Of a DNA stretch of 64,000 bases, positions 1 through 64,000 are shown piece after piece (positions within the stretch are counted from its first letter, which is position 1; the number at the start of each line of letters is the position of its first letter). The notes beneath the pieces are model-generated. The model was not told where the DNA came from and made no database searches. It saw only the letters and a program-made list of their open reading frames with translations. The position numbers and the translations under genes are program-made. The stretch lies in assembly GCF_018399035.1 (NCBI RefSeq), contig NZ_CP073760.1, forward strand, positions 4,960,501 through 5,024,500, written 5' to 3'. Origin of the DNA: Thiocapsa sp. (GTDB lineage Bacteria > Pseudomonadota > Gammaproteobacteria > Chromatiales > Chromatiaceae).

Positions 1-11
1 CTCGTGTGCGT

Positions 12-38
12 ACAAGGGCCGACCCCGTCGGCCCTTGT
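12..38. terminator. Strong hairpin, possible terminator of an upstream gene
   Basis: A perfect 12 bp stem (ACAAGGGCCGAC and its complement) closes a three-base CCC loop. No clear T-run follows, so a role as an intrinsic terminator or as a leader structure for the receptor gene downstream is inference. Confidence 0.35.
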
Positions 39-207
39 CGTCTTCGAGCGATTCAACGGAGCCTCGAACCGGGGTCGCGCGGGGCGACCGGCCGGGATGC
101 CGGCCCCGTCGTTTGCCTGCGGCTCCGCTCTCGTCCGTTCTGCATCTCTCGCCCCCTTCTTCTGCTGGCCCATGCGGGTGCGCTCGGGCCTCTGTCGGAG
201 TGTGTCG

Positions 208-2058
208 ATGAGATTTCCGCTTATGGCGGCGGCCGTATCGCTGCCGCTCGGCCTGCCTGTCTACGCAGACACGCAGACCCTGATCCTTGACCCCTTGGTG
301 GTGACGGCAACGCGCACGCCGGAGACCGAAGACCAAACCCTGGCCTCCGTGAGCGTGATCGATCGCGCCGAGATCGAACGTCGCCAGTTTCGCTCGGTTC
401 CGGATGCGCTGCGGGGCCTCCCGGGTGTCGCGATCTCGGGCAGCGGCGGGGCCGGTCAGCCTGCGTCGATCTTTCTGCGCGGAACCAATGCCGGTCATGT
501 GCTGGTCCTGATCGACGGCGTGAAGGTGGGCTCGGCGACCCTCGGGACCGCGCCCCTCCAGGATTTGCCGATCGCCCAGATCGAACGCATCGAGGTCGTG
601 CGTGGACCACGCTCGAGTCTCTACGGCTCGGAGGCGATCGGCGGTGTGATCCAGATCTTCACGCGTCGCGGCGGCGGCGACCTGCGACCGCGCTTCAGCG
701 TCGGTGCAGGGAGCTTCGACACCGCGAGCATCTCGGGCGGCATCTCGGGCGGCGGCGAGCGTGGCTGGTTCGACCTCGGCGCCAACATGGAGCAGACCGA
801 CGGGATCAACGCCTGCGACGGCCGCGCCTTTCCCTTCGCCGGCTGCGGCGTGGACGATCCGGATCGCGACGGCTATCGCAATCTGGGCGTGAGTGCGCGC
901 GCCGGCTATGAATTCAGCGACAAGGCCAAGGTCGATTTCAGTCTGCTCACCTCCGACAACCGCACCGATTTCGACGGCTCCATCTTCTCGGGCAACCTCT
1001 CGCGCTCCGAGCAGCAGATCTTCGGCGTGGAAGGCACCTTGCGTCCGCTCGAGCCCTGGACCCTGATCCTCTCGGCGGGGCGCAGTCAGGACAGCTATCG
1101 GGCGTTCTACTCGGACGCCTTTGTCCCGGAGCGCTTCGTCGACAGCTTCGAGACCGAGCGCGACAGCTTCGGGATCCAAAACGATCTCGCCTTGATCCCG
1201 GACCAGCTCTTCACCTTGGGTCTGGACTACCGGATCGACCGGATCTCGGGCACGGTCGACTATACGGACGACTCGCGCAGCAACACGGGTGTCTACGGAC
1301 AGTATCTCGGCTCCATCGGGGCGAACGAGCTTGCCGCCAGCCTCCGATACGACGACGACCAGCAGTTCGGCGGACAGACCACCGGCAACCTGGCTTGGGG
1401 CTATCTCTTCGATCGGGGGATTCGCGTGTCGCTCTCGTACGGCACCGCCTTCAAGGCGCCGACCTTCAACGACCTCTACTATCCCGGCTTCGGCAACCCG
1501 AATCTGTCCCCGGAGGAGTCGGCCAGCGTCGAGCTGGGTTTGACCGGAACCCTCCCGCTCGGTCGCTGGGAGCTGAGTCTCTACGAGACCGACATCGACG
1601 ACCTGATCGCCTTCGACGCGGTGACTTTCGCGCCGGCCAACATCGCCTCGGCCCGCATCCGAGGCTTCGAGGCGTCCGGGATCGTCCAAATCCAGGAGTG
1701 GGATCTCGGCGCGAGCCTCACCCTGCTGGATCCCGAAAACCGCTCGAACGGTCCGAATCAGGGTAATCTGTTGCCGCGACGCCCCGAGCAGATGCTTCAG
1801 CTCGACCTCGATCGTCAGTTCGAGCGCTGGTCGGCCGGTCTGAGCGTCTATCTCGCCGGGCGGAGCTTCGACGACCTGGCCAACAAGGAGCGCCTGGACG
1901 GCTACACCCTGTTGGGTCTGCGTGCCGAGTATGCCCTCACACCCGCCGTGCGGATTCAGGGGCGACTGGAGAACGCACTCGACGAGGACTACCAGACCGC
2001 GTACCTGTTCAACCAGCCGGGGAGGGCGTTTTACCTGACCTTGCGGTACGAGCCGTAG
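208..2058 (+). CDS. btuB: TonB-dependent outer-membrane receptor, BtuB-like (cobalamin)
   Basis: 616-residue outer-membrane beta-barrel receptor. I chose the ATG at 208 because GGAG lies 7 bases upstream and the protein then opens with a signal peptide (MRFPLMAAAVSLPLGLPVYA). A TonB-box-like stretch DPLVVTATRTP follows, then a plug domain with the family motif IERIEVVRGPRSSLYGSEA near residues 130-150, and a long barrel. The open frame continues upstream to base 4, but that part looks non-coding. Cobalamin specificity is inferred from the cobalamin genes that follow; energisation by TonB/ExbBD is family knowledge. Other corrinoid or siderophore receptors share the fold, so the substrate is the uncertain part. 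Confidence 0.85.
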   Translation: MRFPLMAAAVSLPLGLPVYADTQTLILDPLVVTATRTPETEDQTLASVSVIDRAEIERRQFRSVPDALRGLPGVAISGSGGAGQPASIFLRGTNAGHVLVLIDGVKVGSATLGTAPLQDLPIAQIERIEVVRGPRSSLYGSEAIGGVIQIFTRRGGGDLRPRFSVGAGSFDTASISGGISGGGERGWFDLGANMEQTDGINACDGRAFPFAGCGVDDPDRDGYRNLGVSARAGYEFSDKAKVDFSLLTSDNRTDFDGSIFSGNLSRSEQQIFGVEGTLRPLEPWTLILSAGRSQDSYRAFYSDAFVPERFVDSFETERDSFGIQNDLALIPDQLFTLGLDYRIDRISGTVDYTDDSRSNTGVYGQYLGSIGANELAASLRYDDDQQFGGQTTGNLAWGYLFDRGIRVSLSYGTAFKAPTFNDLYYPGFGNPNLSPEESASVELGLTGTLPLGRWELSLYETDIDDLIAFDAVTFAPANIASARIRGFEASGIVQIQEWDLGASLTLLDPENRSNGPNQGNLLPRRPEQMLQLDLDRQFERWSAGLSVYLAGRSFDDLANKERLDGYTLLGLRAEYALTPAVRIQGRLENALDEDYQTAYLFNQPGRAFYLTLRYEP

Positions 2059-2065
2059 TATCGCC

Positions 2066-2134
2066 GCCAGCCGCCAGCCGCCAGCCGCCAGCCGCCAGCC
2101 GCCAGCCACCAGCCACCAGCCACCAGCCACCAGC
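2066..2134. repeat. Tandem 7-bp repeat (CCGCCAG / CCACCAG)
   Basis: Just after the btuB stop the heptamer CCGCCAG is repeated about six times and then grades into about four copies of CCACCAG. The array is direct, without spacers, so it is a simple-sequence tract and not a CRISPR. It may vary in copy number by slippage. Confidence 0.85.
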
Positions 2135-2280
2135 GAATGGATGAAGGCTGACGGCAGGAGGCAGGAGGCTCCCCCAACCCAACCGCTTCCGACACCCCGT
2201 GCGACCCCCTACAATGGCCGCACGGGACTTGAGCAACACCCCATTGTCGCCCCGGCGACACGACCAGGAGACTCGACCTC

Positions 2281-2868
2281 ATGACCCCCATCACCGACTC
2301 CCGTAGCCGTATCCTGATCGGCCTTGCCTTGGCCGCGCTCATGGCGGCGACCCGCGGCCAACAGTTCGCCCCGCTGGCCCACCATCTGCCGGACGCCTCG
2401 TTGGCCGTCTTCTTCTTGGCTGGTTTGTACCTGCGCTCGATTTGGGGCTTTCCGGCCCTGTTCGGTTTGGCGACCGTCATCGATCTGACCGCTATCGGCT
2501 GGGGCGGTGTGAGCGGCTACTGCATGACCCCGGCCTACTGGATGTTGGTTCCGGCCTATGGCGTGGTCTGGGGGATGGGGCGCTGGTCCGCCGGTCGGCT
2601 CGAGTTGGCCAAGGACAGCCTGCCCTTGCTCTTCGGCGCGCTGCTCGTCGGCGGTGTCCTGTCCGAGGTCTTCGCCAGCGGCGGCTTCTATCTCCTCTCC
2701 GGTCGCTTTGCCGACCTGAGCACGCTCGAGCTGCTCGGACGCTTCGCGACCTACATGCCCGCGACCCTGCTGCATCTGATGGTCTATGTCAGCCTGGCGG
2801 CGGTCGTTCATCTGACACTCGCACGCGCCCTGCCCGGTGCTCGCTCCGAGCGCGCGCGTCCGCAATGA
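2281..2868 (+). CDS. btuM: BtuM-like cobalamin membrane transporter (ECF S-component type)
   Basis: 195-residue integral membrane protein with about six hydrophobic segments, preceded by AGGAG 10 bases before the ATG. It lies between a BtuB-like receptor and cobO and overlaps cobO by ATGA. A single cysteine sits at residue 81 (GGVSGYCMTPAYW). The solitary S-component BtuM of Thiobacillus denitrificans has a functionally important cysteine at residue 80, which ligates cobalt and removes the cyano group from cyanocobalamin. The matching length, position and context support a BtuM-family transporter moving corrinoid across the inner membrane. I cannot align the sequences, so the family call is inference supported by the cysteine and operon position. 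Confidence 0.7.
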   Translation: MTPITDSRSRILIGLALAALMAATRGQQFAPLAHHLPDASLAVFFLAGLYLRSIWGFPALFGLATVIDLTAIGWGGVSGYCMTPAYWMLVPAYGVVWGMGRWSAGRLELAKDSLPLLFGALLVGGVLSEVFASGGFYLLSGRFADLSTLELLGRFATYMPATLLHLMVYVSLAAVVHLTLARALPGARSERARPQ

Positions 2869-3470
2869 CCGACGACAGCGCACAGGAGCGTCATCGCCGG
2901 CGCATGCAGCGCCAGAAGGAGCTGGTGGATGCCCGCATCGCCCGGGCCGACCAGGACTGCGGTGTCCTGGTCGTGAACACCGGCAACGGCAAGGGCAAGA
3001 GCTCCTCGGCCTTCGGGATGGTCGCCCGTGCGATGGGCCACGGCATGAAGGTCGCCGTGATCCAGTTCATCAAGGGGAGCTTTGCGACCGGGGAGGAGGC
3101 CTTCTTCCGGCGCTTCCCGGAGCTCGAGTATCACGTGATGGGCGAGGGCTTTACCTGGGAGACGCAGGACGCCGAGGTGGATCGGCGCGCGGCGATGGCG
3201 GCCTGGGACAAAGCGGCTGCCTTCCTTGCCGATCCGGCCTTCGGCATGGTGGTGATGGACGAGCTCAACATCGCGCTCAAGCTCCGCTTGGTCCCGCTCG
3301 ATGCGGTTCTCGATGCCCTGCAGAACCGTCCCATCCATCAGCATGCGGTCGTCACCGGCCGTGCGGCGCCCGCGGAGCTGATCGAGATCGCCGACACGGT
3401 CACCGAGATGCGCCCGCTCAAGCATGCCTTCGATGCCGGTATCATGGCGCAGAAAGGGGTCGAGCTCTGA
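2865..3470 (+). CDS. cobO: Cob(I)alamin/corrinoid adenosyltransferase CobO
   Basis: 201-residue cytoplasmic enzyme that transfers the adenosyl group of ATP to reduced corrinoid. The P-loop NTGNGKGKSSSAFG is near residues 37-50, with the family motifs VAVIQFIKG and VVMDELNIAL further on. The ATG overlaps the TGA of the preceding gene (ATGA), and the stop is two bases before cobU, so it is translated as part of the cobalamin run. Length and motifs fit the CobA/CobO class rather than PduO or EutT. Confidence 0.93.
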   Translation: MTDDSAQERHRRRMQRQKELVDARIARADQDCGVLVVNTGNGKGKSSSAFGMVARAMGHGMKVAVIQFIKGSFATGEEAFFRRFPELEYHVMGEGFTWETQDAEVDRRAAMAAWDKAAAFLADPAFGMVVMDELNIALKLRLVPLDAVLDALQNRPIHQHAVVTGRAAPAELIEIADTVTEMRPLKHAFDAGIMAQKGVEL

Positions 3471-3472
3471 GC

Positions 3473-4030
3473 ATGGATGATCCGCGCCGTCCCCGCTCCG
3501 ACGGGGGCGGACGCAGCCTGATCCTCGGCGGGGTGCGCTCGGGCAAGAGCCGCCTGGCCGAGCGTCTGGCCCATGAAAGCGCACTGCCGGTCGTCTATGT
3601 GGCGACCGCCCGGGCGGGGGATGCCGAGATGACCCGGCGGATTGCCGGGCATCGCGAACGGCGCCCGCGCGACTGGGGTCTTATTGAAGAACCGCTCTTG
3701 TTGGCCGAGGTGCTGGCGCGCGAATGTGCGCCCGATCGCTGCATCCTGGTCGACTGTCTCACACTCTGGTTGACGAATTGGCTTATGAAAACGGATGAAT
3801 CGGGTCTGCACGATCAGACCCGGGCACTGCTCGATGTCGTTTCACGGGCGCCGGGGCGCCTCATCATGGTCGGCAACGAGACGAGCATGGGCGTGGTCCC
3901 GCTCGGCGCGCTCTCGCGTCGGTTCTGCGACCTGGCCGGCCTGCTGCACCAGGATCTGGCCGCGCGCTGCGAGCAGGTCATCCTGACCGTCGCCGGTCTG
4001 CCCCTCGTGCTCAAAGGAGAAGCGGCATGA
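3473..4030 (+). CDS. cobU: Adenosylcobinamide kinase / guanylyltransferase
   Basis: 185-residue bifunctional enzyme of nucleotide loop assembly: it phosphorylates adenosylcobinamide and then attaches GMP. The P-loop [15 protein letters not shown] is at about residues 16-30. Also visible are the family segment [13 protein letters not shown], the strand [15 protein letters not shown] and the motif [12 protein letters not shown] before [11 protein letters not shown]. Its stop overlaps the cobT start (ATGA). The same gene is called cobP in some organisms. Confidence 0.93.
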
Positions 4031-5082
4031 TTGAAGGTCTACGCTGGATCAGCCAACCCTGTCTGCCGATCGATGCCATGGCCGCCGATGCGGCGCGGCG
4101 CCGGCAGGATCAGCTCACCAAACCGCGCGGCTCGCTGGGCCGACTCGAAGAGCTCGCGATCCGGCTCGCCGGATTGCAGGGCACCCCCACACCGTCGCCC
4201 GATCCGGTACAGATCCTGCTTTTCGCGGCCGATCACGGGGTTGCGGCCGAGGGCGTCTCGGCCTTCCCGCAGGCCGTGACCAACCAGATGGTGCGCAACA
4301 TCGCCGGTGGCGGTGCCGCGATCTCGGTGCTCGCCCGTGCACTGGATGCGCGCATGGAGATCACGGATCTCGGGACGGTCGAGGATCCGGGGGCGATCCA
4401 GAACGTGCGCTCCGAGCGCGTCGGCCCGGGAACCGGCAACATCGCACGCGAGCCGGCCATGACCGACGAGCAGCTCGCCGCCGCCATGAACGCGGGCCGG
4501 GCCGCGGCCGAGCGCGCGGTGGACAGCGGCGCGCGGTTGCTGATCTGCGGCGAGATGGGCATCGCCAACACCACCCCGGCCACGGCCCTGGCCTGTGCGC
4601 TGCTGGATCTGCCTGCGGGCGCGCTCGTCGGCCCCGGTACCGGGCTGGATCAAACGGGCGTCGCGCGCAAGGCCGAAGTCATCACCAAGGCCCTTGCGCG
4701 GCATGTCACCTCAGATCGAACACCGCTGGAGCTGCTGGGTCGCCTCTCCGGTTTCGAGCTTGCCGCGATGGTCGGTGCCTTCATCACGGCCGCCCAGCGC
4801 GGACTCCCGGTGCTGGTCGACGGCTTCATCGTGAGCGCATCGGCGCTCGCCGCCGTGCGCCTGCAACCCGAGGTGCGCGATTGGCTGTTGTTCTCGCACG
4901 GCTCCGCGGAACCGGGACATCGGCGCATCATGGCCGCGCTGGATGCCGATCCGCTGCTCGATCTGGGCCTGCGACTCGGTGAAGCCAGCGGTGCCGCCGT
5001 CGCCGTGCCCCTGTTGCGGCTGGCCTGTACGCTGCACCAGCAGATGGCGACATTCGGCGAGGCCGGGGTGAGCGAGGCCTGA
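4027..5082 (+). CDS. cobT: Nicotinate-nucleotide:dimethylbenzimidazole phosphoribosyltransferase
   Basis: 351-residue enzyme making alpha-ribazole phosphate from nicotinate mononucleotide and dimethylbenzimidazole, the lower ligand of B12. Typical features are the N-terminal [17 protein letters not shown], the glycine-rich [19 protein letters not shown], and the C-terminal [16 protein letters not shown], where the glutamate corresponds to the catalytic base known in the Salmonella enzyme. The length is standard. It overlaps cobU and cobC by a few bases, consistent with translational coupling. Confidence 0.95.
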
Positions 5083-5702
5083 TGCAGGATCGCTTCGTGG
5101 ATCTGCTGCGTCACGGCGAGGCGCAAGGCGGCGCGCGCTTTCGGGGCGGACACGACGACCCGCTGAGCGCCGAAGGCTGGGATCAGATGACGCGTGCGAC
5201 CGCCGTGAATCCGGATTGGACGCGGGTCGTCTCCTCGCCGTCGCGGCGTTGCAGCGCGTTCGCGCAGCGCATCGCCGAGAGCCACAAACTCCCCCTGGCG
5301 ATCCTGCCCGGTCTGCGCGAGCGCGGCTTCGGTGCTTGGGAAGGACTGGCCGCGCATCAGATTCCGGCCGAGGAGCTGACCCGCTTTTGGGATGATCCGG
5401 TCGGCTACGCGCCGCCCGGTGGCGAGCCGTTCGAGGTCTTTCGCGAGCGGGTCATAGCGGCTTGGGGTCAGGTGTGCGACGCGGGCGGGCCCTTCACCCT
5501 AGCCGTCACCCACGGCGGCGTGATCCGGGTCGTCCTCGCCGAGGTGCTGCGGATGCCGCCCGAGGCATCGCTCCTGATCGAGGTCCCCCGGCCTGTCTAT
5601 CCAGCTTGCGCGTGCCGGAGGCTCCCGGGCGACCCAGTCTCATGCGCCACGGGCCGCCCTGAGTGGACCTGCGTCCGCTCTGGCTTGCCGGACGTCTCCT
5701 GA
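5082..5702 (+). CDS. cobC: Alpha-ribazole phosphatase CobC, frameshifted near its 3' end
   Basis: Histidine-phosphatase-superfamily enzyme that dephosphorylates alpha-ribazole phosphate or adenosylcobalamin phosphate. The catalytic LLRHGEA is at residues 8-14, and later active-site segments VVSSPSRRC and TLAVTHGGVIRVVL are present. The uninterrupted frame runs to 5702, but its last 37 residues are cysteine- and arginine-rich and overlap cobS. Shifting by one base in the C5 run at 5585-5589 gives a more family-like tail (PACLSSLRVPEAPGRPSLM) ending at TGA 5660-5662, exactly abutting the cobS start. I therefore read this as a one-base deletion or a sequencing error; the intact gene would be 5082-5662. 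Confidence 0.85.
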   Translation: MQDRFVDLLRHGEAQGGARFRGGHDDPLSAEGWDQMTRATAVNPDWTRVVSSPSRRCSAFAQRIAESHKLPLAILPGLRERGFGAWEGLAAHQIPAEELTRFWDDPVGYAPPGGEPFEVFRERVIAAWGQVCDAGGPFTLAVTHGGVIRVVLAEVLRMPPEASLLIEVPRPVYPACACRRLPGDPVSCATGRPEWTCVRSGLPDVS

Positions 5703-6412
5703 CGCGTCTGCCGTTTCCCGAGCCGAGCCCCTTCGAGCCGCGACTCTCGGGCGTGTCGGTGCCGTGGTATCCCGCGATCGGTGGGCTGTTGGGCGCGTTG
5801 ATGGCCTTGGCCGGGACCGCGCTCGCGTCCGTGGATCCGGGTGTCGCGGCGGCCTTGGTCCTGATCCTCTGGGTCTGGTCCACCGGGGCGTTGCACCTGG
5901 ACGGTCTGGCCGACAGCGCGGACGCCTGGGTCGGCGGGATCGCGAGCCGCGAGCGGACCCTGGAGATCATGAAGGACCCGCGTTGCGGACCCGCTGCGGT
6001 GACCGCGATCGGGCTCGTTTTGATTGCGAAATGGGCCGGGCTCCAGGCCCTGATCGAGAGCGGCTCCGCCTGGATCTTGCTCCTGATTCCGCTGCTCGCA
6101 CGGGCGCAATTGCCGCTCCTGATGCTGACCACACCCTATGCCCGTGACCGTGGGATGGCCTCCGAGCAGATGGCGCAACTGCCGCGTCGCGCGGCTTGGG
6201 CGGCAACCCTGATCGCGGGGATGGCCTGTATCATGATCGCCGGCTGGATCGGGCTCGCGCTGTGCGCCGTGACCCTTCTGGTCTTCGGGCTATCTCGCCG
6301 AACCATGATGCGCCGGATCAACGGGTTTACCGGGGACACCGCCGGTGCGCTCGTCGAGATTACCGAGACCCTCCTCCTGCTCATCGTTGTCGTTTTCATG
6401 CGGCATTCGTGA
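5663..6412 (+). CDS. cobS: Adenosylcobinamide-GDP ribazoletransferase (cobalamin synthase)
   Basis: 249-residue polytopic inner-membrane enzyme joining adenosylcobinamide-GDP to alpha-ribazole, the last assembly step. The family signature TGALHLDGLADSADAWVGG is near residues 74-92, followed by several hydrophobic helices. The start is GTG at 5663, directly after the frame-corrected cobC stop. It is the last gene of the cobalamin run; no corrin-ring (cobI-cobH type) genes are in view, so this cluster covers uptake, adenosylation and loop assembly only. Confidence 0.93.
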   Translation: MDLRPLWLAGRLLTRLPFPEPSPFEPRLSGVSVPWYPAIGGLLGALMALAGTALASVDPGVAAALVLILWVWSTGALHLDGLADSADAWVGGIASRERTLEIMKDPRCGPAAVTAIGLVLIAKWAGLQALIESGSAWILLLIPLLARAQLPLLMLTTPYARDRGMASEQMAQLPRRAAWAATLIAGMACIMIAGWIGLALCAVTLLVFGLSRRTMMRRINGFTGDTAGALVEITETLLLLIVVVFMRHS

Positions 6413-6488
6413 GTATTCCGAGTCCTGTAGTATGGACGTCAACAGGATCGACGATGTCTTGCCGCAATCGAAATGGAACTTGAGCAAT

Positions 6489-6614
6489 TAAACCGCGCCC
6501 GGTGCGATGTGCGTAGTGTGTTGGATTGGCTTGGCCGCGTCGGCTCCAGCGGTCGTCAAGTCTGCCGAGGCCGATCCCATCCAAAACATCGCATACCGTG
6601 CCGGGCGCGGTTTA
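6489..6614 (-). repeat. Dispersed TAAACCGCG element, copy 1 (palindromic module-A derivative)
   Basis: 126 bp bounded by TAAACCGCG and CGCGGTTTA. The right-hand ~75 bp matches module A of the other copies in reverse orientation (GGCCGATCCCATCCAAAA, CATCGCATACCG). The left ~48 bp looks like a degenerate forward start of the same module, so this copy is a head-to-head palindrome. Module B and the AT-rich linker are absent. Confidence 0.8.
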
Positions 6615-6628
6615 GGCGGGTTTAAGCC

Positions 6629-7314
6629 ATGAAACCTCATGCTGACGATGCGCTCGAAGCGATGCTGGCCGATCTCGAATCGGATCGGGTCGAGCGCAAA
6701 GAGTCGCTCAAGGGCAAAGCGCCGGATACCGTACGTGAGGCAGTCTGCGCCTTTGCGAACGACTTGGCCGGGCATGGCACGCCGGGCGTTGTGTTCATCG
6801 GCGCGCGCGATGACGGTACGCCGGTCGGTCTGGATATCACGGACGAGTTGCTTCGCCAGCTGGCGGACATCAAGACCGACGGCAACATCGCGCCCCCTCC
6901 TACGCTGCTGGTCGAGAAGCGACACCTGCAGGGAAAAGCACTTGCGGTGATCACGGTTTGGCCTTGCGATACCCCGCCGGTGCGTTGCCGGGGTCGGGTC
7001 CATGTGCGCTGGGGGCCGCGGCGCGGATTGGCCAGCGCTCAGGACGAGCGCATCCTCAATGAGCGCCGTCGGCACCGCGATCGCCCCTTCGACGTGCAAG
7101 CTGTCCCGTCCGCCACCATCCACCCGAGAATTTCGGAATGCCCGGCGTGACCGACTATCGCAATCCGAATCTGGCGGAGGCCCTGCGGGCGCTCGGTTAT
7201 GTCCAGCGGTTCGGCGCCGGTATCAGCATTGCCCGCCGTTTGCTTGGCGAGCGGCTGCATTTCGAGGTGCAGCCTGGTTTCGTCGCGGCCATCGTGCAGG
7301 GGGGGGGTAGGTGA
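6629..7314 (+). pseudogene. AlbA_2-domain / COG2865-type ATP-binding protein, internally deleted
   Basis: The first ~165 residues (6629 to about 7130) look like the N-terminal AlbA_2 (Schlafen-like, divergent AAA_4) domain: ESLKGKAPDTVREAVCAFAND, GVVFIGARDDGTPVGLDI, then RGRVHVRWGPRRGLASAQDE. The frame then stops at 7150. From 7147 another frame encodes a fragment resembling the far C-terminus of the same family (DYRNPNLAEALRALGYVQRF, GAGISIARRL) and ends at 7314. The middle of the protein, normally well over 200 residues, is missing. The gene is therefore an internal-deletion remnant. Its end overlaps the ParA-like gene, as in an intact two-gene operon. Confidence 0.75.
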
Positions 7315-8312
7315 TTACCATCGCCTTCTTCAACAACAAGGGTGGCATAGGTCAGACCTCGCTCGTCTACCACTCGGCTCGAATGTATGGCGAGCTGGGT
7401 TGTCGGGTCTTGGCAGCCGATCTCGATCCCCAGGCGAATCTGACCGTCATGGCGCTCGAGGAGGAGCGGTTGGAGGGGCTGTGGTCGGATGATGAGCATC
7501 CAGAGACCATTTACGGTGCCGTCCAACCGCTTTTCGGCGGAACCGGGGATATCCGCGATGCGCACCTGGAGCCGATAACGGAACGCGTTGCGTTGCTGGT
7601 CGGCGACCTTGCGCTGGCACGTCTCGAAGATGATTTGTCTACCGAGTGGCCGAGGTGTTTGGAGGGGAGGGAGCGCGCATTCCGCGTGACATCCGCCTTT
7701 TGGCGCTTGATCGATCGGGCGGCACGGAGCTTCGAAGCGGACGTCGTGCTGATCGATGTCGGTCCCAACCTCGGGGCGATCAATCGCGCGGCTCTCATCG
7801 CCGCCAGCCATGTCGTCGTGCCGGTCGCGCCGGACCTGCTATCGCTGCAAGGGTTGAGAAATCTCGGGCCCGTGCTGCGTCAATGGCGTGAGACCTGGAG
7901 TCGGTCCTCTGTTCGATCACCTCCCGAAGGTGTGCCTCTGCCCCTTGGGGAGATGACGCCGATCGGCTACGTTTTGATGCAACATGCCGAGCGTCTCGAA
8001 AAATCGACCACGGCTTACGAACGGGGGCGCGCACGTATCTCCGAGGTTTATCGTGAGTCCGTGCTCAAGGAAGCCGCAACAATCGCACTGAGCGCAGCAG
8101 CGCTCGGGGTTGATCAGATAACCCGCATCAAGCATTTTCGAAGCCTGATGCCATTGGCGCTGGATGCCCGCAAGCCGATGTTTCTGCTCAAGCCTGCGGA
8201 TGGTGCGATCGGCGCCCATCAGACGAATGTTCTACAGTGCTACAGCGATTTCCAGTTCCTCGCCGAGGAAGTTGCCAGGCGTACAGGGTTACAGTGGGTC
8301 AGGAGCCCATGA
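7311..8312 (+). CDS. ParA/Soj-like P-loop ATPase with altered Walker A
   Basis: 333-residue protein beginning GTG at 7311, overlapping the stop of the decayed AlbA_2 gene. The N-terminus ITIAFFNNKGGIGQTSLVYH is a deviant Walker A. ParA proteins normally have KGGVGKT[ST]; here the P-loop lysine is glutamine, though the signature lysine (NNKGG) remains. The ParA segments VLAADLDPQANLT and VVLIDVGPNLGAINRAAL are present. No ParB or centromere-like array lies nearby, so plasmid-type partitioning is unlikely. Pairing with an AlbA_2 protein suggests an accessory two-gene module that is losing function. Confidence 0.75.
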   Translation: MITIAFFNNKGGIGQTSLVYHSARMYGELGCRVLAADLDPQANLTVMALEEERLEGLWSDDEHPETIYGAVQPLFGGTGDIRDAHLEPITERVALLVGDLALARLEDDLSTEWPRCLEGRERAFRVTSAFWRLIDRAARSFEADVVLIDVGPNLGAINRAALIAASHVVVPVAPDLLSLQGLRNLGPVLRQWRETWSRSSVRSPPEGVPLPLGEMTPIGYVLMQHAERLEKSTTAYERGRARISEVYRESVLKEAATIALSAAALGVDQITRIKHFRSLMPLALDARKPMFLLKPADGAIGAHQTNVLQCYSDFQFLAEEVARRTGLQWVRSP

Positions 8313-8330
8313 TGCCGCTGGACGCTCTCG

Positions 8331-9803
8331 CTACAGGGCGAATTCCTGTTTCACCCGTGCCTGTAGCTTCTTGGCCTGCTTGAACGCCTCTTTCAACATC
8401 AATCGGTGCAGCTCGTTGAGGTCGTCGGGGTCGACACGGTTGACCGCCTCCGGGTCCTTGGTCGTGAGTTGTTGGTGGATGCGGAAGCGCTGGATCAGGT
8501 GGAAGGATTCGATCTCGGCGGCGATCTCCTCCGGGTCGCGTCGTTTTGCCGCACCGGCGAGGCGCAGACGCTCGGCGGTGCTGGTCGCCCAGATGCCGTG
8601 CTTGAGTGCCCAGAGTCGGCCGGCGTCCATGAAGAAGCGTGCGCCTTGGGTCTTCAGATCGATGGTGTGCGGGAAGTCGCGGTTGCGATCGAAGGCGAAT
8701 TGCCCGGCCCAGCCGAGCGGCGGGGCGACGCCGAGCGCCTGCTCGGCGAGACAGTGGAAGAAGCGCGTCTGCTCGGGCGCGGTTCGACTCAGCCAGTCGC
8801 GCAGACGGTCGACCGGCTCGTCGCTGCCGTAGAGCGGGCGGAAATCGAAGAAGATGACGGCGTTGAGCAGGGCCTCGGGCTCGGGCTCGCGCAGCCAGGT
8901 CTTGAAGTGCTTGCGCCACTCGTCCGCGCTCAGACACCACTCGGGGTTGCCGGCCATGATGTTGCCGCGGCAGCGCTCGAAGCCGCAGAAATGCAGCGCC
9001 TGGTTGACCGCTCGGGCGAACGGCAGGAAGGCCTGACGGACCGGCTCGGTGCTGTCCGGGTCCGGTGGCAGGAAGAGCAGTCCGTTGTCCTGATCGGTCG
9101 AGAAGGTCTGCTCAAGACGCCCCTCCGAGCCGAAGGCCATCCAGCACCAGGACACGGCGGGGAGATCGAACTCGTCTTCGATCAGCTCGATGACCCGCAT
9201 GGCGATCAGGTCGTTGAGCCCGGACATCCAGTAACAGAGTGTCTCCACGCCCATCCCGGAGTGGAACAGCTCCGCGCCGCGCCGCCGCACCCGATCGGCG
9301 GCGAGCGCCATGGCCTCGACGTCGCGAGCGGCCTTGATGGCGGCGATCAGGACCTCCGCCCCGCCGGCGCGCAGGCCGAGCAGGTCGGTTTGGTTGACCA
9401 GACCGAAGAGACGCCCGTCATGCTCGGTCAGGAGCAGATGCTCGGCACCGCGCTTGGCCATCATGACCCGTGCACGGTGCGCGGGCGCATCCGCAGTGAG
9501 CGTGAGTGGAGCGCCGATCATGTGAACGGCGACCGGATCGTCGAGCCCGCCGCCCTCGAAGCCGATGACATGCAGCATGTCGCGCAGCCGGATCAGCCCC
9601 AAGGGCAGGCCGCTCGCGGGATCGCAGACGACGGCGGCGTCCAGGTGATCCTGGCTGAAATGATAGAGGGTCTCGCGCAGGCTGGTCGCCGGGCCGACGA
9701 TCAACGGTTGTCGCCGCGCCAAGCTGCGCAGCAGGCCCTGGTCGGTTCCACCGACGGCCACGAGATCTGACGCGTCGTTCACCGGGTGATCGGTCTCGGA
9801 CAT
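8331..9803 (-). CDS. CBS-domain / DUF294 putative nucleotidyltransferase
   Basis: 490-residue cytoplasmic protein. Residues ~25-150 form a CBS pair (DPASGLPLGLIRLRDML, LLLTEHDGRLFGLVNQTDLL). Then follows a DUF294 nucleotidyltransferase core with WMAFGSEGRLEQTFSTDQDN near residue 225, a motif resembling the GlnD uridylyltransferase active site, and a DUF294 C-terminal domain. Such proteins commonly lie beside SSF-type transporters or SSF-fused kinases, as here (next gene upstream is a response regulator, then an SSF kinase). The substrate is unknown; a role in signalling or carbon-uptake control is inference. Confidence 0.85.
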   Translation of the reverse strand: MSETDHPVNDASDLVAVGGTDQGLLRSLARRQPLIVGPATSLRETLYHFSQDHLDAAVVCDPASGLPLGLIRLRDMLHVIGFEGGGLDDPVAVHMIGAPLTLTADAPAHRARVMMAKRGAEHLLLTEHDGRLFGLVNQTDLLGLRAGGAEVLIAAIKAARDVEAMALAADRVRRRGAELFHSGMGVETLCYWMSGLNDLIAMRVIELIEDEFDLPAVSWCWMAFGSEGRLEQTFSTDQDNGLLFLPPDPDSTEPVRQAFLPFARAVNQALHFCGFERCRGNIMAGNPEWCLSADEWRKHFKTWLREPEPEALLNAVIFFDFRPLYGSDEPVDRLRDWLSRTAPEQTRFFHCLAEQALGVAPPLGWAGQFAFDRNRDFPHTIDLKTQGARFFMDAGRLWALKHGIWATSTAERLRLAGAAKRRDPEEIAAEIESFHLIQRFRIHQQLTTKDPEAVNRVDPDDLNELHRLMLKEAFKQAKKLQARVKQEFAL

Positions 9804-9821
9804 GCGGTTGCTCCGTCCTCG

Positions 9822-10193
9822 TCAGGTGCGTTCGAGCAGTTCCTTGACCTTGTCGACCAGGTCACGGGTCGAGAAGGGTTTGGACATGTAGGCGTCGGCA
9901 CCGAGGGCGAGGCCCTTGTTCTGCTCCGCCTCGCGCCCCTTCGCGGTCAGCATCAGGATCCGCGTACCGGCCAGCCCGGGATCGGCGCGCACCGCTTCGA
10001 GCACGGCGAAGCCGTCGAGCTTGGGCATCATGACATCGAGCACCACCAGGTCCGGGCGATGGGTTCGCACGGCGGCCAGGCCGGCCTCGCCGTCGCGCGC
10101 CACGCGCACCTCGTGTCCCTCGCGCATCATCAAAAACTCGAGCGAGATGACGATGTTGGGCTCGTCGTCGACGATCAGGATCCGCTTATTCAT
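9822..10193 (-). CDS. Single-domain response regulator (CheY-like)
   Basis: 123 residues, one receiver domain and no output domain. The acidic pair is in ILIVDDEP, the phospho-acceptor Asp in LVVLDVMMPKLDG, the conserved Thr in ILMLTAKG and the Lys in AYMSKPFS. I chose ATG 10193, which overlaps the TAA of the kinase gene (ATGAATAA); a second ATG four codons earlier (10205) is possible. Coupling to the SSF-histidine kinase upstream makes it the likely partner. With no DNA-binding domain, it must act by protein contact or in a phosphorelay. Confidence 0.9.
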   Translation of the reverse strand: MNKRILIVDDEPNIVISLEFLMMREGHEVRVARDGEAGLAAVRTHRPDLVVLDVMMPKLDGFAVLEAVRADPGLAGTRILMLTAKGREAEQNKGLALGADAYMSKPFSTRDLVDKVKELLERT

Positions 10194-12969
10194 GGTCAGA
10201 CTCATGGTCAGGCCTTCGGTCCGTTGGGTTCCCCGGATGGGCGGGCAGCTCGAAGCAAAGGGTAGCACCTTTTCCGGGCGCGCCTTCCGCCCAGATGCGA
10301 CCGCCTAGATTGTCGATGATGCGACGGCTGATGGGCAAACCCAGACCGGTCCCGCCGGGTTTGGCGCCGCCGCGGGCGGTCTGATGAAACTTCTCGAAGA
10401 CCAGCTCCAGGTCGCTCTCGGGGATGCCGTAGCCGTTGTCCTCGACACAGACCCGCCAGACCGCGTCGGCGGGCGAGAGTCGGATCCAGACCTCGCCCGA
10501 TCCGGTCGGGGCGAACTTGGCGGCGTTCGAGAGCAGGTTGACCAGGACCTGCACGATGCGGTCGCGGTCGCCCCAGACCATGGCCGACTCGCCGGGCAGC
10601 TCGAGATGGACGCGGCAGCCGCGCTCCTCGACATATTGCTCGGTGGCCGACACGGCTTGGCGGATGACGGTCTGAAGCTCCACCACCTCGGTGCGCCAAT
10701 CGGCGTGGCCGGACTCGATCTTGGCCAGATCGAGCACCTGATTGACCAGGCGCGAGAGCCGCTCGGTCTCGCTGACCAGGATGCCGAGGAAGCGGCGTCG
10801 CTGCTCGAAGTCGATGTCGGGGTCGTCGAAGAGGATCTCGGAGAAGGCCCGAATGGAGGCGAGCGGGGTGCGCAGCTCGTGGGTGACCGAGGAGATGAAA
10901 TCGTCCTTCATGCGGTCCAGATCCTGGAGCCGGATGTTGGCCGCGCGCAATTCTTCGGTCGCGGCCTCCAATGCCTGCGACTTCTGTTCGAGCTGGCGGC
11001 TGTAGGCGCGGATCTGCGACGCCTCGTCGAGGATGTTCAGGACCTCGTCGAGCCCGAGCGGCTCCTCGTCGGTGACCGACGCGACCATCACCCGGGCCGA
11101 GGCGCCGCCGATCGCCCCCGAGAGCAGCGTCTCGGCGAAGTAGACCGTCTCCGCATCGGCCGGAAGTGCTTCGGGCGAGTCCACGCCGCGCAAGTGCGCG
11201 TATTGTGTGAAGGCCGCGCGGGTACGCGCCGATCCGAGGAAGCGCTCGGCCAGTCTCATCAGCTCCGTAATCTCCGCACTCCCGCGCCACAGCGGCGCGC
11301 TCGCCAGCGCGGTGCGCCGCGAGGCATCGACGAAGATCCCGGCCTGGGTGGCCTCCGCGACATTGGGTGCGCGCAGGGAGGAGACGAAGAGAAAGGCGCC
11401 GATATTGGCGGTTAGGCTCCAGAAGAGACCGTGCGTGATCTCGTTCCAGCCGGTGAGGCCGAACAGCGCCATCGGGGCCAGGAGATCGAATCCGCCGAGG
11501 CCCGATTCCATGAAGGCGCGTGGGAGCCAACCGGACTTGGCGAATGAGGGCAGCAGCAGTGTATAGATCCAGACCAGGAAGCCGGCCGACAAGCCGGCGA
11601 GCGCGCCCTCGCGCGTCCCGCCTCGCCAATAGAGCCCCCCGATCACGGCGGGTGCGAACTGTGCGACGGCGACGAAGCTGATCAGACCGATGCCGACCAA
11701 GGCGTAGGCCTCGCCGGCAAGCCAGTAGTAGAGGAAACCGAGCAGCAGGATGACGACGATGGCCCCGCGCCGGATGGTGAGCAGCAGCCGCCCGAGGTCG
11801 GCTGCCGGAGGTCGGCGACGCCAGCGGCGCAGCAGTGCCGGCAGGACCAGGTCGTTGCTGACCATGGTCGAGAGTGCGATGGTCTCGACGATGACCATCC
11901 CGGTCGCCGCCGAGAGCCCGCCGATATAGACCAGGAGCGCGAGCCAGGGTTGCTCGAAGGCGATCGGCAGGGTCAGCATGAAGGTATCGGCGTTGACCGT
12001 CCCGTCGGGGAAGGTCAGGAGCCCCGCGATGGCGATCGGCACCACGAAGAGGTTGATGAGCAGTAGATAGAGCGGAAACAGCCAAATCGCGCGGCGCAGA
12101 TGGCGCTCGTCGCTATTCTCCACGACCGCAACCTGGAACTGGCGCGGCAGCAGAATGACGGCCAGACCGGCCAGCAAGGAGATGGCGAACCAGTCGGCGA
12201 AGGGCGAGATGCTCGGCTCGAGCAACGGAAGCAGCAGCGGGCTGTTCTCGATCGGCGGCAACGCCGGCCCGCCCAGGCCGAGGAGGCCGAAGGTAATGAA
12301 GAGTCCCATCGCGAGAAAGGCGACGAGCTTGACGATGGATTCGAAGGCGATGGCCGCGACGAGTCCTTCATGGCGCTCGCTCGCATCCAGATGACGGGTG
12401 CCGAACAGGATGGTGAAGGCGGCAAGCAGCAGCGCGACCACGAAGGCGGTATCGCCCCAAAAGGGTCCGTCGCCGTGCACCGGCATCCGCACCTCCGGAT
12501 AATGCGACAGGATCGTGAAGCTCCAGGCGATCGCCTTGAGCTGCAGCGCGATATAGGGCACCACGCCGATCACGGCGATGACGGTCACCAAGCCTCCGAG
12601 GACCTGACTCTTGCCGTAACGCGAGGCGATGAAATCGGCGATGGAGGTAATGCGCTCGGCCTTGCTGACCCGCACCATCTTGAGCAGGAGCGAGCCCCAC
12701 AGGAGCACCATCAGGGTGGGGCCCAAATAGATGGGCAGGAATCCCAGCCCATTCTCGGTGGCGCGCCCGACGCTGCCGTAGAAGGTCCAGGCGGTGCAAT
12801 AGACGGCGAGCGAGAGGGCATAGATCGTCGGGCGCGCGATGACCGAACGGCCCTGCTCGGCACGCCGATCGGCCCAGTAGGCGACCGCGAAGAGGAGTCC
12901 CAGGTAGGCGAAGGAGATCCCGATAATCAGCGGGCCATTGATCACTGCGACGGTGCTCGCGCGGATCAA
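10186..12969 (-). CDS. SSF transporter-fused sensor histidine kinase (CbrA/CrbS type)
   Basis: 927-residue inner-membrane protein. Residues ~10-530 are a sodium/solute symporter-like domain with about 12-13 membrane helices (for example IYALSLAVYCTAWTFYGSVG). A coiled coil (LEAATEELRAANIRLQDLDR) follows, then a HisKA domain with HELRTPLASIRAFSEILF (His near residue 697) and a HATPase domain with N, G1 and G2 boxes (LVNLLSNAAKFAP, VEDNGYGIPE, GGTGLGLPISRRI). Known relatives (CbrA, CrbS) couple nutrient sensing to carbon metabolism, including acetate. The start is TTG at 12969, overlapping the small gene upstream; GTG 12945 is an alternative. Confidence 0.9.
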   Translation of the reverse strand: MIRASTVAVINGPLIIGISFAYLGLLFAVAYWADRRAEQGRSVIARPTIYALSLAVYCTAWTFYGSVGRATENGLGFLPIYLGPTLMVLLWGSLLLKMVRVSKAERITSIADFIASRYGKSQVLGGLVTVIAVIGVVPYIALQLKAIAWSFTILSHYPEVRMPVHGDGPFWGDTAFVVALLLAAFTILFGTRHLDASERHEGLVAAIAFESIVKLVAFLAMGLFITFGLLGLGGPALPPIENSPLLLPLLEPSISPFADWFAISLLAGLAVILLPRQFQVAVVENSDERHLRRAIWLFPLYLLLINLFVVPIAIAGLLTFPDGTVNADTFMLTLPIAFEQPWLALLVYIGGLSAATGMVIVETIALSTMVSNDLVLPALLRRWRRRPPAADLGRLLLTIRRGAIVVILLLGFLYYWLAGEAYALVGIGLISFVAVAQFAPAVIGGLYWRGGTREGALAGLSAGFLVWIYTLLLPSFAKSGWLPRAFMESGLGGFDLLAPMALFGLTGWNEITHGLFWSLTANIGAFLFVSSLRAPNVAEATQAGIFVDASRRTALASAPLWRGSAEITELMRLAERFLGSARTRAAFTQYAHLRGVDSPEALPADAETVYFAETLLSGAIGGASARVMVASVTDEEPLGLDEVLNILDEASQIRAYSRQLEQKSQALEAATEELRAANIRLQDLDRMKDDFISSVTHELRTPLASIRAFSEILFDDPDIDFEQRRRFLGILVSETERLSRLVNQVLDLAKIESGHADWRTEVVELQTVIRQAVSATEQYVEERGCRVHLELPGESAMVWGDRDRIVQVLVNLLSNAAKFAPTGSGEVWIRLSPADAVWRVCVEDNGYGIPESDLELVFEKFHQTARGGAKPGGTGLGLPISRRIIDNLGGRIWAEGAPGKGATLCFELPAHPGNPTDRRPDHESDHE

Positions 12970-13166
12970 TCGCGTATGCGCGACACGATCCAGGCCGCGA
13001 CGGCGATCAACGCGGCCCAGGTTATGAAGAGATACATCAACAGGACAGGCGCCCCGAGCCAGCGGCCGAGCCTCTCGAACTGCATGACCAGCGGCGAGAA
13101 CAGCAGTAGCATCCCGGCCAGGAAGAGCAGCAGCAGGCGTTGTCGCAGCAAGGTTGCACGGGGCAT
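12966..13166 (-). CDS. Small two-helix membrane protein paired with the SSF kinase
   Basis: 66 residues with two hydrophobic helices (LLLLFLAGMLLLFSPLVMQF and VLLMYLFITWAALIAVAAWI) flanked by basic residues. Its TGA overlaps the start of the SSF kinase, so the two are very likely co-translated. Small subunits of this kind accompany several SSF transporters (for example the DUF4212 class), and a structural role for the kinase's transporter domain is a reasonable inference. I do not recognise a named family. Confidence 0.75.
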   Translation of the reverse strand: MPRATLLRQRLLLLFLAGMLLLFSPLVMQFERLGRWLGAPVLLMYLFITWAALIAVAAWIVSRIRD

Positions 13167-13384
13167 AGGCCGGTGACCGGATGAGGTTCGGGCATGTTCG
13201 GGCAGTATAGTGGGCGAATGCCGGGTCGTCTGGTCCGGCTTGCCTCGAATCGATGTCCTAAGTTGGAGCAGGCCGGAACGCCCGTTGGACGCAACGCTGT
13301 GTTGATCGCCGCGCTGCGGGTGGAGAATTCGGTGAACAGCCCGCCGGGAGTGAACCGGTTGCCCCTCAAGACTGCGGTATCCCG

Positions 13385-20144
<6,760 letters not shown>

Positions 20145-20232
20145 GCACGCCCCTTCGCGGGGCCTGCCTCGCCCCCGCGCCATCGCGCGGAGTACCCGCT
20201 GATCGAAACAAGCTCTACTGGAGGATGACTGA

Positions 20233-21012
20233 ATGCGCGGGGTAATTTTTCAATTTTTGATCAAGGGTTTGCTGCCGGCGACATGCGGGGCTTGGATGTC
20301 GTGCTCGGTGATTGCAGAGTCGTCGCTGCTCGTCGAGGCCGACTTGGTCGACATCCGCGATGTGGTTCCCGATGTCGTGCTCGATATCCGCTATGCCACG
20401 GAGCACAACTTCGTCGGTCGCCCGATCGAGGGCTACGAGGCGCCGCTCTGTCTCTTGACCCACCGGGCGGCAGCGGCCTTGGCCGGGGTGCAGGCGACCC
20501 TGCGCGAGCTGAACCTGTCACTGAAGATCTACGACTGCTATCGGCCGCAGCGCGCCGTCGACCGGTTCGTTGCCTGGGCCGCGGATCTCGACGACCAGCG
20601 CATGAAGGTCGAATTTTATCCGAATGTCGAGAAGGCCAGCCTGTTCGACGACGGTTATATCGCGGCACGCTCCGGACATTCGCGAGGCAGTACGGTCGAT
20701 CTGACCATCGTTCCCGTGCCGACGCCCGATCAACCGGCGTTCGATCCCGCCGCCCCCGGGCGTTCGTGCGAAAACCCGGCCTCGGAGCGTTTCGCGGACA
20801 ACAGTGTCGACATGGGCACGGGTTTCGATTGCTTCAGTCCGCTCTCACATACATTGAACCAGAACATTAGGGGCGAGGCGATGGCGAATCGGTTGTTGCT
20901 GAAATCCTCCATGAAAGAGCAGGGTTTTCGCAACCTCTCCGAGGAGTGGTGGCATTACACCCTGGTCGACGAGCCCTATCCCGACACCTATTTCGATGTC
21001 CCCGTGCGATGA
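20233..21012 (+). CDS. D-alanyl-D-alanine dipeptidase, VanX/DdpX-like (M15D)
   Basis: 259 residues; GGAGG lies 8 bases before the ATG and a hydrophobic N-terminus suggests export. Peptidase M15D zinc-site features are present: YDCYRPQRAVDRFV, the SGHSRGSTVDLTIV motif (zinc His and Asp) and EEWWHYTL near the C-terminus (catalytic Glu and third zinc ligand). The family hydrolyses D-Ala-D-Ala. No vancomycin-resistance ligase or regulator is nearby, so a role in murein recycling or D-alanine use is more likely than resistance. Confidence 0.9.
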   Translation: MRGVIFQFLIKGLLPATCGAWMSCSVIAESSLLVEADLVDIRDVVPDVVLDIRYATEHNFVGRPIEGYEAPLCLLTHRAAAALAGVQATLRELNLSLKIYDCYRPQRAVDRFVAWAADLDDQRMKVEFYPNVEKASLFDDGYIAARSGHSRGSTVDLTIVPVPTPDQPAFDPAAPGRSCENPASERFADNSVDMGTGFDCFSPLSHTLNQNIRGEAMANRLLLKSSMKEQGFRNLSEEWWHYTLVDEPYPDTYFDVPVR

Positions 21013-21021
21013 GGAGCGAGC

Positions 21022-21822
21022 ATGTTGCGAGCCATGACCCCGACCCCGACCCCGGCAACCGAATCACGGATCCGCGAGCCTGCGCGTTTGTCCGTGCTGT
21101 CGAGCTGCTGTTTCGTGATTCTGTTCGGGGCGTTGGCGGGGGGATTCGCGCTCGCCGAAGTTGCACCCGCCGAAGCTGCGTTCCCGGATGAAGAGGACTG
21201 GCCCGAGATGGATCTCGAGGCCCGTATTGCGGCGGTCAGCGACGGCGAGCTTCGCTTCGTCGAACCCGAGCGCGCCGCCGAGACCCATCGGCACGTCAAT
21301 CGGATCCGGATCGGCGCGGAGAGTCTGCGCGAGGGCTGGATCGAGCTGACCCAATGTCACGAGAATCTCGACGCGGTCCGCGCGGCGCAGATCCTCTTCA
21401 ACGCCGAGCGGATTCGCGGCTTGGAGGTGGTCAGTGCGCAGGGGATCGGGCGTGCCTGGGTCGAGGGTCCATCGGTCCAGCTCACGGATATCACGCCCGA
21501 GGCGACGCTCTGTATCCGCGCCGAGAGCCGAGCTCTGTTCGCTCTCGGCGAGGGGCGTTACCGGCTGCGCAACGGTCCCTACATGCGCCGCTTTCTCGAC
21601 GGCTACTACCCCATGCAGGTGGTCTTGGACGTCTCTTACCCGGCCGATCGACTTGCACTCGTGCAACACCAACCGGTCATGCAGCCCGGATTCGAGGTGC
21701 GTACCGAATCCGGGCATGTCGCGGTCGATGCCGCCTTTGAAGGGCGGCTCTTCACCTGCTTGGATTTCTGCGAAACCGGCTCCTCGGACTGCGAGTTGGC
21801 GGTCAGCGACTGCTCGGATTGA
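21022..21822 (+). CDS. Hypothetical exported protein
   Basis: 266 residues, not recognised. GAGGAG lies just before the ATG and only 9 bases separate it from the dipeptidase gene. An internal hydrophobic stretch (residues ~25-47, SVLSSCCFVILFGALAGGFA) resembles a signal peptide after a charged leader. The rest is mostly beta-like and polar with several cysteines, including a C-terminal cluster TCLDFCETGSSDCELAVSDC that could form disulfides. Probably periplasmic and co-transcribed with the dipeptidase. Confidence 0.75.
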   Translation: MLRAMTPTPTPATESRIREPARLSVLSSCCFVILFGALAGGFALAEVAPAEAAFPDEEDWPEMDLEARIAAVSDGELRFVEPERAAETHRHVNRIRIGAESLREGWIELTQCHENLDAVRAAQILFNAERIRGLEVVSAQGIGRAWVEGPSVQLTDITPEATLCIRAESRALFALGEGRYRLRNGPYMRRFLDGYYPMQVVLDVSYPADRLALVQHQPVMQPGFEVRTESGHVAVDAAFEGRLFTCLDFCETGSSDCELAVSDCSD

Positions 21823-21894
21823 AGGCCGTCAGGCTACTCGGCTGCGGGGATCCGACCGCGTTCGGTAGACCGGCTGCCCAAACCTTCAGGGACT

Positions 21895-21945
21895 CGTGAC
21901 ACCCCCGCGCGGTGTCACGCATTCCCCGTGGCGCTCCGCGCCACG
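21895..21945. other. Two consecutive strong hairpins
   Basis: The first stem CGTGACACC pairs with GGTGTCACG across 7 bases (21895-21919). The second, CGTGGCGC, pairs with GCGCCACG across 3 bases (21927-21945). They lie about 70 bases past the exported-protein gene and before the convergent PIN gene. They may limit read-through in both directions, but no T-run is present. Confidence 0.5.
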
Positions 21946-22024
21946 TGCCATGATGGCCGGAGTCACGGACATGGCCGGGATCCGGATCGGGTTGGGCCTT
22001 TTCGGGTCGGCAGCTCTTTCGACC

Positions 22025-22456
22025 TCAAGGTCGTTCTTCGAAGGATTGGATAAACTCCTCGGGTGCATGAACGGCGAGTGCCGGATGGTCGAAATCGGCA
22101 CCGTTGAGTGTGACGAGGTAGTCGAGTCCGATCCGGCGTGCGCTCTCGAAGGTGAGGGCATCATCGAGATCCCTCCAGCCGAGACCGATGGCACCCTGGA
22201 TCACTCCGGCATCGACCGGAGCGATCGCCAGGATGTCGCAGACGCGCTGAATCGCCGATCGCGCGTGGGTCCTTCCTCGGTTGCGTGCAAGCTCGGTATG
22301 GAGCGGGTCGATGGCTGCGGCGCAGACATAGCCTTGAATACGACCCTTGGCAGCGAGAGAGAGGATGGCGTTCGATGCGTTGTCGGGCTCCTGCTCGTTG
22401 TTGAGTGCGTCCATCAAGACCGTGATATCGACGAGTGTCTTGGGTGTTGCGGTCAT
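22025..22456 (-). CDS. PIN-domain protein (VapC-like putative toxin), no recognisable antitoxin
   Basis: 143 residues with an excellent AGGAGG 6-11 bases before the ATG. The N-terminal LVDITVLMDAL and C-terminal DLDDALTFESARRIGLDYLV, then TLNGADFD, match the acidic clusters of PIN-domain ribonucleases. Most VapC proteins read DTNVLLD at the start; here the third residue pattern is DITVLMD, still with both aspartates. The region immediately upstream on the same strand has no recognisable antitoxin, which is unusual for the family. Confidence 0.8.
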   Translation of the reverse strand: MTATPKTLVDITVLMDALNNEQEPDNASNAILSLAAKGRIQGYVCAAAIDPLHTELARNRGRTHARSAIQRVCDILAIAPVDAGVIQGAIGLGWRDLDDALTFESARRIGLDYLVTLNGADFDHPALAVHAPEEFIQSFEERP

Positions 22457-23271
22457 CGCCTTCCTCCTTGCTTCGTGGGTGGTTGGAATCCTTGGGTTTG
22501 CGAATCATGTGCCCGCTATGGGCGGCGTTCGAGATAGCCTACTGCGCAGCCGCAGAGTTGCCCGCGGGGTGCCGTCGTTTCGGGAATCGGGTTGCTGCGG
22601 TGTGTTCCGGAGTGGCTGCGAGTCGAGATGGAGCGGGGGTCGTTACGGACCTGTCTTCGGGCGGCGCCGGTTGCGCCGCTCGGCAGTCTGGCATCGAACG
22701 CCTTGCGCCGAGCCGGAATGTCGGCGGCCAGGTCGTCGAAACGAGCCCGATCCAAGCAAGACGGCGCCGAGTACGAGGGTGCCGATCGGGATGACCGGCT
22801 GAGACGCGGCGAGACCTCTGTTGCGCAGAGATGCATTCCGTGCGGCACGTCGGCGACCTTGTTGAGCGTCTCCATGATCTCTGCTCGTCGTCTTTGGATC
22901 TGGGCTTTGCGTGTTCGCATCAGTATGCGGAGGTGTCCGGATCATTACTATCGGCAAACCCGACTCTTCGGACTTTCTGTTGTCCGGGATCAACGATAGC
23001 GAAAATAGACATTCCCAATGCCCGGTCGCTCTATACGGAAAAGCTTGATATTAAAAACGTTCTTTGTTTCGATTGAATGGGGGTTCGTCGCAGTCATCCA
23101 TGTCGGGAGCGGCCTCGCTCATCACTCCGGCCAAGCCGGAACGTGGCGCAGAGCGCCGAGGATACACGTGATATCGCCGGAGCGGCGTCGCGAGCGTGCC
23201 GGGTTCGGGCGGGTGGCCGGTCGTTTGAACCTCGCATCGGGAGTCACGCGCCCCGGTGCGAACGAAAACGA
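22457..23271. other. ~815 bp without a convincing gene
   Basis: Several open frames exist on both strands but none shows family motifs, a good start or protein-like composition. The frames are rich in Arg, Ser and Pro, as expected of GC-rich non-coding DNA. From about 22920 to 23080 the base composition becomes clearly more AT-rich. The stretch separates the PIN gene and glycogen phosphorylase and may be decayed accessory DNA. Confidence 0.5.
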
Positions 23272-25710
23272 TTAGGCTTCGAGAGGCTGCGGCACGATGT
23301 TCCAGATCCGCTCCGCGTACTCGCGGACGGACCGGTCCGAGGAGAACCGGCCCATCCGCGCGACGTTCAGGATCGACATGCGGTCCCACTCTGCGGGCCG
23401 GTCGTAGACCTCGCTGATCCTGTCCTGGCATTCCAGATAGGCGCGATAGTCGGCCAGCACCATGAAGGGATCCCGATGGATCAGGTGATCCGTCAAGGGG
23501 CGGAAGAGGTTGGTGTCGCCGTGCGAGAAGAGCCCCGAGGCGATGAGGTCGAGATCCGACTTCAGCTCGTGGTCGCCGTGGTAATAGTCCCACGGCCGGT
23601 AGCCCTCGTCTTGCTTGCGGCGGACCTCCTCGGCGGTCATGCCGAACAGGAAGAAGTTCTCCGCTCCGACCTCTTCGCGGATCTCGATATTGGCGCCGTC
23701 GAGCGTGCCGACCGTGAGCGCGCCGTTCATCGAGAACTTCATGTTGCCGGTCCCCGACGCTTCCTTGCCGGCGAGCGAGATCTGCTCGGAGAGGTCCGCG
23801 GCGGGATAAAGACGTTGCCCGTTCTTGACGTTGAAGTCGGGCATGAAGGCGACGCGGATGTAACCATTGACCTGCGGGTCGTTGTTGATCACCTCGGCGA
23901 CCGAGTTGATGAGCTTGATCATCAGCTTGGCCATGTAATAACCGGGGGCCGCTTTGCCGCCGAAGATAAAGGCGCGCGGGACCATGCCGAGATTCGGGTT
24001 CTGCTTCAGGCGCTGATAGACGTGGATGATGTGCAGGACGTTCAGATGCTGGCGCTTGTACTCGTGCAGGCGCTTGGCCTGGATGTCGAACATCATGGTC
24101 TGCGGATCGAGGAGCACCCCGGCATGGTGCTTGAGCCAGACCGCCAGATCGCGCTTGGCGGCGGTCTTGACCTCGCGCCAACGCGCTTGGAGTCCGGGGT
24201 CATCGGCGTGCGTCTCGAGGTCGCGCAGACAGTCCAGATCGCGGATCCAGCGGTCGTGTCCGCATACCTCGGTGATCAGGTCTGCCAGACGCGGGTTGCT
24301 GACCACGATGAAGCGACGCGGCGTCACACCGTTGGTGACGTTGTGAAAGCGCTCCGGCGCCATCTCGTAGAAGTCTTTGAGCAGGGTGGTCTTGATGAGC
24401 TCCGAATGCAGCGCGGCGACCCCGTTGACGGCACGGCTACCGACCACCGCCAGGTGGGCCATCCGGATCCGTCGACCGCCGGCCTCGTCGATCAGCGACA
24501 TGCGTGCGACACGCTCCTCGTCGCCGAGATAACGCACGCGCACCTCGTCGAGAAAGCGTCGGTTGATCTCGTAGATGATCTCCAGATGACGCGGCAGCAA
24601 CCGCTCGAAGAGGCCGACCGACCAAGTCTCCAAGGCTTCGGGCAGCAGGGTATGGTTGGTGTAGCAGAAGGTCGCACGCGTGATGGTCCAGGCCTCGTCC
24701 CAAGTCATGGCGTGATCGTCCATGAGCAGACGCGTCAGCTCGGCCACGGCGATGGCAGGATGGGTGTCGTTGAGCTGGGCGACGAACTTCTCGTGGAAGG
24801 TTTCCAGAGGGCCGACGGTGTTCAGGTGCAGCCGGATCATGTCCTGGATCGAGCAGGACACGAAAAAATATTGTTGCTTGAGACGCAGCTCCTTGCCGGC
24901 CTCGGGCTCGTCGTTTGGATAAAGGACCTTCGAGATGGTCTCGGCCTCGATCTTGGCGTGGACCGCACCATAGTAGTCCCCGACATTGAAGGTTTGGAAA
25001 TCGAACGACTCGGTCGCCTCCGCCTTCCAGAGCCTCAGCAGGTTCACGTTGCCGACCCCGTAACCGAGTACAGGGGTGTCGTAGGCGACACCGCTGATGA
25101 CCATGTCCGGAACCCAGCGCACCCGCGGGCGTTGCGCCTGGTCGCGATAGTGCTCGGTATGGCCGCCGTACATGACCGGGAAGCTGATCTTGGGCCGCGG
25201 GATCTCCCAGGGGTTGCCGTTGCGCAGCCAGGTGTCGCTGCGCTCGACCTGCCAGCCGTCCTGAATGATCTGGTCGAAGATCCCGAACTCGTAGCGAATC
25301 CCGTAGCCGATCGCCGGGATCTGGACCGTCGCCAGCGAATCCATGTAGCAGGCGGCGAGCCGACCGAGCCCGCCGTTGCCCAGACCCGGCTCCTCCTCCT
25401 CCTCCAGAATGGCCTTGAAATCGAGGTCCAACTCCTCGCCCGCATCCCGGGCGACCTCCGAAATCCCGAGATTCACCAAGTTGTTGGCGAGATGCGGCCC
25501 GAGCAAATACTCCGCCGAGAGATAACAGACGGTGCGTGCATGGGAGGTCTTGTAGATTTGAGCGGATTTTACCCAGCGGTCCAGCATGCGATCGCGCACC
25601 GTGTAGGCAGCGGCCATATAGAGGTCGTGGGAGGTGGCGACCTCGCGGAAACGCCCCTGAACATAGAAGAGGTTGTCGATGTAGGCCTGCTTCAGAGACG
25701 CCTTCGACAT
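23272..25710 (-). CDS. glgP: Glycogen/starch/alpha-glucan phosphorylase
   Basis: 812 residues from the internal ATG at 25710 (MSKASLKQ), the normal length for this family. It releases glucose-1-phosphate from stored glycogen. The pyridoxal-phosphate site appears as EASGTGNMKFSMNGALTVGT, and other family blocks (GLGNGGLGRLAACYMDSLAT, AQLNDTHPAIAVAELTRLL) are intact. The frame continues upstream through HEHTRTGM, typical of native N-termini of relatives, and then into the end of the IS3-type element, which supplies an ATG at 25788. The original start has probably been lost to the insertion; the effective start is uncertain. Confidence 0.92.
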   Translation of the reverse strand: MSKASLKQAYIDNLFYVQGRFREVATSHDLYMAAAYTVRDRMLDRWVKSAQIYKTSHARTVCYLSAEYLLGPHLANNLVNLGISEVARDAGEELDLDFKAILEEEEEPGLGNGGLGRLAACYMDSLATVQIPAIGYGIRYEFGIFDQIIQDGWQVERSDTWLRNGNPWEIPRPKISFPVMYGGHTEHYRDQAQRPRVRWVPDMVISGVAYDTPVLGYGVGNVNLLRLWKAEATESFDFQTFNVGDYYGAVHAKIEAETISKVLYPNDEPEAGKELRLKQQYFFVSCSIQDMIRLHLNTVGPLETFHEKFVAQLNDTHPAIAVAELTRLLMDDHAMTWDEAWTITRATFCYTNHTLLPEALETWSVGLFERLLPRHLEIIYEINRRFLDEVRVRYLGDEERVARMSLIDEAGGRRIRMAHLAVVGSRAVNGVAALHSELIKTTLLKDFYEMAPERFHNVTNGVTPRRFIVVSNPRLADLITEVCGHDRWIRDLDCLRDLETHADDPGLQARWREVKTAAKRDLAVWLKHHAGVLLDPQTMMFDIQAKRLHEYKRQHLNVLHIIHVYQRLKQNPNLGMVPRAFIFGGKAAPGYYMAKLMIKLINSVAEVINNDPQVNGYIRVAFMPDFNVKNGQRLYPAADLSEQISLAGKEASGTGNMKFSMNGALTVGTLDGANIEIREEVGAENFFLFGMTAEEVRRKQDEGYRPWDYYHGDHELKSDLDLIASGLFSHGDTNLFRPLTDHLIHRDPFMVLADYRAYLECQDRISEVYDRPAEWDRMSILNVARMGRFSSDRSVREYAERIWNIVPQPLEA

Positions 25711-25772
25711 GCCCGTGCGGGTATGCTCGTGAGTCTTGGTCGGGGTCTCGGAGTCGTGGGCGACTGCTGTGT

Positions 25773-26817
25773 TTAAAGTGGACCCCATGTCCAGGACAGT
25801 TTTCTGCCGAGTTTAAGCTGCGCTGGTTGCCTCAATTGCAGCGCCTTGGCGCTGCCCGGCTCGGCCGCGGGTTCGTCCCCGGCGGAGCGTAGCGCAGCCG
25901 GGGACGAACCCGCGGCCGAGCCGAAACGGTCCACGATCCTGGCGCCGCCACCTTCCCCCGAGCCGTACACCGCCTCGGGCGTGCGGTTACCCAACCCTTG
26001 GTGCGGCCGCTCGCCGTTGTAGAAGGCGAAATACTCGGTCAGCCCAAGCAGCAACTCGGACACGGTGGCGTAGCCCTTGAGATAGATGTCCTCGTATTTC
26101 ACGCTGCGCCACAGGCGCTCGACGAAGATGTTGTCCAACGCGCGTCCCCTTCCGTCCATGCTGATGGCGATCCCTGCGTCCAGCAGCACCCCCGTGAAGG
26201 CGCTTGCCGGTGAACTGCGAGCCTTGGTCGGTGTTGAATATCTCGGGCGTGCCATGGGTGCGCAGGGCGTCTTCCAGGCAGTCCACGCAGAACCCCGCCT
26301 CCAGGGTATTGGACAGCCGCCAGGACAGCACCCGACGCGAGTACCAGTCCACAACAGCCACCAGGTAGGCGAACCCGTGCTCCAGGCGAATGTAGGTGAT
26401 GTCGGTGCTCCACACCTGGTTGGGGCGCCTGATCGCCAGCCCGCGCAGCAGGTACGGGTAGATCTTGTGCTCGGGGTGCGGCTTGCTGGTGGCCGGCCCC
26501 GGCGCCATGCCCGCCAGCCCCAACACCCGCATGAGCCGCTGCACATGTTTGCGGTTGACGGTATGCCCCTGTCCCTTCAGGTACACCACCATCCGCCGAC
26601 TGCCATAGAACGGCCGAGCGGTGTACTGGGCGTCGATCAGCTCCAACAGCCGCAGGTCCAGCGCATCCACCGCCTCCTCGGCATGCGCTTCATACACCCA
26701 GGAGCGCGCTACCCCCGCCAACGCACACTGCCGGCTCACCGCCAGGCCCCCGGCTCCTTTTCCTACTGCCCGCTCGATCCACGCCCGCCGCACGCTCACA
26801 GGCTCACCCCGGACTTT
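25773..26817 (-). pseudogene. IS3-type transposase OrfB, broken by a one-base frameshift
   Basis: The DDE integrase of the IS. From the slip site the frame reads VRRAWIERAV, a PFYGSRRMVVYLKGQGHTVN helix-turn-helix segment, PNQVWSTDITYIRLEHGFAY (first D) and IFNTDQGSQFTG (second D). It then leaves frame at about 26198-26206. The next frame continues FTGVLLDAGIAISMDGRGRA and LDNIFVERLWRSVKYEDIYL (E), so one extra base is present. The C-terminus reads through a 27 bp perfect palindrome and stops in the inverted repeat. The copy is probably immobile unless the shift is a sequence error. Confidence 0.85.
25857..25923. repeat. Perfect 27-bp inverted repeat inside the IS
   Basis: The 27-base arm at 25857-25883 is exactly complementary to 25897-25923, with a 13-base loop containing GGAGCGTAGCGCA. 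It lies within the 3' end of the orfB frame, outside the conserved DDE domain. The structure resembles intergenic hairpin elements and not transposase coding sequence. Confidence 0.9.
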
Positions 26818-27089
26818 TTTTTCAGCCAATCCAACTCGACCTTCAGCCGCCCGATCTCGCCATAGAGCCGGTCCGCATCCCCCGGCCCGTCCACTTTTTT
26901 CGGCCCACGCTTGGTCGCGAACAGGCTCTCCGCCCGATCCTGGATCTCCCGCTTCCACTGGCCAACCTGGACCGGATGCACCCCGTGCTCCTGCCCGATC
27001 TCGTTGACCGTCTTGACCCCGCGGATCGCCTCCAAGCCGACCTTCGCCTTGAAGGCCGCCGTGTACGTCTTGCGCTTCGCTTCGCCCAT
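26796..27089 (-). CDS. IS3-type transposase OrfA (helix-turn-helix)
   Basis: 97 residues: MGEAKRKTYTAAFKAKVGLE, an HTH segment VNEIGQEHGVHPVQVGQWKR and a C-terminal leucine-rich helix (LYGEIGRLKVELDWLKKK). It binds IS ends and is joined to OrfB by -1 frameshifting. The run of eight A on the coding strand (T8 at 26815-26822 on the + strand) spans the overlap, and sliding back one base enters the OrfB frame. Confidence 0.9.
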   Translation of the reverse strand: MGEAKRKTYTAAFKAKVGLEAIRGVKTVNEIGQEHGVHPVQVGQWKREIQDRAESLFATKRGPKKVDGPGDADRLYGEIGRLKVELDWLKKKSGVSL

Positions 27090-27196
27090 TTTCCTATTGC
27101 CCCTTTCGGTTAGGAGGCAGCTTAAACTACTGTCCGATTTTCGGGGTCCACTTTAGTTCATGGTGGCGTCTCTTCGGCAGGGCAGCGTTTCGGACT

Positions 27197-27388
27197 TAAA
27201 CCGCGCCCGGCGCGGTATGCGATGTTTTTGGATGGGATCGGCCCCGGCAGACTTGACGACCGCCGGAGCTGGCGCGGTTTAAGGTATTAAAAAATATATC
27301 ATTTTAAGCCGCGCCCCCGCTAAGGGCCGTGGATGCACCAAACGTCGAACTTACTCGAAAGTTAGCATTTCGCTCTGGACGCGGTTTA
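27197..27388 (+). repeat. Dispersed TAAACCGCG element, copy 2 (modules A + B)
   Basis: Module A 27197-27281 (85 bp), AT-rich linker 27282-27304 (23 bp), module B 27305-27388 (84 bp). The right terminus CGCGGTTTA supplies the TAA stop of the phosphoketolase gene on the other strand (27386-27388). Confidence 0.92.
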
Positions 27389-29782
27389 GAAGGGCCAAAT
27401 CCAGTCATCGACATCGGGCTTGTCGATGCCATGCTCGTGTGCGTAGTTTCTGCAGTCGATCTGCATGTCGCGCAGCTTTTCCTTCACATGCGCACCCGCG
27501 ACCTGCAGACGCGGGACCCGATTGATCACGTCGCTGGCCAAGCTGAAGCGGTCGATCTCGTTCTCGATGGCGAGCTCCAGCGGCGTGTTGATATTGCCCT
27601 TTTCCTTGTAGCCGCGCACGTGCAGGTTCGCGTGATTGGTGCGGCGATAGGCGAGGCGATGGATCAACCAGGGATAGCCGTGGAAGTTGAAGATCACCGG
27701 CCGATCTTTGGTGAAGAGGCTGTCGAAGTCGGCATCGGAGAGGCCGTGTGGATGCTCACCCGCGGGCTGCATGCGGAAGAGGTCCACGACATTGATGAAG
27801 CGCAGTCGGATGTCCGGAAAGTGCTCGCGCAGCAGTGCGGTGGCGGCCAGCGCCTCTTTGGTCGGGATGTCTCCGCAGCCGACCATGACGGCGTCGGGCT
27901 CGACACCCTGGTCATTGCTCGCCCAATCCCAGATGCCGATGCCCTTGGTGCAGTGCTTGATGGCGGCATCCATGTCCAGGTATTGGAGATGGTTCTGCTT
28001 GTCGGCCACGATCACATTGATGTCGTCGCGGCTTTGCAGGCAATGGTCGACCGTCGAGAGCAGGGTGTTGACGTCAGGCGGCAGATAGATGCGGGTGACC
28101 TCCGGATTCTTGTTGACTACGACATCCAGGAAACCGGGGTCCTGATGCGTGAAACCGTTGTGATCTTGCCGCCAGACGGTCGAGGTGATCAGGAGGTTCA
28201 AGGAGGAGATGCGCGCGCGCCAGGGGATCTCCTCGCAGATCGCGAGCCACTTGGCGTGCTGGTTGTACATGCTGTCGATGACATGGACGAAGGCCTCGTA
28301 AGTCGCGAAGAAGCCGTGTCGACCGGTCAGGACATAGCCCTCGTACCAGCCCTCCAGCGTATGCTCGGAGAGCATCTCGAGCACGCGACCGTCGGGCGAT
28401 AGCTCGCCGCCATCGGCGTCCTCGGGCTTGTACTCGCAGAGCCAGAGCTTCTTGGACACCTCGTAAATCGCGTCGAGCTTGTTCGAGGTGTTCTCGTCCG
28501 GGCCGAACACACGGAAGTTGTCCATGTTCTTCGCCATGACGTCGCGCAGCAGGGCGCCCGTCGGCTTGGTGTTCATGGCGCGGATCTTCCCGGGCTCGGC
28601 GACGTGAAGGGCATAGTCGCGAAAATCCGGCATGCGCAGGGCGCGGCGCAACAGGCCGCCGTTGGCGTGCGGATTGGCACTCATGCGCAGCGTTCCCGCG
28701 GGGGCAAGCGCGCGCAGCTCCGGGATCAGCCTGCCGGCGTCGTCGAATAGCTCCTCGGGTCTGTAGCTGCGCATCCAGTCTTCGAGCTGTTTGAGATGCG
28801 CGGGGTTGTCGTGCATGCCCGACAGCGGCACCTGATGGGCACGCCAGAAGCCCTCGACCTTCTTGCCGTCGACCTCTGCGGGGCCGGTCCAGCCCTTGGG
28901 CGTACGCAGCACGATCATCGGCCAATGGCAGCGCTCCGCCTTGCCGCTGGTGCGGGCCTCCTGCTGAAAGGCGCGGATCCGCGCGAGACAGGCATCCAGG
29001 GTGGCCGCCATGGTTTGATGCATCGTCATGGGGTCGTCGCCCTCGACGAAGTAGGGCGTCCAGCCGTAGCCGCGCATCAGCTCGGCAAGCTCCTCGCGCG
29101 GAATGCGTGCGAGCAGGGTCGGGTTGTTGATCTTGTAGCCGTTCAGATGGAGGATCGGCAGCACCGCACCGTCGCGGATGGGGTTGAGAAACTTACTCGA
29201 ATGCCAGGAGGTCGCGAGCGGGCCGGTTTCGGCCTCGCCGTCGCCGACCGCCACGGCGACCAAAAGGTCTGGATTGTCGAAGGCGGCACCGAAGGCATGC
29301 GAGATCGAGTAGCCCAGCTCGCCGCCCTCGTGAATGGAGCCCGGCGTCTCCGGTGTGCAGTGCGAGCCGATGCCGCCCGGGAAGGAGAACTGCTTGAAGA
29401 AGGCGCGCATGCCTTCTTCATCCTCGCTCTTGTTGGGGTAGATCTCGGAGTAGGCGCCCTCCAGGTACACCGGGGCGAGCACGCCCGGCGCGCCGTGGCC
29501 CGGACCGGCGAGAAAGATCGCTTCCTGTGCATGCTCGCGGATGATGCGGTTGAGGTGGACATACATGAAGGATAGGCCAGGACTCGCGCCCCAATGACCG
29601 AGCAGGCGTTTCTTCAGATGGCCCTCGGCGAGCGGCTCGCGCAGCAGCGGGTTGTCCCTCAGATAGATCATGCCCGCGGCGAGGTAGTTGCAGGCGCGCC
29701 AGTAGGCATCGATCTTGGTGAGCATCTCGGGGGACAGCGGATTGGCGTGGATCTCGGTCGTGGAGAGGTTGCTTGTCGTCAT
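27386..29782 (-). CDS. xfp: Phosphoketolase (xylulose-5-P / fructose-6-P)
   Basis: 798 residues from ATG 29782, preceded by GGAG; the longer open frame upstream is not convincing. It is a thiamine-diphosphate enzyme splitting xylulose-5-phosphate (and often fructose-6-phosphate) to acetyl phosphate. Family blocks seen are [39 protein letters not shown], the cofactor motif [12 protein letters not shown] and [13 protein letters not shown]. The TAA stop lies inside a dispersed repeat, so the last residues (DDWIWPF) directly abut the element. It lies one gene away from 6-phosphogluconolactonase and near glycogen phosphorylase, consistent with carbohydrate catabolism. Confidence 0.94.
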
Positions 29783-29993
29783 GGGGTTCTCCGTGTGTCC
29801 GTCGTCGGTCGTGCGAGCATAGTAAAAGACTCGGATGAACGCGAGGTGACGAGGAGCGATGGAGCTCCGGTAAGCAACGGCTGCAGCGGCGCGATCCCTG
29901 CGGTCTACTCCCAACTTATCGCCGCGCGACGGCGACGAATCTCCGCACAGCTGATCCTTCGGCCGCCGGTGGCTCGATTCGACGGGGACAAGG

Positions 29994-30959
29994 TCAGCGA
30001 TCGTGGCGCTTGATCGCCGCGCGCAGCGATTGCAGCGCGGTCGTTGCGATGTCGCGTAGGCGGTTGGCGGCGTCGACGATCTCTGTGTCGGAGCTGCTGC
30101 GGCGCAACCCGGCTTGCGGCCCGGAGGGTGCGTGCTCGACCGGGTTGGGCTCGTCGTCCGTTGCGCTCGGTCTCACCGCCACGGCGGGGAGCGATTGTCT
30201 CAACTCCTCGACGATCTCCTGGCGCTGGCGTGCGAGTGACGCGGCGACGCGATCCCCGATCAAGTTCGGGAGGATTTCGCGGATCAGGCGCGTCTCGAGA
30301 TCGCCGAGATCCTGCTGACTTGCGCCGGGCGGTGCAGCGGCGTTCGCGGCATGCTCCGCGGCGAGTTTCGCCTCGACGAGGTGGCGTGCCTCGGCGATGG
30401 AGATTTCAGTCAGGTCGCGCCGTAGGGACTCCACGAGGATCGTCAAGCGTTTGTTGATGCCCGCCTCCAGTCGCTCGTCGATCAATGCAACCAGCTCGGC
30501 CTCGCTCAGCGGGCGGGGCAGGGTTGCGGGGGCGGCAACGGGCTTCGTGGCCTGCGGGACCTGCGCGGGCGTGGGCGCGGCCGGGGTCTTGCTGTCGATC
30601 GCCGCGCGCACGCACGCGATGACCTCGGGGAGCCGCTCGGCGGCGAGCGATTTCGGCAGCACGGTGAGCACGCCCTTCTTTTGCGCCGCTGCGGCGAAGT
30701 CGTTGTCCTCCTGCGAGGTGCAGAGCACGATCGGGATGTGGGCCGTGCGCGGATCGGCGCGGATGATCTCCAAGGCTTCCAGGCCGTTCAAACCCGGCAT
30801 GATATGATCCATGAAGATCGCATCCGGCACCCGGCTTTTGAGGATCTCCAGGGCTGCCTCTGCAGATTCGGCCGTATCCACATCGATACCGCAATTCTTC
30901 AGCTCGATACGCAAGGCGTAACGCGTGACTCTGGAGTCGTCGATCAAGAGGATCTTCAT
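29994..30959 (-). CDS. Receiver-domain protein with long alpha-helical C-terminus
   Basis: 321 residues. Residues 1-120 are a receiver: [35 protein letters not shown] (phospho-Asp), [10 protein letters not shown] and [14 protein letters not shown]. An Ala/Pro linker follows, then a helical region rich in Glu, Arg and Leu ([40 protein letters not shown]) without a known output domain. Start ATG at 30959; the longer frame upstream overlaps the divergent pgl gene. The C-terminus may mediate oligomerisation or partner binding. No kinase is adjacent. Confidence 0.85.
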
Positions 30960-31031
30960 AAGGTCGTGACGGGCGGTATCGGTCAGGTGAGGAAACGCCG
31001 TCAGTTTACTGGTCGGAGGGGGCAGAGTGCT

Positions 31032-31724
31032 ATGGGCGAGCAGATCATGCACTTCATTCGGTTCGAATCGGCGGAGGCGGTCGCCGAGGAAACGGCGCGC
31101 CGAATCAGCGCCGCGGCGCGCCGTGCAATCGAGGCACACGGGCGGTTTCGGTGTGTCTTGGCCGGCGGGCGCACCCCGTTGGCCGCTTACGATCGACTGG
31201 TCCATCAGCCTGAGGATTGGGCGCATTGGCATCTCTTTCTCGGCGACGAGCGCTGTCTCCCGCCCGATCATCCGGAGCGCAACAGCCGTGCGATCGCGCT
31301 GGCGCTCACTGAACGCGTGCCGATCCCGCCGGACAACCTGCATTGGATCCCCGCGGAGTCGGGGGCAGAGTCGGCGGCGAAGCGTTACGACGCGCTGATC
31401 GCAGATCGGATGCCCTTCGACTTGATCCTGCTGGGCATGGGCGAGGACGGCCACACCGCGAGCCTCTTCCCCGGCCATGTGACCCCGACGAACGTGCGGG
31501 CGGCGCCGGTACACGAGGCGCCGAAACCGCCGCCCGATCGCGTGACCCTGACCCCGTTGGCCCTCGCCGCTGCCCCGCAGCGTTTGATTCTGGTCACGGG
31601 TGCGGGCAAGCGCGAGGCGCTTGCGGCATGGCGTCGCGGTGCCGACCTGCCGGTCGCGCGGGTCGCGGCCCTGGGCAGGACGGATGTGCTGATGGATCCC
31701 GATGCCGCGGGGGATTGGCCGTAG
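31032..31724 (+). CDS. pgl: 6-phosphogluconolactonase
   Basis: 230 residues; hydrolyses 6-phosphogluconolactone in the oxidative pentose phosphate pathway. Family motifs are VLAGGRTPLAAYDRL, HLFLGDERCLPPDHPERNS and DLILLGMGEDGHTASLFPGH. ATG 31032 is preced by a G-rich purine run; ATG 31047 (MHFIRF) is possible. It is divergent from the receiver-domain gene with a ~70 bp shared promoter region. Confidence 0.93.
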   Translation: MGEQIMHFIRFESAEAVAEETARRISAAARRAIEAHGRFRCVLAGGRTPLAAYDRLVHQPEDWAHWHLFLGDERCLPPDHPERNSRAIALALTERVPIPPDNLHWIPAESGAESAAKRYDALIADRMPFDLILLGMGEDGHTASLFPGHVTPTNVRAAPVHEAPKPPPDRVTLTPLALAAAPQRLILVTGAGKREALAAWRRGADLPVARVAALGRTDVLMDPDAAGDWP

Positions 31725-31753
31725 TAACGATGCAAAATCAATATGTACAGGTC

Positions 31754-31830
31754 GGTTGGGCAAAGCGCAGCATGCCCAATGGCTGCCTGTGATGTCGGCG
31801 CGGATTGGGCACGCTGCGCTTTGCCCAACC
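31754..31830. repeat. Long inverted repeat of the GGTTGGGCAAAGCG type
   Basis: Two 26-base arms (31754-31779 and 31805-31830) are complementary with one mismatch, around a 25-base loop. The arm GGTTGGGCAAAGCGCAGC resembles intergenic hairpin repeats common in proteobacteria. It forms the 3' boundary of the hsdR remnant. Confidence 0.8.
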
Positions 31831-31836
31831 TACACC

Positions 31837-32200
31837 CTGGTGATAACCCGCGATGATCTTGTGCAGCGTGACCGTGTCCGGGTCTTCCTCGAAGACGATG
31901 AAATGGACAAGCAGGTCGAGGAACCGCTGCCGCTCGAACACCCCGCGGATCAGGACCTCCAACTCCAGCGCGGTCTTGGGCGCATCGCCCTCGCCATCGA
32001 TGGTGCGCCAGACTTTGAACCACTCCTGGCTCGCCGTCAGGGATCCGATGCGTGCCTGCAGGCCATCGCTCACCACCAAGCTGATTGACCACCAGCCAGT
32101 CGTTCGCGGCTGCGTCGGCGAAATCCACCAGCCGTACCTTGTCGCCCTTATTGGAACCATCCGGCCGCGGATACTCCACATCCACGCCATCGCGCAGCAT
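31837..32200 (-). pseudogene. Type I restriction endonuclease R subunit (hsdR) remnant
   Basis: Two HsdR N-terminal fragments in different frames. MLRDGVDVEYPRPDGSNKGD, then KVRLVDFADAAANDWLVVNQ, runs to about 32080. The second frame continues LVVSDGLQARIGSLTASQEW, FKVWRTIDGEGDAPKTALEL, then IAGYHQ. The stretch normally between them (including the PD-D/ExK nuclease strand with RPDVVVFVNGLPL and ELKN) is missing, as is everything after IAGYHQ, where a hairpin repeat begins. The gene is non-functional. Confidence 0.75.
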
Positions 32201-32288
32201 CTTGCCCTGGTCGCGAAGCTCCCGCTTCGCGACCCGAGAGACGAAGCTCCGCTTCAAGAAGCCAGCCCACAGCTCATCGGCAAACCCG

Positions 32289-32615
32289 TTAAGCAAAGCT
32301 TCGTCTCGCGGGTGACGCAGCGGGAGCTGAGCTCGTAGGTTGGGGCGAGGCACGAGCCCCAACGTAGCTCGCCGAGCGCACGCGCGAGGTTTTGCTCTCG
32401 CTCAAGGCGTCCTTCAGCTCCCGGAAGGCAGTGGGCTGCCGCGCTTTGAGGTCTTGGGGATTGCGGACCGCCAGATCGAGATCGCTGGTGTCGTGGCCTG
32501 TGCCGTTGACGCGGCTGCCGTAGGCCCAGACCTCGGAGTTGGGCAGGTATGCGGCGATAAGCCGGCGCAGCTCACCGAGGTGGCGTGGGGAGAGGTCAAG
32601 CGTCGGGTTTGCCAT
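32289..32615 (-). pseudogene. MNT-type minimal nucleotidyltransferase, 3'-truncated
   Basis: From ATG 32615 the protein reads MANPTLDLSPRHLGELRRLI and then the catalytic block VWAYGSRVNGTGHDTSDLDL, the GS-X-D-X-D signature of MNT antitoxins. After FRELKDALSES the family sequence stops, replaced by repeat-derived residues, so the C-terminal third is lost. It overlaps the HEPN remnant by 20 bases, as in intact HEPN-MNT pairs. Confidence 0.75.
32335..32372. repeat. Short inverted repeat TAGGTTGGGGCG...CCCCAACGTAG
   Basis: A compact hairpin (GGTTGGGGC and GCCCCAAC with a short loop) related in sequence to the longer repeat at 31754. It sits at the junction where the nucleotidyltransferase fragment ends, suggesting that the element or recombination at it caused the truncation. 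Confidence 0.6.
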
Positions 32616-32778
32616 GCTTCTGCCGGAGGGTGACGTGGAGTGCCTTGGCGTCGCGCTGGAAGTCGGTGATGAGGAGCAGGGTGCGCTCGGCGAAGATCTC
32701 GCCATAGTCGTGGGTGGTATCGTTACGGGAATCGCGATACTGCAGCCAGCGCTCCAGGTGATCGAAATTCAGGCTCAT
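32596..32778 (-). pseudogene. HEPN-domain toxin partner, internally deleted
   Basis: 60 residues: the family N-terminus MSLNFDHL is joined directly to the C-terminal part ERWLQYRDSRNDTTHDYGEI and LLLITDFQRDAKAL. The RNxxxH-type catalytic motif (RNDTTH) survives, but about 70-80 residues of the helical bundle are missing. It precedes the truncated MNT gene in the normal order. Too short to fold as a HEPN domain, so read as a remnant. Confidence 0.7.
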
Positions 32779-32822
32779 AGCGAAAACCCGAGGTTCATGG
32801 GGTGTTTGCGTATTTCGGTTTC

Positions 32823-32938
32823 TAAACCGCGCCCAGTGCGGTATGCGATGTTTTTGGATGGGATCGGCCCCGGCGGATTTCAGAACCGCTGGAGCCCGCG
32901 CGGTTTAAAGTATTAAAAAATATAAAATTTTAAACCGC
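32823..32938 (+). repeat. Dispersed TAAACCGCG element, copy 3 (module A, linker, start of B)
   Basis: Module A 32823-32907 (85 bp) and linker 32908-32930 (23 bp) are complete. Only TAAACCGC of module B remains, running straight into the C-terminal codons of the hsdM remnant. The TAA of that remnant comes from this end (32930-32932). Confidence 0.88.
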
Positions 32939-33160
32939 TTCGACCGCCTCGGCACCGACGTAACGGCCGGGGGTGAGCACAAAGCCGTGGGCGGCGATCT
33001 CGGCGGTGGTGGCGGATGTGCAGAAGCCGAGGACGACGTGCTTGTATTCCGCCGCGTCCATGTTGTTGCGGAGCTTGTCCGCCGCGAGCCAGAGCTTGGC
33101 CTCGAAGCCGAGGTTGGCGGACGAGTCGGACTTGCTTCCGTTCGATTTGCGGCGGGCCAT
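32930..33160 (-). pseudogene. Type I DNA methyltransferase (hsdM) remnant, internally deleted
   Basis: 76 residues. The start [20 protein letters not shown], then [20 protein letters not shown], is the typical HsdM N-terminus. After HVVLGF it jumps to [17 protein letters not shown], the typical HsdM C-terminus. More than 400 residues, including the SAM-binding and NPPF motifs, are gone. The stop codon is provided by a dispersed repeat. With the HEPN, MNT and hsdR remnants it marks a lost type I restriction-modification locus. Confidence 0.8.
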
Positions 33161-33333
33161 GGTATTCCCCTGAAAACTGACCGGGGAAGGATGCCGGGAG
33201 GGGCGGACGGGCGCAAGGACAAGTGCCGGGGACCGGGCCTATCGTTGAGCTTCACCAACGAAGCGGCCCGGGATCGGTAAGATGCTTTGTCGTCATCGCA
33301 TCAATATCCCCCCGCATCCGGGCTTCGAACCGT

Positions 33334-33759
33334 TTACCGACCCCATTGCCACGGATCGAGAATCGGAACCCCGGTCTTTTCAAAATCTCGTACGTTCCGT
33401 GTCACGACCGTCATCCCATGCGCCAACGCTGTGGCGGCGATAAAGGCATCCCGCAGCGGTCGGGGATCAGGTACATGCAGACGCGCGCTGCTTCGAGCGA
33501 TCGCCGTATCCAGGGACAGGATGCGGCCTGCAAACGCGGGTAGGACGTGTCGATCCAGCCAGGCACGAAGCACGGTACCCCGGGTCGGATCGCGCCGCTC
33601 GGCCAGCAGGACGCCGATCTCCAACTCTTCGATAGTGATCACGGACAAGAATAGATCGACCGTCTCGACACTGTCGGCCCAAGCGGCCACTCTGATGTCG
33701 GCCTTGCCGGCACGAACCTTACGCAGCTCGGAGACGACGTTGGTATCGAGTAGGTACAT
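33334..33759 (-). CDS. VapC/FitB-type PIN-domain toxin
   Basis: 141-residue putative ribonuclease. The acidic PIN residues appear in MYLLDTNVVSELRK, ITIEELEIGVLLAERRD, LRDAFIAATALAHGMTVVTR and NVRDFEKTGVPILDPW. Its ATG overlaps the stop of the antitoxin gene (TGATG), the classic toxin-antitoxin coupling. All expected acidic residues are present, so the toxin is likely functional. Confidence 0.92.
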   Translation of the reverse strand: MYLLDTNVVSELRKVRAGKADIRVAAWADSVETVDLFLSVITIEELEIGVLLAERRDPTRGTVLRAWLDRHVLPAFAGRILSLDTAIARSSARLHVPDPRPLRDAFIAATALAHGMTVVTRNVRDFEKTGVPILDPWQWGR

Positions 33760-34007
33760 CAGGACAGATCTGCGGATCGAGGGAGCTCAGCCCGCACGGG
33801 AATCTCCAGTTCCGCATCCTCGACGCCGGGCATCGCCAAGAGATCGGCGATCTTGCGGCCGCCGCCCGTCATCCGGCGGTATTCCTCGAAGGTGAGCAAG
33901 ACATGCGCAGGACGTCCTCGATCCGTGATGATGACCGGCCCCTTCTTGGCGGCATTCTTCGCCCCACCGATGTCCTGGTTCAACTCGCGGCTTGAGATCT
34001 TGGTCAT
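33759..34007 (-). CDS. Phd/YefM-family antitoxin
   Basis: 82 residues. The N-terminal DNA-binding part MTKISSRELNQDIGGAKNAA, then KKGPVIITDRGRPAHVLLTF, is typical of Phd/YefM; the C-terminal tail (PRSADLS side) would neutralise the PIN toxin encoded next. A perfect inverted repeat lies 30-50 bases upstream, consistent with autorepression. Confidence 0.92.
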   Translation of the reverse strand: MTKISSRELNQDIGGAKNAAKKGPVIITDRGRPAHVLLTFEEYRRMTGGGRKIADLLAMPGVEDAELEIPVRAELPRSADLS

Positions 34008-34036
34008 CGTTGTCCTCCGTCGATCGCTGTTTCACT

Positions 34037-34056
34037 ATGTAGTGACGTTACTACAT
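34037..34056. promoter_or_regulatory. Inverted repeat ATGTAGT-N6-ACTACAT, likely antitoxin operator
   Basis: A perfect 7+7 palindrome with a 6-base spacer in an AT-rich patch just upstream of the Phd/YefM antitoxin start. Position and symmetry fit an operator bound by the antitoxin or toxin-antitoxin complex. Confidence 0.65.
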
Positions 34057-34084
34057 GATTTCGTTCTATTCAATCTCGACCCAC

Positions 34085-34112
34085 AAAAAAGGCCGCGATG
34101 CGCGGCCTTTTT
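34085..34112 (-). terminator. Intrinsic terminator, hydrogenase operon
   Basis: GGCCGCG-ATG-CGCGGCC stem flanked by A6 and T5, therefore active in either direction. It lies just past the hydrogenase large-subunit stop and before the toxin-antitoxin promoter. Confidence 0.85.
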
Positions 34113-34133
34113 CTGCGTTCCCCGACAACCGCC

Positions 34134-35864
34134 TCAGGCGATCTTGATCTCCATCTGCTCACCGGTTTCCGGATCGGTCAGGTGCACCGCGCAGGCGATG
34201 CAGGGATCGAAGGAGTGGATGGTGCGCAGGATCTCGATCGGCTGCTTCACGTCGAACACCTGGTGGTTGTCCTGCAGCGCGGCCTCGTAGGCGCCGGGCT
34301 GGCTGCTCGGGTCGCGGGGGCCGGCGTTCCAGGTCGAGGGGACGACGGCCTGGTAGTTGGCGATCTTGCCGTTCTTGATCACGATCCAGTGACCGAGCGA
34401 ACCGCGCGGGGCTTCCATATAACCGGCACCGCGGGCCTCGTCGGGCCAGCTCGACGGTTCCCAAAGGGTCTCGTTGAAGGTGCGGCTGTCGCCGGCCTTG
34501 ATGTTGGCGATCAGCTCGTTGTACCAGCCCTGCGCGGTGTCGGCCAGGATCTTGGTCTCCAGGGTCCGGGCGGCGGTGCGTCCGAGCGTGGAGTAGAGCG
34601 CGGTGACTGGAAGGTCCAGCGTCGAGAGTGTCATCTCCACGAGCTCTTTGGTCTGCTCGTGGCCGCTGGCATAGAGCAGGAGCACGCGGGCGAGCGGGCC
34701 GACCTCCATGGCGTGACCCTTCCAGCGCGGCGCCTTTATCCAGGAATAGCCGTCGTTCATGTCCAGTTGCGTGTACGGCGGCTTCACGCCGCCGCGCGCG
34801 TCGTATTCCAGGTTGGTCTCGCCGTCGTAGGGGTGGAGCCCCTTGTTGTTGTCGCCTGAATACTTGTACCAGGAGTGGGCCACGTATTCCTGAATCTGCC
34901 CCTGGTCGTGCAGGTCGATCTCGTGGATGGTGCTCAGATCCCGGTTGAGGATGACGCCGCGCGGGAACAGGAACTGCGCCGGATCCATGGTCCCGGTGGC
35001 CGGCAGGTCGCCGTAGCTCATGAAGTTGCCCAGGCCCTCGCCGCGCTCGCCCCAGTCCTTGTAGAAGCTCGCGATCGCCAGGGTGTCCGGGACATAGACC
35101 TGGTCGACGAAGGTCTGCATGGATTGCAGGATCTGCTGCACCTCGGCGAGCCGCTTCGAATTGATCGCCGAATCCGAGTTCAGATCGATCGGGGAGGGCA
35201 CGCCGCCCACGACGAAGTTCGGATGCGGGTTCTTACCGCCGAAGATCGCGTGCAGACGTGCGACATCGCGCTGCCAGGCCAGCGCCTCGAGATAATGCGC
35301 GACCGCCATGAGGTTGGCCTCGGGCGGCAGCTTGTAGGCCGGATGGCCCCAGTAGCCGTTGGCGAAGATCCCGAGCTGGCCGGATTCCACGAAGGTCTTG
35401 ATGCGCTTCTGGGTGTCGGCGAAATAGCCGGGGGAGGACTTGGGCCAACTGCTGATGGACTGGGCCAGGTCCGAGGTCGCCTTGGGATCCGCGCTCAGCG
35501 CGCTGACCACGTCGACCCAGTCGAGTGCGTGCAGGTGATAGAAATGCATCACATGATCGTGCACGAACTGCGCGCTGATCATGAGGTTGCGGATCAGCTG
35601 GGCATTGGGCGGCAGCTCGATCTTGAGCGCGTCCTCCACGCTGCGCACGGAGGCAATGCCGTGCACCAGTGTGCAGACGCCGCAGATGCGCTGGGCGAAG
35701 GCCCAGGCGTCGCGCGGGTCGCGGCCCTTGAGGATCGTCTCCAGTCCGCGGACCGAGGTCCCGGAGCTGTAGGCTTGGGCGATGTTCTCCCCGTCCATCT
35801 GGGCCTCGATGCGCAGATGGCCCTCGATACGGGTGACGGGATCGACGACGATGCGTTCGCTCAT
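34134..35864 (-). CDS. hynL: [NiFe]-hydrogenase large subunit
   Basis: 576 residues carrying the Ni-Fe(CN)2CO site. The N-terminal ligand motif AQRICGVCTLVHGIASVR and the C-terminal DPCIACAVHLTDPETGEQ are intact. In this family a maturation protease cuts after the histidine of CAVH, removing the 15-residue tail seen here. The gene begins 1 base after isp2 and is separated from the small-subunit gene by isp1 and isp2, the Thiocapsa/Allochromatium Hyn layout. The maturation protease gene is not in the window. The terminator follows directly. Confidence 0.96.
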   Translation of the reverse strand: MSERIVVDPVTRIEGHLRIEAQMDGENIAQAYSSGTSVRGLETILKGRDPRDAWAFAQRICGVCTLVHGIASVRSVEDALKIELPPNAQLIRNLMISAQFVHDHVMHFYHLHALDWVDVVSALSADPKATSDLAQSISSWPKSSPGYFADTQKRIKTFVESGQLGIFANGYWGHPAYKLPPEANLMAVAHYLEALAWQRDVARLHAIFGGKNPHPNFVVGGVPSPIDLNSDSAINSKRLAEVQQILQSMQTFVDQVYVPDTLAIASFYKDWGERGEGLGNFMSYGDLPATGTMDPAQFLFPRGVILNRDLSTIHEIDLHDQGQIQEYVAHSWYKYSGDNNKGLHPYDGETNLEYDARGGVKPPYTQLDMNDGYSWIKAPRWKGHAMEVGPLARVLLLYASGHEQTKELVEMTLSTLDLPVTALYSTLGRTAARTLETKILADTAQGWYNELIANIKAGDSRTFNETLWEPSSWPDEARGAGYMEAPRGSLGHWIVIKNGKIANYQAVVPSTWNAGPRDPSSQPGAYEAALQDNHQVFDVKQPIEILRTIHSFDPCIACAVHLTDPETGEQMEIKIA

Positions 35865-35865
35865 G

Positions 35866-37197
35866 TCAGTTCTTCTCCACCAGGTGCTCGGCGATCATCT
35901 CGGTGAGACCGACCACCGGGATCTCCATGTTGAATTCCTCCAGACCCTCTTCGAGCTGGGTCCGGCAGGTGGCGCACATGGTGACCATGCGTTCCGGATT
36001 GACCTCCTCGATCTGCGCCTTTTTGCGCTTGAAGGCGGCCATCTTCAGCGGCTCGGCACGCTCGTTGGAGCTGACACCGCCGCCCGCCCCGCAGCACCAC
36101 TGGAACTTGCCGTGCTCCTTGAGCTCGACGAAGTTCTCGGCGACCAGGTTCATCAGGTTGCGCTGCTGCTGGATGACGCCGCTCTTGCGGGCCAGGTTGC
36201 AGGGATCGTGCATCGACAGCCGATCGGTCTCCATCCCCTCGGTCTTGATCCGCCCGGCGGCACGCAGCTCGTCGAGGACCTCGATGATGTGGAAGACCTT
36301 GAAGGGATAGGGCCGGCCGATCAGGTTCGGGCCTTCCCAGCGGATCGCCGTGAAGGCATGGCCGCACTCGGGGCTGATCACCTTGGGGACCTTGAGCTTC
36401 TCGGCGGCGGCCACGACACGCTCGACCAGTTGGGCGGCGATGTCCTTGTTGCCGATCTGGATCCCGGCGTTGGTCGCCTCGAAGCATTGAGTCGAGAGCG
36501 TCCAGGTCACCCCGGCATGGTCGAAGATCTTGGTGATGGCTTCGAGATACTCCGGAAAGTTGATGATCTCCATCGAGGAGAGCAGCACCAGATACTCGGC
36601 GCCGTCCTTGTCGACCGGGACCTCCAGTCCGCTGCTGGTCTGGACATGATTGATCTGCACCGCCAGCGTCTTCCACTGCAGACCCATGGGGCTGCCGGTC
36701 TGGATCGCGCGCACCGAGGCGGCGATCAGTCCTTCGGGTGCATGTCCGGCCTGGACCATGCCTTCGCGTGATTTGCGGATCATCAGCGCCAGATCGTTGC
36801 CGACCGGACAGACCATGGAGCAGCGACCGCACATGGAGCAGGAGTCGTAGAGCAGCTCCTCCCATTCGGCCAGCATCGCGTCGGTCACCTTCTGCTGCAG
36901 GCCGAGCTTGCCCTTGATCTTGCCCAAGAGTGTGAAATCGTTCTCCCAGACGCGGCGCAGCGGCTCCAGTTTGAGGATCGGCGTGTACTTGGGATCGCCC
37001 GTTTCAAGATAGAAGGGGCACGCCTGGGCGCAGATGCCGCAGTGCACGCAGCTCGAGAAGAAGGCGGCGACCGGCCCGTCGACCTCTGCGCGGAAGGCCG
37101 CGAGGCCCCGTTCGAGTGACAGCTCGCCCGCCTTCGGGGCGGCCTGAGGCTGCGTACGGCCTTGTTCAAGTGTCAGCTTGCTCTCGACTTGGCTCAT
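35866..37197 (-). CDS. isp2: Isp2, HdrD/DsrK-like iron-sulfur electron-transfer protein
   Basis: 443 residues. Two [4Fe-4S] motifs, CVHCGICAQACPF (~residue 51) and CSMCGRCSMVCPVG (~116), are followed by two cysteine-rich CCG-type segments (SPECGHAF..., DPCNLARKSG, WCCGAGGGVSSNERAE and TMCATCRTQL), as in heterodisulfide reductase HdrD and DsrK. The start overlaps the isp1 stop (ATGA). In Thiocapsa the Isp proteins link the HynSL hydrogenase to membrane electron carriers; this protein is expected on the cytoplasmic side. Confidence 0.93.
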   Translation of the reverse strand: MSQVESKLTLEQGRTQPQAAPKAGELSLERGLAAFRAEVDGPVAAFFSSCVHCGICAQACPFYLETGDPKYTPILKLEPLRRVWENDFTLLGKIKGKLGLQQKVTDAMLAEWEELLYDSCSMCGRCSMVCPVGNDLALMIRKSREGMVQAGHAPEGLIAASVRAIQTGSPMGLQWKTLAVQINHVQTSSGLEVPVDKDGAEYLVLLSSMEIINFPEYLEAITKIFDHAGVTWTLSTQCFEATNAGIQIGNKDIAAQLVERVVAAAEKLKVPKVISPECGHAFTAIRWEGPNLIGRPYPFKVFHIIEVLDELRAAGRIKTEGMETDRLSMHDPCNLARKSGVIQQQRNLMNLVAENFVELKEHGKFQWCCGAGGGVSSNERAEPLKMAAFKRKKAQIEEVNPERMVTMCATCRTQLEEGLEEFNMEIPVVGLTEMIAEHLVEKN

Positions 37198-37856
37198 GAC
37201 TGCACCCCCTTACGGCCGAATGCGGCCCCGTTGTACCAGCGTGCGATGAAGGTCGTGAAGATGTGCGTGAGCTTGGTGAAGGGCAGCAGGATCAGCATGA
37301 TCTCGGCCGACAGGATGTGCATGCCCAGGACCAGCGGATAGGGGTTGACCAGGCGGTAATAGGCCAGCCAACCCGTCAGCACCACCGCGAAGACCACGGC
37401 CCAGACCACATAGTCTTCGACCGTGCTGATACGCCTCTTCACCGGATGCGTCATGCGATGCACCAGGGTGGCGATCAACGCGACCAGGGTGACGGAGGTG
37501 ACCAGACTGATCACCGGGTTGGGCAAGGCCGGCCAGGACAGACCGGTCAGGCTCTCGATCAACGCGATATGCGGCAGGAAGAGCAGGAGCGTGATCAGGA
37601 AGCCGATGTGCCAGATCCAGCCGACCACGACGTTGAAGGGTGCGCGTTGGAAGGTGCCCGGGTCCGCGACGGTGCGGGTGACCATGGTCCGCAGACCGGG
37701 AAGCCACTCACCGGCGCGGGCCTCGGCGAAGTTCTTCTTGCGTCCGAGCATGAAGATCTCGGCGATGCGCACCAGCAGACCGATCGCGAAGATGGCGATC
37801 GCGATGTTGAACATCGGACCCTTGGTCCACAGCAGAAACTCCATCGAGCCGCTCAT
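37194..37856 (-). CDS. isp1: Isp1, NarI/DsrM-like membrane cytochrome b subunit
   Basis: 220 residues with about five membrane helices and histidines suited to heme b (VVVGWIWHIGFLITLLLFLP, LVHRMTHPVKRRI, LGMHILSAEIMLILLPFTKL, THIF). It would carry electrons between the periplasmic hydrogenase and the quinone pool or Isp2. The ATG overlaps the stop of the small-subunit gene (ATGA), so synthesis is coupled. Confidence 0.93.
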   Translation of the reverse strand: MSGSMEFLLWTKGPMFNIAIAIFAIGLLVRIAEIFMLGRKKNFAEARAGEWLPGLRTMVTRTVADPGTFQRAPFNVVVGWIWHIGFLITLLLFLPHIALIESLTGLSWPALPNPVISLVTSVTLVALIATLVHRMTHPVKRRISTVEDYVVWAVVFAVVLTGWLAYYRLVNPYPLVLGMHILSAEIMLILLPFTKLTHIFTTFIARWYNGAAFGRKGVQS

Positions 37857-38962
37857 AGCTTCGCCTCCAATTCCTCGACCGTGACGGGCTGACGATGGGC
37901 GACCTCGGCCTTGGTCTGTTTCTTGGCCGATATCGCGACCGCACCGCCGACGACGGCACCCACCGCACCCGCGGCCAGGACGTTCATGCCGGACGCCGAG
38001 GTCGGCACCGAGACCGCGTTGTAGAAACCGCCCGCATCCCAGAACCTCGGCTCGGAGCAGCCCAGACAGGGATGTCCGGCCTCGACCGGCCAGCTCGTGC
38101 CGTCGTTCCAGCGCATGGTTGCACAGGCGTTGTAGGTGGTCGGACCCTTGCATCCGAGCTCATACAGACACCAGCCCAGTCGCGCACCTTCGTCGTCGAA
38201 GGTCTTGGCAAATTGCCCCCTGTCGTAGAAGGGCCGGCGATAACAGCGGTCATGGATCGACTGGCCGTAGAAGGCCATCGGGCGGTTGTAGGCGTCGAGC
38301 TCGGGCAGACGTCCGAAGGTGAGGTAATGGGCGATGACGCCCGTGATCACCATCGGGATCGGCGGACAGCCCGAGACATTGATGACCGGCTTGTTCTTCA
38401 CCAGATCCATCACCGACATGGCGCCGGTCGGGTTGGGGTTGGCCGCGGGCAAGCCGCCGAAGGTCGCACAGGAGCCGACCGCGATGACGGCGGCGGCGTT
38501 CTCCACCGTCTCCATCAGCATGGCGTAGTTGCTGTGACCGGCGACGGTCGAGAATCCCGGATTGGCCTTCGGACCCGGGATGGAGCCGTCGACGATGACT
38601 AGATACTCGCCCGGATTCGCCGCCATCGCCTGCTCGCGCGCATGCTCGGCGGCATCGCCGGCCGCGGCCTGCAGGGTGTGGTGATAATCCAGCGAGATGA
38701 CATCGAGGATCAGATCCTCGAGCGTCGGGGCATGGCTGCGGGTCAGCGACTCGGTACAGCCGGTGCATTCCTGGAACGACAGCCAGATGACCGACGGTCG
38801 CTTGGCCTTCTCCAGTGCCGCGGCGATCGCCGGCGCCATGCTCGGCGGCAGTGCCATCATCGAGGCGGTCGCGGCACAGAACTTCAGGAATCCACGGCGC
38901 GAGACGCCGCGTTCGCGAAGGCTTTCGCCGAGTGTTTTCTCAGTGGGTTTACGGGCAGCCAT
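37853..38962 (-). CDS. hynS: [NiFe]-hydrogenase small subunit, Tat-exported
   Basis: 369 residues. GAGGG lies just before ATG 38962. The twin-arginine signal SRRGFLKFCAATASMMALPP exports the folded heterodimer. Cluster ligands appear in WLSFQECTGCTESLTR (proximal), GSCATFGGLPAANPNP, SGCPPIP, and the medial/distal group HDRCYRRPFYDRGQFAK, LGCKGPTTYNACATMRWN and PCLGCSEPRFWD. A C-terminal hydrophobic helix (MNVLAAGAVGAVVGGAVAIS) anchors it in the membrane. First structural gene of the hyn operon. Confidence 0.96.
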   Translation of the reverse strand: MAARKPTEKTLGESLRERGVSRRGFLKFCAATASMMALPPSMAPAIAAALEKAKRPSVIWLSFQECTGCTESLTRSHAPTLEDLILDVISLDYHHTLQAAAGDAAEHAREQAMAANPGEYLVIVDGSIPGPKANPGFSTVAGHSNYAMLMETVENAAAVIAVGSCATFGGLPAANPNPTGAMSVMDLVKNKPVINVSGCPPIPMVITGVIAHYLTFGRLPELDAYNRPMAFYGQSIHDRCYRRPFYDRGQFAKTFDDEGARLGWCLYELGCKGPTTYNACATMRWNDGTSWPVEAGHPCLGCSEPRFWDAGGFYNAVSVPTSASGMNVLAAGAVGAVVGGAVAISAKKQTKAEVAHRQPVTVEELEAKL

Positions 38963-38979
38963 AGTCCCTCCTTCAGATG

Positions 38980-39438
38980 TCAGGACGCGAGAGGCGGGTC
39001 GCTCCGGCCCGGGTTCAATCGAGCGTCGAGCGCGGCGATCGAGTCGTTCAGATCCTGCGGCTGCGGACACAGGATCTCGGGAACGGTCGCGATCTCGAGA
39101 TGCAGGGCGAGGCGATGCGCCTCGGAATTCAGATAGTCCACCAGCCAGACCCCGGGGATGGCGGTCTCTTGGACGCGTGTCGGACCGAGCGCGTCGACGC
39201 TGGCTTGGACCTCTCCGGTGCCCAGCACCGAGAGCAAGTGCTCCAAGTCGCCGGGGCCGAAGGGCATCGCCTTCAGATCGATCTTGGTGGTCTCGCCGGT
39301 ACTGATCAGACGCGACAGGGCATGGCGGACTTCATGCAGGACAGGCTCGGCGTTGCCGTACCCTTGCGGATGCGGATCACACTCGGGCATGGCCGAGCCG
39401 GTTTCGACGACGACGGGAATCTGATCCAGCAACGACAT
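38980..39438 (-). CDS. HupH/HyaF-like hydrogenase expression/formation protein
   Basis: 152 residues from ATG 39438, with GAGGTG upstream. Segments VLHEVRHALSRLISTGETTK, then IDLKAMPFGPGDLEHLLSVL and ETAIPGVWLVDYLNSEAHRL, are characteristic of the HupH/HyaF C-terminal domain. It lies 17 bases upstream of the small-subunit gene in the same direction and is likely the first gene of the operon. Relatives assist iron-sulfur subunit maturation or protect the hydrogenase from oxygen; which applies here is not visible. Confidence 0.82.
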   Translation of the reverse strand: MSLLDQIPVVVETGSAMPECDPHPQGYGNAEPVLHEVRHALSRLISTGETTKIDLKAMPFGPGDLEHLLSVLGTGEVQASVDALGPTRVQETAIPGVWLVDYLNSEAHRLALHLEIATVPEILCPQPQDLNDSIAALDARLNPGRSDPPLAS

Positions 39439-39645
39439 ACGACACACCTCAACTTATCCGCCTGGAATTCTAGGCGCTTTGCCGCCGCCCTGATTTGATG
39501 CAGCGCAGCTAATTAGAAATTTAGCAAACTCGAATGATCCGAGCTGCGTTCCCGGGAGAATCCGGGCCCTGGCGGGTGTTCGAACGCTAGCGGATTCCAA
39601 GACCCTCTGCTGTGACGCGGTTCGGATGAGCAAGACGAATCGTTT
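39439..39645 (-). promoter_or_regulatory. Probable promoter region of the hydrogenase operon
   Basis: About 200 bp before the HupH-like gene. It contains an AT-rich block near 39508-39530 (CTAATTAGAAATTTAGCAAA), unlike the GC-rich surroundings. Hydrogenase hyn expression in Thiocapsa is FNR-controlled, but I see no full TTGAT-N4-ATCAA site, so the regulator is not assignable by eye. Confidence 0.4.
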
Positions 39646-40680
39646 CTAAACCAGCACGCCTTCCATGAGCTGCATGCTGATGCAGTGCAGGCTGCCGCCT
39701 TGGCGGATCAGCGGGCGACAGTCGACGGGCAGGACGGTGCGGTCCGGGAAGAGATGGCCCAGGGTGTCGAGTGCCTCGGCGTCGGCGGGAGTGTCGTAGG
39801 TCGGGACGAGCACGGCGCCGTTGATGATGAGAAAGTTCGCATAGCCTGCCGGGAGGCGTTCGCCGTCGCTGTCCAGAACGGGTGCGGGGGTCGGCAAGGA
39901 TACCAGACGGTAGGGATTGCCGTCCGGGTCGCGCAAGGCCCGAAGCTCCCGCTCCATCGCCTGAAGCTCGGCGTAGTCCGCATCGGTCGGGTCGGTACAG
40001 CGGGCGTAGCAGAGTGTGTCCTGGGCGCAGAAGCGCACCAGGGTATCGATGTGCCCGTCGGTGTCGTCGCCGCTGATGGCGCCGTGCGCGAGCCACAGGA
40101 AACGATGGACGCCGAGACGCTCTGCGAGGATCCGCTCGATCGCGTCGCGCGTCAGGCCCGGGTTACGGCGCGGATCGACCAGAGTCCGGGTCACCGCGAG
40201 CAGGGTGCCGCCGCCATCGGTCTCGATCGCACCGCCTTCGAGCACCAGTTCGACGGGCTCGAGCGCAGTCTCGCCGAAGATGCCGCTCCCGCGCAGCGTC
40301 TCGGTGATGCGGTCGTCGCGATCCGCGGTGAACTTTCCGCCCCAGCCGTTGAAGCGGAAGTCGAGCAGGAGCGGTTCTCCCGCGTCCGTGCGCACGCCGA
40401 TCGGCCCGTGATCGCGCGCCCAGGTGTCGTTGCTCGGGGCGAGACCGAAACGCTGGCTGTCGGGAGCGGCGCCCGCGGCGGCAAGGCGTGCGCGGACGGC
40501 CGCGGCGTGCTCGGCGTGCCGGCAGACGTTCAGCACCGGCTCGTAACGCCCGATCAGGGCGGCAAGGTCGGCATAGAGTTGCTCGACCTGATCCAACTGA
40601 TCGGCCCAGTCGGTGTCCTCGTGAGGCCAGGTGAGCATGACCCCGCTCTGGGGCTCCCACTCGGCGGGGAATCGGCGCAT
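39646..40680 (-). CDS. aguA: Agmatine deiminase (AguA)
   Basis: 344 residues; converts agmatine to N-carbamoylputrescine and ammonia. Guanidino-modifying motifs are intact: MRRFPAEWEPQSGVMLTWPH, RDHGPIGV, LEGGAIETDGGGTLL, HGAISGDDTDGHIDTLVRF and the nucleophile in QGGSLHCISMQL. No N-carbamoylputrescine amidase gene is adjacent, unlike many genomes. A dispersed repeat begins 12 bases upstream of the start codon, so the promoter must lie in or beyond it. Confidence 0.94.
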   Translation of the reverse strand: MRRFPAEWEPQSGVMLTWPHEDTDWADQLDQVEQLYADLAALIGRYEPVLNVCRHAEHAAAVRARLAAAGAAPDSQRFGLAPSNDTWARDHGPIGVRTDAGEPLLLDFRFNGWGGKFTADRDDRITETLRGSGIFGETALEPVELVLEGGAIETDGGGTLLAVTRTLVDPRRNPGLTRDAIERILAERLGVHRFLWLAHGAISGDDTDGHIDTLVRFCAQDTLCYARCTDPTDADYAELQAMERELRALRDPDGNPYRLVSLPTPAPVLDSDGERLPAGYANFLIINGAVLVPTYDTPADAEALDTLGHLFPDRTVLPVDCRPLIRQGGSLHCISMQLMEGVLV

Positions 40681-40691
40681 GGCAGGCCTCT

Positions 40692-40884
40692 TAAACCGCG
40701 CCCGGCGCGGTATGCGATGTTGTTGGATGGGATCGGCCCCGGCAGACTTGACGACCGCTGGAGTCGGCGCGGTTTAAGATATTAAAAAATATATTATTTT
40801 AAACCGCGTCCCCGCTAAGATCCGGGGATGCACCAAACGTCGAGCTCACTCGAAAATTTAGCATCTCGCTCTGGACGCGGTTTA
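40692..40884 (+). repeat. Dispersed TAAACCGCG element, copy 4 (modules A + B)
   Basis: Module A 40692-40776 (85 bp), linker 40777-40799 (23 bp), module B 40800-40884 (85 bp). It fills nearly the whole gap between the PilZ and agmatine deiminase genes. Confidence 0.93.
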
Positions 40885-40902
40885 GTTGGGTTGTCGATGC
40901 CT

Positions 40903-41211
40903 CTATTGTATGCCGCGCGCGCGCCGTGACCCCCAGTTGAGTGCTTGCGACCAGAAGCGGGTCTCGGCCTCGACCCCGACCCCACCGTCCTCGACATGAA
41001 CAACCATCCCGTCGATGATCCGCGGCGAGACGCCGTGTGGATGGATATGCACCTGAATGAACTGATGGCGCGCCAGGGTCTCGGAGGTCTCGAGAAAGAG
41101 TCCGCCCGCACTGAAGTTTTTGATTCGGCAGGGATCCGGGCGGCGCTTGCCGTTCACGGCCAGGGTTGCAGGGATGTCGATCTCGGTTCGATGATGCCAT
41201 CGGCGTTCCAT
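40903..41211 (-). CDS. PilZ-domain protein (cyclic di-GMP effector)
   Basis: 102 residues, a stand-alone PilZ domain. The arginine-rich start MERRWHHRTEIDIPA and the later NFSAGGLFLETSE correspond to the RxxxR and [D/N]xSxxG cyclic di-GMP-binding motifs. Its target is unknown. It lies beside a cluster of sensory genes that includes a GGDEF/EAL protein. Confidence 0.85.
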   Translation of the reverse strand: MERRWHHRTEIDIPATLAVNGKRRPDPCRIKNFSAGGLFLETSETLARHQFIQVHIHPHGVSPRIIDGMVVHVEDGGVGVEAETRFWSQALNWGSRRARGIQ

Positions 41212-41277
41212 CCTCTTGAGTCCTCCTCTTCTCTTTTGGTTCTGTAGTGGAGCGGTGCGGAAATTCCGAGACCGTCC

Positions 41278-41356
41278 GAGATCATTCTCGTTGTCGTTGT
41301 CCTAATCGACCGTCGATACGACCACGATTGGATTCGGTGCTCAACTGATTTCTGAC
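41278..41356. repeat. GTTGTC-type repeat, copy 1
   Basis: TCGTTGTCGTTGTCCTAATC is followed by TCGATACGACCACGA and CGGTGCTCAACT. The same order of elements recurs near 58242-58322. It is a partial inverted repeat in an intergenic gap. Confidence 0.55.
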
Positions 41357-41370
41357 GCGTGATTAAAGAT

Positions 41371-41985
41371 TTACAGGCGCAGTCGGCACGCGAGCGTCAA
41401 GCGGACCAGATCCGCGGTCGAGTGGACCTCGAGCTTGCGCATCAGGTTGGCGCGATGTGTCTCGACCGTTCGGACACTGAGGTTGAGCGTGCCGGCAATC
41501 GCCTTGTTGGTGCTTCCGTTGACGATGGCCTCGAGCACCTCGCGCTCCTTGGCGGTGAGCTGCTCGAGCTGCTCGGCGATGATCCGCGGGTCGCCGATCT
41601 CGGCGCGGAAGCGTTCGTCCGCGGCGAGCGCCTTGCGCACGCGCTGCAGGAGATCCTGGTGATTGACCGGTTTCTGTATGAAATCGACGGCACCGGACTG
41701 CATCGCCTTCACCGCCATCGGGACGTCGGCGTGTCCGCTGATCATGATCACGGGCAGGCCGAGGCGATGCGTGCGCAGGACCTCGAGCAGCTCGAGTCCG
41801 TCCATCTCCGGCATGCGCACATCCAGGACCAGGCAGCCCGGACCCTCGCAGCCCGGATCGGCGAGAAACTCGGCCGCCGATCCGAAGACCGCGACCGGCA
41901 TGGATACCGATTCGAAGAGCCAGCGCAGAGACTGGCGCACGTCCTCGTCGTCGTCGATCACGAACACGGTCGACCTAGGGCTCAT
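41371..41985 (-). CDS. FixJ-type LuxR-family response regulator
   Basis: 204 residues. The receiver has FVIDDDEDV, LVLDVRMPEMDG (phospho-Asp), ISGHADV and FIQKPV. The C-terminal LuxR helix-turn-helix reads LTAKEREVLEAIVNGSTNKA, then IAGTLNLSVRTVETHRANLM. The start overlaps the stop of the histidine kinase (ATGA), so it is the cognate regulator, a DNA-binding transcription factor activated by phosphorylation. FixJ/TtrR relatives answer to oxygen, redox or small acids; the signal is unknown. Confidence 0.93.
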   Translation of the reverse strand: MSPRSTVFVIDDDEDVRQSLRWLFESVSMPVAVFGSAAEFLADPGCEGPGCLVLDVRMPEMDGLELLEVLRTHRLGLPVIMISGHADVPMAVKAMQSGAVDFIQKPVNHQDLLQRVRKALAADERFRAEIGDPRIIAEQLEQLTAKEREVLEAIVNGSTNKAIAGTLNLSVRTVETHRANLMRKLEVHSTADLVRLTLACRLRL

Positions 41986-44300
41986 CTCGGGTCTCCGATG
42001 GCTGTGTCGGGCGGGCCATCGAGCGGGCGATCGGACAAACTCGCGGGCGACCGGTCGGTCGCATTGACCGCGCGATGCCCGGGCAGCGTGAAAGCAAACA
42101 ACGCGCCGCCCCCCGGACGTGGCTCGGCCCAGATGCGCCCGCCGTAGGAGTCGACGATGGTGCGGCTCATCGAAAGCCCGAGCCCCGTACCGCCTTCCTT
42201 TGTCGTGTAGAAGGGATCGAACAGACGGCCCGCGTCGGTCCGGTCCAAACCGACCCCGCGATCGGCGACGGCGACCCGCACCTGATCCGCGCCGGCGCTC
42301 TCGATCGCGACACCCAAGCGGCGCTCGGCGGGAGGTGTGTCGCGCATCGCCTCCATGCCGTTGATCAGGAGGTTGATCAAGACCTGCTCGATCTCGATCG
42401 GATCACCGCTTCCTAAGGGTACGTCGGCACCGACCCGAATCTCGACCTTCACGGCGTTCGTCCGAATCTCCGGCTCGAGCATGCCGACGGCGGCCCGGCT
42501 GATGGCCTCCAGGTCGATCGGTCGGGGCGCGCTGGCATGCTGCCTGGAAAAACCCCGAATCCGCTCGATGATCCGGCCCGCACGTTCGGCGAGCCTGGCG
42601 ATCTCGCGTAGCGCAAGACGCAGCGGCTCGACCTCGGTCGGCGCGCTGTCGATGCGCTCGAGCGCCCCGCCGGCATAGGTGCTGATGCCCATGAGCGGCT
42701 GGGCGACCTCGTGGGCAATGGCGCTCGACATCTCGCCCATGGTGCTGATGCGCCCGACCCTGAAGAGTGCGTGGCGGTGTCTGGATTCGCGCTCTTCGAG
42801 CTGCTTTCGGGCACTGATGTCCTCGATGACGCCGATGAAGTAGTGCAGGGCTCCGCTCGAATTACGCACGGCGGCCATCGTCAGGTTGCACCAGATGGTC
42901 TGGCCCGACTTGCCGATATGTCGCAGCTCCAGGCTTTGCGTTTCGCCTCGATCGCTGCTCGGTTCGCTGCTCGGGTCGCAGGAGGTGCCTTCGCCGATCC
43001 TCGCGATGAACCGCATCAATCCATCGTAATCATCCGGGTGGACGAGACCGCGACAGGTCTGGGCGAGCAGCTCCTCTTGAGTGTAGCCGAGGATGTTGCA
43101 GAGCTTGCGGTTGACCCGGAGGAAGAAGCCCTGTGGGTTACGGTGACAGATGCCGACTGCCGCTTGCTCGAAGGTCGCGCGAAAACGCTCCTCGCTCTCG
43201 GTCAGCGCGCGCCGCACCGCGAGGTTGTCGAGGATGTCCGCGAGTCGTCCGGCGAGGGCCCGCATCAGGGTCAGATCGTCCTCGCTCCAGGTGCGTTCGA
43301 CCCGACACTGATGCAGTCCGAGCAGCGAGGGCCGATCACCCTCGGGGCACACCGCGACCATCAGGCGCGAGCGCGGCGCGAAGCGGCCGCCCAGCATCGG
43401 GACGGCACTCGGATCCGGATCCTGCAACGGATCGGATGCGTTCAGGGCCGAGCGGATCAGGCGGCGCAGCGGGTCATCCATCGGGATGGTGCGATCAAAC
43501 AAAGGTTCGCCCGGGCAGCCCGGAACGGCGGCCTCTGCCAGTATGCGTACCTCGGCCGCGTCGGGATCGCACGGAGACAGCAGCCAAGCGCGATCCACAC
43601 GCAGGAGATCCTGCACGACCCGCAAGAGTGCGTTCAAGACGGCCTGCGGGTCGAACGCGGCCGTCGCTGCGGCCGACAGTCGCTCGAGCCCGCTCACCAG
43701 CCGATGCCGCGACTCCGCTGCGGCTGCCGCGATCTCGCGTTGCCTGTGCTCACGCTCCGCGCGCTTGCGCTCGGTGATGTCCGAGAGAATGACGCGGATC
43801 TGCGCCGGGGTGCTCCCGGCCTCGAGCCGGCTTTCGAGCATCAGGGTCTGCGGATCCGCACGGATCTCCGCCCTGTCCGTCTTCAACCGCAGCTCGCAGC
43901 TCCTGCGCGCCTGCGAGTGCAATGCGTCGGCAATATGGGCCTGCAGGAGCATGCGATCGTCCCGGGCGATGTAAGTGCTGAATGCCCGACCGATCAATCG
44001 ATCTCGCGATTGCCCGAGCAGCTTGGCGCCGGTCAGGTTGATGTCTTGGATCCTGCCCGCGACGTCGATGGAGAGGTAGCCGACCGGAGCGAAATCATAG
44101 AGGTCCGCATAGCGCTCCCGAGACTTCTCCAGAACCGCACGCACCGCGAGCAGCTCGCGGTTTTGCTGCTCGAGCTCGATCTGGTGGACCTGCAGCTCGT
44201 GCACGAGGCGGGTCAGCTCGTCCGACCCCTTGCCTGAGCGCTCGAGCTCCGCCAAGAGCCGCGTCAGTTGCGCATCGCTCGCTCGGTCGAATCTTGCCAT
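41982..44300 (-). CDS. PAS-GAF-PAS sensor histidine kinase
   Basis: 772 residues from ATG 44300 (GGAGG 9 bases upstream). An N-terminal coiled segment ELQVHQIELEQQNREL leads into a PAS (YADLYDFAPVGYLSIDVAGR), a GAF-like region (~residues 190-350), a second PAS/PAC (AAVGICHRNPQGFF, FIGVIEDISARK) and a kinase core. The core has GEMSSAIAHEVAQPLMGIST (HisKA), LINLLINGMEAM, VADRGVGL and [11 protein letters not shown]. No membrane helix is visible, so it is cytoplasmic. The DctB/FixL-like core suits the FixJ-type partner encoded next. Confidence 0.93.
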   Translation of the reverse strand: MARFDRASDAQLTRLLAELERSGKGSDELTRLVHELQVHQIELEQQNRELLAVRAVLEKSRERYADLYDFAPVGYLSIDVAGRIQDINLTGAKLLGQSRDRLIGRAFSTYIARDDRMLLQAHIADALHSQARRSCELRLKTDRAEIRADPQTLMLESRLEAGSTPAQIRVILSDITERKRAEREHRQREIAAAAAESRHRLVSGLERLSAAATAAFDPQAVLNALLRVVQDLLRVDRAWLLSPCDPDAAEVRILAEAAVPGCPGEPLFDRTIPMDDPLRRLIRSALNASDPLQDPDPSAVPMLGGRFAPRSRLMVAVCPEGDRPSLLGLHQCRVERTWSEDDLTLMRALAGRLADILDNLAVRRALTESEERFRATFEQAAVGICHRNPQGFFLRVNRKLCNILGYTQEELLAQTCRGLVHPDDYDGLMRFIARIGEGTSCDPSSEPSSDRGETQSLELRHIGKSGQTIWCNLTMAAVRNSSGALHYFIGVIEDISARKQLEERESRHRHALFRVGRISTMGEMSSAIAHEVAQPLMGISTYAGGALERIDSAPTEVEPLRLALREIARLAERAGRIIERIRGFSRQHASAPRPIDLEAISRAAVGMLEPEIRTNAVKVEIRVGADVPLGSGDPIEIEQVLINLLINGMEAMRDTPPAERRLGVAIESAGADQVRVAVADRGVGLDRTDAGRLFDPFYTTKEGGTGLGLSMSRTIVDSYGGRIWAEPRPGGGALFAFTLPGHRAVNATDRSPASLSDRPLDGPPDTAIGDPR

Positions 44301-44453
44301 TGGACCAGCACCTCCGTTGTGCGGCCGGCGGTTTGGGTTCCGATGCCGGCATTTGCGAATGCTGTGCTCGACACCCGTCTCGGGCGTCGCCGGTTCGGTG
44401 TGTATCGATGCGTGTCGGCCCATCCTACGTGTTTCGCTTCGCTCTACCCACTC

Positions 44454-44646
44454 TAAACCGCGTCCAGAGCGAGATGCTCACTTTCGAGTGAGCTCGAAGT
44501 TTGGTGAATCCACGACCCTTAGCGGGGAGCGCGGTTTAAAATTTTATATTTTTTAATACTTTAAACCGCGCCGGCTCCAGCGGTTCTGAAATCCTCCGGG
44601 GCCGATCCCATCCAAAAACATCGCATACCGCACTGGGCGCGGTTTA
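44454..44646 (-). repeat. Dispersed TAAACCGCG element, copy 5 (reverse orientation)
   Basis: Module B 44454-44538 (85 bp), linker 44539-44561 (23 bp), module A 44562-44646 (85 bp), the mirror of copies 2, 4, 6 and 7. Confidence 0.93.
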
Positions 44647-44674
44647 CGTGTTTCGGTTGTTTTAGAATCGTTCC

Positions 44675-45106
44675 TTACAGTAAAAACGGCTGCAGGGTCG
44701 CGCTGTCGAGGTCGATGCCGTGGATTCGGATCTGCTCCACGCCGTTTTCCTTCAGCGCCCGGGTGACCAAGACCAGTACAGCGATCCCGGAGTCGAAGAT
44801 CCGGTCGACGCCGGTCAGGTCGAGCGTACAGGTGTCGATGCTCTCGTCCACCGCTTGGCCGATCAGCAGCAAGGCAAAGGCGCTGCGCAGATCCAGCGAG
44901 CCGTCGATCCGGATTTGCAGGTGGCCGTCGTCGATCTCGTAGTCGAGATCCGCGGCAGGAGTTGCGATTCTCGGGGCACGGTTGCCCGTTCGGTCGGCGC
45001 CCTGGCGCTCCGCATCGTGGAATCCAAGGATTTTGACGGAGTGATCGCCTTGGCTCTGCAAGGCCGAGGACGCCCTGCGCACGCGCATCGAGTCGAGTCG
45101 AGTCAT
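44675..45106 (-). CDS. STAS-domain protein (anti-sigma-factor antagonist-like)
   Basis: 143 residues from ATG 45106 with AGGAG 8 bases upstream. The N-terminal ~55 residues look unstructured; residues 58-143 form a STAS fold (LQIRIDGSLDLRSAFALLLI, CTLDLTGVDRIFDSGIAVLV). The serine in FDSG lies where SpoIIAA-type proteins are phosphorylated. No anti-sigma kinase is nearby, so its partner is unknown. It sits between a two-component pair and a GGDEF/EAL gene. Confidence 0.82.
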   Translation of the reverse strand: MTRLDSMRVRRASSALQSQGDHSVKILGFHDAERQGADRTGNRAPRIATPAADLDYEIDDGHLQIRIDGSLDLRSAFALLLIGQAVDESIDTCTLDLTGVDRIFDSGIAVLVLVTRALKENGVEQIRIHGIDLDSATLQPFLL

Positions 45107-45220
45107 GGTGGTGCTCTCCTCCCGGTCGTCTGTCGTTCTGTTTCGGGCCGCGGGCCTCCCGCGGCCTCGCTCGTCAACCCCGCCGCGTCGCTGATCGGAA
45201 CGCCGGGGTGGGCAAGGGCA

Positions 45221-45299
45221 GTAGGTGGACAAGCGCAGCGCAGTCCACCAGCGTAGGCGCAGGGTTCGGTGGACTTCGCTCTCGCTCATCCACCCTACC
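45221..45299. repeat. Imperfect inverted repeat GTAGGTGGAC...GTCCACC / GGTGGAC...CACCCTAC
   Basis: Arms GTAGGTGGACAAGCGCAGCG and GCTCATCCACCCTAC flank internal GTCCACC/GGTGGAC pairs. The layout resembles the GGTTGGGCAAAGCG hairpin at 31754, so both may belong to one class of intergenic hairpins. Confidence 0.55.
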
Positions 45300-45360
45300 G
45301 GCCCTCTTATCAACAAGGCCCGCGTCGGCGGACTTGTTCCGGTCGTTGCCGAGAGGACCC

Positions 45361-47226
45361 TCAGGCCCAGGTCTGGACGAACCGCATCAGCTCCTCCTGA
45401 TCGAGCGGTTGGGTGTAGAGGAACCCCTGTGCGATCGTGCAGCCGGCCTCCCGCAGGAAATCGGCCTGGTTTTGCGTCTCGACGCCCTGAGCGACGACGC
45501 GCATGTCCAATGCCTTGCCCAGCGCGAGGATCGCGCGGGCGACCGCGGCGTCGTCGCTGTCTTGCGGAAGCCCGTCGATCAAGGATTTGTCCATCTTCAG
45601 CTCCCCGATCGGCAGTCGCTTCAGATCCATGAGCGAGGAGGAGACCGCGCCGAAATGGTCAATCGAGAGTTCGATCCCGAGCCTCTTCAGCCGGCGAACC
45701 GTCTCCAGTGCCGAGACGGAGTCCGAAACCGACCCCGTCTCCGTCAGCTCGAGGCTCACCAGGTGTGCATCGAGGTCCAGCTCGCGCAACAGGGCGTCAA
45801 GATCGTCGGCAAAATCCGGCCGCTCAAGTTCCCTCTTTGACAAATTGATCTTGATGAGTGTTCCCTCGTCGAGTCCCTCCGCCTGCCAACGCTTGCGCTG
45901 GGTGCAGGCGGTACGCAGCACCCAGGCATCGATTCCGCGGATCAGTCCGGTCTCCTCGGCAAGCGCGAGAAACCCATCGGGCGCCAAGCAGCCGAGCACC
46001 GGATGGTTCCAACGCACGAGCGCTTCGATGCCCGGAATGCGGCGGGTATCCAAGGCGAGCTGCGGTTGGTAGGCCAGCATCAGCTCGCCTCGCTCCACGG
46101 CGTGGGCCAAGCCCGCTCGGAGCAGGATACGGTCGAAGGCCTGCGCGGTCATGTCCGCGGCGTAGAAGCGCAAGGTGTTGCGACCGGCCTGCTTGGCGAT
46201 ATACATCGCCGTATCGGCCTGACGCACCAGGTCTTCAGCCGCCGTGCCGTCGTCCGGACAGAGGCTGATGCCGATGCTGACGGTGAGCGTGATCTCGCCT
46301 TGGGGACCGGCGTAGGGGCAGCGCAGCAGCTCGATCAGCTTGCGTGCGACCGCGGCGGCGGCGTCCGGAGAGTCCACCGGAGCGACGAGCATGAGAAACT
46401 CGTCCCCGCCGATGCGTGCGACCGTGTCGTCCTTGCGGATCTGCTTTTTGAGTCGCGCGGCGACGTCTTTGAGGACCTCGTCGCCGAAGGTGTGCCCGAA
46501 GCTGTCGTTGATCAGCTTGAAGCGGTCCAGGTCGATAAACAGGACCGCGAGCTGCTCCCCGGTGCGTTGCGTGCGTGCGATCGCCTGATCGAGCCGGTCG
46601 GAGAAGAGGGCGCGATTCGCCAACCCGGTGAGCGGATCGTGCAGGGCGAGCTGCGAGAGCGACTGCTCGCGCTCTTTAAGCTGCTCGAGCAGGTGGCGCT
46701 GCTCGGTGACATCGAGCATCACGGTGAGACAGACCGCCTCGTCGTCGTCGCCGCGAGCGGGCTCGCTCTCGAGACTCAGATCGACGACGTGCCCGGTGTG
46801 GCTCGGTGTTAGCCGGACGCCGAGCGTGCGGCGCGCAGCGCTGCGGTGCACCGCTTCGATGTGCGCGTGCAGCGCGCGTCCTTGACCTGCATCGAGATGA
46901 CTCCACAACGGTGTCCCCGTGAGGTGTCCGCGCTCCGCACCGAGCATCGATGCGCCGGTCAGGTTGATCTCGCGGATGATGCCGCTGCGATCCAGGGTGC
47001 AATAGCCGACGGGTGCCCGGTCGTAGAGTCGGGCATAGCGGTCGCGCGAGATCTCGAGCGCATGCTGCGCGTCGCGAAGCTCGTGGTTCTGCTGTGTCAG
47101 CTCGATTTGATGGGTCTTCAAATCGTGCATGAGGCGGTGCAGCTCGTCCTCGCTGCCCGTCTGTTCTCGTAAGGTTTCGCCCCGGGGGGCAATGTCCTCC
47201 TCCTCCCATCCGGTCGGTTTCGCCAT
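45361..47226 (-). CDS. PAS-GGDEF-EAL protein with degenerate EAL active site
   Basis: 621 residues from ATG 47226 (GGGAG upstream). The N-terminal DLKTHQIELTQQNHEL and PAS (YARLYDRAPVGYCTLDRSGI) closely resemble those of the kinase at 41982-44300. GGDEF is intact (VARIGGDEFLMLV, ~residue 272), so cyclic di-GMP synthesis is likely. EAL itself is present (PGIEALVRWNHP), but the usual DDFGTGYSSL metal-binding block reads IDHFGAVSSSL, losing one aspartate. Phosphodiesterase activity is therefore doubtful, and the EAL domain may act as a sensor. Confidence 0.9.
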   Translation of the reverse strand: MAKPTGWEEEDIAPRGETLREQTGSEDELHRLMHDLKTHQIELTQQNHELRDAQHALEISRDRYARLYDRAPVGYCTLDRSGIIREINLTGASMLGAERGHLTGTPLWSHLDAGQGRALHAHIEAVHRSAARRTLGVRLTPSHTGHVVDLSLESEPARGDDDEAVCLTVMLDVTEQRHLLEQLKEREQSLSQLALHDPLTGLANRALFSDRLDQAIARTQRTGEQLAVLFIDLDRFKLINDSFGHTFGDEVLKDVAARLKKQIRKDDTVARIGGDEFLMLVAPVDSPDAAAAVARKLIELLRCPYAGPQGEITLTVSIGISLCPDDGTAAEDLVRQADTAMYIAKQAGRNTLRFYAADMTAQAFDRILLRAGLAHAVERGELMLAYQPQLALDTRRIPGIEALVRWNHPVLGCLAPDGFLALAEETGLIRGIDAWVLRTACTQRKRWQAEGLDEGTLIKINLSKRELERPDFADDLDALLRELDLDAHLVSLELTETGSVSDSVSALETVRRLKRLGIELSIDHFGAVSSSLMDLKRLPIGELKMDKSLIDGLPQDSDDAAVARAILALGKALDMRVVAQGVETQNQADFLREAGCTIAQGFLYTQPLDQEELMRFVQTWA

Positions 47227-47273
47227 TCGGTGTGCTCCCACGCCTTTGGCATGACGTGACTATTGATTCGGAC

Positions 47274-47466
47274 TAAACCGCGCCCAGTGCGGTATGCGAT
47301 GTTTTTGGATGGGATCGGCCCCGGCGGATTTCAGAACCGCTGGAGCCGGCGCGGTTTAAAGTATTAAAAAATATAAAATTTTAAACCGCGTCCCCCGCTA
47401 ATGGTCGTGGATTCACCAAACTTCGAGCTCACTCGAAAGTGAGCATCTCGCTCTGGACGCGGTTTA
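47274..47466 (+). repeat. Dispersed TAAACCGCG element, copy 6 (modules A + B)
   Basis: Reference-quality copy: module A 47274-47358 (85 bp), linker 47359-47381 (23 bp, AGTATTAAAAAATATAAAAT), module B 47382-47466 (85 bp). Both modules begin TAAACCGCG and end CGCGGTTTA. Confidence 0.95.
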
Positions 47467-47680
47467 GCCTTCTTCTGTTCCGACGTTGTTTCCAATACCA
47501 CGTTATTCGGAGGTTCCAGTATATGAGAAGAAATCTGTTTCATGTATCGTGGCTTCACGCGAGCGGGCTAAGTAGTATTACTGAACCGCCGGTCTCTCGA
47601 TCGGGCGCGGCTGTTCGCAATGCGTTGACAGACGGTTTCGCGCGTGTATTGATCTCGTGATCGACCACAAGGAGTTACCG

Positions 47681-50600
47681 ATGAGCGCTGACCCGCACGC
47701 CTCGAGGCACGCCCCCCCGCCGGAGTCTTCCCCCCAGCCCTCGCAAGCTCCCTCGCACGAAGAACGCATGGCCGAGGAGCACGCTGGGCCTGCCGAGCCC
47801 GCTGGCGGCGAGCGCGAGAACCCCGCCTTCCGGGATGCCGAGTCCGAGCACGGCGTCTTCCCGATCGTCGGGATCGGGGCCTCGGCCGGCGGACTCGATG
47901 CCTTCCGTCGTCTGCTGCACCATCTGCCGACGCGCACCGGCATGGCCTTCGTGCTCATCCAACATCTGGATCCGGCACATCCGAGCATGCTGGCCGATCT
48001 ACTGGTCGGGACGACCCGGATGCCGGTGCGCGAGGCCGTGGACGGCGAGCCCGTCGAGCCCGACCATGTCTATGTCATCCCGCCGAATTGCTCGCTCGGG
48101 CTGCATCATCGGCGCCTGCTGGTGTTGCCGCGCCGGGAGGAGCGCGGGCTGCACCTGCCGGTCGACAGCTTTCTGGAAACCCTCGCGGACGACTTGGGGC
48201 CCAAGGCCATCGGAGTGGTCCTGTCCGGAACCGGCTCGGATGGAACCCACGGGCTGAAGGCGATCAAGGCAGCCGGCGGAATGACCTTGGCGCAGGACGA
48301 ACAGAGTGCAGAGCACTTCGGGATGCCGGGCAGCGCGATCGCCGCCGGCTGTGTGGATCTGGTGTTGGCGCCGCCGGAGATGGCGAGCGAGCTCGCGCGC
48401 ATCGCGCGCCATCCCTATCTGCGCCAGCCCGTGCGCAAGATTGCGGAGGTGCCGGGCGGCAATGAAGAGGATCTCGGCAAGATCTTCATGCTGCTGCGCA
48501 CACACACCGGAAACGACTTCAGCTACTACAAGCGCGACACCATCCTGCGACGGATCAAGCGGCGCATGGCCGTGCATCGGATACACCGGCTTGCCGCGTA
48601 CGTGCGTTATCTCCAATCCGAGCCCGAGGAGGTTGAACGACTGTTCGAGGATCTGCTGATCAGCGTCACCGGGTTCTTTCGCGAGCCCGAGGCGTTCGAC
48701 GCCCTTCGCGAGAAGGTCTTTCCAGTCCTCTTCGCGGAGTCGGACACCGAGCGCCCGGTCCGTGTCTGGGTGCCCGGTTGCGCCACCGGCGAGGAGGCCT
48801 ATTCGATCGCCATCGCCATGATCGAGTATCTGGGCGATCGGGCGAACGGGACACGCATTCAGATCTTCGGGACCGATCTCGACGTGAAGGCAATCGGGAA
48901 GGCCCGCGCCGGTCTCTTTGCCGACCAACTGGTCGCGCACCTGGCGCCCGAGCAGCTGAAGCGTTTCTTCGTCAAGGTTGCGGGCGGCTACGAGGTCGCC
49001 AAGCGGGTGCGGGATCTGTGCATCTTCGCGGTACAGAATCTGGTGAAGGATCCGCCCTTCTCCTGGTTGGATCTGGTCTCTTGCCGCAATGTCATGATCT
49101 ATTTCGGGCCGCCTCTGCAGAAGCAGGCCCTGCAGATCTTCCATTATGCGTTGGAGCCCAATCGGTTTTTGATGTTGGGGTCCTCGGAGTCCATCGGGGC
49201 ACGGGCCGACCTCTTCGCGCTGCTCGACCACAAGAACAAGATCTACACGAAGAAATCCAACGCGCCCCGCCTCGCCCCCGCGCTCATGCCGCGCGCGTTT
49301 CAATCGCCGGGCGATGTCCCGTTCGTCCCCGCAGCGACCGACGCGAACGAGCCGATCGATCTGACCAAAGCGACCGATCGGATGATCCTCGAGCACTACG
49401 GGCCGCCGGGCGTGGTGGTGTCGGGCGATCTGGAGATCCTGCTGTTTCGCGGCGAAACCGGTCGCTATCTGGATCCGATCCCGGGCACGGCAACCCTGAA
49501 TCTGCTCAAGCTCGCGCGCCGCGAGCTTGCGGTGGAGCTGCGTACGGTGATTCAAGAGGCGCGAACGAGCGGCTCGGCCGTCAGCAAGGGTCGTGTCTGG
49601 TATCGGCGCAACGGCACCGATGCCTGGGTCGGTCTGCGGGTGCTGCCGATCAACGACGGCGGACCGCCCGATCGGCTGCTGGTCTTGTTCGACGAGGTCG
49701 CGGCCGCCGAGCCGGGTTCGGTCTCCACACCCGGCGTCACGAGCGAGCTGCCGAGGCCGGTGGACGAGCGCATCGTCGCTCTGGAGCGCGAGCTGACCTC
49801 CACGCGCGACTATCTCCAATCGATCATCACGGAGCAGGAGCGCAACAACGAGCAACTCAGGTCCGCCAACGAAGAGATCCAATCCGCCAACGAGGAGCTT
49901 CAGAGCACGATCGAGGAGCTCGAGACGACCAAGGAAGAGCTTCAATCGACCAACGAGGAGCTGGCGACGGTCAATTGCGAGCTTGATAACCGCAACAACG
50001 ACCTGGCCGAGGCCAACAGCGATCTCGGCAATCTACTCGTCAGCGTCCATCTCCCGGTGCTGATCCTGGGGTCGGACCTGAGCATCCGTCAGTTCACGCC
50101 GCAGGCCGAGCGTCTCTTGAACCTGATCGCCTCGGATCTCGGCCGGCCCATCGGCAACATCAAGCCGAACATCGAGATTCCCGATCTGGAGCCCCGGGTT
50201 CAGGCGGTCATCGATCGGGTGACGCCCCAGGCGCTGGATGTTCAGGACAAGGACGGCCACTGGTACTCGGTGCGGATTCGCCCCTACAAGTCCGCGGAGA
50301 ACCGCATCGAGGGTGCAGTGATCGCCTTCGTCGACGTGGACGATGTAAAGACCTCCGAGGCTCGCCTGCGTCATGCCTTGGAGCACGCGCAACGGCTCGC
50401 GGCCTTGGTGAAGGACGCCGACGATGCCATGACGGTGCAGGGCTTCGATGGGTCCATCCGCGCCTGGAACCCGGCGGCCGAGCGCATCTACGGGTATCGC
50501 GAGAGCGATGCCCTGGCGATGTCGATCGAGCGCCTGATACCGCCCGAGGAGATTGCGCTCTATCGGGCGACGATCGAGCCGCTGCAACACGGCGAGCGCG

Positions 50601-50743
50601 TCGAGCCGTTCGAGAGCTCGAGGCTCCATGCCGACGGCACTCGTCTGTCCGTGCTGATCCATCCCATCGCACTGCTCGATGCCCGCGCAACCCCCTACGC
50701 GCTCGCGACAACCGAGCGCCCCGCACGCAAGATCGACACCTAA
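47681..50743 (+). CDS. CheB-CheR-PAS fusion (chemotaxis-type methylesterase/methyltransferase)
   Basis: 1,020 residues from ATG 47681 (AAGGAG upstream). A CheB methylesterase (~60-250) has VGIGASAGGLDAF, VLIQHLDP and LSGTGSDGTHG, containing the Ser-His-Asp triad. A CheR methyltransferase (~255-530) has TGFFREPEAFDAL and VWVPGCATGEEAYSIAIAMI. A long coiled coil follows (RSANEEIQSANEELQSTIEE), then two PAS domains. Relatives often end in a histidine kinase; this one stops after the last PAS. No chemoreceptor or CheA is nearby, so its methylation target may not be a chemoreceptor. Confidence 0.93.
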   Translation: MSADPHASRHAPPPESSPQPSQAPSHEERMAEEHAGPAEPAGGERENPAFRDAESEHGVFPIVGIGASAGGLDAFRRLLHHLPTRTGMAFVLIQHLDPAHPSMLADLLVGTTRMPVREAVDGEPVEPDHVYVIPPNCSLGLHHRRLLVLPRREERGLHLPVDSFLETLADDLGPKAIGVVLSGTGSDGTHGLKAIKAAGGMTLAQDEQSAEHFGMPGSAIAAGCVDLVLAPPEMASELARIARHPYLRQPVRKIAEVPGGNEEDLGKIFMLLRTHTGNDFSYYKRDTILRRIKRRMAVHRIHRLAAYVRYLQSEPEEVERLFEDLLISVTGFFREPEAFDALREKVFPVLFAESDTERPVRVWVPGCATGEEAYSIAIAMIEYLGDRANGTRIQIFGTDLDVKAIGKARAGLFADQLVAHLAPEQLKRFFVKVAGGYEVAKRVRDLCIFAVQNLVKDPPFSWLDLVSCRNVMIYFGPPLQKQALQIFHYALEPNRFLMLGSSESIGARADLFALLDHKNKIYTKKSNAPRLAPALMPRAFQSPGDVPFVPAATDANEPIDLTKATDRMILEHYGPPGVVVSGDLEILLFRGETGRYLDPIPGTATLNLLKLARRELAVELRTVIQEARTSGSAVSKGRVWYRRNGTDAWVGLRVLPINDGGPPDRLLVLFDEVAAAEPGSVSTPGVTSELPRPVDERIVALERELTSTRDYLQSIITEQERNNEQLRSANEEIQSANEELQSTIEELETTKEELQSTNEELATVNCELDNRNNDLAEANSDLGNLLVSVHLPVLILGSDLSIRQFTPQAERLLNLIASDLGRPIGNIKPNIEIPDLEPRVQAVIDRVTPQALDVQDKDGHWYSVRIRPYKSAENRIEGAVIAFVDVDDVKTSEARLRHALEHAQRLAALVKDADDAMTVQGFDGSIRAWNPAAERIYGYRESDALAMSIERLIPPEEIALYRATIEPLQHGERVEPFESSRLHADGTRLSVLIHPIALLDARATPYALATTERPARKIDT

Positions 50744-50844
50744 GAAACGCCGAAAAAAACCGAACCCTACGGATGTGTTCACCACCACACACCGCGCCAA
50801 GGTTTTCGGGCGCGGTCGCGGCCTTTGTGGTTAAATCCGGCGCC

Positions 50845-52095
50845 ATGTTCCATCCCATCGCGATCTACATCGGCCTTCGCTACACGCGAGCGAAACGCCG
50901 TAATCATTTCATCTCCTTCATCTCGGGCACCTCGATGGTGGGCATTACGCTCGGCATCGTGGCGCTGATCGTGGTGCTCTCGGTGATGAACGGCTTCCAC
51001 AAGGAGATCCAGGCTCGGATTCTGAGCATGGCCTCGCATGCGACCCTCGCGGATCCTTACGGGGGAGGCATCAAGGACTGGCGCGATGTGCTCGAGCGGG
51101 TGCGAGCCCATCCGAATGTCGTCGGCGCGGCACCCTTCGTCGAGGTGCAGGGGATGCTGGTGAACGGCTCGCAGGTGAGCGGCGCCCTGATCCGCGGCAT
51201 CATTCCGACGGAGGAAGACCAGGTCGCGGAGCTGCGCCGAGACATGGTTACGGGCTCGGTCGACGACTTGGTCGACGGCGAGTTTCGGATCATCCTCGGG
51301 CAGGATCTGGCGAATTTCCTGGGTGTGCTGCCCGGCGACAAGGTCACCGTGGTCACGCCCCAGGTGAGCGCGACGCCGGTCGGGATCATGCCGCGGCTCA
51401 AACGCTTCACCGTGAGCGGCGTCTTCTCGGTCGGCATGGCGGACTATGACCGCAACGCCGCCTTCATGCAGATGGACGATGCGGCCAAGCTGCTGAGCCT
51501 CGGCGATGCGGTCTCGGGTGTTCGCTTGAAGCTGACCGACATGTGGCTGGCGCCGCGACTCTCGCGCGATATCGCCTACGAGCTGGACGGGGTCTACCGC
51601 GTCTTGGACTGGACGCAGGTCCACAGCAACTTCTTCAGCGCGCTGGCGATGGAGAAACGGATGATGAGCATCATCCTCTTCCTGATCGTGGCCGTGGCCG
51701 CCTTCAACATCGTCTCGACCCTGGTGATGGTCGTCACCGACAAGCAGGCCGATATCGCCGTGCTGCGTACCCTGGGTGCCTCGCCCGCCCGCATCATGGG
51801 GATCTTCATGGTGCAGGGGACAGCGATCGGTCTGGTCGGAACCCTCATCGGGATGGTGGCCGGGGTGATCCTGGCGCTCAATGTCGAGACCGTCGTCGCC
51901 GGGATCGAGGGGCTCTTCGGCGTTCACTTCCTGGATCCGACCATCTACTACATCAGCGCGCTGCCCTCGGACGTGCATCTCGAAGACGTGTTGTTCGTCG
52001 GCGGCGCGGCCTTCCTGATGTCCGTGCTCGCGACCATCTATCCGGCCTGGCGCGCAGCCGCGACCCAACCGGCGGAGGCACTGCGTTATGAGTGA
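50845..52095 (+). CDS. lolC: Lipoprotein-releasing ABC transporter permease LolC/LolE
   Basis: 416 residues, inner membrane. One N-terminal helix, a large periplasmic MacB-like domain and three C-terminal helices ([59 protein letters not shown]). The opening [20 protein letters not shown] is typical of LolC/E. With LolD (overlapping gene) it extracts outer-membrane lipoproteins for LolA. One permease gene is present; many gammaproteobacteria have two, so it may act as a homodimer (LolF-like) or pair with a distant gene. Confidence 0.93.
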
Positions 52096-52786
52096 TCTCA
52101 TGCCCGCGTTGGAGGTCAAGGGCCTGTCGAAGACCTTCCGTCAGGGGCCGCTGGAGGTCGATGTGCTGCGCGACGTGGATTTTCGCGTGGGTGCCGGCGA
52201 GCGGATCGCGATCGTCGGGGCCTCTGGCTCGGGCAAGAGCACCCTGCTGCATTGTGTCGGCGGACTGGAGCGCCCGAGCAGCGGGAGCCTGCGTTGGCTC
52301 GGCCAAGAGGTCAACCGACTCTCCGAGGCCAAGCGCGGCCTGTTGCGCAACCGCCATCTCGGCTTCGTCTACCAGTTCCATCATCTGCTTGCCGAGTTCA
52401 CCGCGCTCGAGAATGTCGCCATGCCGCTTCTGATCGGCGGCAGCCGGCCGGCCGAGGCGCGCGATCGCGCGGCGGCCTTGCTCGATCGCGTGGGCCTCGG
52501 AAGCCGCGCTCGGCACAAACCCGGCGAGATGTCGGGCGGCGAGCGCCAGCGCGCGGCCGTCGCGCGCGCCTTGGTCACCCATCCGGCCTGTCTTCTGGCG
52601 GACGAGCCCACGGGAAACCTCGATCGGGTCACCGCCGCCCGGGTCTTCGACTTGATGCTGGAGCTCAATGTCGCGATCGGTACCAGCCTGGTCATCGTCA
52701 CACACGATCAGGAGCTGGCCGGGCGCATGGATCAGGTCTGGCGATTGGACGACGGGCGGTTGTCGCGCGACGCCGACGCCCGGTAG
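52088..52786 (+). CDS. lolD: Lipoprotein-releasing ABC transporter ATPase LolD
   Basis: 232 residues. Walker [11 protein letters not shown]-loop region [20 protein letters not shown], signature [16 protein letters not shown] and Walker [13 protein letters not shown] are intact. The start lies inside the end of lolC (8 bases of overlap). Its 3' end overlaps the convergent DUF2062 gene by 55 bases. Confidence 0.95.
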
Positions 52787-53283
52787 CGTTCCCGTCGCTC
52801 GCGGATCCGGCGCATCAGATGCCAGCGCCAGAGCGTCTGGACGGTCAGATAACCGAGTCCGGAGCAGAGGATCGCGCAGGCCAGACTGCCGAGCATCAAC
52901 GGCCAGATCACCGCGATCCAATGGCGCCAGTCCAACCAGTACTCCAGCGCGAAATGACCGGGCTCGATGCCGAGCATCCAGCAGCCGAGGCGGTAGGCGA
53001 AATAGAACATGGGCGGAATGGTGACCGGATTGGAGATCCAGCACACCACCACCGCGATCGGCAGGTTCACACGCAGGACGATGGCTGCCCAGGCGGCGAT
53101 CAGCGACTGGCCGAGCGGCGGCAGAAACATCACGAAGAGACCGATCGCGGTGGCACCCGAGACCGAGTGACGGTTCAGGTGCCAGAGGTTGGGGTCATGC
53201 AGGAGTTGGCCGAAGACGCCGAAATGGCGATTGGCCCGGATGCTGCCGGCCGCAGGTAGGTTTCGCTTGAGCCATCGTTTCAC
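52732..53283 (-). CDS. DUF2062 inner-membrane protein
   Basis: 183 residues from GTG 53283 ([10 protein letters not shown]), the usual start of this family; longer upstream reading into comEC's leader looks non-coding. Family blocks are [40 protein letters not shown] and [20 protein letters not shown]. Three or four membrane helices. Function unknown. Its last 55 bases overlap the end of lolD on the other strand. Confidence 0.87.
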
Positions 53284-53423
53284 GCCGCAAGTCCGTTGGA
53301 TCTTACGCCAGAGAGACAGGCCGCGGAGTATATAGCAGTCATGGACAGATGCTGTGATCGGTGGTGTCGGGACCGGCGCAAGCCGTCGAGCGGCGGTGGC
53401 GAATCCCCTGCGACGCTCCGACA

Positions 53424-55757
53424 ATGACCCGGAGCACGACCGCTGCCGGTCTCGCATTCGCCTCCGGCGTCGCCGTTGTTTACCTGCTGCCCGGGCTGCC
53501 GCCGCTTGCCCCGATAGGACTCGTCATTGTCGCTTTCGGCCTCGCCGCGTGGCGCTGGCGCCTGCTGCGATTGCCCTTCTGGCTGATGCTCGGTGCGTTC
53601 TGGGCGCACTGGAATGCCTGCCTCCTGCTCTGCTCGCCCTTTCCGGATGCGCTGGCCCGCGCGCCGCTGGTCGTGGAAGGGCGCATCGCCTCGATCCCGA
53701 CCGATTCCGGTCTTGCTCGGCGATTCCTGTTCGAGGTGGAGCGCGCCCGGCACGAGGGCGAGCACATCCCCTTCACCGGTCTGGTCCGACTCTCCTGGTA
53801 CGACGACGCGCCGCCCTTGCGCGCCGGTGAGCAATGGCGCCTGCCCGTGAGGCTCAAGCCCCGGCACGGTTTCGCCAATCCGGGTACCTTCGACTTCGAG
53901 CGCTGGTTGTTCGAGCAGGGTGTGCAGGCGACGGGCAACCTGCGTCGGGGCGAGCCGCCGCAGCGGCTCGATGCGGGTGCCGGCCGCTATTGGCTCGACC
54001 GTCGGCGGCAGGGCCTGGCCGAGCATCTCGCCCGGGTCTTGGACGGCGCACCGGCCCTGCCGCTCGTACAGGCCCTGGTGATCGGCGATCGCTCGGGATT
54101 CGATCAAGACGACTGGGAGGTGATGACGCGCACCGGGACCAACCACCTGGTGGCCATCTCGGGGCTGCATGTCGGCTTGATCGCCGGTGCGGTCTTCTTT
54201 CTGGTGCGCTGGCTTTGGTCGCGCAGTGCGGGTCTCACGGCCGCGTTTGCCGCGCCGCGCGCGGCGGCGGTCGGCGGGATGATCGCCGCGCTCGGCTATG
54301 CGGGACTGGCGGGCTTCGCGGTTTCGACCCAACGCGCGCTCGTCATGATCGCCGTGGTCTTCGCTGCGCTCGTTTGGCAGCGGACGCTGCGGCCTTACCA
54401 TGCGCTCGTATTGGCTCTGGTCGGGGTGCTGCTGGTGGATCCGGGGGCTGTCTTGTCGCCCGGTTTCTGGCTGTCGTTCGGTGCCGTGGCGGTGCTCTTG
54501 TTCAGCCTCGGGCACCGGCTGCCGAGCCGCGCTCTCTGGACACGCTGGGGTCGCGCCCAGTGGGCCGTCGGGATCGGTCTCTTGCCGCTCCTGTTCCTGC
54601 TCTTCGGACGGGCCTCGCTGATTGCGCCGCCGGTGAATCTGGTGGCCGTGCCGCTCTTCAGTCTGATCCTGCTGCCGCTGGTCTTGGTCACGAGTCTGCT
54701 GAGTCTGCTCCCCGGAGTCGGCGCGGTCTCCGCGTGGCCGTTGCAGTGGACGGCGCATCTGCTCGGGTGGTGTCTGGACGGGCTCGCCTGGATCGCGGCC
54801 TTGCCTTGGGCCGCGATGATGCTGCCCGAGCGTCCGCTCTGGGTTTGGCTGGCCGCGGGCGCCGGGGCAGCGCTGATGCTCGCGCCGCGCGGGCTGCCGG
54901 GGCGCTGGCTGGGTCTGCTGCTCGTTGTTCCGATGTTCGCCCTGCGCACGCCGCACCCGGGCGACGGCGAGGCTTGGTTCACCCTGCTGGACGTCGGCCT
55001 TGGTCTGTCCGCCGTGGTGCGCACTCGCGAGGGCACGCTCCTCTACGATACCGGTCCGGGGTTTCCGAGCGGTTTCGATACGGGCAGCGCGGTGGTTGCG
55101 CCCTTTCTGGCGGCTCAAGGGGTGCGTCGGATCGAGCGCCTGGTCGTCAGCCATGCCGACCGCGATCACGCCGGTGGTCTGGCCGGTTTGGCCAAACGCA
55201 TCCCGATCGATCGGATCGACAGCGGAGAGCCGGCGCGTCTAGGCGTGCCGGGCGTCGAGCCGTGCCGGGCCGGGGAGGGCTGGGACTGGTCCGGGGTGTC
55301 GTTTCGGTTCATCCACCCGCCCGATGCGGAATTCCGCGGCAACGACGCCTCCTGCGTGCTGCGTGTCGAGACCGGGGGGCGCTCGATCCTCCTCACCGGC
55401 GATATCCAGGCGAGGGTCGAGCGCCGCCTGGCCCGCGCATGGGGGGATGCGCTCGCGAGCGATGTCCTGGTCGCCGGTCACCACGGCAGCGCCACCTCGA
55501 CGCATCCCGCGTTTTTGGACACGGTCGCGCCCGGACTGGTCCTCTTCGCCTCCGGCTACGCCAACCATTTCGGCTTTCCCGTCGCCGAGGTGCGCGAGCG
55601 GGTCTCCGCACGCGGCATCCCCGCGCTCGACACCGGTCTTGTCGGCGCGATCGAGCTGCGGCTCGGATCGGACGGCACCATCGAGGGCCCCTGGACCTGG
55701 CGCGAGCGCACCGGCCGATTTTGGACCCATCGCGCGGACGGATACCCGAACAACTGA
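53424..55757 (+). CDS. comEC: DNA uptake channel protein ComEC/Rec2
   Basis: 777 residues. N-terminal helices and an OB-like DUF4131 domain, then the ComEC/Rec2 channel core (TNHLVAISGLHVGLIAGAVF, TQRALVMIAVVFAALVWQR, SPGFWLSFGAVAVLLFSLGH). A C-terminal metallo-beta-lactamase-like domain carries VVSHADRDHAGGLAGL and VLVAGHHGSATSTHPAFL, with the metal-binding His/Asp residues present. It would pass single-stranded DNA into the cytoplasm. No other competence gene is adjacent. Confidence 0.95.
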   Translation: MTRSTTAAGLAFASGVAVVYLLPGLPPLAPIGLVIVAFGLAAWRWRLLRLPFWLMLGAFWAHWNACLLLCSPFPDALARAPLVVEGRIASIPTDSGLARRFLFEVERARHEGEHIPFTGLVRLSWYDDAPPLRAGEQWRLPVRLKPRHGFANPGTFDFERWLFEQGVQATGNLRRGEPPQRLDAGAGRYWLDRRRQGLAEHLARVLDGAPALPLVQALVIGDRSGFDQDDWEVMTRTGTNHLVAISGLHVGLIAGAVFFLVRWLWSRSAGLTAAFAAPRAAAVGGMIAALGYAGLAGFAVSTQRALVMIAVVFAALVWQRTLRPYHALVLALVGVLLVDPGAVLSPGFWLSFGAVAVLLFSLGHRLPSRALWTRWGRAQWAVGIGLLPLLFLLFGRASLIAPPVNLVAVPLFSLILLPLVLVTSLLSLLPGVGAVSAWPLQWTAHLLGWCLDGLAWIAALPWAAMMLPERPLWVWLAAGAGAALMLAPRGLPGRWLGLLLVVPMFALRTPHPGDGEAWFTLLDVGLGLSAVVRTREGTLLYDTGPGFPSGFDTGSAVVAPFLAAQGVRRIERLVVSHADRDHAGGLAGLAKRIPIDRIDSGEPARLGVPGVEPCRAGEGWDWSGVSFRFIHPPDAEFRGNDASCVLRVETGGRSILLTGDIQARVERRLARAWGDALASDVLVAGHHGSATSTHPAFLDTVAPGLVLFASGYANHFGFPVAEVRERVSARGIPALDTGLVGAIELRLGSDGTIEGPWTWRERTGRFWTHRADGYPNN

Positions 55758-55886
55758 GCCGGGTCGAGACCGAGGCCCGCGGATGTCCGCGCCGTGTTCC
55801 GACGCGCGCGGAACGCACCCTGCTTTCCGAAAAACCCGCGCGCGCTCGGTATACTGTCGCCTTTTGAGCGAAGAGACGAGGGATTC

Positions 55887-56879
55887 ATGGCGAAATATCA
55901 GGTCTACGGCATCGGCAACGCGCTGGTGGATATGGAATACGAGGTGGATGCGGCGGATCTCGGCATCCTGGGGATCGACAAGGGTGTCATGACCCTGGTC
56001 GACGAGGTGCAGCAAACGGCGATCATGTCGCATCTCAAGCACCACCAACCCCGGCGCGGTTCCGGCGGCTCGGCTGCGAACTCGGTCATCGCGCTCAGCC
56101 AGCTCGGCGGCAAGGCCTTCTACTCCTGCAAGGTGGCCGATGACGAGCTGGGTCATTTCTACATGGACGATCTGGTCCGGGGCGGTGTCGACACCAACAA
56201 CCACACCCGCAAGGACGAAGGCCACACCGGGCGCTGCGTCGTCCTGGTGACGCCGGACAGCGATCGCACCATGTGTACCTTCCTGGGGGTGAGCGGTGCC
56301 CTGTCCGCCGACGAGCTGGTCGAGGACGCGCTGCGCGATTCGGAGTGGTTCTACACGGAGGGCTATCTGGTGACCTCGGATGCCGCTCGGGAGGCGTCTA
56401 TCCTCGCGAAGGGGATCGCCGACGCGGCGGGGGTGAAGACCGCGATCTCGCTGTCGGATCCGAACATGGTGAAGTTCTTCAAGGCAGGCTTGCTCGAGAT
56501 GATCGGCTCCGGGGTGGATCTGCTGTTCGCCAACGCGTTCGAGGCGATGGGCATGGCCGGCAGCGACGACCTCGGTGTTGCGGTGGACTATCTCAAGAGC
56601 ATCAGTCGGACCTTCGCCATTACGTGCGGGCCGGACGGTGCCTTGGTCTGGGACGGCGAGAGCCTGATCGAGATCGCGCCGATCAAGGTCAAGGCCGTGG
56701 ATACGGTCGGTGCGGGGGATATGTTCGCGGGCGCCTTCCTGTACGGCCTTGGGCAAGGCTGGGATTACGCGCGGGCAGGCAATCTCGCCTCGGCGGCCTC
56801 GGCAAAGCTGGTGACCAGTCTCGGCCCGCGGATCTCAGCCCACGAGACACAGGCGATCCTGAAGGGGTTCGACAGCTGA
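55887..56879 (+). CDS. PfkB-family sugar/adenosine kinase
   Basis: 330 residues from ATG 55887 (GACGAGGG upstream). Ribokinase-type signatures: GSGGSAANSVIALSQLGGKA (substrate lid), FANAFEAMGMAG and DTVGAGDMFAGAFLYGL with the catalytic aspartate. Composition and length resemble bacterial adenosine kinase-like PfkB proteins more than fructokinase, but the substrate cannot be read from sequence alone. It is a single gene, unlinked to comEC. Confidence 0.88.
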   Translation: MAKYQVYGIGNALVDMEYEVDAADLGILGIDKGVMTLVDEVQQTAIMSHLKHHQPRRGSGGSAANSVIALSQLGGKAFYSCKVADDELGHFYMDDLVRGGVDTNNHTRKDEGHTGRCVVLVTPDSDRTMCTFLGVSGALSADELVEDALRDSEWFYTEGYLVTSDAAREASILAKGIADAAGVKTAISLSDPNMVKFFKAGLLEMIGSGVDLLFANAFEAMGMAGSDDLGVAVDYLKSISRTFAITCGPDGALVWDGESLIEIAPIKVKAVDTVGAGDMFAGAFLYGLGQGWDYARAGNLASAASAKLVTSLGPRISAHETQAILKGFDS

Positions 56880-57050
56880 TCGGTCTTTTTTGGAATCTGC
56901 GGAGCGGTCGGCAGTTCGAGTCGGTCCACCGGGGCTAGCATTCGGCTAAAGGATCCTGCTCAGCGTACGGACTTGCTCCAGGGGAGGGGTATCCGCGGAT
57001 CTGTCGATCGAGAGACCCGCGGCGGTTCGTCATCGACCCGCGGATTTTGC

Positions 57051-58007
57051 ATGATGACCCTGCAGACTGTTGCTCGACCCACCCCCGGCTTGCCGACGGG
57101 TCTGGACTTGACCATCGCGATCGGAGAGTCCGTGTCGTCCGGTCAGCTCGGGTCTGCGAGCAGCCTCCTCGCGGCCCTCCCGTCGGTCGGGGCTCGGATC
57201 TCGCCCGCCAAGCTGATCGAAATGCTGGAGGCATTGCTGGCGAGCGACGTGGACGCCGCCGCACGATTGGGACTCCTCCACGCCTGGACGGCTCCCGTGT
57301 TGGCGGTCGGTGAGCACCTCGGTGATCACGCGGGTCGGCACGCCGGCGAAGAGTCGGGCGCGCGCACCGGCGGATCCGGATCGATTTTCGAGGGGCGTCT
57401 CTATCGCCTGATGTTCCGTAACCTCGCGGCGGCGATCGAGTGGGCCGCGGACCGCCAACGTGCTCCCGATGGCGATCTAAACGCGTGGGCGATCCGTAAC
57501 CTGTTCTATTTCTTTCAGCATCAGATCCGACATGCCGCGCGCCTGCAGATCCCGCTCCCCGCCGGATCTTGGCGTGATCTTCATGCCCTGTCGGTGCGCC
57601 TCGTCGTGAGCGCCAGGTATCCGCGAGCGGCCAAGCGTTTGCGGGAGGCCGGTTCCGAGGTCGGGCATCAGGGTGTGAAGGCGATCGAGCTGAGATACAA
57701 AGAGGTCCTTTTGCTCGGACTGATCGCGCAAGTCTTTGCGACCGCGATCCAGGATCACCTGAAGGGGTTGCGCACCTGGGCGGTCGAAACCCGCTTGGAA
57801 AATCCATTCGGTCTGACCGGTCAGCGCGGATTATGGCTGGTGGATCTCGCCGACGATGCCCCGCCGTGCGAGTGCACCGGGCCCTTGAGCCCGGATTTTC
57901 GCGGTTGGGTCTTGTTCCCGCCCGAGGATTTCGTCCGCATGCTCGATTCGGCGCGCCTGTCGGAGACCTTCGCTCCCGACCGGGGTGTTCGCCCGTCTCC
58001 CTTTTAA
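57051..58007 (+). CDS. Uncharacterised helical protein whose stop lies in a dispersed repeat
   Basis: 318 residues if started at ATG 57051 (MMTLQTVARP); an upstream ATG at 56973 is possible but codes for unlikely sequence. No family is securely recognised. The N-terminal half is helical (LLAALPSVGARISPAKLIEM). The middle contains IELRYKEVLLLGLIAQVFAT and ENPFGLTGQRGLWLVDLADD, reminiscent in layout of proteobacterial proteins with a helical domain ahead of a PilZ-like part; that link is weak. The TAA at 58005-58007 is the first codon of a dispersed repeat, so the protein may be a truncated form of a longer ancestor. Confidence 0.65.
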   Translation: MMTLQTVARPTPGLPTGLDLTIAIGESVSSGQLGSASSLLAALPSVGARISPAKLIEMLEALLASDVDAAARLGLLHAWTAPVLAVGEHLGDHAGRHAGEESGARTGGSGSIFEGRLYRLMFRNLAAAIEWAADRQRAPDGDLNAWAIRNLFYFFQHQIRHAARLQIPLPAGSWRDLHALSVRLVVSARYPRAAKRLREAGSEVGHQGVKAIELRYKEVLLLGLIAQVFATAIQDHLKGLRTWAVETRLENPFGLTGQRGLWLVDLADDAPPCECTGPLSPDFRGWVLFPPEDFVRMLDSARLSETFAPDRGVRPSPF

Positions 58008-58196
58008 ACCGCGCCCTCTGCGGTATGCGATGTTTTTGGATGGGATCGGCCCCGGCGGTTTTGACAAACGCTGGAGTCGGCGCGGTTTAAAGTATTAAAA
58101 AACATTACATTTTAAACCGCGTCTCACCGAGACCGAGGACATCTCCGAAGCGAAACGCAACATGAAAATGACGCATGTCGCTCTGGACGCGGTTTA
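58005..58196 (+). repeat. Dispersed TAAACCGCG element, copy 7 (modules A + B)
   Basis: Module A 58005-58089 (85 bp), linker 58090-58112 (23 bp), module B 58113-58196 (84 bp). Module B is the most diverged copy. The left-end TAA ends the preceding reading frame. Confidence 0.92.
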
Positions 58197-58241
58197 GGAA
58201 CAGTTTAAATGTAACAACTCGACGAGAGAGTCCTTTGCCAC

Positions 58242-58322
58242 GGTTGTCGTTGTCCTCGTTGTCGTTGTCGTTGTCGTCATCGAATCGACGACAACGACAA
58301 CGCTTGTCGGTGCTCAACTTTT
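58242..58322. repeat. GTTGTC-type repeat, copy 2, with 15-bp perfect hairpin
   Basis: Five or so GTTGTC hexamers are followed by a perfect 15 bp stem (58263-58277 with 58288-58302; 10-base loop), then CGGTGCTCAACT, also found in copy 1 at 41278. It lies upstream of tsaB and could shape its leader transcript. Confidence 0.7.
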
Positions 58323-58437
58323 TTCGGGCACGAGTTAGGGGTCACCGCGATTCGAGCGGATATCCGCAGCTCGCCCCCGACTCCGTATAGAATCGCAACC
58401 AAGCATTCCTTGGCTGAATCGATTCCCTTCCTGACCT

Positions 58438-59118
58438 ATGACGACTCTCCTCGCGATCGATACCTCGGGCGACGCCTGCTCGGCGGCCCTGCTCTCGGGC
58501 GAACGCATCGAGCAAGTGCTCGAGACCGCTCCGCGTCGACACGGCGAATTGATCCTGGGCATGATGCAGCAGGTGCTGGAGAATGCCGGGACGCGTCTGG
58601 ACGCACTGGACGCGATCGCCTTCGCACGCGGCCCCGGATCCTTCACGGGTGTGCGGATCGCGGTCGCCGTCGCGCAAGGGGCCGCGTTCGGCGCCGGGTT
58701 GCCGCTCGTGCCGGTCTCGACCCTGGCCGCGATCGCGCAGGGAGCGTTTCGCCGCAGCGGCGAACGGCGTCTCCTGGTGGCACTGGATGCGCGGATGGGC
58801 GAGGTCTACTGGGGGTGTTTCGAGATCGACGAGCGCGGCTTGGCCGTGGCACGCTGCGAGGAGCGGGTGTGCTCGCCGGAGGCGGTCAAGGCACCGGACG
58901 GCGATGGATGGTGCGGTGTCGGGCCGGGCTGGTCCGTCTACGGCGCCGAGCTTGCCGCGCGAACCCGTGCGGTTGTCAACGCCGATGCGGGCGAGGCGAT
59001 CTGCGAGGCTCGGGATCTGGCCGTGCTCGGCGCCGCCGAGCTTGCCGCGGGGCATGGGGTGCCGCCCGAGCTGGCGGCACCCGTCTATCTGCGGGATCGC
59101 GTTACACGGGTCGGCTGA
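58438..59118 (+). CDS. tsaB: tRNA N6-threonylcarbamoyladenosine biosynthesis protein TsaB
   Basis: 226 residues, ASKHA fold. TLLAIDTSGDACSAALLSGE, then RHGELILGMMQQVLENAG and AFARGPGSFTGVRIAVAVAQ, are hallmark segments of TsaB/YeaZ, the partner that activates TsaD in making t6A37 on ANN-decoding tRNAs. Its 3' end overlaps the convergent small membrane gene by 17 bases. Confidence 0.94.
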   Translation: MTTLLAIDTSGDACSAALLSGERIEQVLETAPRRHGELILGMMQQVLENAGTRLDALDAIAFARGPGSFTGVRIAVAVAQGAAFGAGLPLVPVSTLAAIAQGAFRRSGERRLLVALDARMGEVYWGCFEIDERGLAVARCEERVCSPEAVKAPDGDGWCGVGPGWSVYGAELAARTRAVVNADAGEAICEARDLAVLGAAELAAGHGVPPELAAPVYLRDRVTRVG

Positions 59119-59365
59119 AGGTCTGGCCGTGGACCCGATGAGGTTCCTGGTCGTGCCGGCAGTGGCGCTTGAGACAGCCGATCACATAGTGCAGCAGGGT
59201 TCCGCCGACGGCGAGGAAGGCCGCCGTGCCGCCGGCCAACCGGACCATGGGCTCGACCTGGGAGAGCCCCAACACCAGCCAGGTAATGAAGGCCAGCACG
59301 CTGGAGATCAGCAAGACCATGACGAAGGGCAACGGGGAACGACTGCATTTCGGGCACAGCTTCAT
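59102..59365 (-). CDS. Small membrane protein with N-terminal CxxC
   Basis: 87 residues: MKLCPKCSRS (one CxxC pair), two hydrophobic helices (FVMVLLISSVLAFITWLVLG, LAGGTAAFLAVGGTLLHYVI), then CLKRHCRHDQ, which may complete a metal site. Not recognised as a named family. The protein-like pattern and the convergent placement after tsaB support a real gene. Confidence 0.7.
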   Translation of the reverse strand: MKLCPKCSRSPLPFVMVLLISSVLAFITWLVLGLSQVEPMVRLAGGTAAFLAVGGTLLHYVIGCLKRHCRHDQEPHRVHGQTFSRPV

Positions 59366-59561
59366 GGGTTGGACTCGTTCGGAAAGGGTTCAGTGGAGGG
59401 TCCTTTTTGTTCTCGGGGTTCGGCTGTCGACATCCTGAATCGATGTGCCGGATTCTTTTCTTATCGACACTTAGACATGTCTTTTAGCGGAATCGCATTG
59501 AGGATTGTCAATTTGAAGGCTTGGCTTGCCGTTTTCCAACCCGTCGCTCGGGTCGGTCTCG

Positions 59562-60799
59562 ATGGCTGATGCCGCCTTCGCGCGTCGTCTCTTGCTCGAG
59601 GTCTTTGCCGCGGCCCTGGGCGCGGTGGAGGGGCGTGCGGTCGTCGGGCAAGCTCTCGCCGACCGACCCTTGCACGGCCCGGTGTGGATCTGTGCGATCG
59701 GCAAGGCCGCGCAGTCCATGGCGCTGGGTGCCTGCGATGTGCTGGGTCCGCGTGTTGTCGGCGGCCTGCTGATCACCAAGCCGGGTCATCTGGATCCCTC
59801 GGCCTTCGCCGGGCTCGGGATCGAATGCCTGCTCGGCGGTCATCCCGTGCCGGATGGGGGAGCCTGGAGGCCGGCCGGCGCTTGCCCGGCGCGCTTGGCG
59901 CGCTGCCGGCGCAGACCGAGGTGCTCTTCCTCCTCTCCGGCGGTGCCTCGAGTCTGGTCGAGGTGCCGATCGCCGGGCTTGATCTTGCCGATCTGCGACG
60001 CATGAACCAATGGCTGCTCGGCAGCGGCCTGCCCATCGACGCGGTGAATCGGGTGCGCAAATCGGTCTCTCGGATCAAGGGCGGGGCCCTGCTGAGCGCG
60101 CTCGGGGACCGGCCGCCCCGGGTGTTGGCGATCTCGGATGTGCCGGGCGACGATCCGGGCGTCATCGGCTCCGGGCTGCTGGTTCCCGAGGTCGGTTTGG
60201 CCGAGGGTATTGCGGCGCTCGATCTGCCGACTTGGCTCTCGGAGTGGGTCGAGCGCGGGTTGGAGGAGCGGGGGGCGTTGCCGACACGCGGTCCGGAGAT
60301 CACGTTGGTCGCGACCTTGGAAACCGCCAAGTCCGCCGCGGCCGATGCGGGGCGCCGTGCGGGTTTCGCGGTTCGGGTCGACGCGCATCCGGTCGAGGGC
60401 GATGCAGCGCTCGCCGGGCGACGCCTGGCGCGTGCCTTGCTCGCCGGCCCTCCGGGCATTTCGATTGCGGGCGGCGAGACGACGCTGCGTCTGCCGGATG
60501 CGCCCGGGCGGGGCGGTCGCAATCAACATCTTGCTTTGGCCGCGGCGATCGAGCTTGCCGGCCATGCCGATGCCGCGTTGCTGAGCGCGGGGACCGACGG
60601 CACCGACGGTCCCACCGACGATGCCGGGGCCTTGGTCGACGGTGCCACGCTGGAGCGGATTCGAGACGCCGGACTCGACGCGGCCCAGGGGCTGGAACGT
60701 GCCGATTCGGGCACGCTGCTCGAGGCGAGCGGCGACCTGATCCGCACCGGACCGACGGGGACCAATGTGACGGATCTGATCCTGGGGTGGCGCGGATGA
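59562..60799 (+). CDS. Glycerate 2-kinase (MOFRL family), frameshifted
   Basis: About 412 residues when repaired. The first frame from ATG 59562 gives ICAIGKAAQSMALGACDVLG and LITKPGHLDP, then IECLLGGHPVPDG. After the G5 run at 59856-59860 the family continues in another frame: GSLEAGRRLPGALGALPAQT, VLFLLSGGASSLVEVPI, VRKSVSRIKGG and GGETTLRLPDAPGRGGRNQH, LSAGTDGTDGPTDDAGALVD. One extra G restores a single frame. The enzyme phosphorylates D-glycerate; in autotrophs it can salvage photorespiratory glycerate. The stop overlaps the DUF455 gene start (ATGA). Confidence 0.87.
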
Positions 60800-61632
60800 C
60801 GCAGGTGCAGGGCAACCTCTTCGATGTCGCAGTCGCCTGTCTCGGCGAGCCGGATCCGGCGCGTAAGCAGGCCGCGACGCAGGCGGCGGCCGAGCACTGG
60901 CGCGCCGGGTGCCTGGATGCGGATGCGTCGGGCGCAGACCCGGTTCGGGATCTGCCCGGGCGTCCGGCGCGGCCCGAGCTGGTTCCCCCGCGTGCGCTCA
61001 AGGCGCGCAAGCTCACGAGCCGCGAGGGCCGTGCGGCCATGATCCACGCGGTCGCCCACATCGAGCTCAACGCCATCAACCTCGCTTGGGACGCGGTACA
61101 GCGCTTTCGCGCGATGCCGGCGGATTTCTACGCCGACTGGGTCCAGGTCGCGGCCGAGGAGGCGGAGCATTTCGGCCTGATGCGCAGCCGACTGCGGGAT
61201 CTCGGCTACGACTACGGCGATTTCCCCGCCCATGACGGCCTCTGGGAGATGGCGCGCGCGACCGCCCACGATCCGCTCGTGCGCATGGCCCTGGTTCCGC
61301 GCGTCCTGGAGGCGCGCGGGCTGGACGTGACGCCCGGGATGATCGCGCGCTTCGAGGCGGCGGGCGACCCGGAAACGGCGGCCTGCCTGGGCGTCATCCT
61401 GCGCGAGGAGGTCGGCCACGTGGCTGTCGGCTCGCGTTGGTTCAAGCGGCTGTGCGAGGAGCGCGGCCTCGACCCCGGGCCGCTCTATTTCGATCTGCTG
61501 CGCGAGTACATGCGCGCCGAGATCCGCTGCCCGCTCAACCTCCCGGCCCGACGCGAGGCCGGCTTCGACGAGGTCGAGCTGGAGCGTCTGCAGGCGCTCT
61601 GTCGGGCGGGGGAGGGCGGACGAGTCGGCTGA
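60796..61632 (+). CDS. DUF455 ferritin-like protein
   Basis: 278 residues with a probable di-metal four-helix bundle: MIHAVAHIELNAINLAWDAV (E, H), DWVQVAAEEAEHFGLM (E, E, H), and LREEVGHVAVGSRWFKRLCE (E, H). This spacing fits ferritin-like DUF455 proteins, distant relatives of the tRNA hydroxylase MiaE; the substrate is unknown. Its start overlaps the glycerate kinase stop, so the two are co-translated. Confidence 0.88.
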   Translation: MTQVQGNLFDVAVACLGEPDPARKQAATQAAAEHWRAGCLDADASGADPVRDLPGRPARPELVPPRALKARKLTSREGRAAMIHAVAHIELNAINLAWDAVQRFRAMPADFYADWVQVAAEEAEHFGLMRSRLRDLGYDYGDFPAHDGLWEMARATAHDPLVRMALVPRVLEARGLDVTPGMIARFEAAGDPETAACLGVILREEVGHVAVGSRWFKRLCEERGLDPGPLYFDLLREYMRAEIRCPLNLPARREAGFDEVELERLQALCRAGEGGRVG

Positions 61633-61722
61633 TCCATTCGATGGATAAAAAAAGCTGGCGGCCGGCGGCTGGAAGCTTCCGGCTTTCCCCGGATCGATGG
61701 ATCTCCAACGAGAGGACTAGGC

Positions 61723-62985
61723 ATGGCACGTATCAAGCTCGAATTTCCCAATCCCGAGGGGCACGCCTTGGTCGGCCTGCTCGAGACCCCTCCGGATCGC
61801 GTGCCGACGGCCCGTTACGCCCTTTTCGCGCACTGCTTTACCTGCAGCAAAGACATCGCCGCGGCGACCCGCATCAGTCGGGCCTTGGCTGCGCGCGGGA
61901 TCGCCGTGCTGCGCTTCGACTTCACCGGACTCGGCAACAGCGACGGCGACTTCGCCAACACCAATTTCTCTTCCAACGTCGCCGACCTGCTCGCCGCGGC
62001 GCGCAAGCTGGAGGCGGATTACGAGGCCCCGGCGCTCCTGATCGGACACAGCCTGGGCGGTGCGGCGGTGCTGGCGGCGGTGCATGCGCTCCCGTCCGTC
62101 GAGGCGGTGGTGACCATCGCCTCCCCGGCGACTGCCTCGCATGTTCAACACCTCCTCAGCGGGGCACGCGGCCAGTTGGAGGAGACCGGCGAGGCCGAGG
62201 TGCAGATCGGGCAGCGGCGCTTCCGCATCCGCAAGCAGTTGCTCGACGACCTGGATCAATACGCCTCGGCGGACCACATCCGTCACCTCAACCGCGCCCT
62301 TCTGGTCTTCCATTCGCCGCTCGACACCATCGTGTCGATCGGGGAGGCCGGCAAGATCTTCCAAGCGGCGCGGCACCCCAAGAGCTTCATCTCGCTGGAC
62401 AAGGCCGACCATATGCTCGGCAATCGCGAAGATGCCGAGTATGTCGCCGAGACGCTGGTCGCATGGGCGAGCCGCTATCTGGGGCTCGGCAAGCACGGTT
62501 TCGAGCAGAGCATCGGGACCGCACCGCGGGTAGCCGAGAAAGAGGTCCTGGTCACCGAGCTCGATACCCGTTTCCAGCGCGGCCTCTACACCCATCGCCA
62601 TCAATGGCTCGCCGACGAGCCCAAGTCGGTCGGCGGCTCGGATCTGGGTCCCACACCCTACGCTCTGCTGCTGATGTCGCTCGGCGCCTGCATCTCCATG
62701 ACCGTGCGGACCTACGCCAGGCATCAGGGGCTGGCGTTGGACGACGTCGAAGTCCGCCTGAGCCAAGAGCGGGTTCATGGCACGGACTGCCGCAGCGGTG
62801 AGCACGAGGGCGAGGACGAGGGCAAGCTCGAGCGCGTCGAGGTGCATCTGAACATCCTCGGCGCCCTCACGCCCGAAGAGCGCACCCGTCTACTCGAGAT
62901 TGCCGCACGCAGCCCGGTTTATCGCACGCTGGCTGCTAGCACGAACGTGCAGATGCGTTTCGAGGAGGAGCCGCCGGGCACCTGA
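61723..62985 (+). CDS. Alpha/beta hydrolase fused to OsmC-family domain
   Basis: 420 residues. Residues 1-250 are an alpha/beta hydrolase: nucleophile elbow LLIGHSLGGAAVLA (Ser), later SPLDTIVSIGE (Asp) and KADHMLG (His). Residues ~275-420 are OsmC-like: LGPTPYALLLMSLGACISMT with the redox Cys, and LERVEVHLNILGALTPEERT before RSPVYRTLAAST. The usual second OsmC cysteine (C-P-V near the end) is replaced by SPVY, so classical peroxidase activity is doubtful. The fusion is recurrent in proteobacteria; its substrate is unknown. Confidence 0.92.
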   Translation: MARIKLEFPNPEGHALVGLLETPPDRVPTARYALFAHCFTCSKDIAAATRISRALAARGIAVLRFDFTGLGNSDGDFANTNFSSNVADLLAAARKLEADYEAPALLIGHSLGGAAVLAAVHALPSVEAVVTIASPATASHVQHLLSGARGQLEETGEAEVQIGQRRFRIRKQLLDDLDQYASADHIRHLNRALLVFHSPLDTIVSIGEAGKIFQAARHPKSFISLDKADHMLGNREDAEYVAETLVAWASRYLGLGKHGFEQSIGTAPRVAEKEVLVTELDTRFQRGLYTHRHQWLADEPKSVGGSDLGPTPYALLLMSLGACISMTVRTYARHQGLALDDVEVRLSQERVHGTDCRSGEHEGEDEGKLERVEVHLNILGALTPEERTRLLEIAARSPVYRTLAASTNVQMRFEEEPPGT

Positions 62986-63143
62986 GCGGAGGCCCAAGCC
63001 GAGGCTCGGGGATCGACCGACCGAACGCCGTTGAAGTGGCGGCCGCGCCCGCGTAGCATCCCGCCCGCTCCCGTCACCTCTGTCCGCTGCGCGCAATCGC
63101 CGGACCCCGACTCAATGGCCTGCAGGCAAACCGGAACCTCGAC

Positions 63144-63668
63144 ATGAAACGGATCGAACATATTCTGGAGTTGGTCATCTTCAACAGCCGCTGGCTGCTC
63201 GCGCCCTTCTATCTGGGCCTAGTCCTCGCCATCGCCCTGCTGCTGGTCAAGTTCATCAAGGAGTTCATCCACTTCGTCCCCCTGGTCTTCACCGCCGAGG
63301 CCGGCGAGGTGATTATCGGGCTGCTCTCCCTCATCGACGTGGTGATGATCGCCAACCTGGTGCTCATCATCGTGCTGGCCGGCTACGAGAACTTCGTCTC
63401 CCGAATCGATACCGGGGACCATGAGGATCGTCCCAACTGGATGGGCCATGTGGGCTTCGCCGAGCTGAAGATGAAGCTCATCGGCTCCATCGTCGCCATC
63501 TCGGGCATCGAGCTGCTCAAGGCATTCATGTACGTGGATCGCCTGACCAACGAGGAGCTGGCCTGGAAGGTCGGCATCCACATGACCTTCGTCGTCTCCG
63601 GGCTTTTGTTCGCGCTGATGGATCGGATCTCGGCGGACAAGGCGAGCAATCGCGGAGACGATCATTAG
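63144..63668 (+). CDS. UPF0114 / YqhA-family inner-membrane protein
   Basis: 174 residues with about four helices. The opening MKRIEHILELVIFNSRWLLA, the motif LVLIIVLAGYENFVSRID and WMGHVGFAELKMKLIGSIVA match the YqhA (TIGR00645) family. Function unknown. Stand-alone gene. Confidence 0.9.
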   Translation: MKRIEHILELVIFNSRWLLAPFYLGLVLAIALLLVKFIKEFIHFVPLVFTAEAGEVIIGLLSLIDVVMIANLVLIIVLAGYENFVSRIDTGDHEDRPNWMGHVGFAELKMKLIGSIVAISGIELLKAFMYVDRLTNEELAWKVGIHMTFVVSGLLFALMDRISADKASNRGDDH

Positions 63669-63788
63669 TCGACATGGTCAGCCTCGATCACCCATCCGGT
63701 CGGATGCGGTGATCCGGCGAACCGCATCGCGCTCCGGCGGGCTCGCGGTTCCGAGGTGAACCGGTTCGGCGGGAAATGAAAGACGTCA

Positions 63789-64000
63789 ATGGCAACGCGT
63801 CAAGCCTTTACCCGAGATGAAATCGTGCTCTGCATTTATGCGGCGCGATACGACATCGCCGAGATCGGAGGCATCGAGACCATTTCTGCGCTGCAGTCAC
63901 GCAGTCGCTCATCGATCAGCATGAAGATCCAGAACATCGCCGCGATGTGCGACGACGCAGGGATCAGTCGGAACCCGACTCAACGCAGGCTGACGGGGCG
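63789..64000 (+). CDS. Partial gene cut by window end, HNH-associated-type N-terminus
   Basis: Open from ATG 63789 to the window edge (70 complete codons), preceded by a GAAAG purine run. It reads MATRQAFTRDEIVLCIYAAR, then YDIAEIGGIETISALQSRSR and SSISMKIQNIAAMCDDAGIS. The S-I-x-M-K-I-Q-N-I-A-A-M pattern resembles the N-terminus of proteins that carry a C-terminal HNH endonuclease domain, but only this part is visible, so the call is tentative. Confidence 0.6.
   Translation, partial: MATRQAFTRDEIVLCIYAARYDIAEIGGIETISALQSRSRSSISMKIQNIAAMCDDAGISRNPTQRRLTG

Follow-up and report, generated by a model that had tools for sequence, protein, structure and literature searches.

A TA-inserting, MITE-like family of hairpins in Thiocapsa whose old copies may be kept as transcript-end signals

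A family of hairpins, apparently MITE-like and inserting at TA, is dispersed through the genome of Thiocapsa sp., and its old copies are, on a reading of the sequences that we moderately favour, kept as signals at the ends of transcripts, probably as terminators. Confidence is tempered because the tail of modules with decayed arms exceeds its control, because changes in one arm outnumber paired changes, and because the definition of an old copy is looser outside the source genome. In the proposed scheme, the family would be made up of mobile, non-coding, MITE-type hairpins in high copy number. A unit is either one module of about 85 bp with 11-bp terminal arms or an inverted pair of modules joined by an AT-rich linker, usually of 23 nt. 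Insertion at the TA within YTAR would be carried out by a transposase supplied in trans, presumably one of the IS630/Tc1-mariner or a similar TA-duplicating type; that the TA is duplicated is shown by the comparison of filled with empty sites. As the unit itself begins with TAA, a stop would be restored whenever it lands in a stop codon reading TAA or TAG, which may be the reason why gene ends are tolerated and over-occupied as targets. The 3' end of the transcript would thereby receive a strong hairpin from the inserted unit, and in doubles the AT-rich linker comes next, its T-rich side being presented in one direction. Copies with a downstream T-run predominate among the old ones, presumably since these are kept as intrinsic terminators or as mRNA 3'-end hairpins. 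Mobile elements donate promoters; to our knowledge, the genome-wide donation of a stop codon together with a 3'-end hairpin is much less documented. Hundreds of young and old copies coexist, and empty alleles are found in sister species; the step from a parasite to a part of the host is therefore testable by direct comparison.

The window, which is the whole stretch of 64,000 nucleotides that was analysed, belongs to a genome present as a single contig of 5,726,338 bases (the source genome, G000; other G numbers denote comparison genomes). The seven copies of a two-module element which an earlier note had described in it are all present (Table 1), the copy at 44454 being reversed and that at 32823 consisting of module A and the linker. 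The common plan ascribed to the five complete copies stands as regards lengths (A of 85 bp, linker of 23 nt and B of 84-85 bp), but the B modules are not uniform: B of the 27197 copy begins with TAAGCCGCG, and B of the 58005 copy is a second B type, named B2. An eighth, decayed copy at about 39539-39625 (site P) had been overlooked. None of 4227 Rfam families matches the window on either strand at the gathering score. Several other repeats were seen. A second dispersed repeat, with CCCATCCTACGTGTTTCG and its reverse, adjoins modules (L320:11930-12116 and window 44393-44453), and a repeat with GGACAAGCGCAGCGC...CACCA lies within or close to module sites in G004, G008 and G010 (L344 at site s4, described below; L210 at site P; L201 at the 44454 site). 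Another short palindromic repeat has arms like CGACTTCAGTC / GACTGAAGTCG (L277:11037, 13076 and 17045; L283:2117 and 12311).

Table 1. Copies of the element in the window
Position	Strand	Structure	Remarks
6489..6614	+	palindromic A derivative, 126 bp	
27197..27388	+	A + 23 nt + B (84 bp, left arm TAAGCCGCG)	a minus-strand ORF takes its TAA stop from the right end
32823..32940	+	A + linker + first bases of left arm	remainder of B missing
39539..39625	+	old decayed module, site P	orthologous in G010, G003, G001, G008
40692..40884	+	A + 23 nt + B1	orthologous in G010, G001, G004
44454..44646	-	A + 23 nt + B1, reversed	
47274..47358	+	module A, 85 bp, arms TAAACCGCGCC/GGCGCGGTTTA	
47359..47381	+	AT-rich linker, 23 nt	on the minus strand, T-rich tract after module B
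47382..47466	+	module B1, 85 bp, arms TAAACCGCGTC/GACGCGGTTTA	
58005..58196	+	A + 23 nt + B2 (84 bp)	a plus-strand ORF takes its TAA stop from the left end

The modules occur far beyond the window: the exact pattern TAAACCGCG-N60-90-CGCGGTTTA has 475 matches in the source genome, and the reversed-pattern control has 0. With the 193-bp copy as the query, at least 40 near-full-length copies with 97-99% identity were obtained, the query included (40 of 416 candidates were scored). Among 56 genomes, the exact pattern is present in 10, the source genome included. Eight of the 11 genomes of the genus contain it in 121 to 591 copies, and outside the genus it is found in G028 (81 copies) and G031 (1 copy). 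The congeners without exact copies, G005, G006 and G009, are the most distant ones, their best match to the window region having 76-79% identity. A wider pattern matches in 19 of 146 genomes of the family, with a control of 0; six genomes of the genus were included in this draw, among them G005 with one copy. More than 40 copies of the wider pattern were counted in nine genomes of five genera (G000, G001, G003, G004, G008; G028; G063; G159; G168). The stretches with modules among the matches listed (80 of at least 120) all belong to Chromatiaceae, and they come from Thiocapsa, Thiobaca trueperi, Lamprocystis, Thiocystis and Chromatiaceae MAGs. The genome of the cultivated T. roseopersicina DSM 217 has modules.

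The anatomy of the modules was examined in a 1.2-Mb sample made up of 60 blocks of 20 kb, out of 80 evenly spaced over the source genome; the other 20 fall mostly near stretches covered separately or within the final fifth of the genome. The choice of loci L001-L020 was based on the matches they contain. The sample holds 154 modules of 80-90 bp with no more than two arm mismatches (0, 1 and 2 mismatches in 102, 28 and 24 modules), one of them, with two left arms, being counted twice (L296:2699/2707), and the control is 0 at these levels. Three mismatches are found in 9 pairs versus 2 in the control and four mismatches in 32 versus 17 (reversed control), with no peak at 84-86 bp. The length of the modules is mostly 84-86 bp, and their interiors range from near-identical to unrecognisable. 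The arms, TRAACCGCGYC, pair over 11 bp around an interior of about 63 nt. One linked cluster comprises 120 of the 154 modules; the 34 outside it (30 alone and two pairs, one of which is the double count) are also 80-90 bp long, 22 of them 84-86 bp. The minus strand of the 193-nt copy at 47274, when folded, gives -86 kcal/mol with a z-score of -7.9. For eight modules the z-scores lie between -2.4 and -5.1, and each of the eight has its arms paired in the best fold; the arms also pair in 20 of 21 representative modules, L004:3708 being the exception.

The modules group into 107 units, of which 63 are single, 41 double and 3 triple. Counted by composition, there are 26 units with A only, 11 with B only and 36 with A and B, in addition to 26 other single modules and 8 other combinations. 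The length of the linker, which the earlier note took to be the same in every complete copy, is indeed 23 nt in all five complete copies of the window; it is 23 nt in 33 of the 41 doubles of the sample and is thus not invariable. A 23-nt linker is present also in G159, a member of another genus. The recurrence of this linker in most doubles and in a second genus marks the double as an old unit, although single modules are mobile as well. The outer ends of the two modules are the same (GCATnnCGCnCTGG) in 36 of the 37 family doubles, which holds for 1 of the 4 other doubles as well, and the double is therefore an inverted pair.

Evidence for mobility comes from the flanks of 42 units, in the window and in syntenic loci of congeners. 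Five insertion sites have empty alleles, and at four of them TA is found in at least one empty allele. At the site shared by G003 (L226:2441) and G004 (L229:593), TA is present in all four empty genomes; at L229:2609 of G004, one of two empty genomes has TA and the other TG; at the single modules L207:18077 of G004 and L209:6698 of G007, the sole empty genome has TA at each, as read by eye. At window position 40692, all three empty genomes (G008, G002 and G003) have TC. The gap determined automatically is 2 bp at three sites and 1 and 3 bp at the two single modules, where TA was read by eye. The base preceding a family unit is C in 0.45, T in 0.54, G in 0.01 and A in 0.00 of 156 flanks, C and T together making up 99%. 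Since TA is duplicated and C or T stands before it, the target is YTAR. The resemblance to MITEs seen by the earlier note is borne out by the terminal inverted repeats, by a length below about 200 bp and by the TA duplication in filled versus empty alleles. The mobilisation mechanism requiring both modules, which it had considered, finds no support, single units being in the majority (63 of 107) and two single modules having empty alleles that read TA by eye. The arms seem to recombine, because A alone, without linker or B, occupies the 40692 site in G007, and because site s2 (L019:9470) has a double in some species and one fused module in others.

No transposase gene with the ends of the family was found in the places read. 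No inverted arm pair encloses an IS630 gene (PF13358) in 30 of 48 places read in 11 genomes; at one of the PF13358 places, L249, two left arms lie on one side. In all 14 places of the source genome with IS4/IS5 (PF01609), no arm pair encloses the gene, and arms or modules are near three of them. The source genome has several copies of IS630-type elements that are about 1.17 kb long and whose ends, TACCTCATATAGGCACAA, are flanked by TA (L254, L261, L263 and L269). In about 1.66 Mb of the source genome there are 18 long end pairs, three among them of 4.5-5.0 kb. The 2395-bp end pair was rejected as an autonomous element, for by eye we take its ORFs to be lpxK and kdsB and not a transposase. The ends of five more long end pairs were inspected, the ORFs being read in the 2395-bp pair only.

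That the family is a REPIN/RAYT system with unusual repeats is very improbable. The two share an architecture of two conserved ends, a variable spacer, a hairpin and compensatory changes, according to the available part of the REPIN source (PMC3116915), and lone arms lie 0.4-0.5 kb from a Y1 match in L044 and L045. However, the family duplicates TA and lacks an unpaired GTAG tag, and no module pair encloses a Y1 gene at the 30 loci read of 100 Y1 matches (11 genomes, flanks of up to 1.5 kb), which also tells against the REP/BIME membership entertained in the earlier note. Modules are found 1.0-1.3 kb from a Y1 match in 7 of the 30 loci, and six of these are the prfB site; RAYT/Y1 was rejected as the mobiliser, as the consistent neighbour of the modules is prfB and not the Y1 gene. 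By anatomy and duplication the family is MITE-like; by its tag it is not REP/REPIN, though similarly built.

The units are located between genes, and often exactly at their ends. With codon-based gene calls (828 genes, 69% coding, thus undercalled), not one of 140 modules has more than half of its length within a called gene, 14 edge cases being left out. Of 95 placed units, 60 are flanked by tandem, 27 by convergent and 8 by divergent genes, the intergenic length of the three classes being 212, 48 and 56 kb, respectively. The module contributes the stop codon with its first three bases in 22 of the 60 tandem units, and in all loci together the module supplies the stop in 132 of 343 module-strand cases (TAA in 113 and TGA in 19), convergent units entering twice. 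Stops of the YTAR form are over-occupied, 38 having a unit and 104 being vacant, compared to 40 occupied and 333 vacant YTAR elsewhere in intergenic DNA (Fisher p 1.5e-5, with crude gene calls). Insertion at an in-frame TA inside the end of a gene would mimic a stop supplied by the module; this is probably not the rule, because the outgroups G005, G006 and G009 have a plain stop (TAG or TGA) without a unit at s1 and s2, as read by eye. On the 3' side of prfB, an old module is present in 7 of 7 congener genomes looked at (L052, L035, L037, L041, L047, L049 and L031). A second module begins after the first in six congeners, both of its arms having been read in G000 and G003, and no module was seen by eye in the stretch after prfB at 23 loci of other genera.

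Old orthologous copies were compared at prfB, which was encountered by accident, and at sites s1-s4, which were picked for near-consensus arms in the copy of the source genome. The identity of arms and interiors, respectively, is 0.948 and 0.731 for the prfB module (n=7 genomes), 0.985 and 0.692 for s3 (n=6), 1.000 and 0.830 for s4b (n=5), and 0.955 and 0.755 for s1 (n=6), and in the younger modules at 40692 it is 0.932 and 0.884 for one and 0.932 and 0.926 for the other (n=4), values obtained with extraction patterns which permitted few arm variants and so favoured intact arms. Outside this scoring are s1 of G003 (right arm changed), s1 of G008 (lost), s3 of G001 (interior deleted), genomes missing one flank and the first s4 module; the second prfB module (one sequence) and site P (mis-parsed in G000) are unscored and quoted from the sequence. 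At s3 in G001, the interior is gone and both arms are kept. Copies also decay: s1 is decayed or lost in G003, G004, G007 and G008, and so is the first s4 module in G000 and G002.

These data bear on the possibility that the family is a purely selfish MITE, with arms renewed by transposition and serving as search bait, and with old modules that are remnants of small subfamilies of no use to the host. Young families do dominate, as the single cluster of 120 of the 154 modules shows, some orthologous copies do decay, the extraction of orthologues itself demanded near-intact arms, and insertion into stop codons might simply be harmless. We nevertheless consider this explanation unlikely: transposition cannot renew orthologous copies, yet their arms are 95-100% identical while the interiors are 69-83% identical, and the T-run polarity described below is confined to old copies.

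Paired changes of the arms recur in modules with unlike interiors (AAAACC/GGTTTT, GAAACC/GGTTTC, AATCGCG/CGCGATT, AACTGCG/CGCAGTT and CGCTTC/GAAGCG). At site P, the arms differ between species as CCAAACC/GGTTTGG versus CCGAACC/GGTTCGG, the pair being A-T in G001 and G003, G-C in G010 and G000, and G-T in G008. The second position of the duplicated TA is A/A in 320, G/G in 36 and mixed A-G in 15 of 380 distinct modules, counts which are inflated by relatedness. In the 1.2 Mb, 36 modules have changes in one arm only, versus 16 with one change in each arm. Palindromes of 84-86 bp with drifted or other arms are not in excess. Read in the sense of the gene, the arm mismatches show no RNA-strand bias, with G.U in 47 and A.C in 46; the corresponding numbers are 17 and 23 where the module is the stop, and 10 and 6 in old units alone. 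The absence of a G.U excess speaks against a purely RNA-level constraint.

The lack of strand bias and the symmetric TG..CA changes of the duplicated TA would fit a cause at the level of DNA, either a protein-binding or cruciform site, or arms which correct each other by template switching in replication. This cause appears quite unlikely. Under mutual correction alone both arms would drift together, but no excess of palindromes with drifted arms is seen at 84-86 bp; furthermore, a DNA-level cause does not predict the T-run polarity.

The polarity was scored in tandem units no more than 30 nt from a stop, after the removal of orthologous duplicates, as the longest run of T or A (at least 5) within 22 nt after the first module. 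With 'old' defined as less than 70% identity to A, B1 and B2 of the window, a class which in other species may include their own young families, the ratio of T-runs to A-runs downstream is 17:3 in old units (45 units, 25 of them with neither run) and 23:27 in young units (91 units; Fisher p 0.0033). In the source genome alone, the ratios are 9:1 (27 old units) and 8:12 (35 young units; p 0.017). Runs of at least 4 give 20:6 for old and 25:32 for young units (p 0.008), and before the removal of duplicates the ratios were 22:5 and 25:29. The test was devised after T-tracts had been seen at s3 and s4. Young doubles have no preferred direction relative to genes, A being first in 27 and B in 23. 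Insertion thus looks indifferent to direction, and retention does not. This difference is the main support for a role in termination.

A hairpin kept for the protection or processing of the 3' end of mRNA, as proposed for REP and NEMIS, and not for termination, seems rather unlikely. It would agree with the position of a strong hairpin right at the stop and would need no T-run of 5, which is absent from 28 of the 45 old units. Alone, however, protection does not account for the T-run polarity of the old units. Retention as transcript-end signals, probably terminators, stays the preferred reading. A more far-reaching proposal, which we put forward tentatively and hold to be somewhat doubtful, is that the family is a portable, self-spreading gene end: a transposable hairpin for which stop codons would be a favoured landing place through its target, YTAR, and which would replace the stop with its own TAA and bring a terminator, may have rebuilt the 3' ends of about one quarter of YTAR-ending genes in the sampled part of the genome, and would be retained by selection across the genus.

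Among the literature matches listed, no title or abstract start describes the present family, and no match combines Thiocapsa with miniature inverted-repeat. A 2024 review, in the part available, regards terminator roles of prokaryotic MITEs as conceivable (PMC10969869). The comparisons with known systems that follow draw on the available parts of the sources cited. REPINs and REPs (PMC3116915, PMC3733652) have in common with the Thiocapsa family conserved ends, a variable spacer, a hairpin, compensatory changes, hundreds of intergenic copies and inverted doublets; the Thiocapsa family differs by its TA duplication in YTAR, its arms TRAACCGCGYC, and the absence of GTAG and of an enclosed Y1 gene in the loci read. 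IS630/Tc1-mariner elements share the TA duplication and a CTAG-like target, insertion of IS630 at TA in CTAG being named by title in the reference list of PMC2170065, but the IS630-type copies in these genomes end otherwise, for example with TACCTCATATAGGCACAA. SPRITE, compared by description only, is a dispersed repeat resembling a terminator in a different organism, whereas the present family inserts into stop codons, is retained from one species to another and has been put to a polarity test. Correia/NEMIS, ERIC and RUP (PMC2229807) are likewise small, non-coding and mostly intergenic elements with terminal inverted repeats, TA ends, a target duplication and a long RNA stem-loop. In contrast to these, the interiors of the Thiocapsa modules diverge beyond recognition at near-constant length, the modules pair up in inverted orientation around a linker that mostly measures 23 nt, and they supply stop codons.
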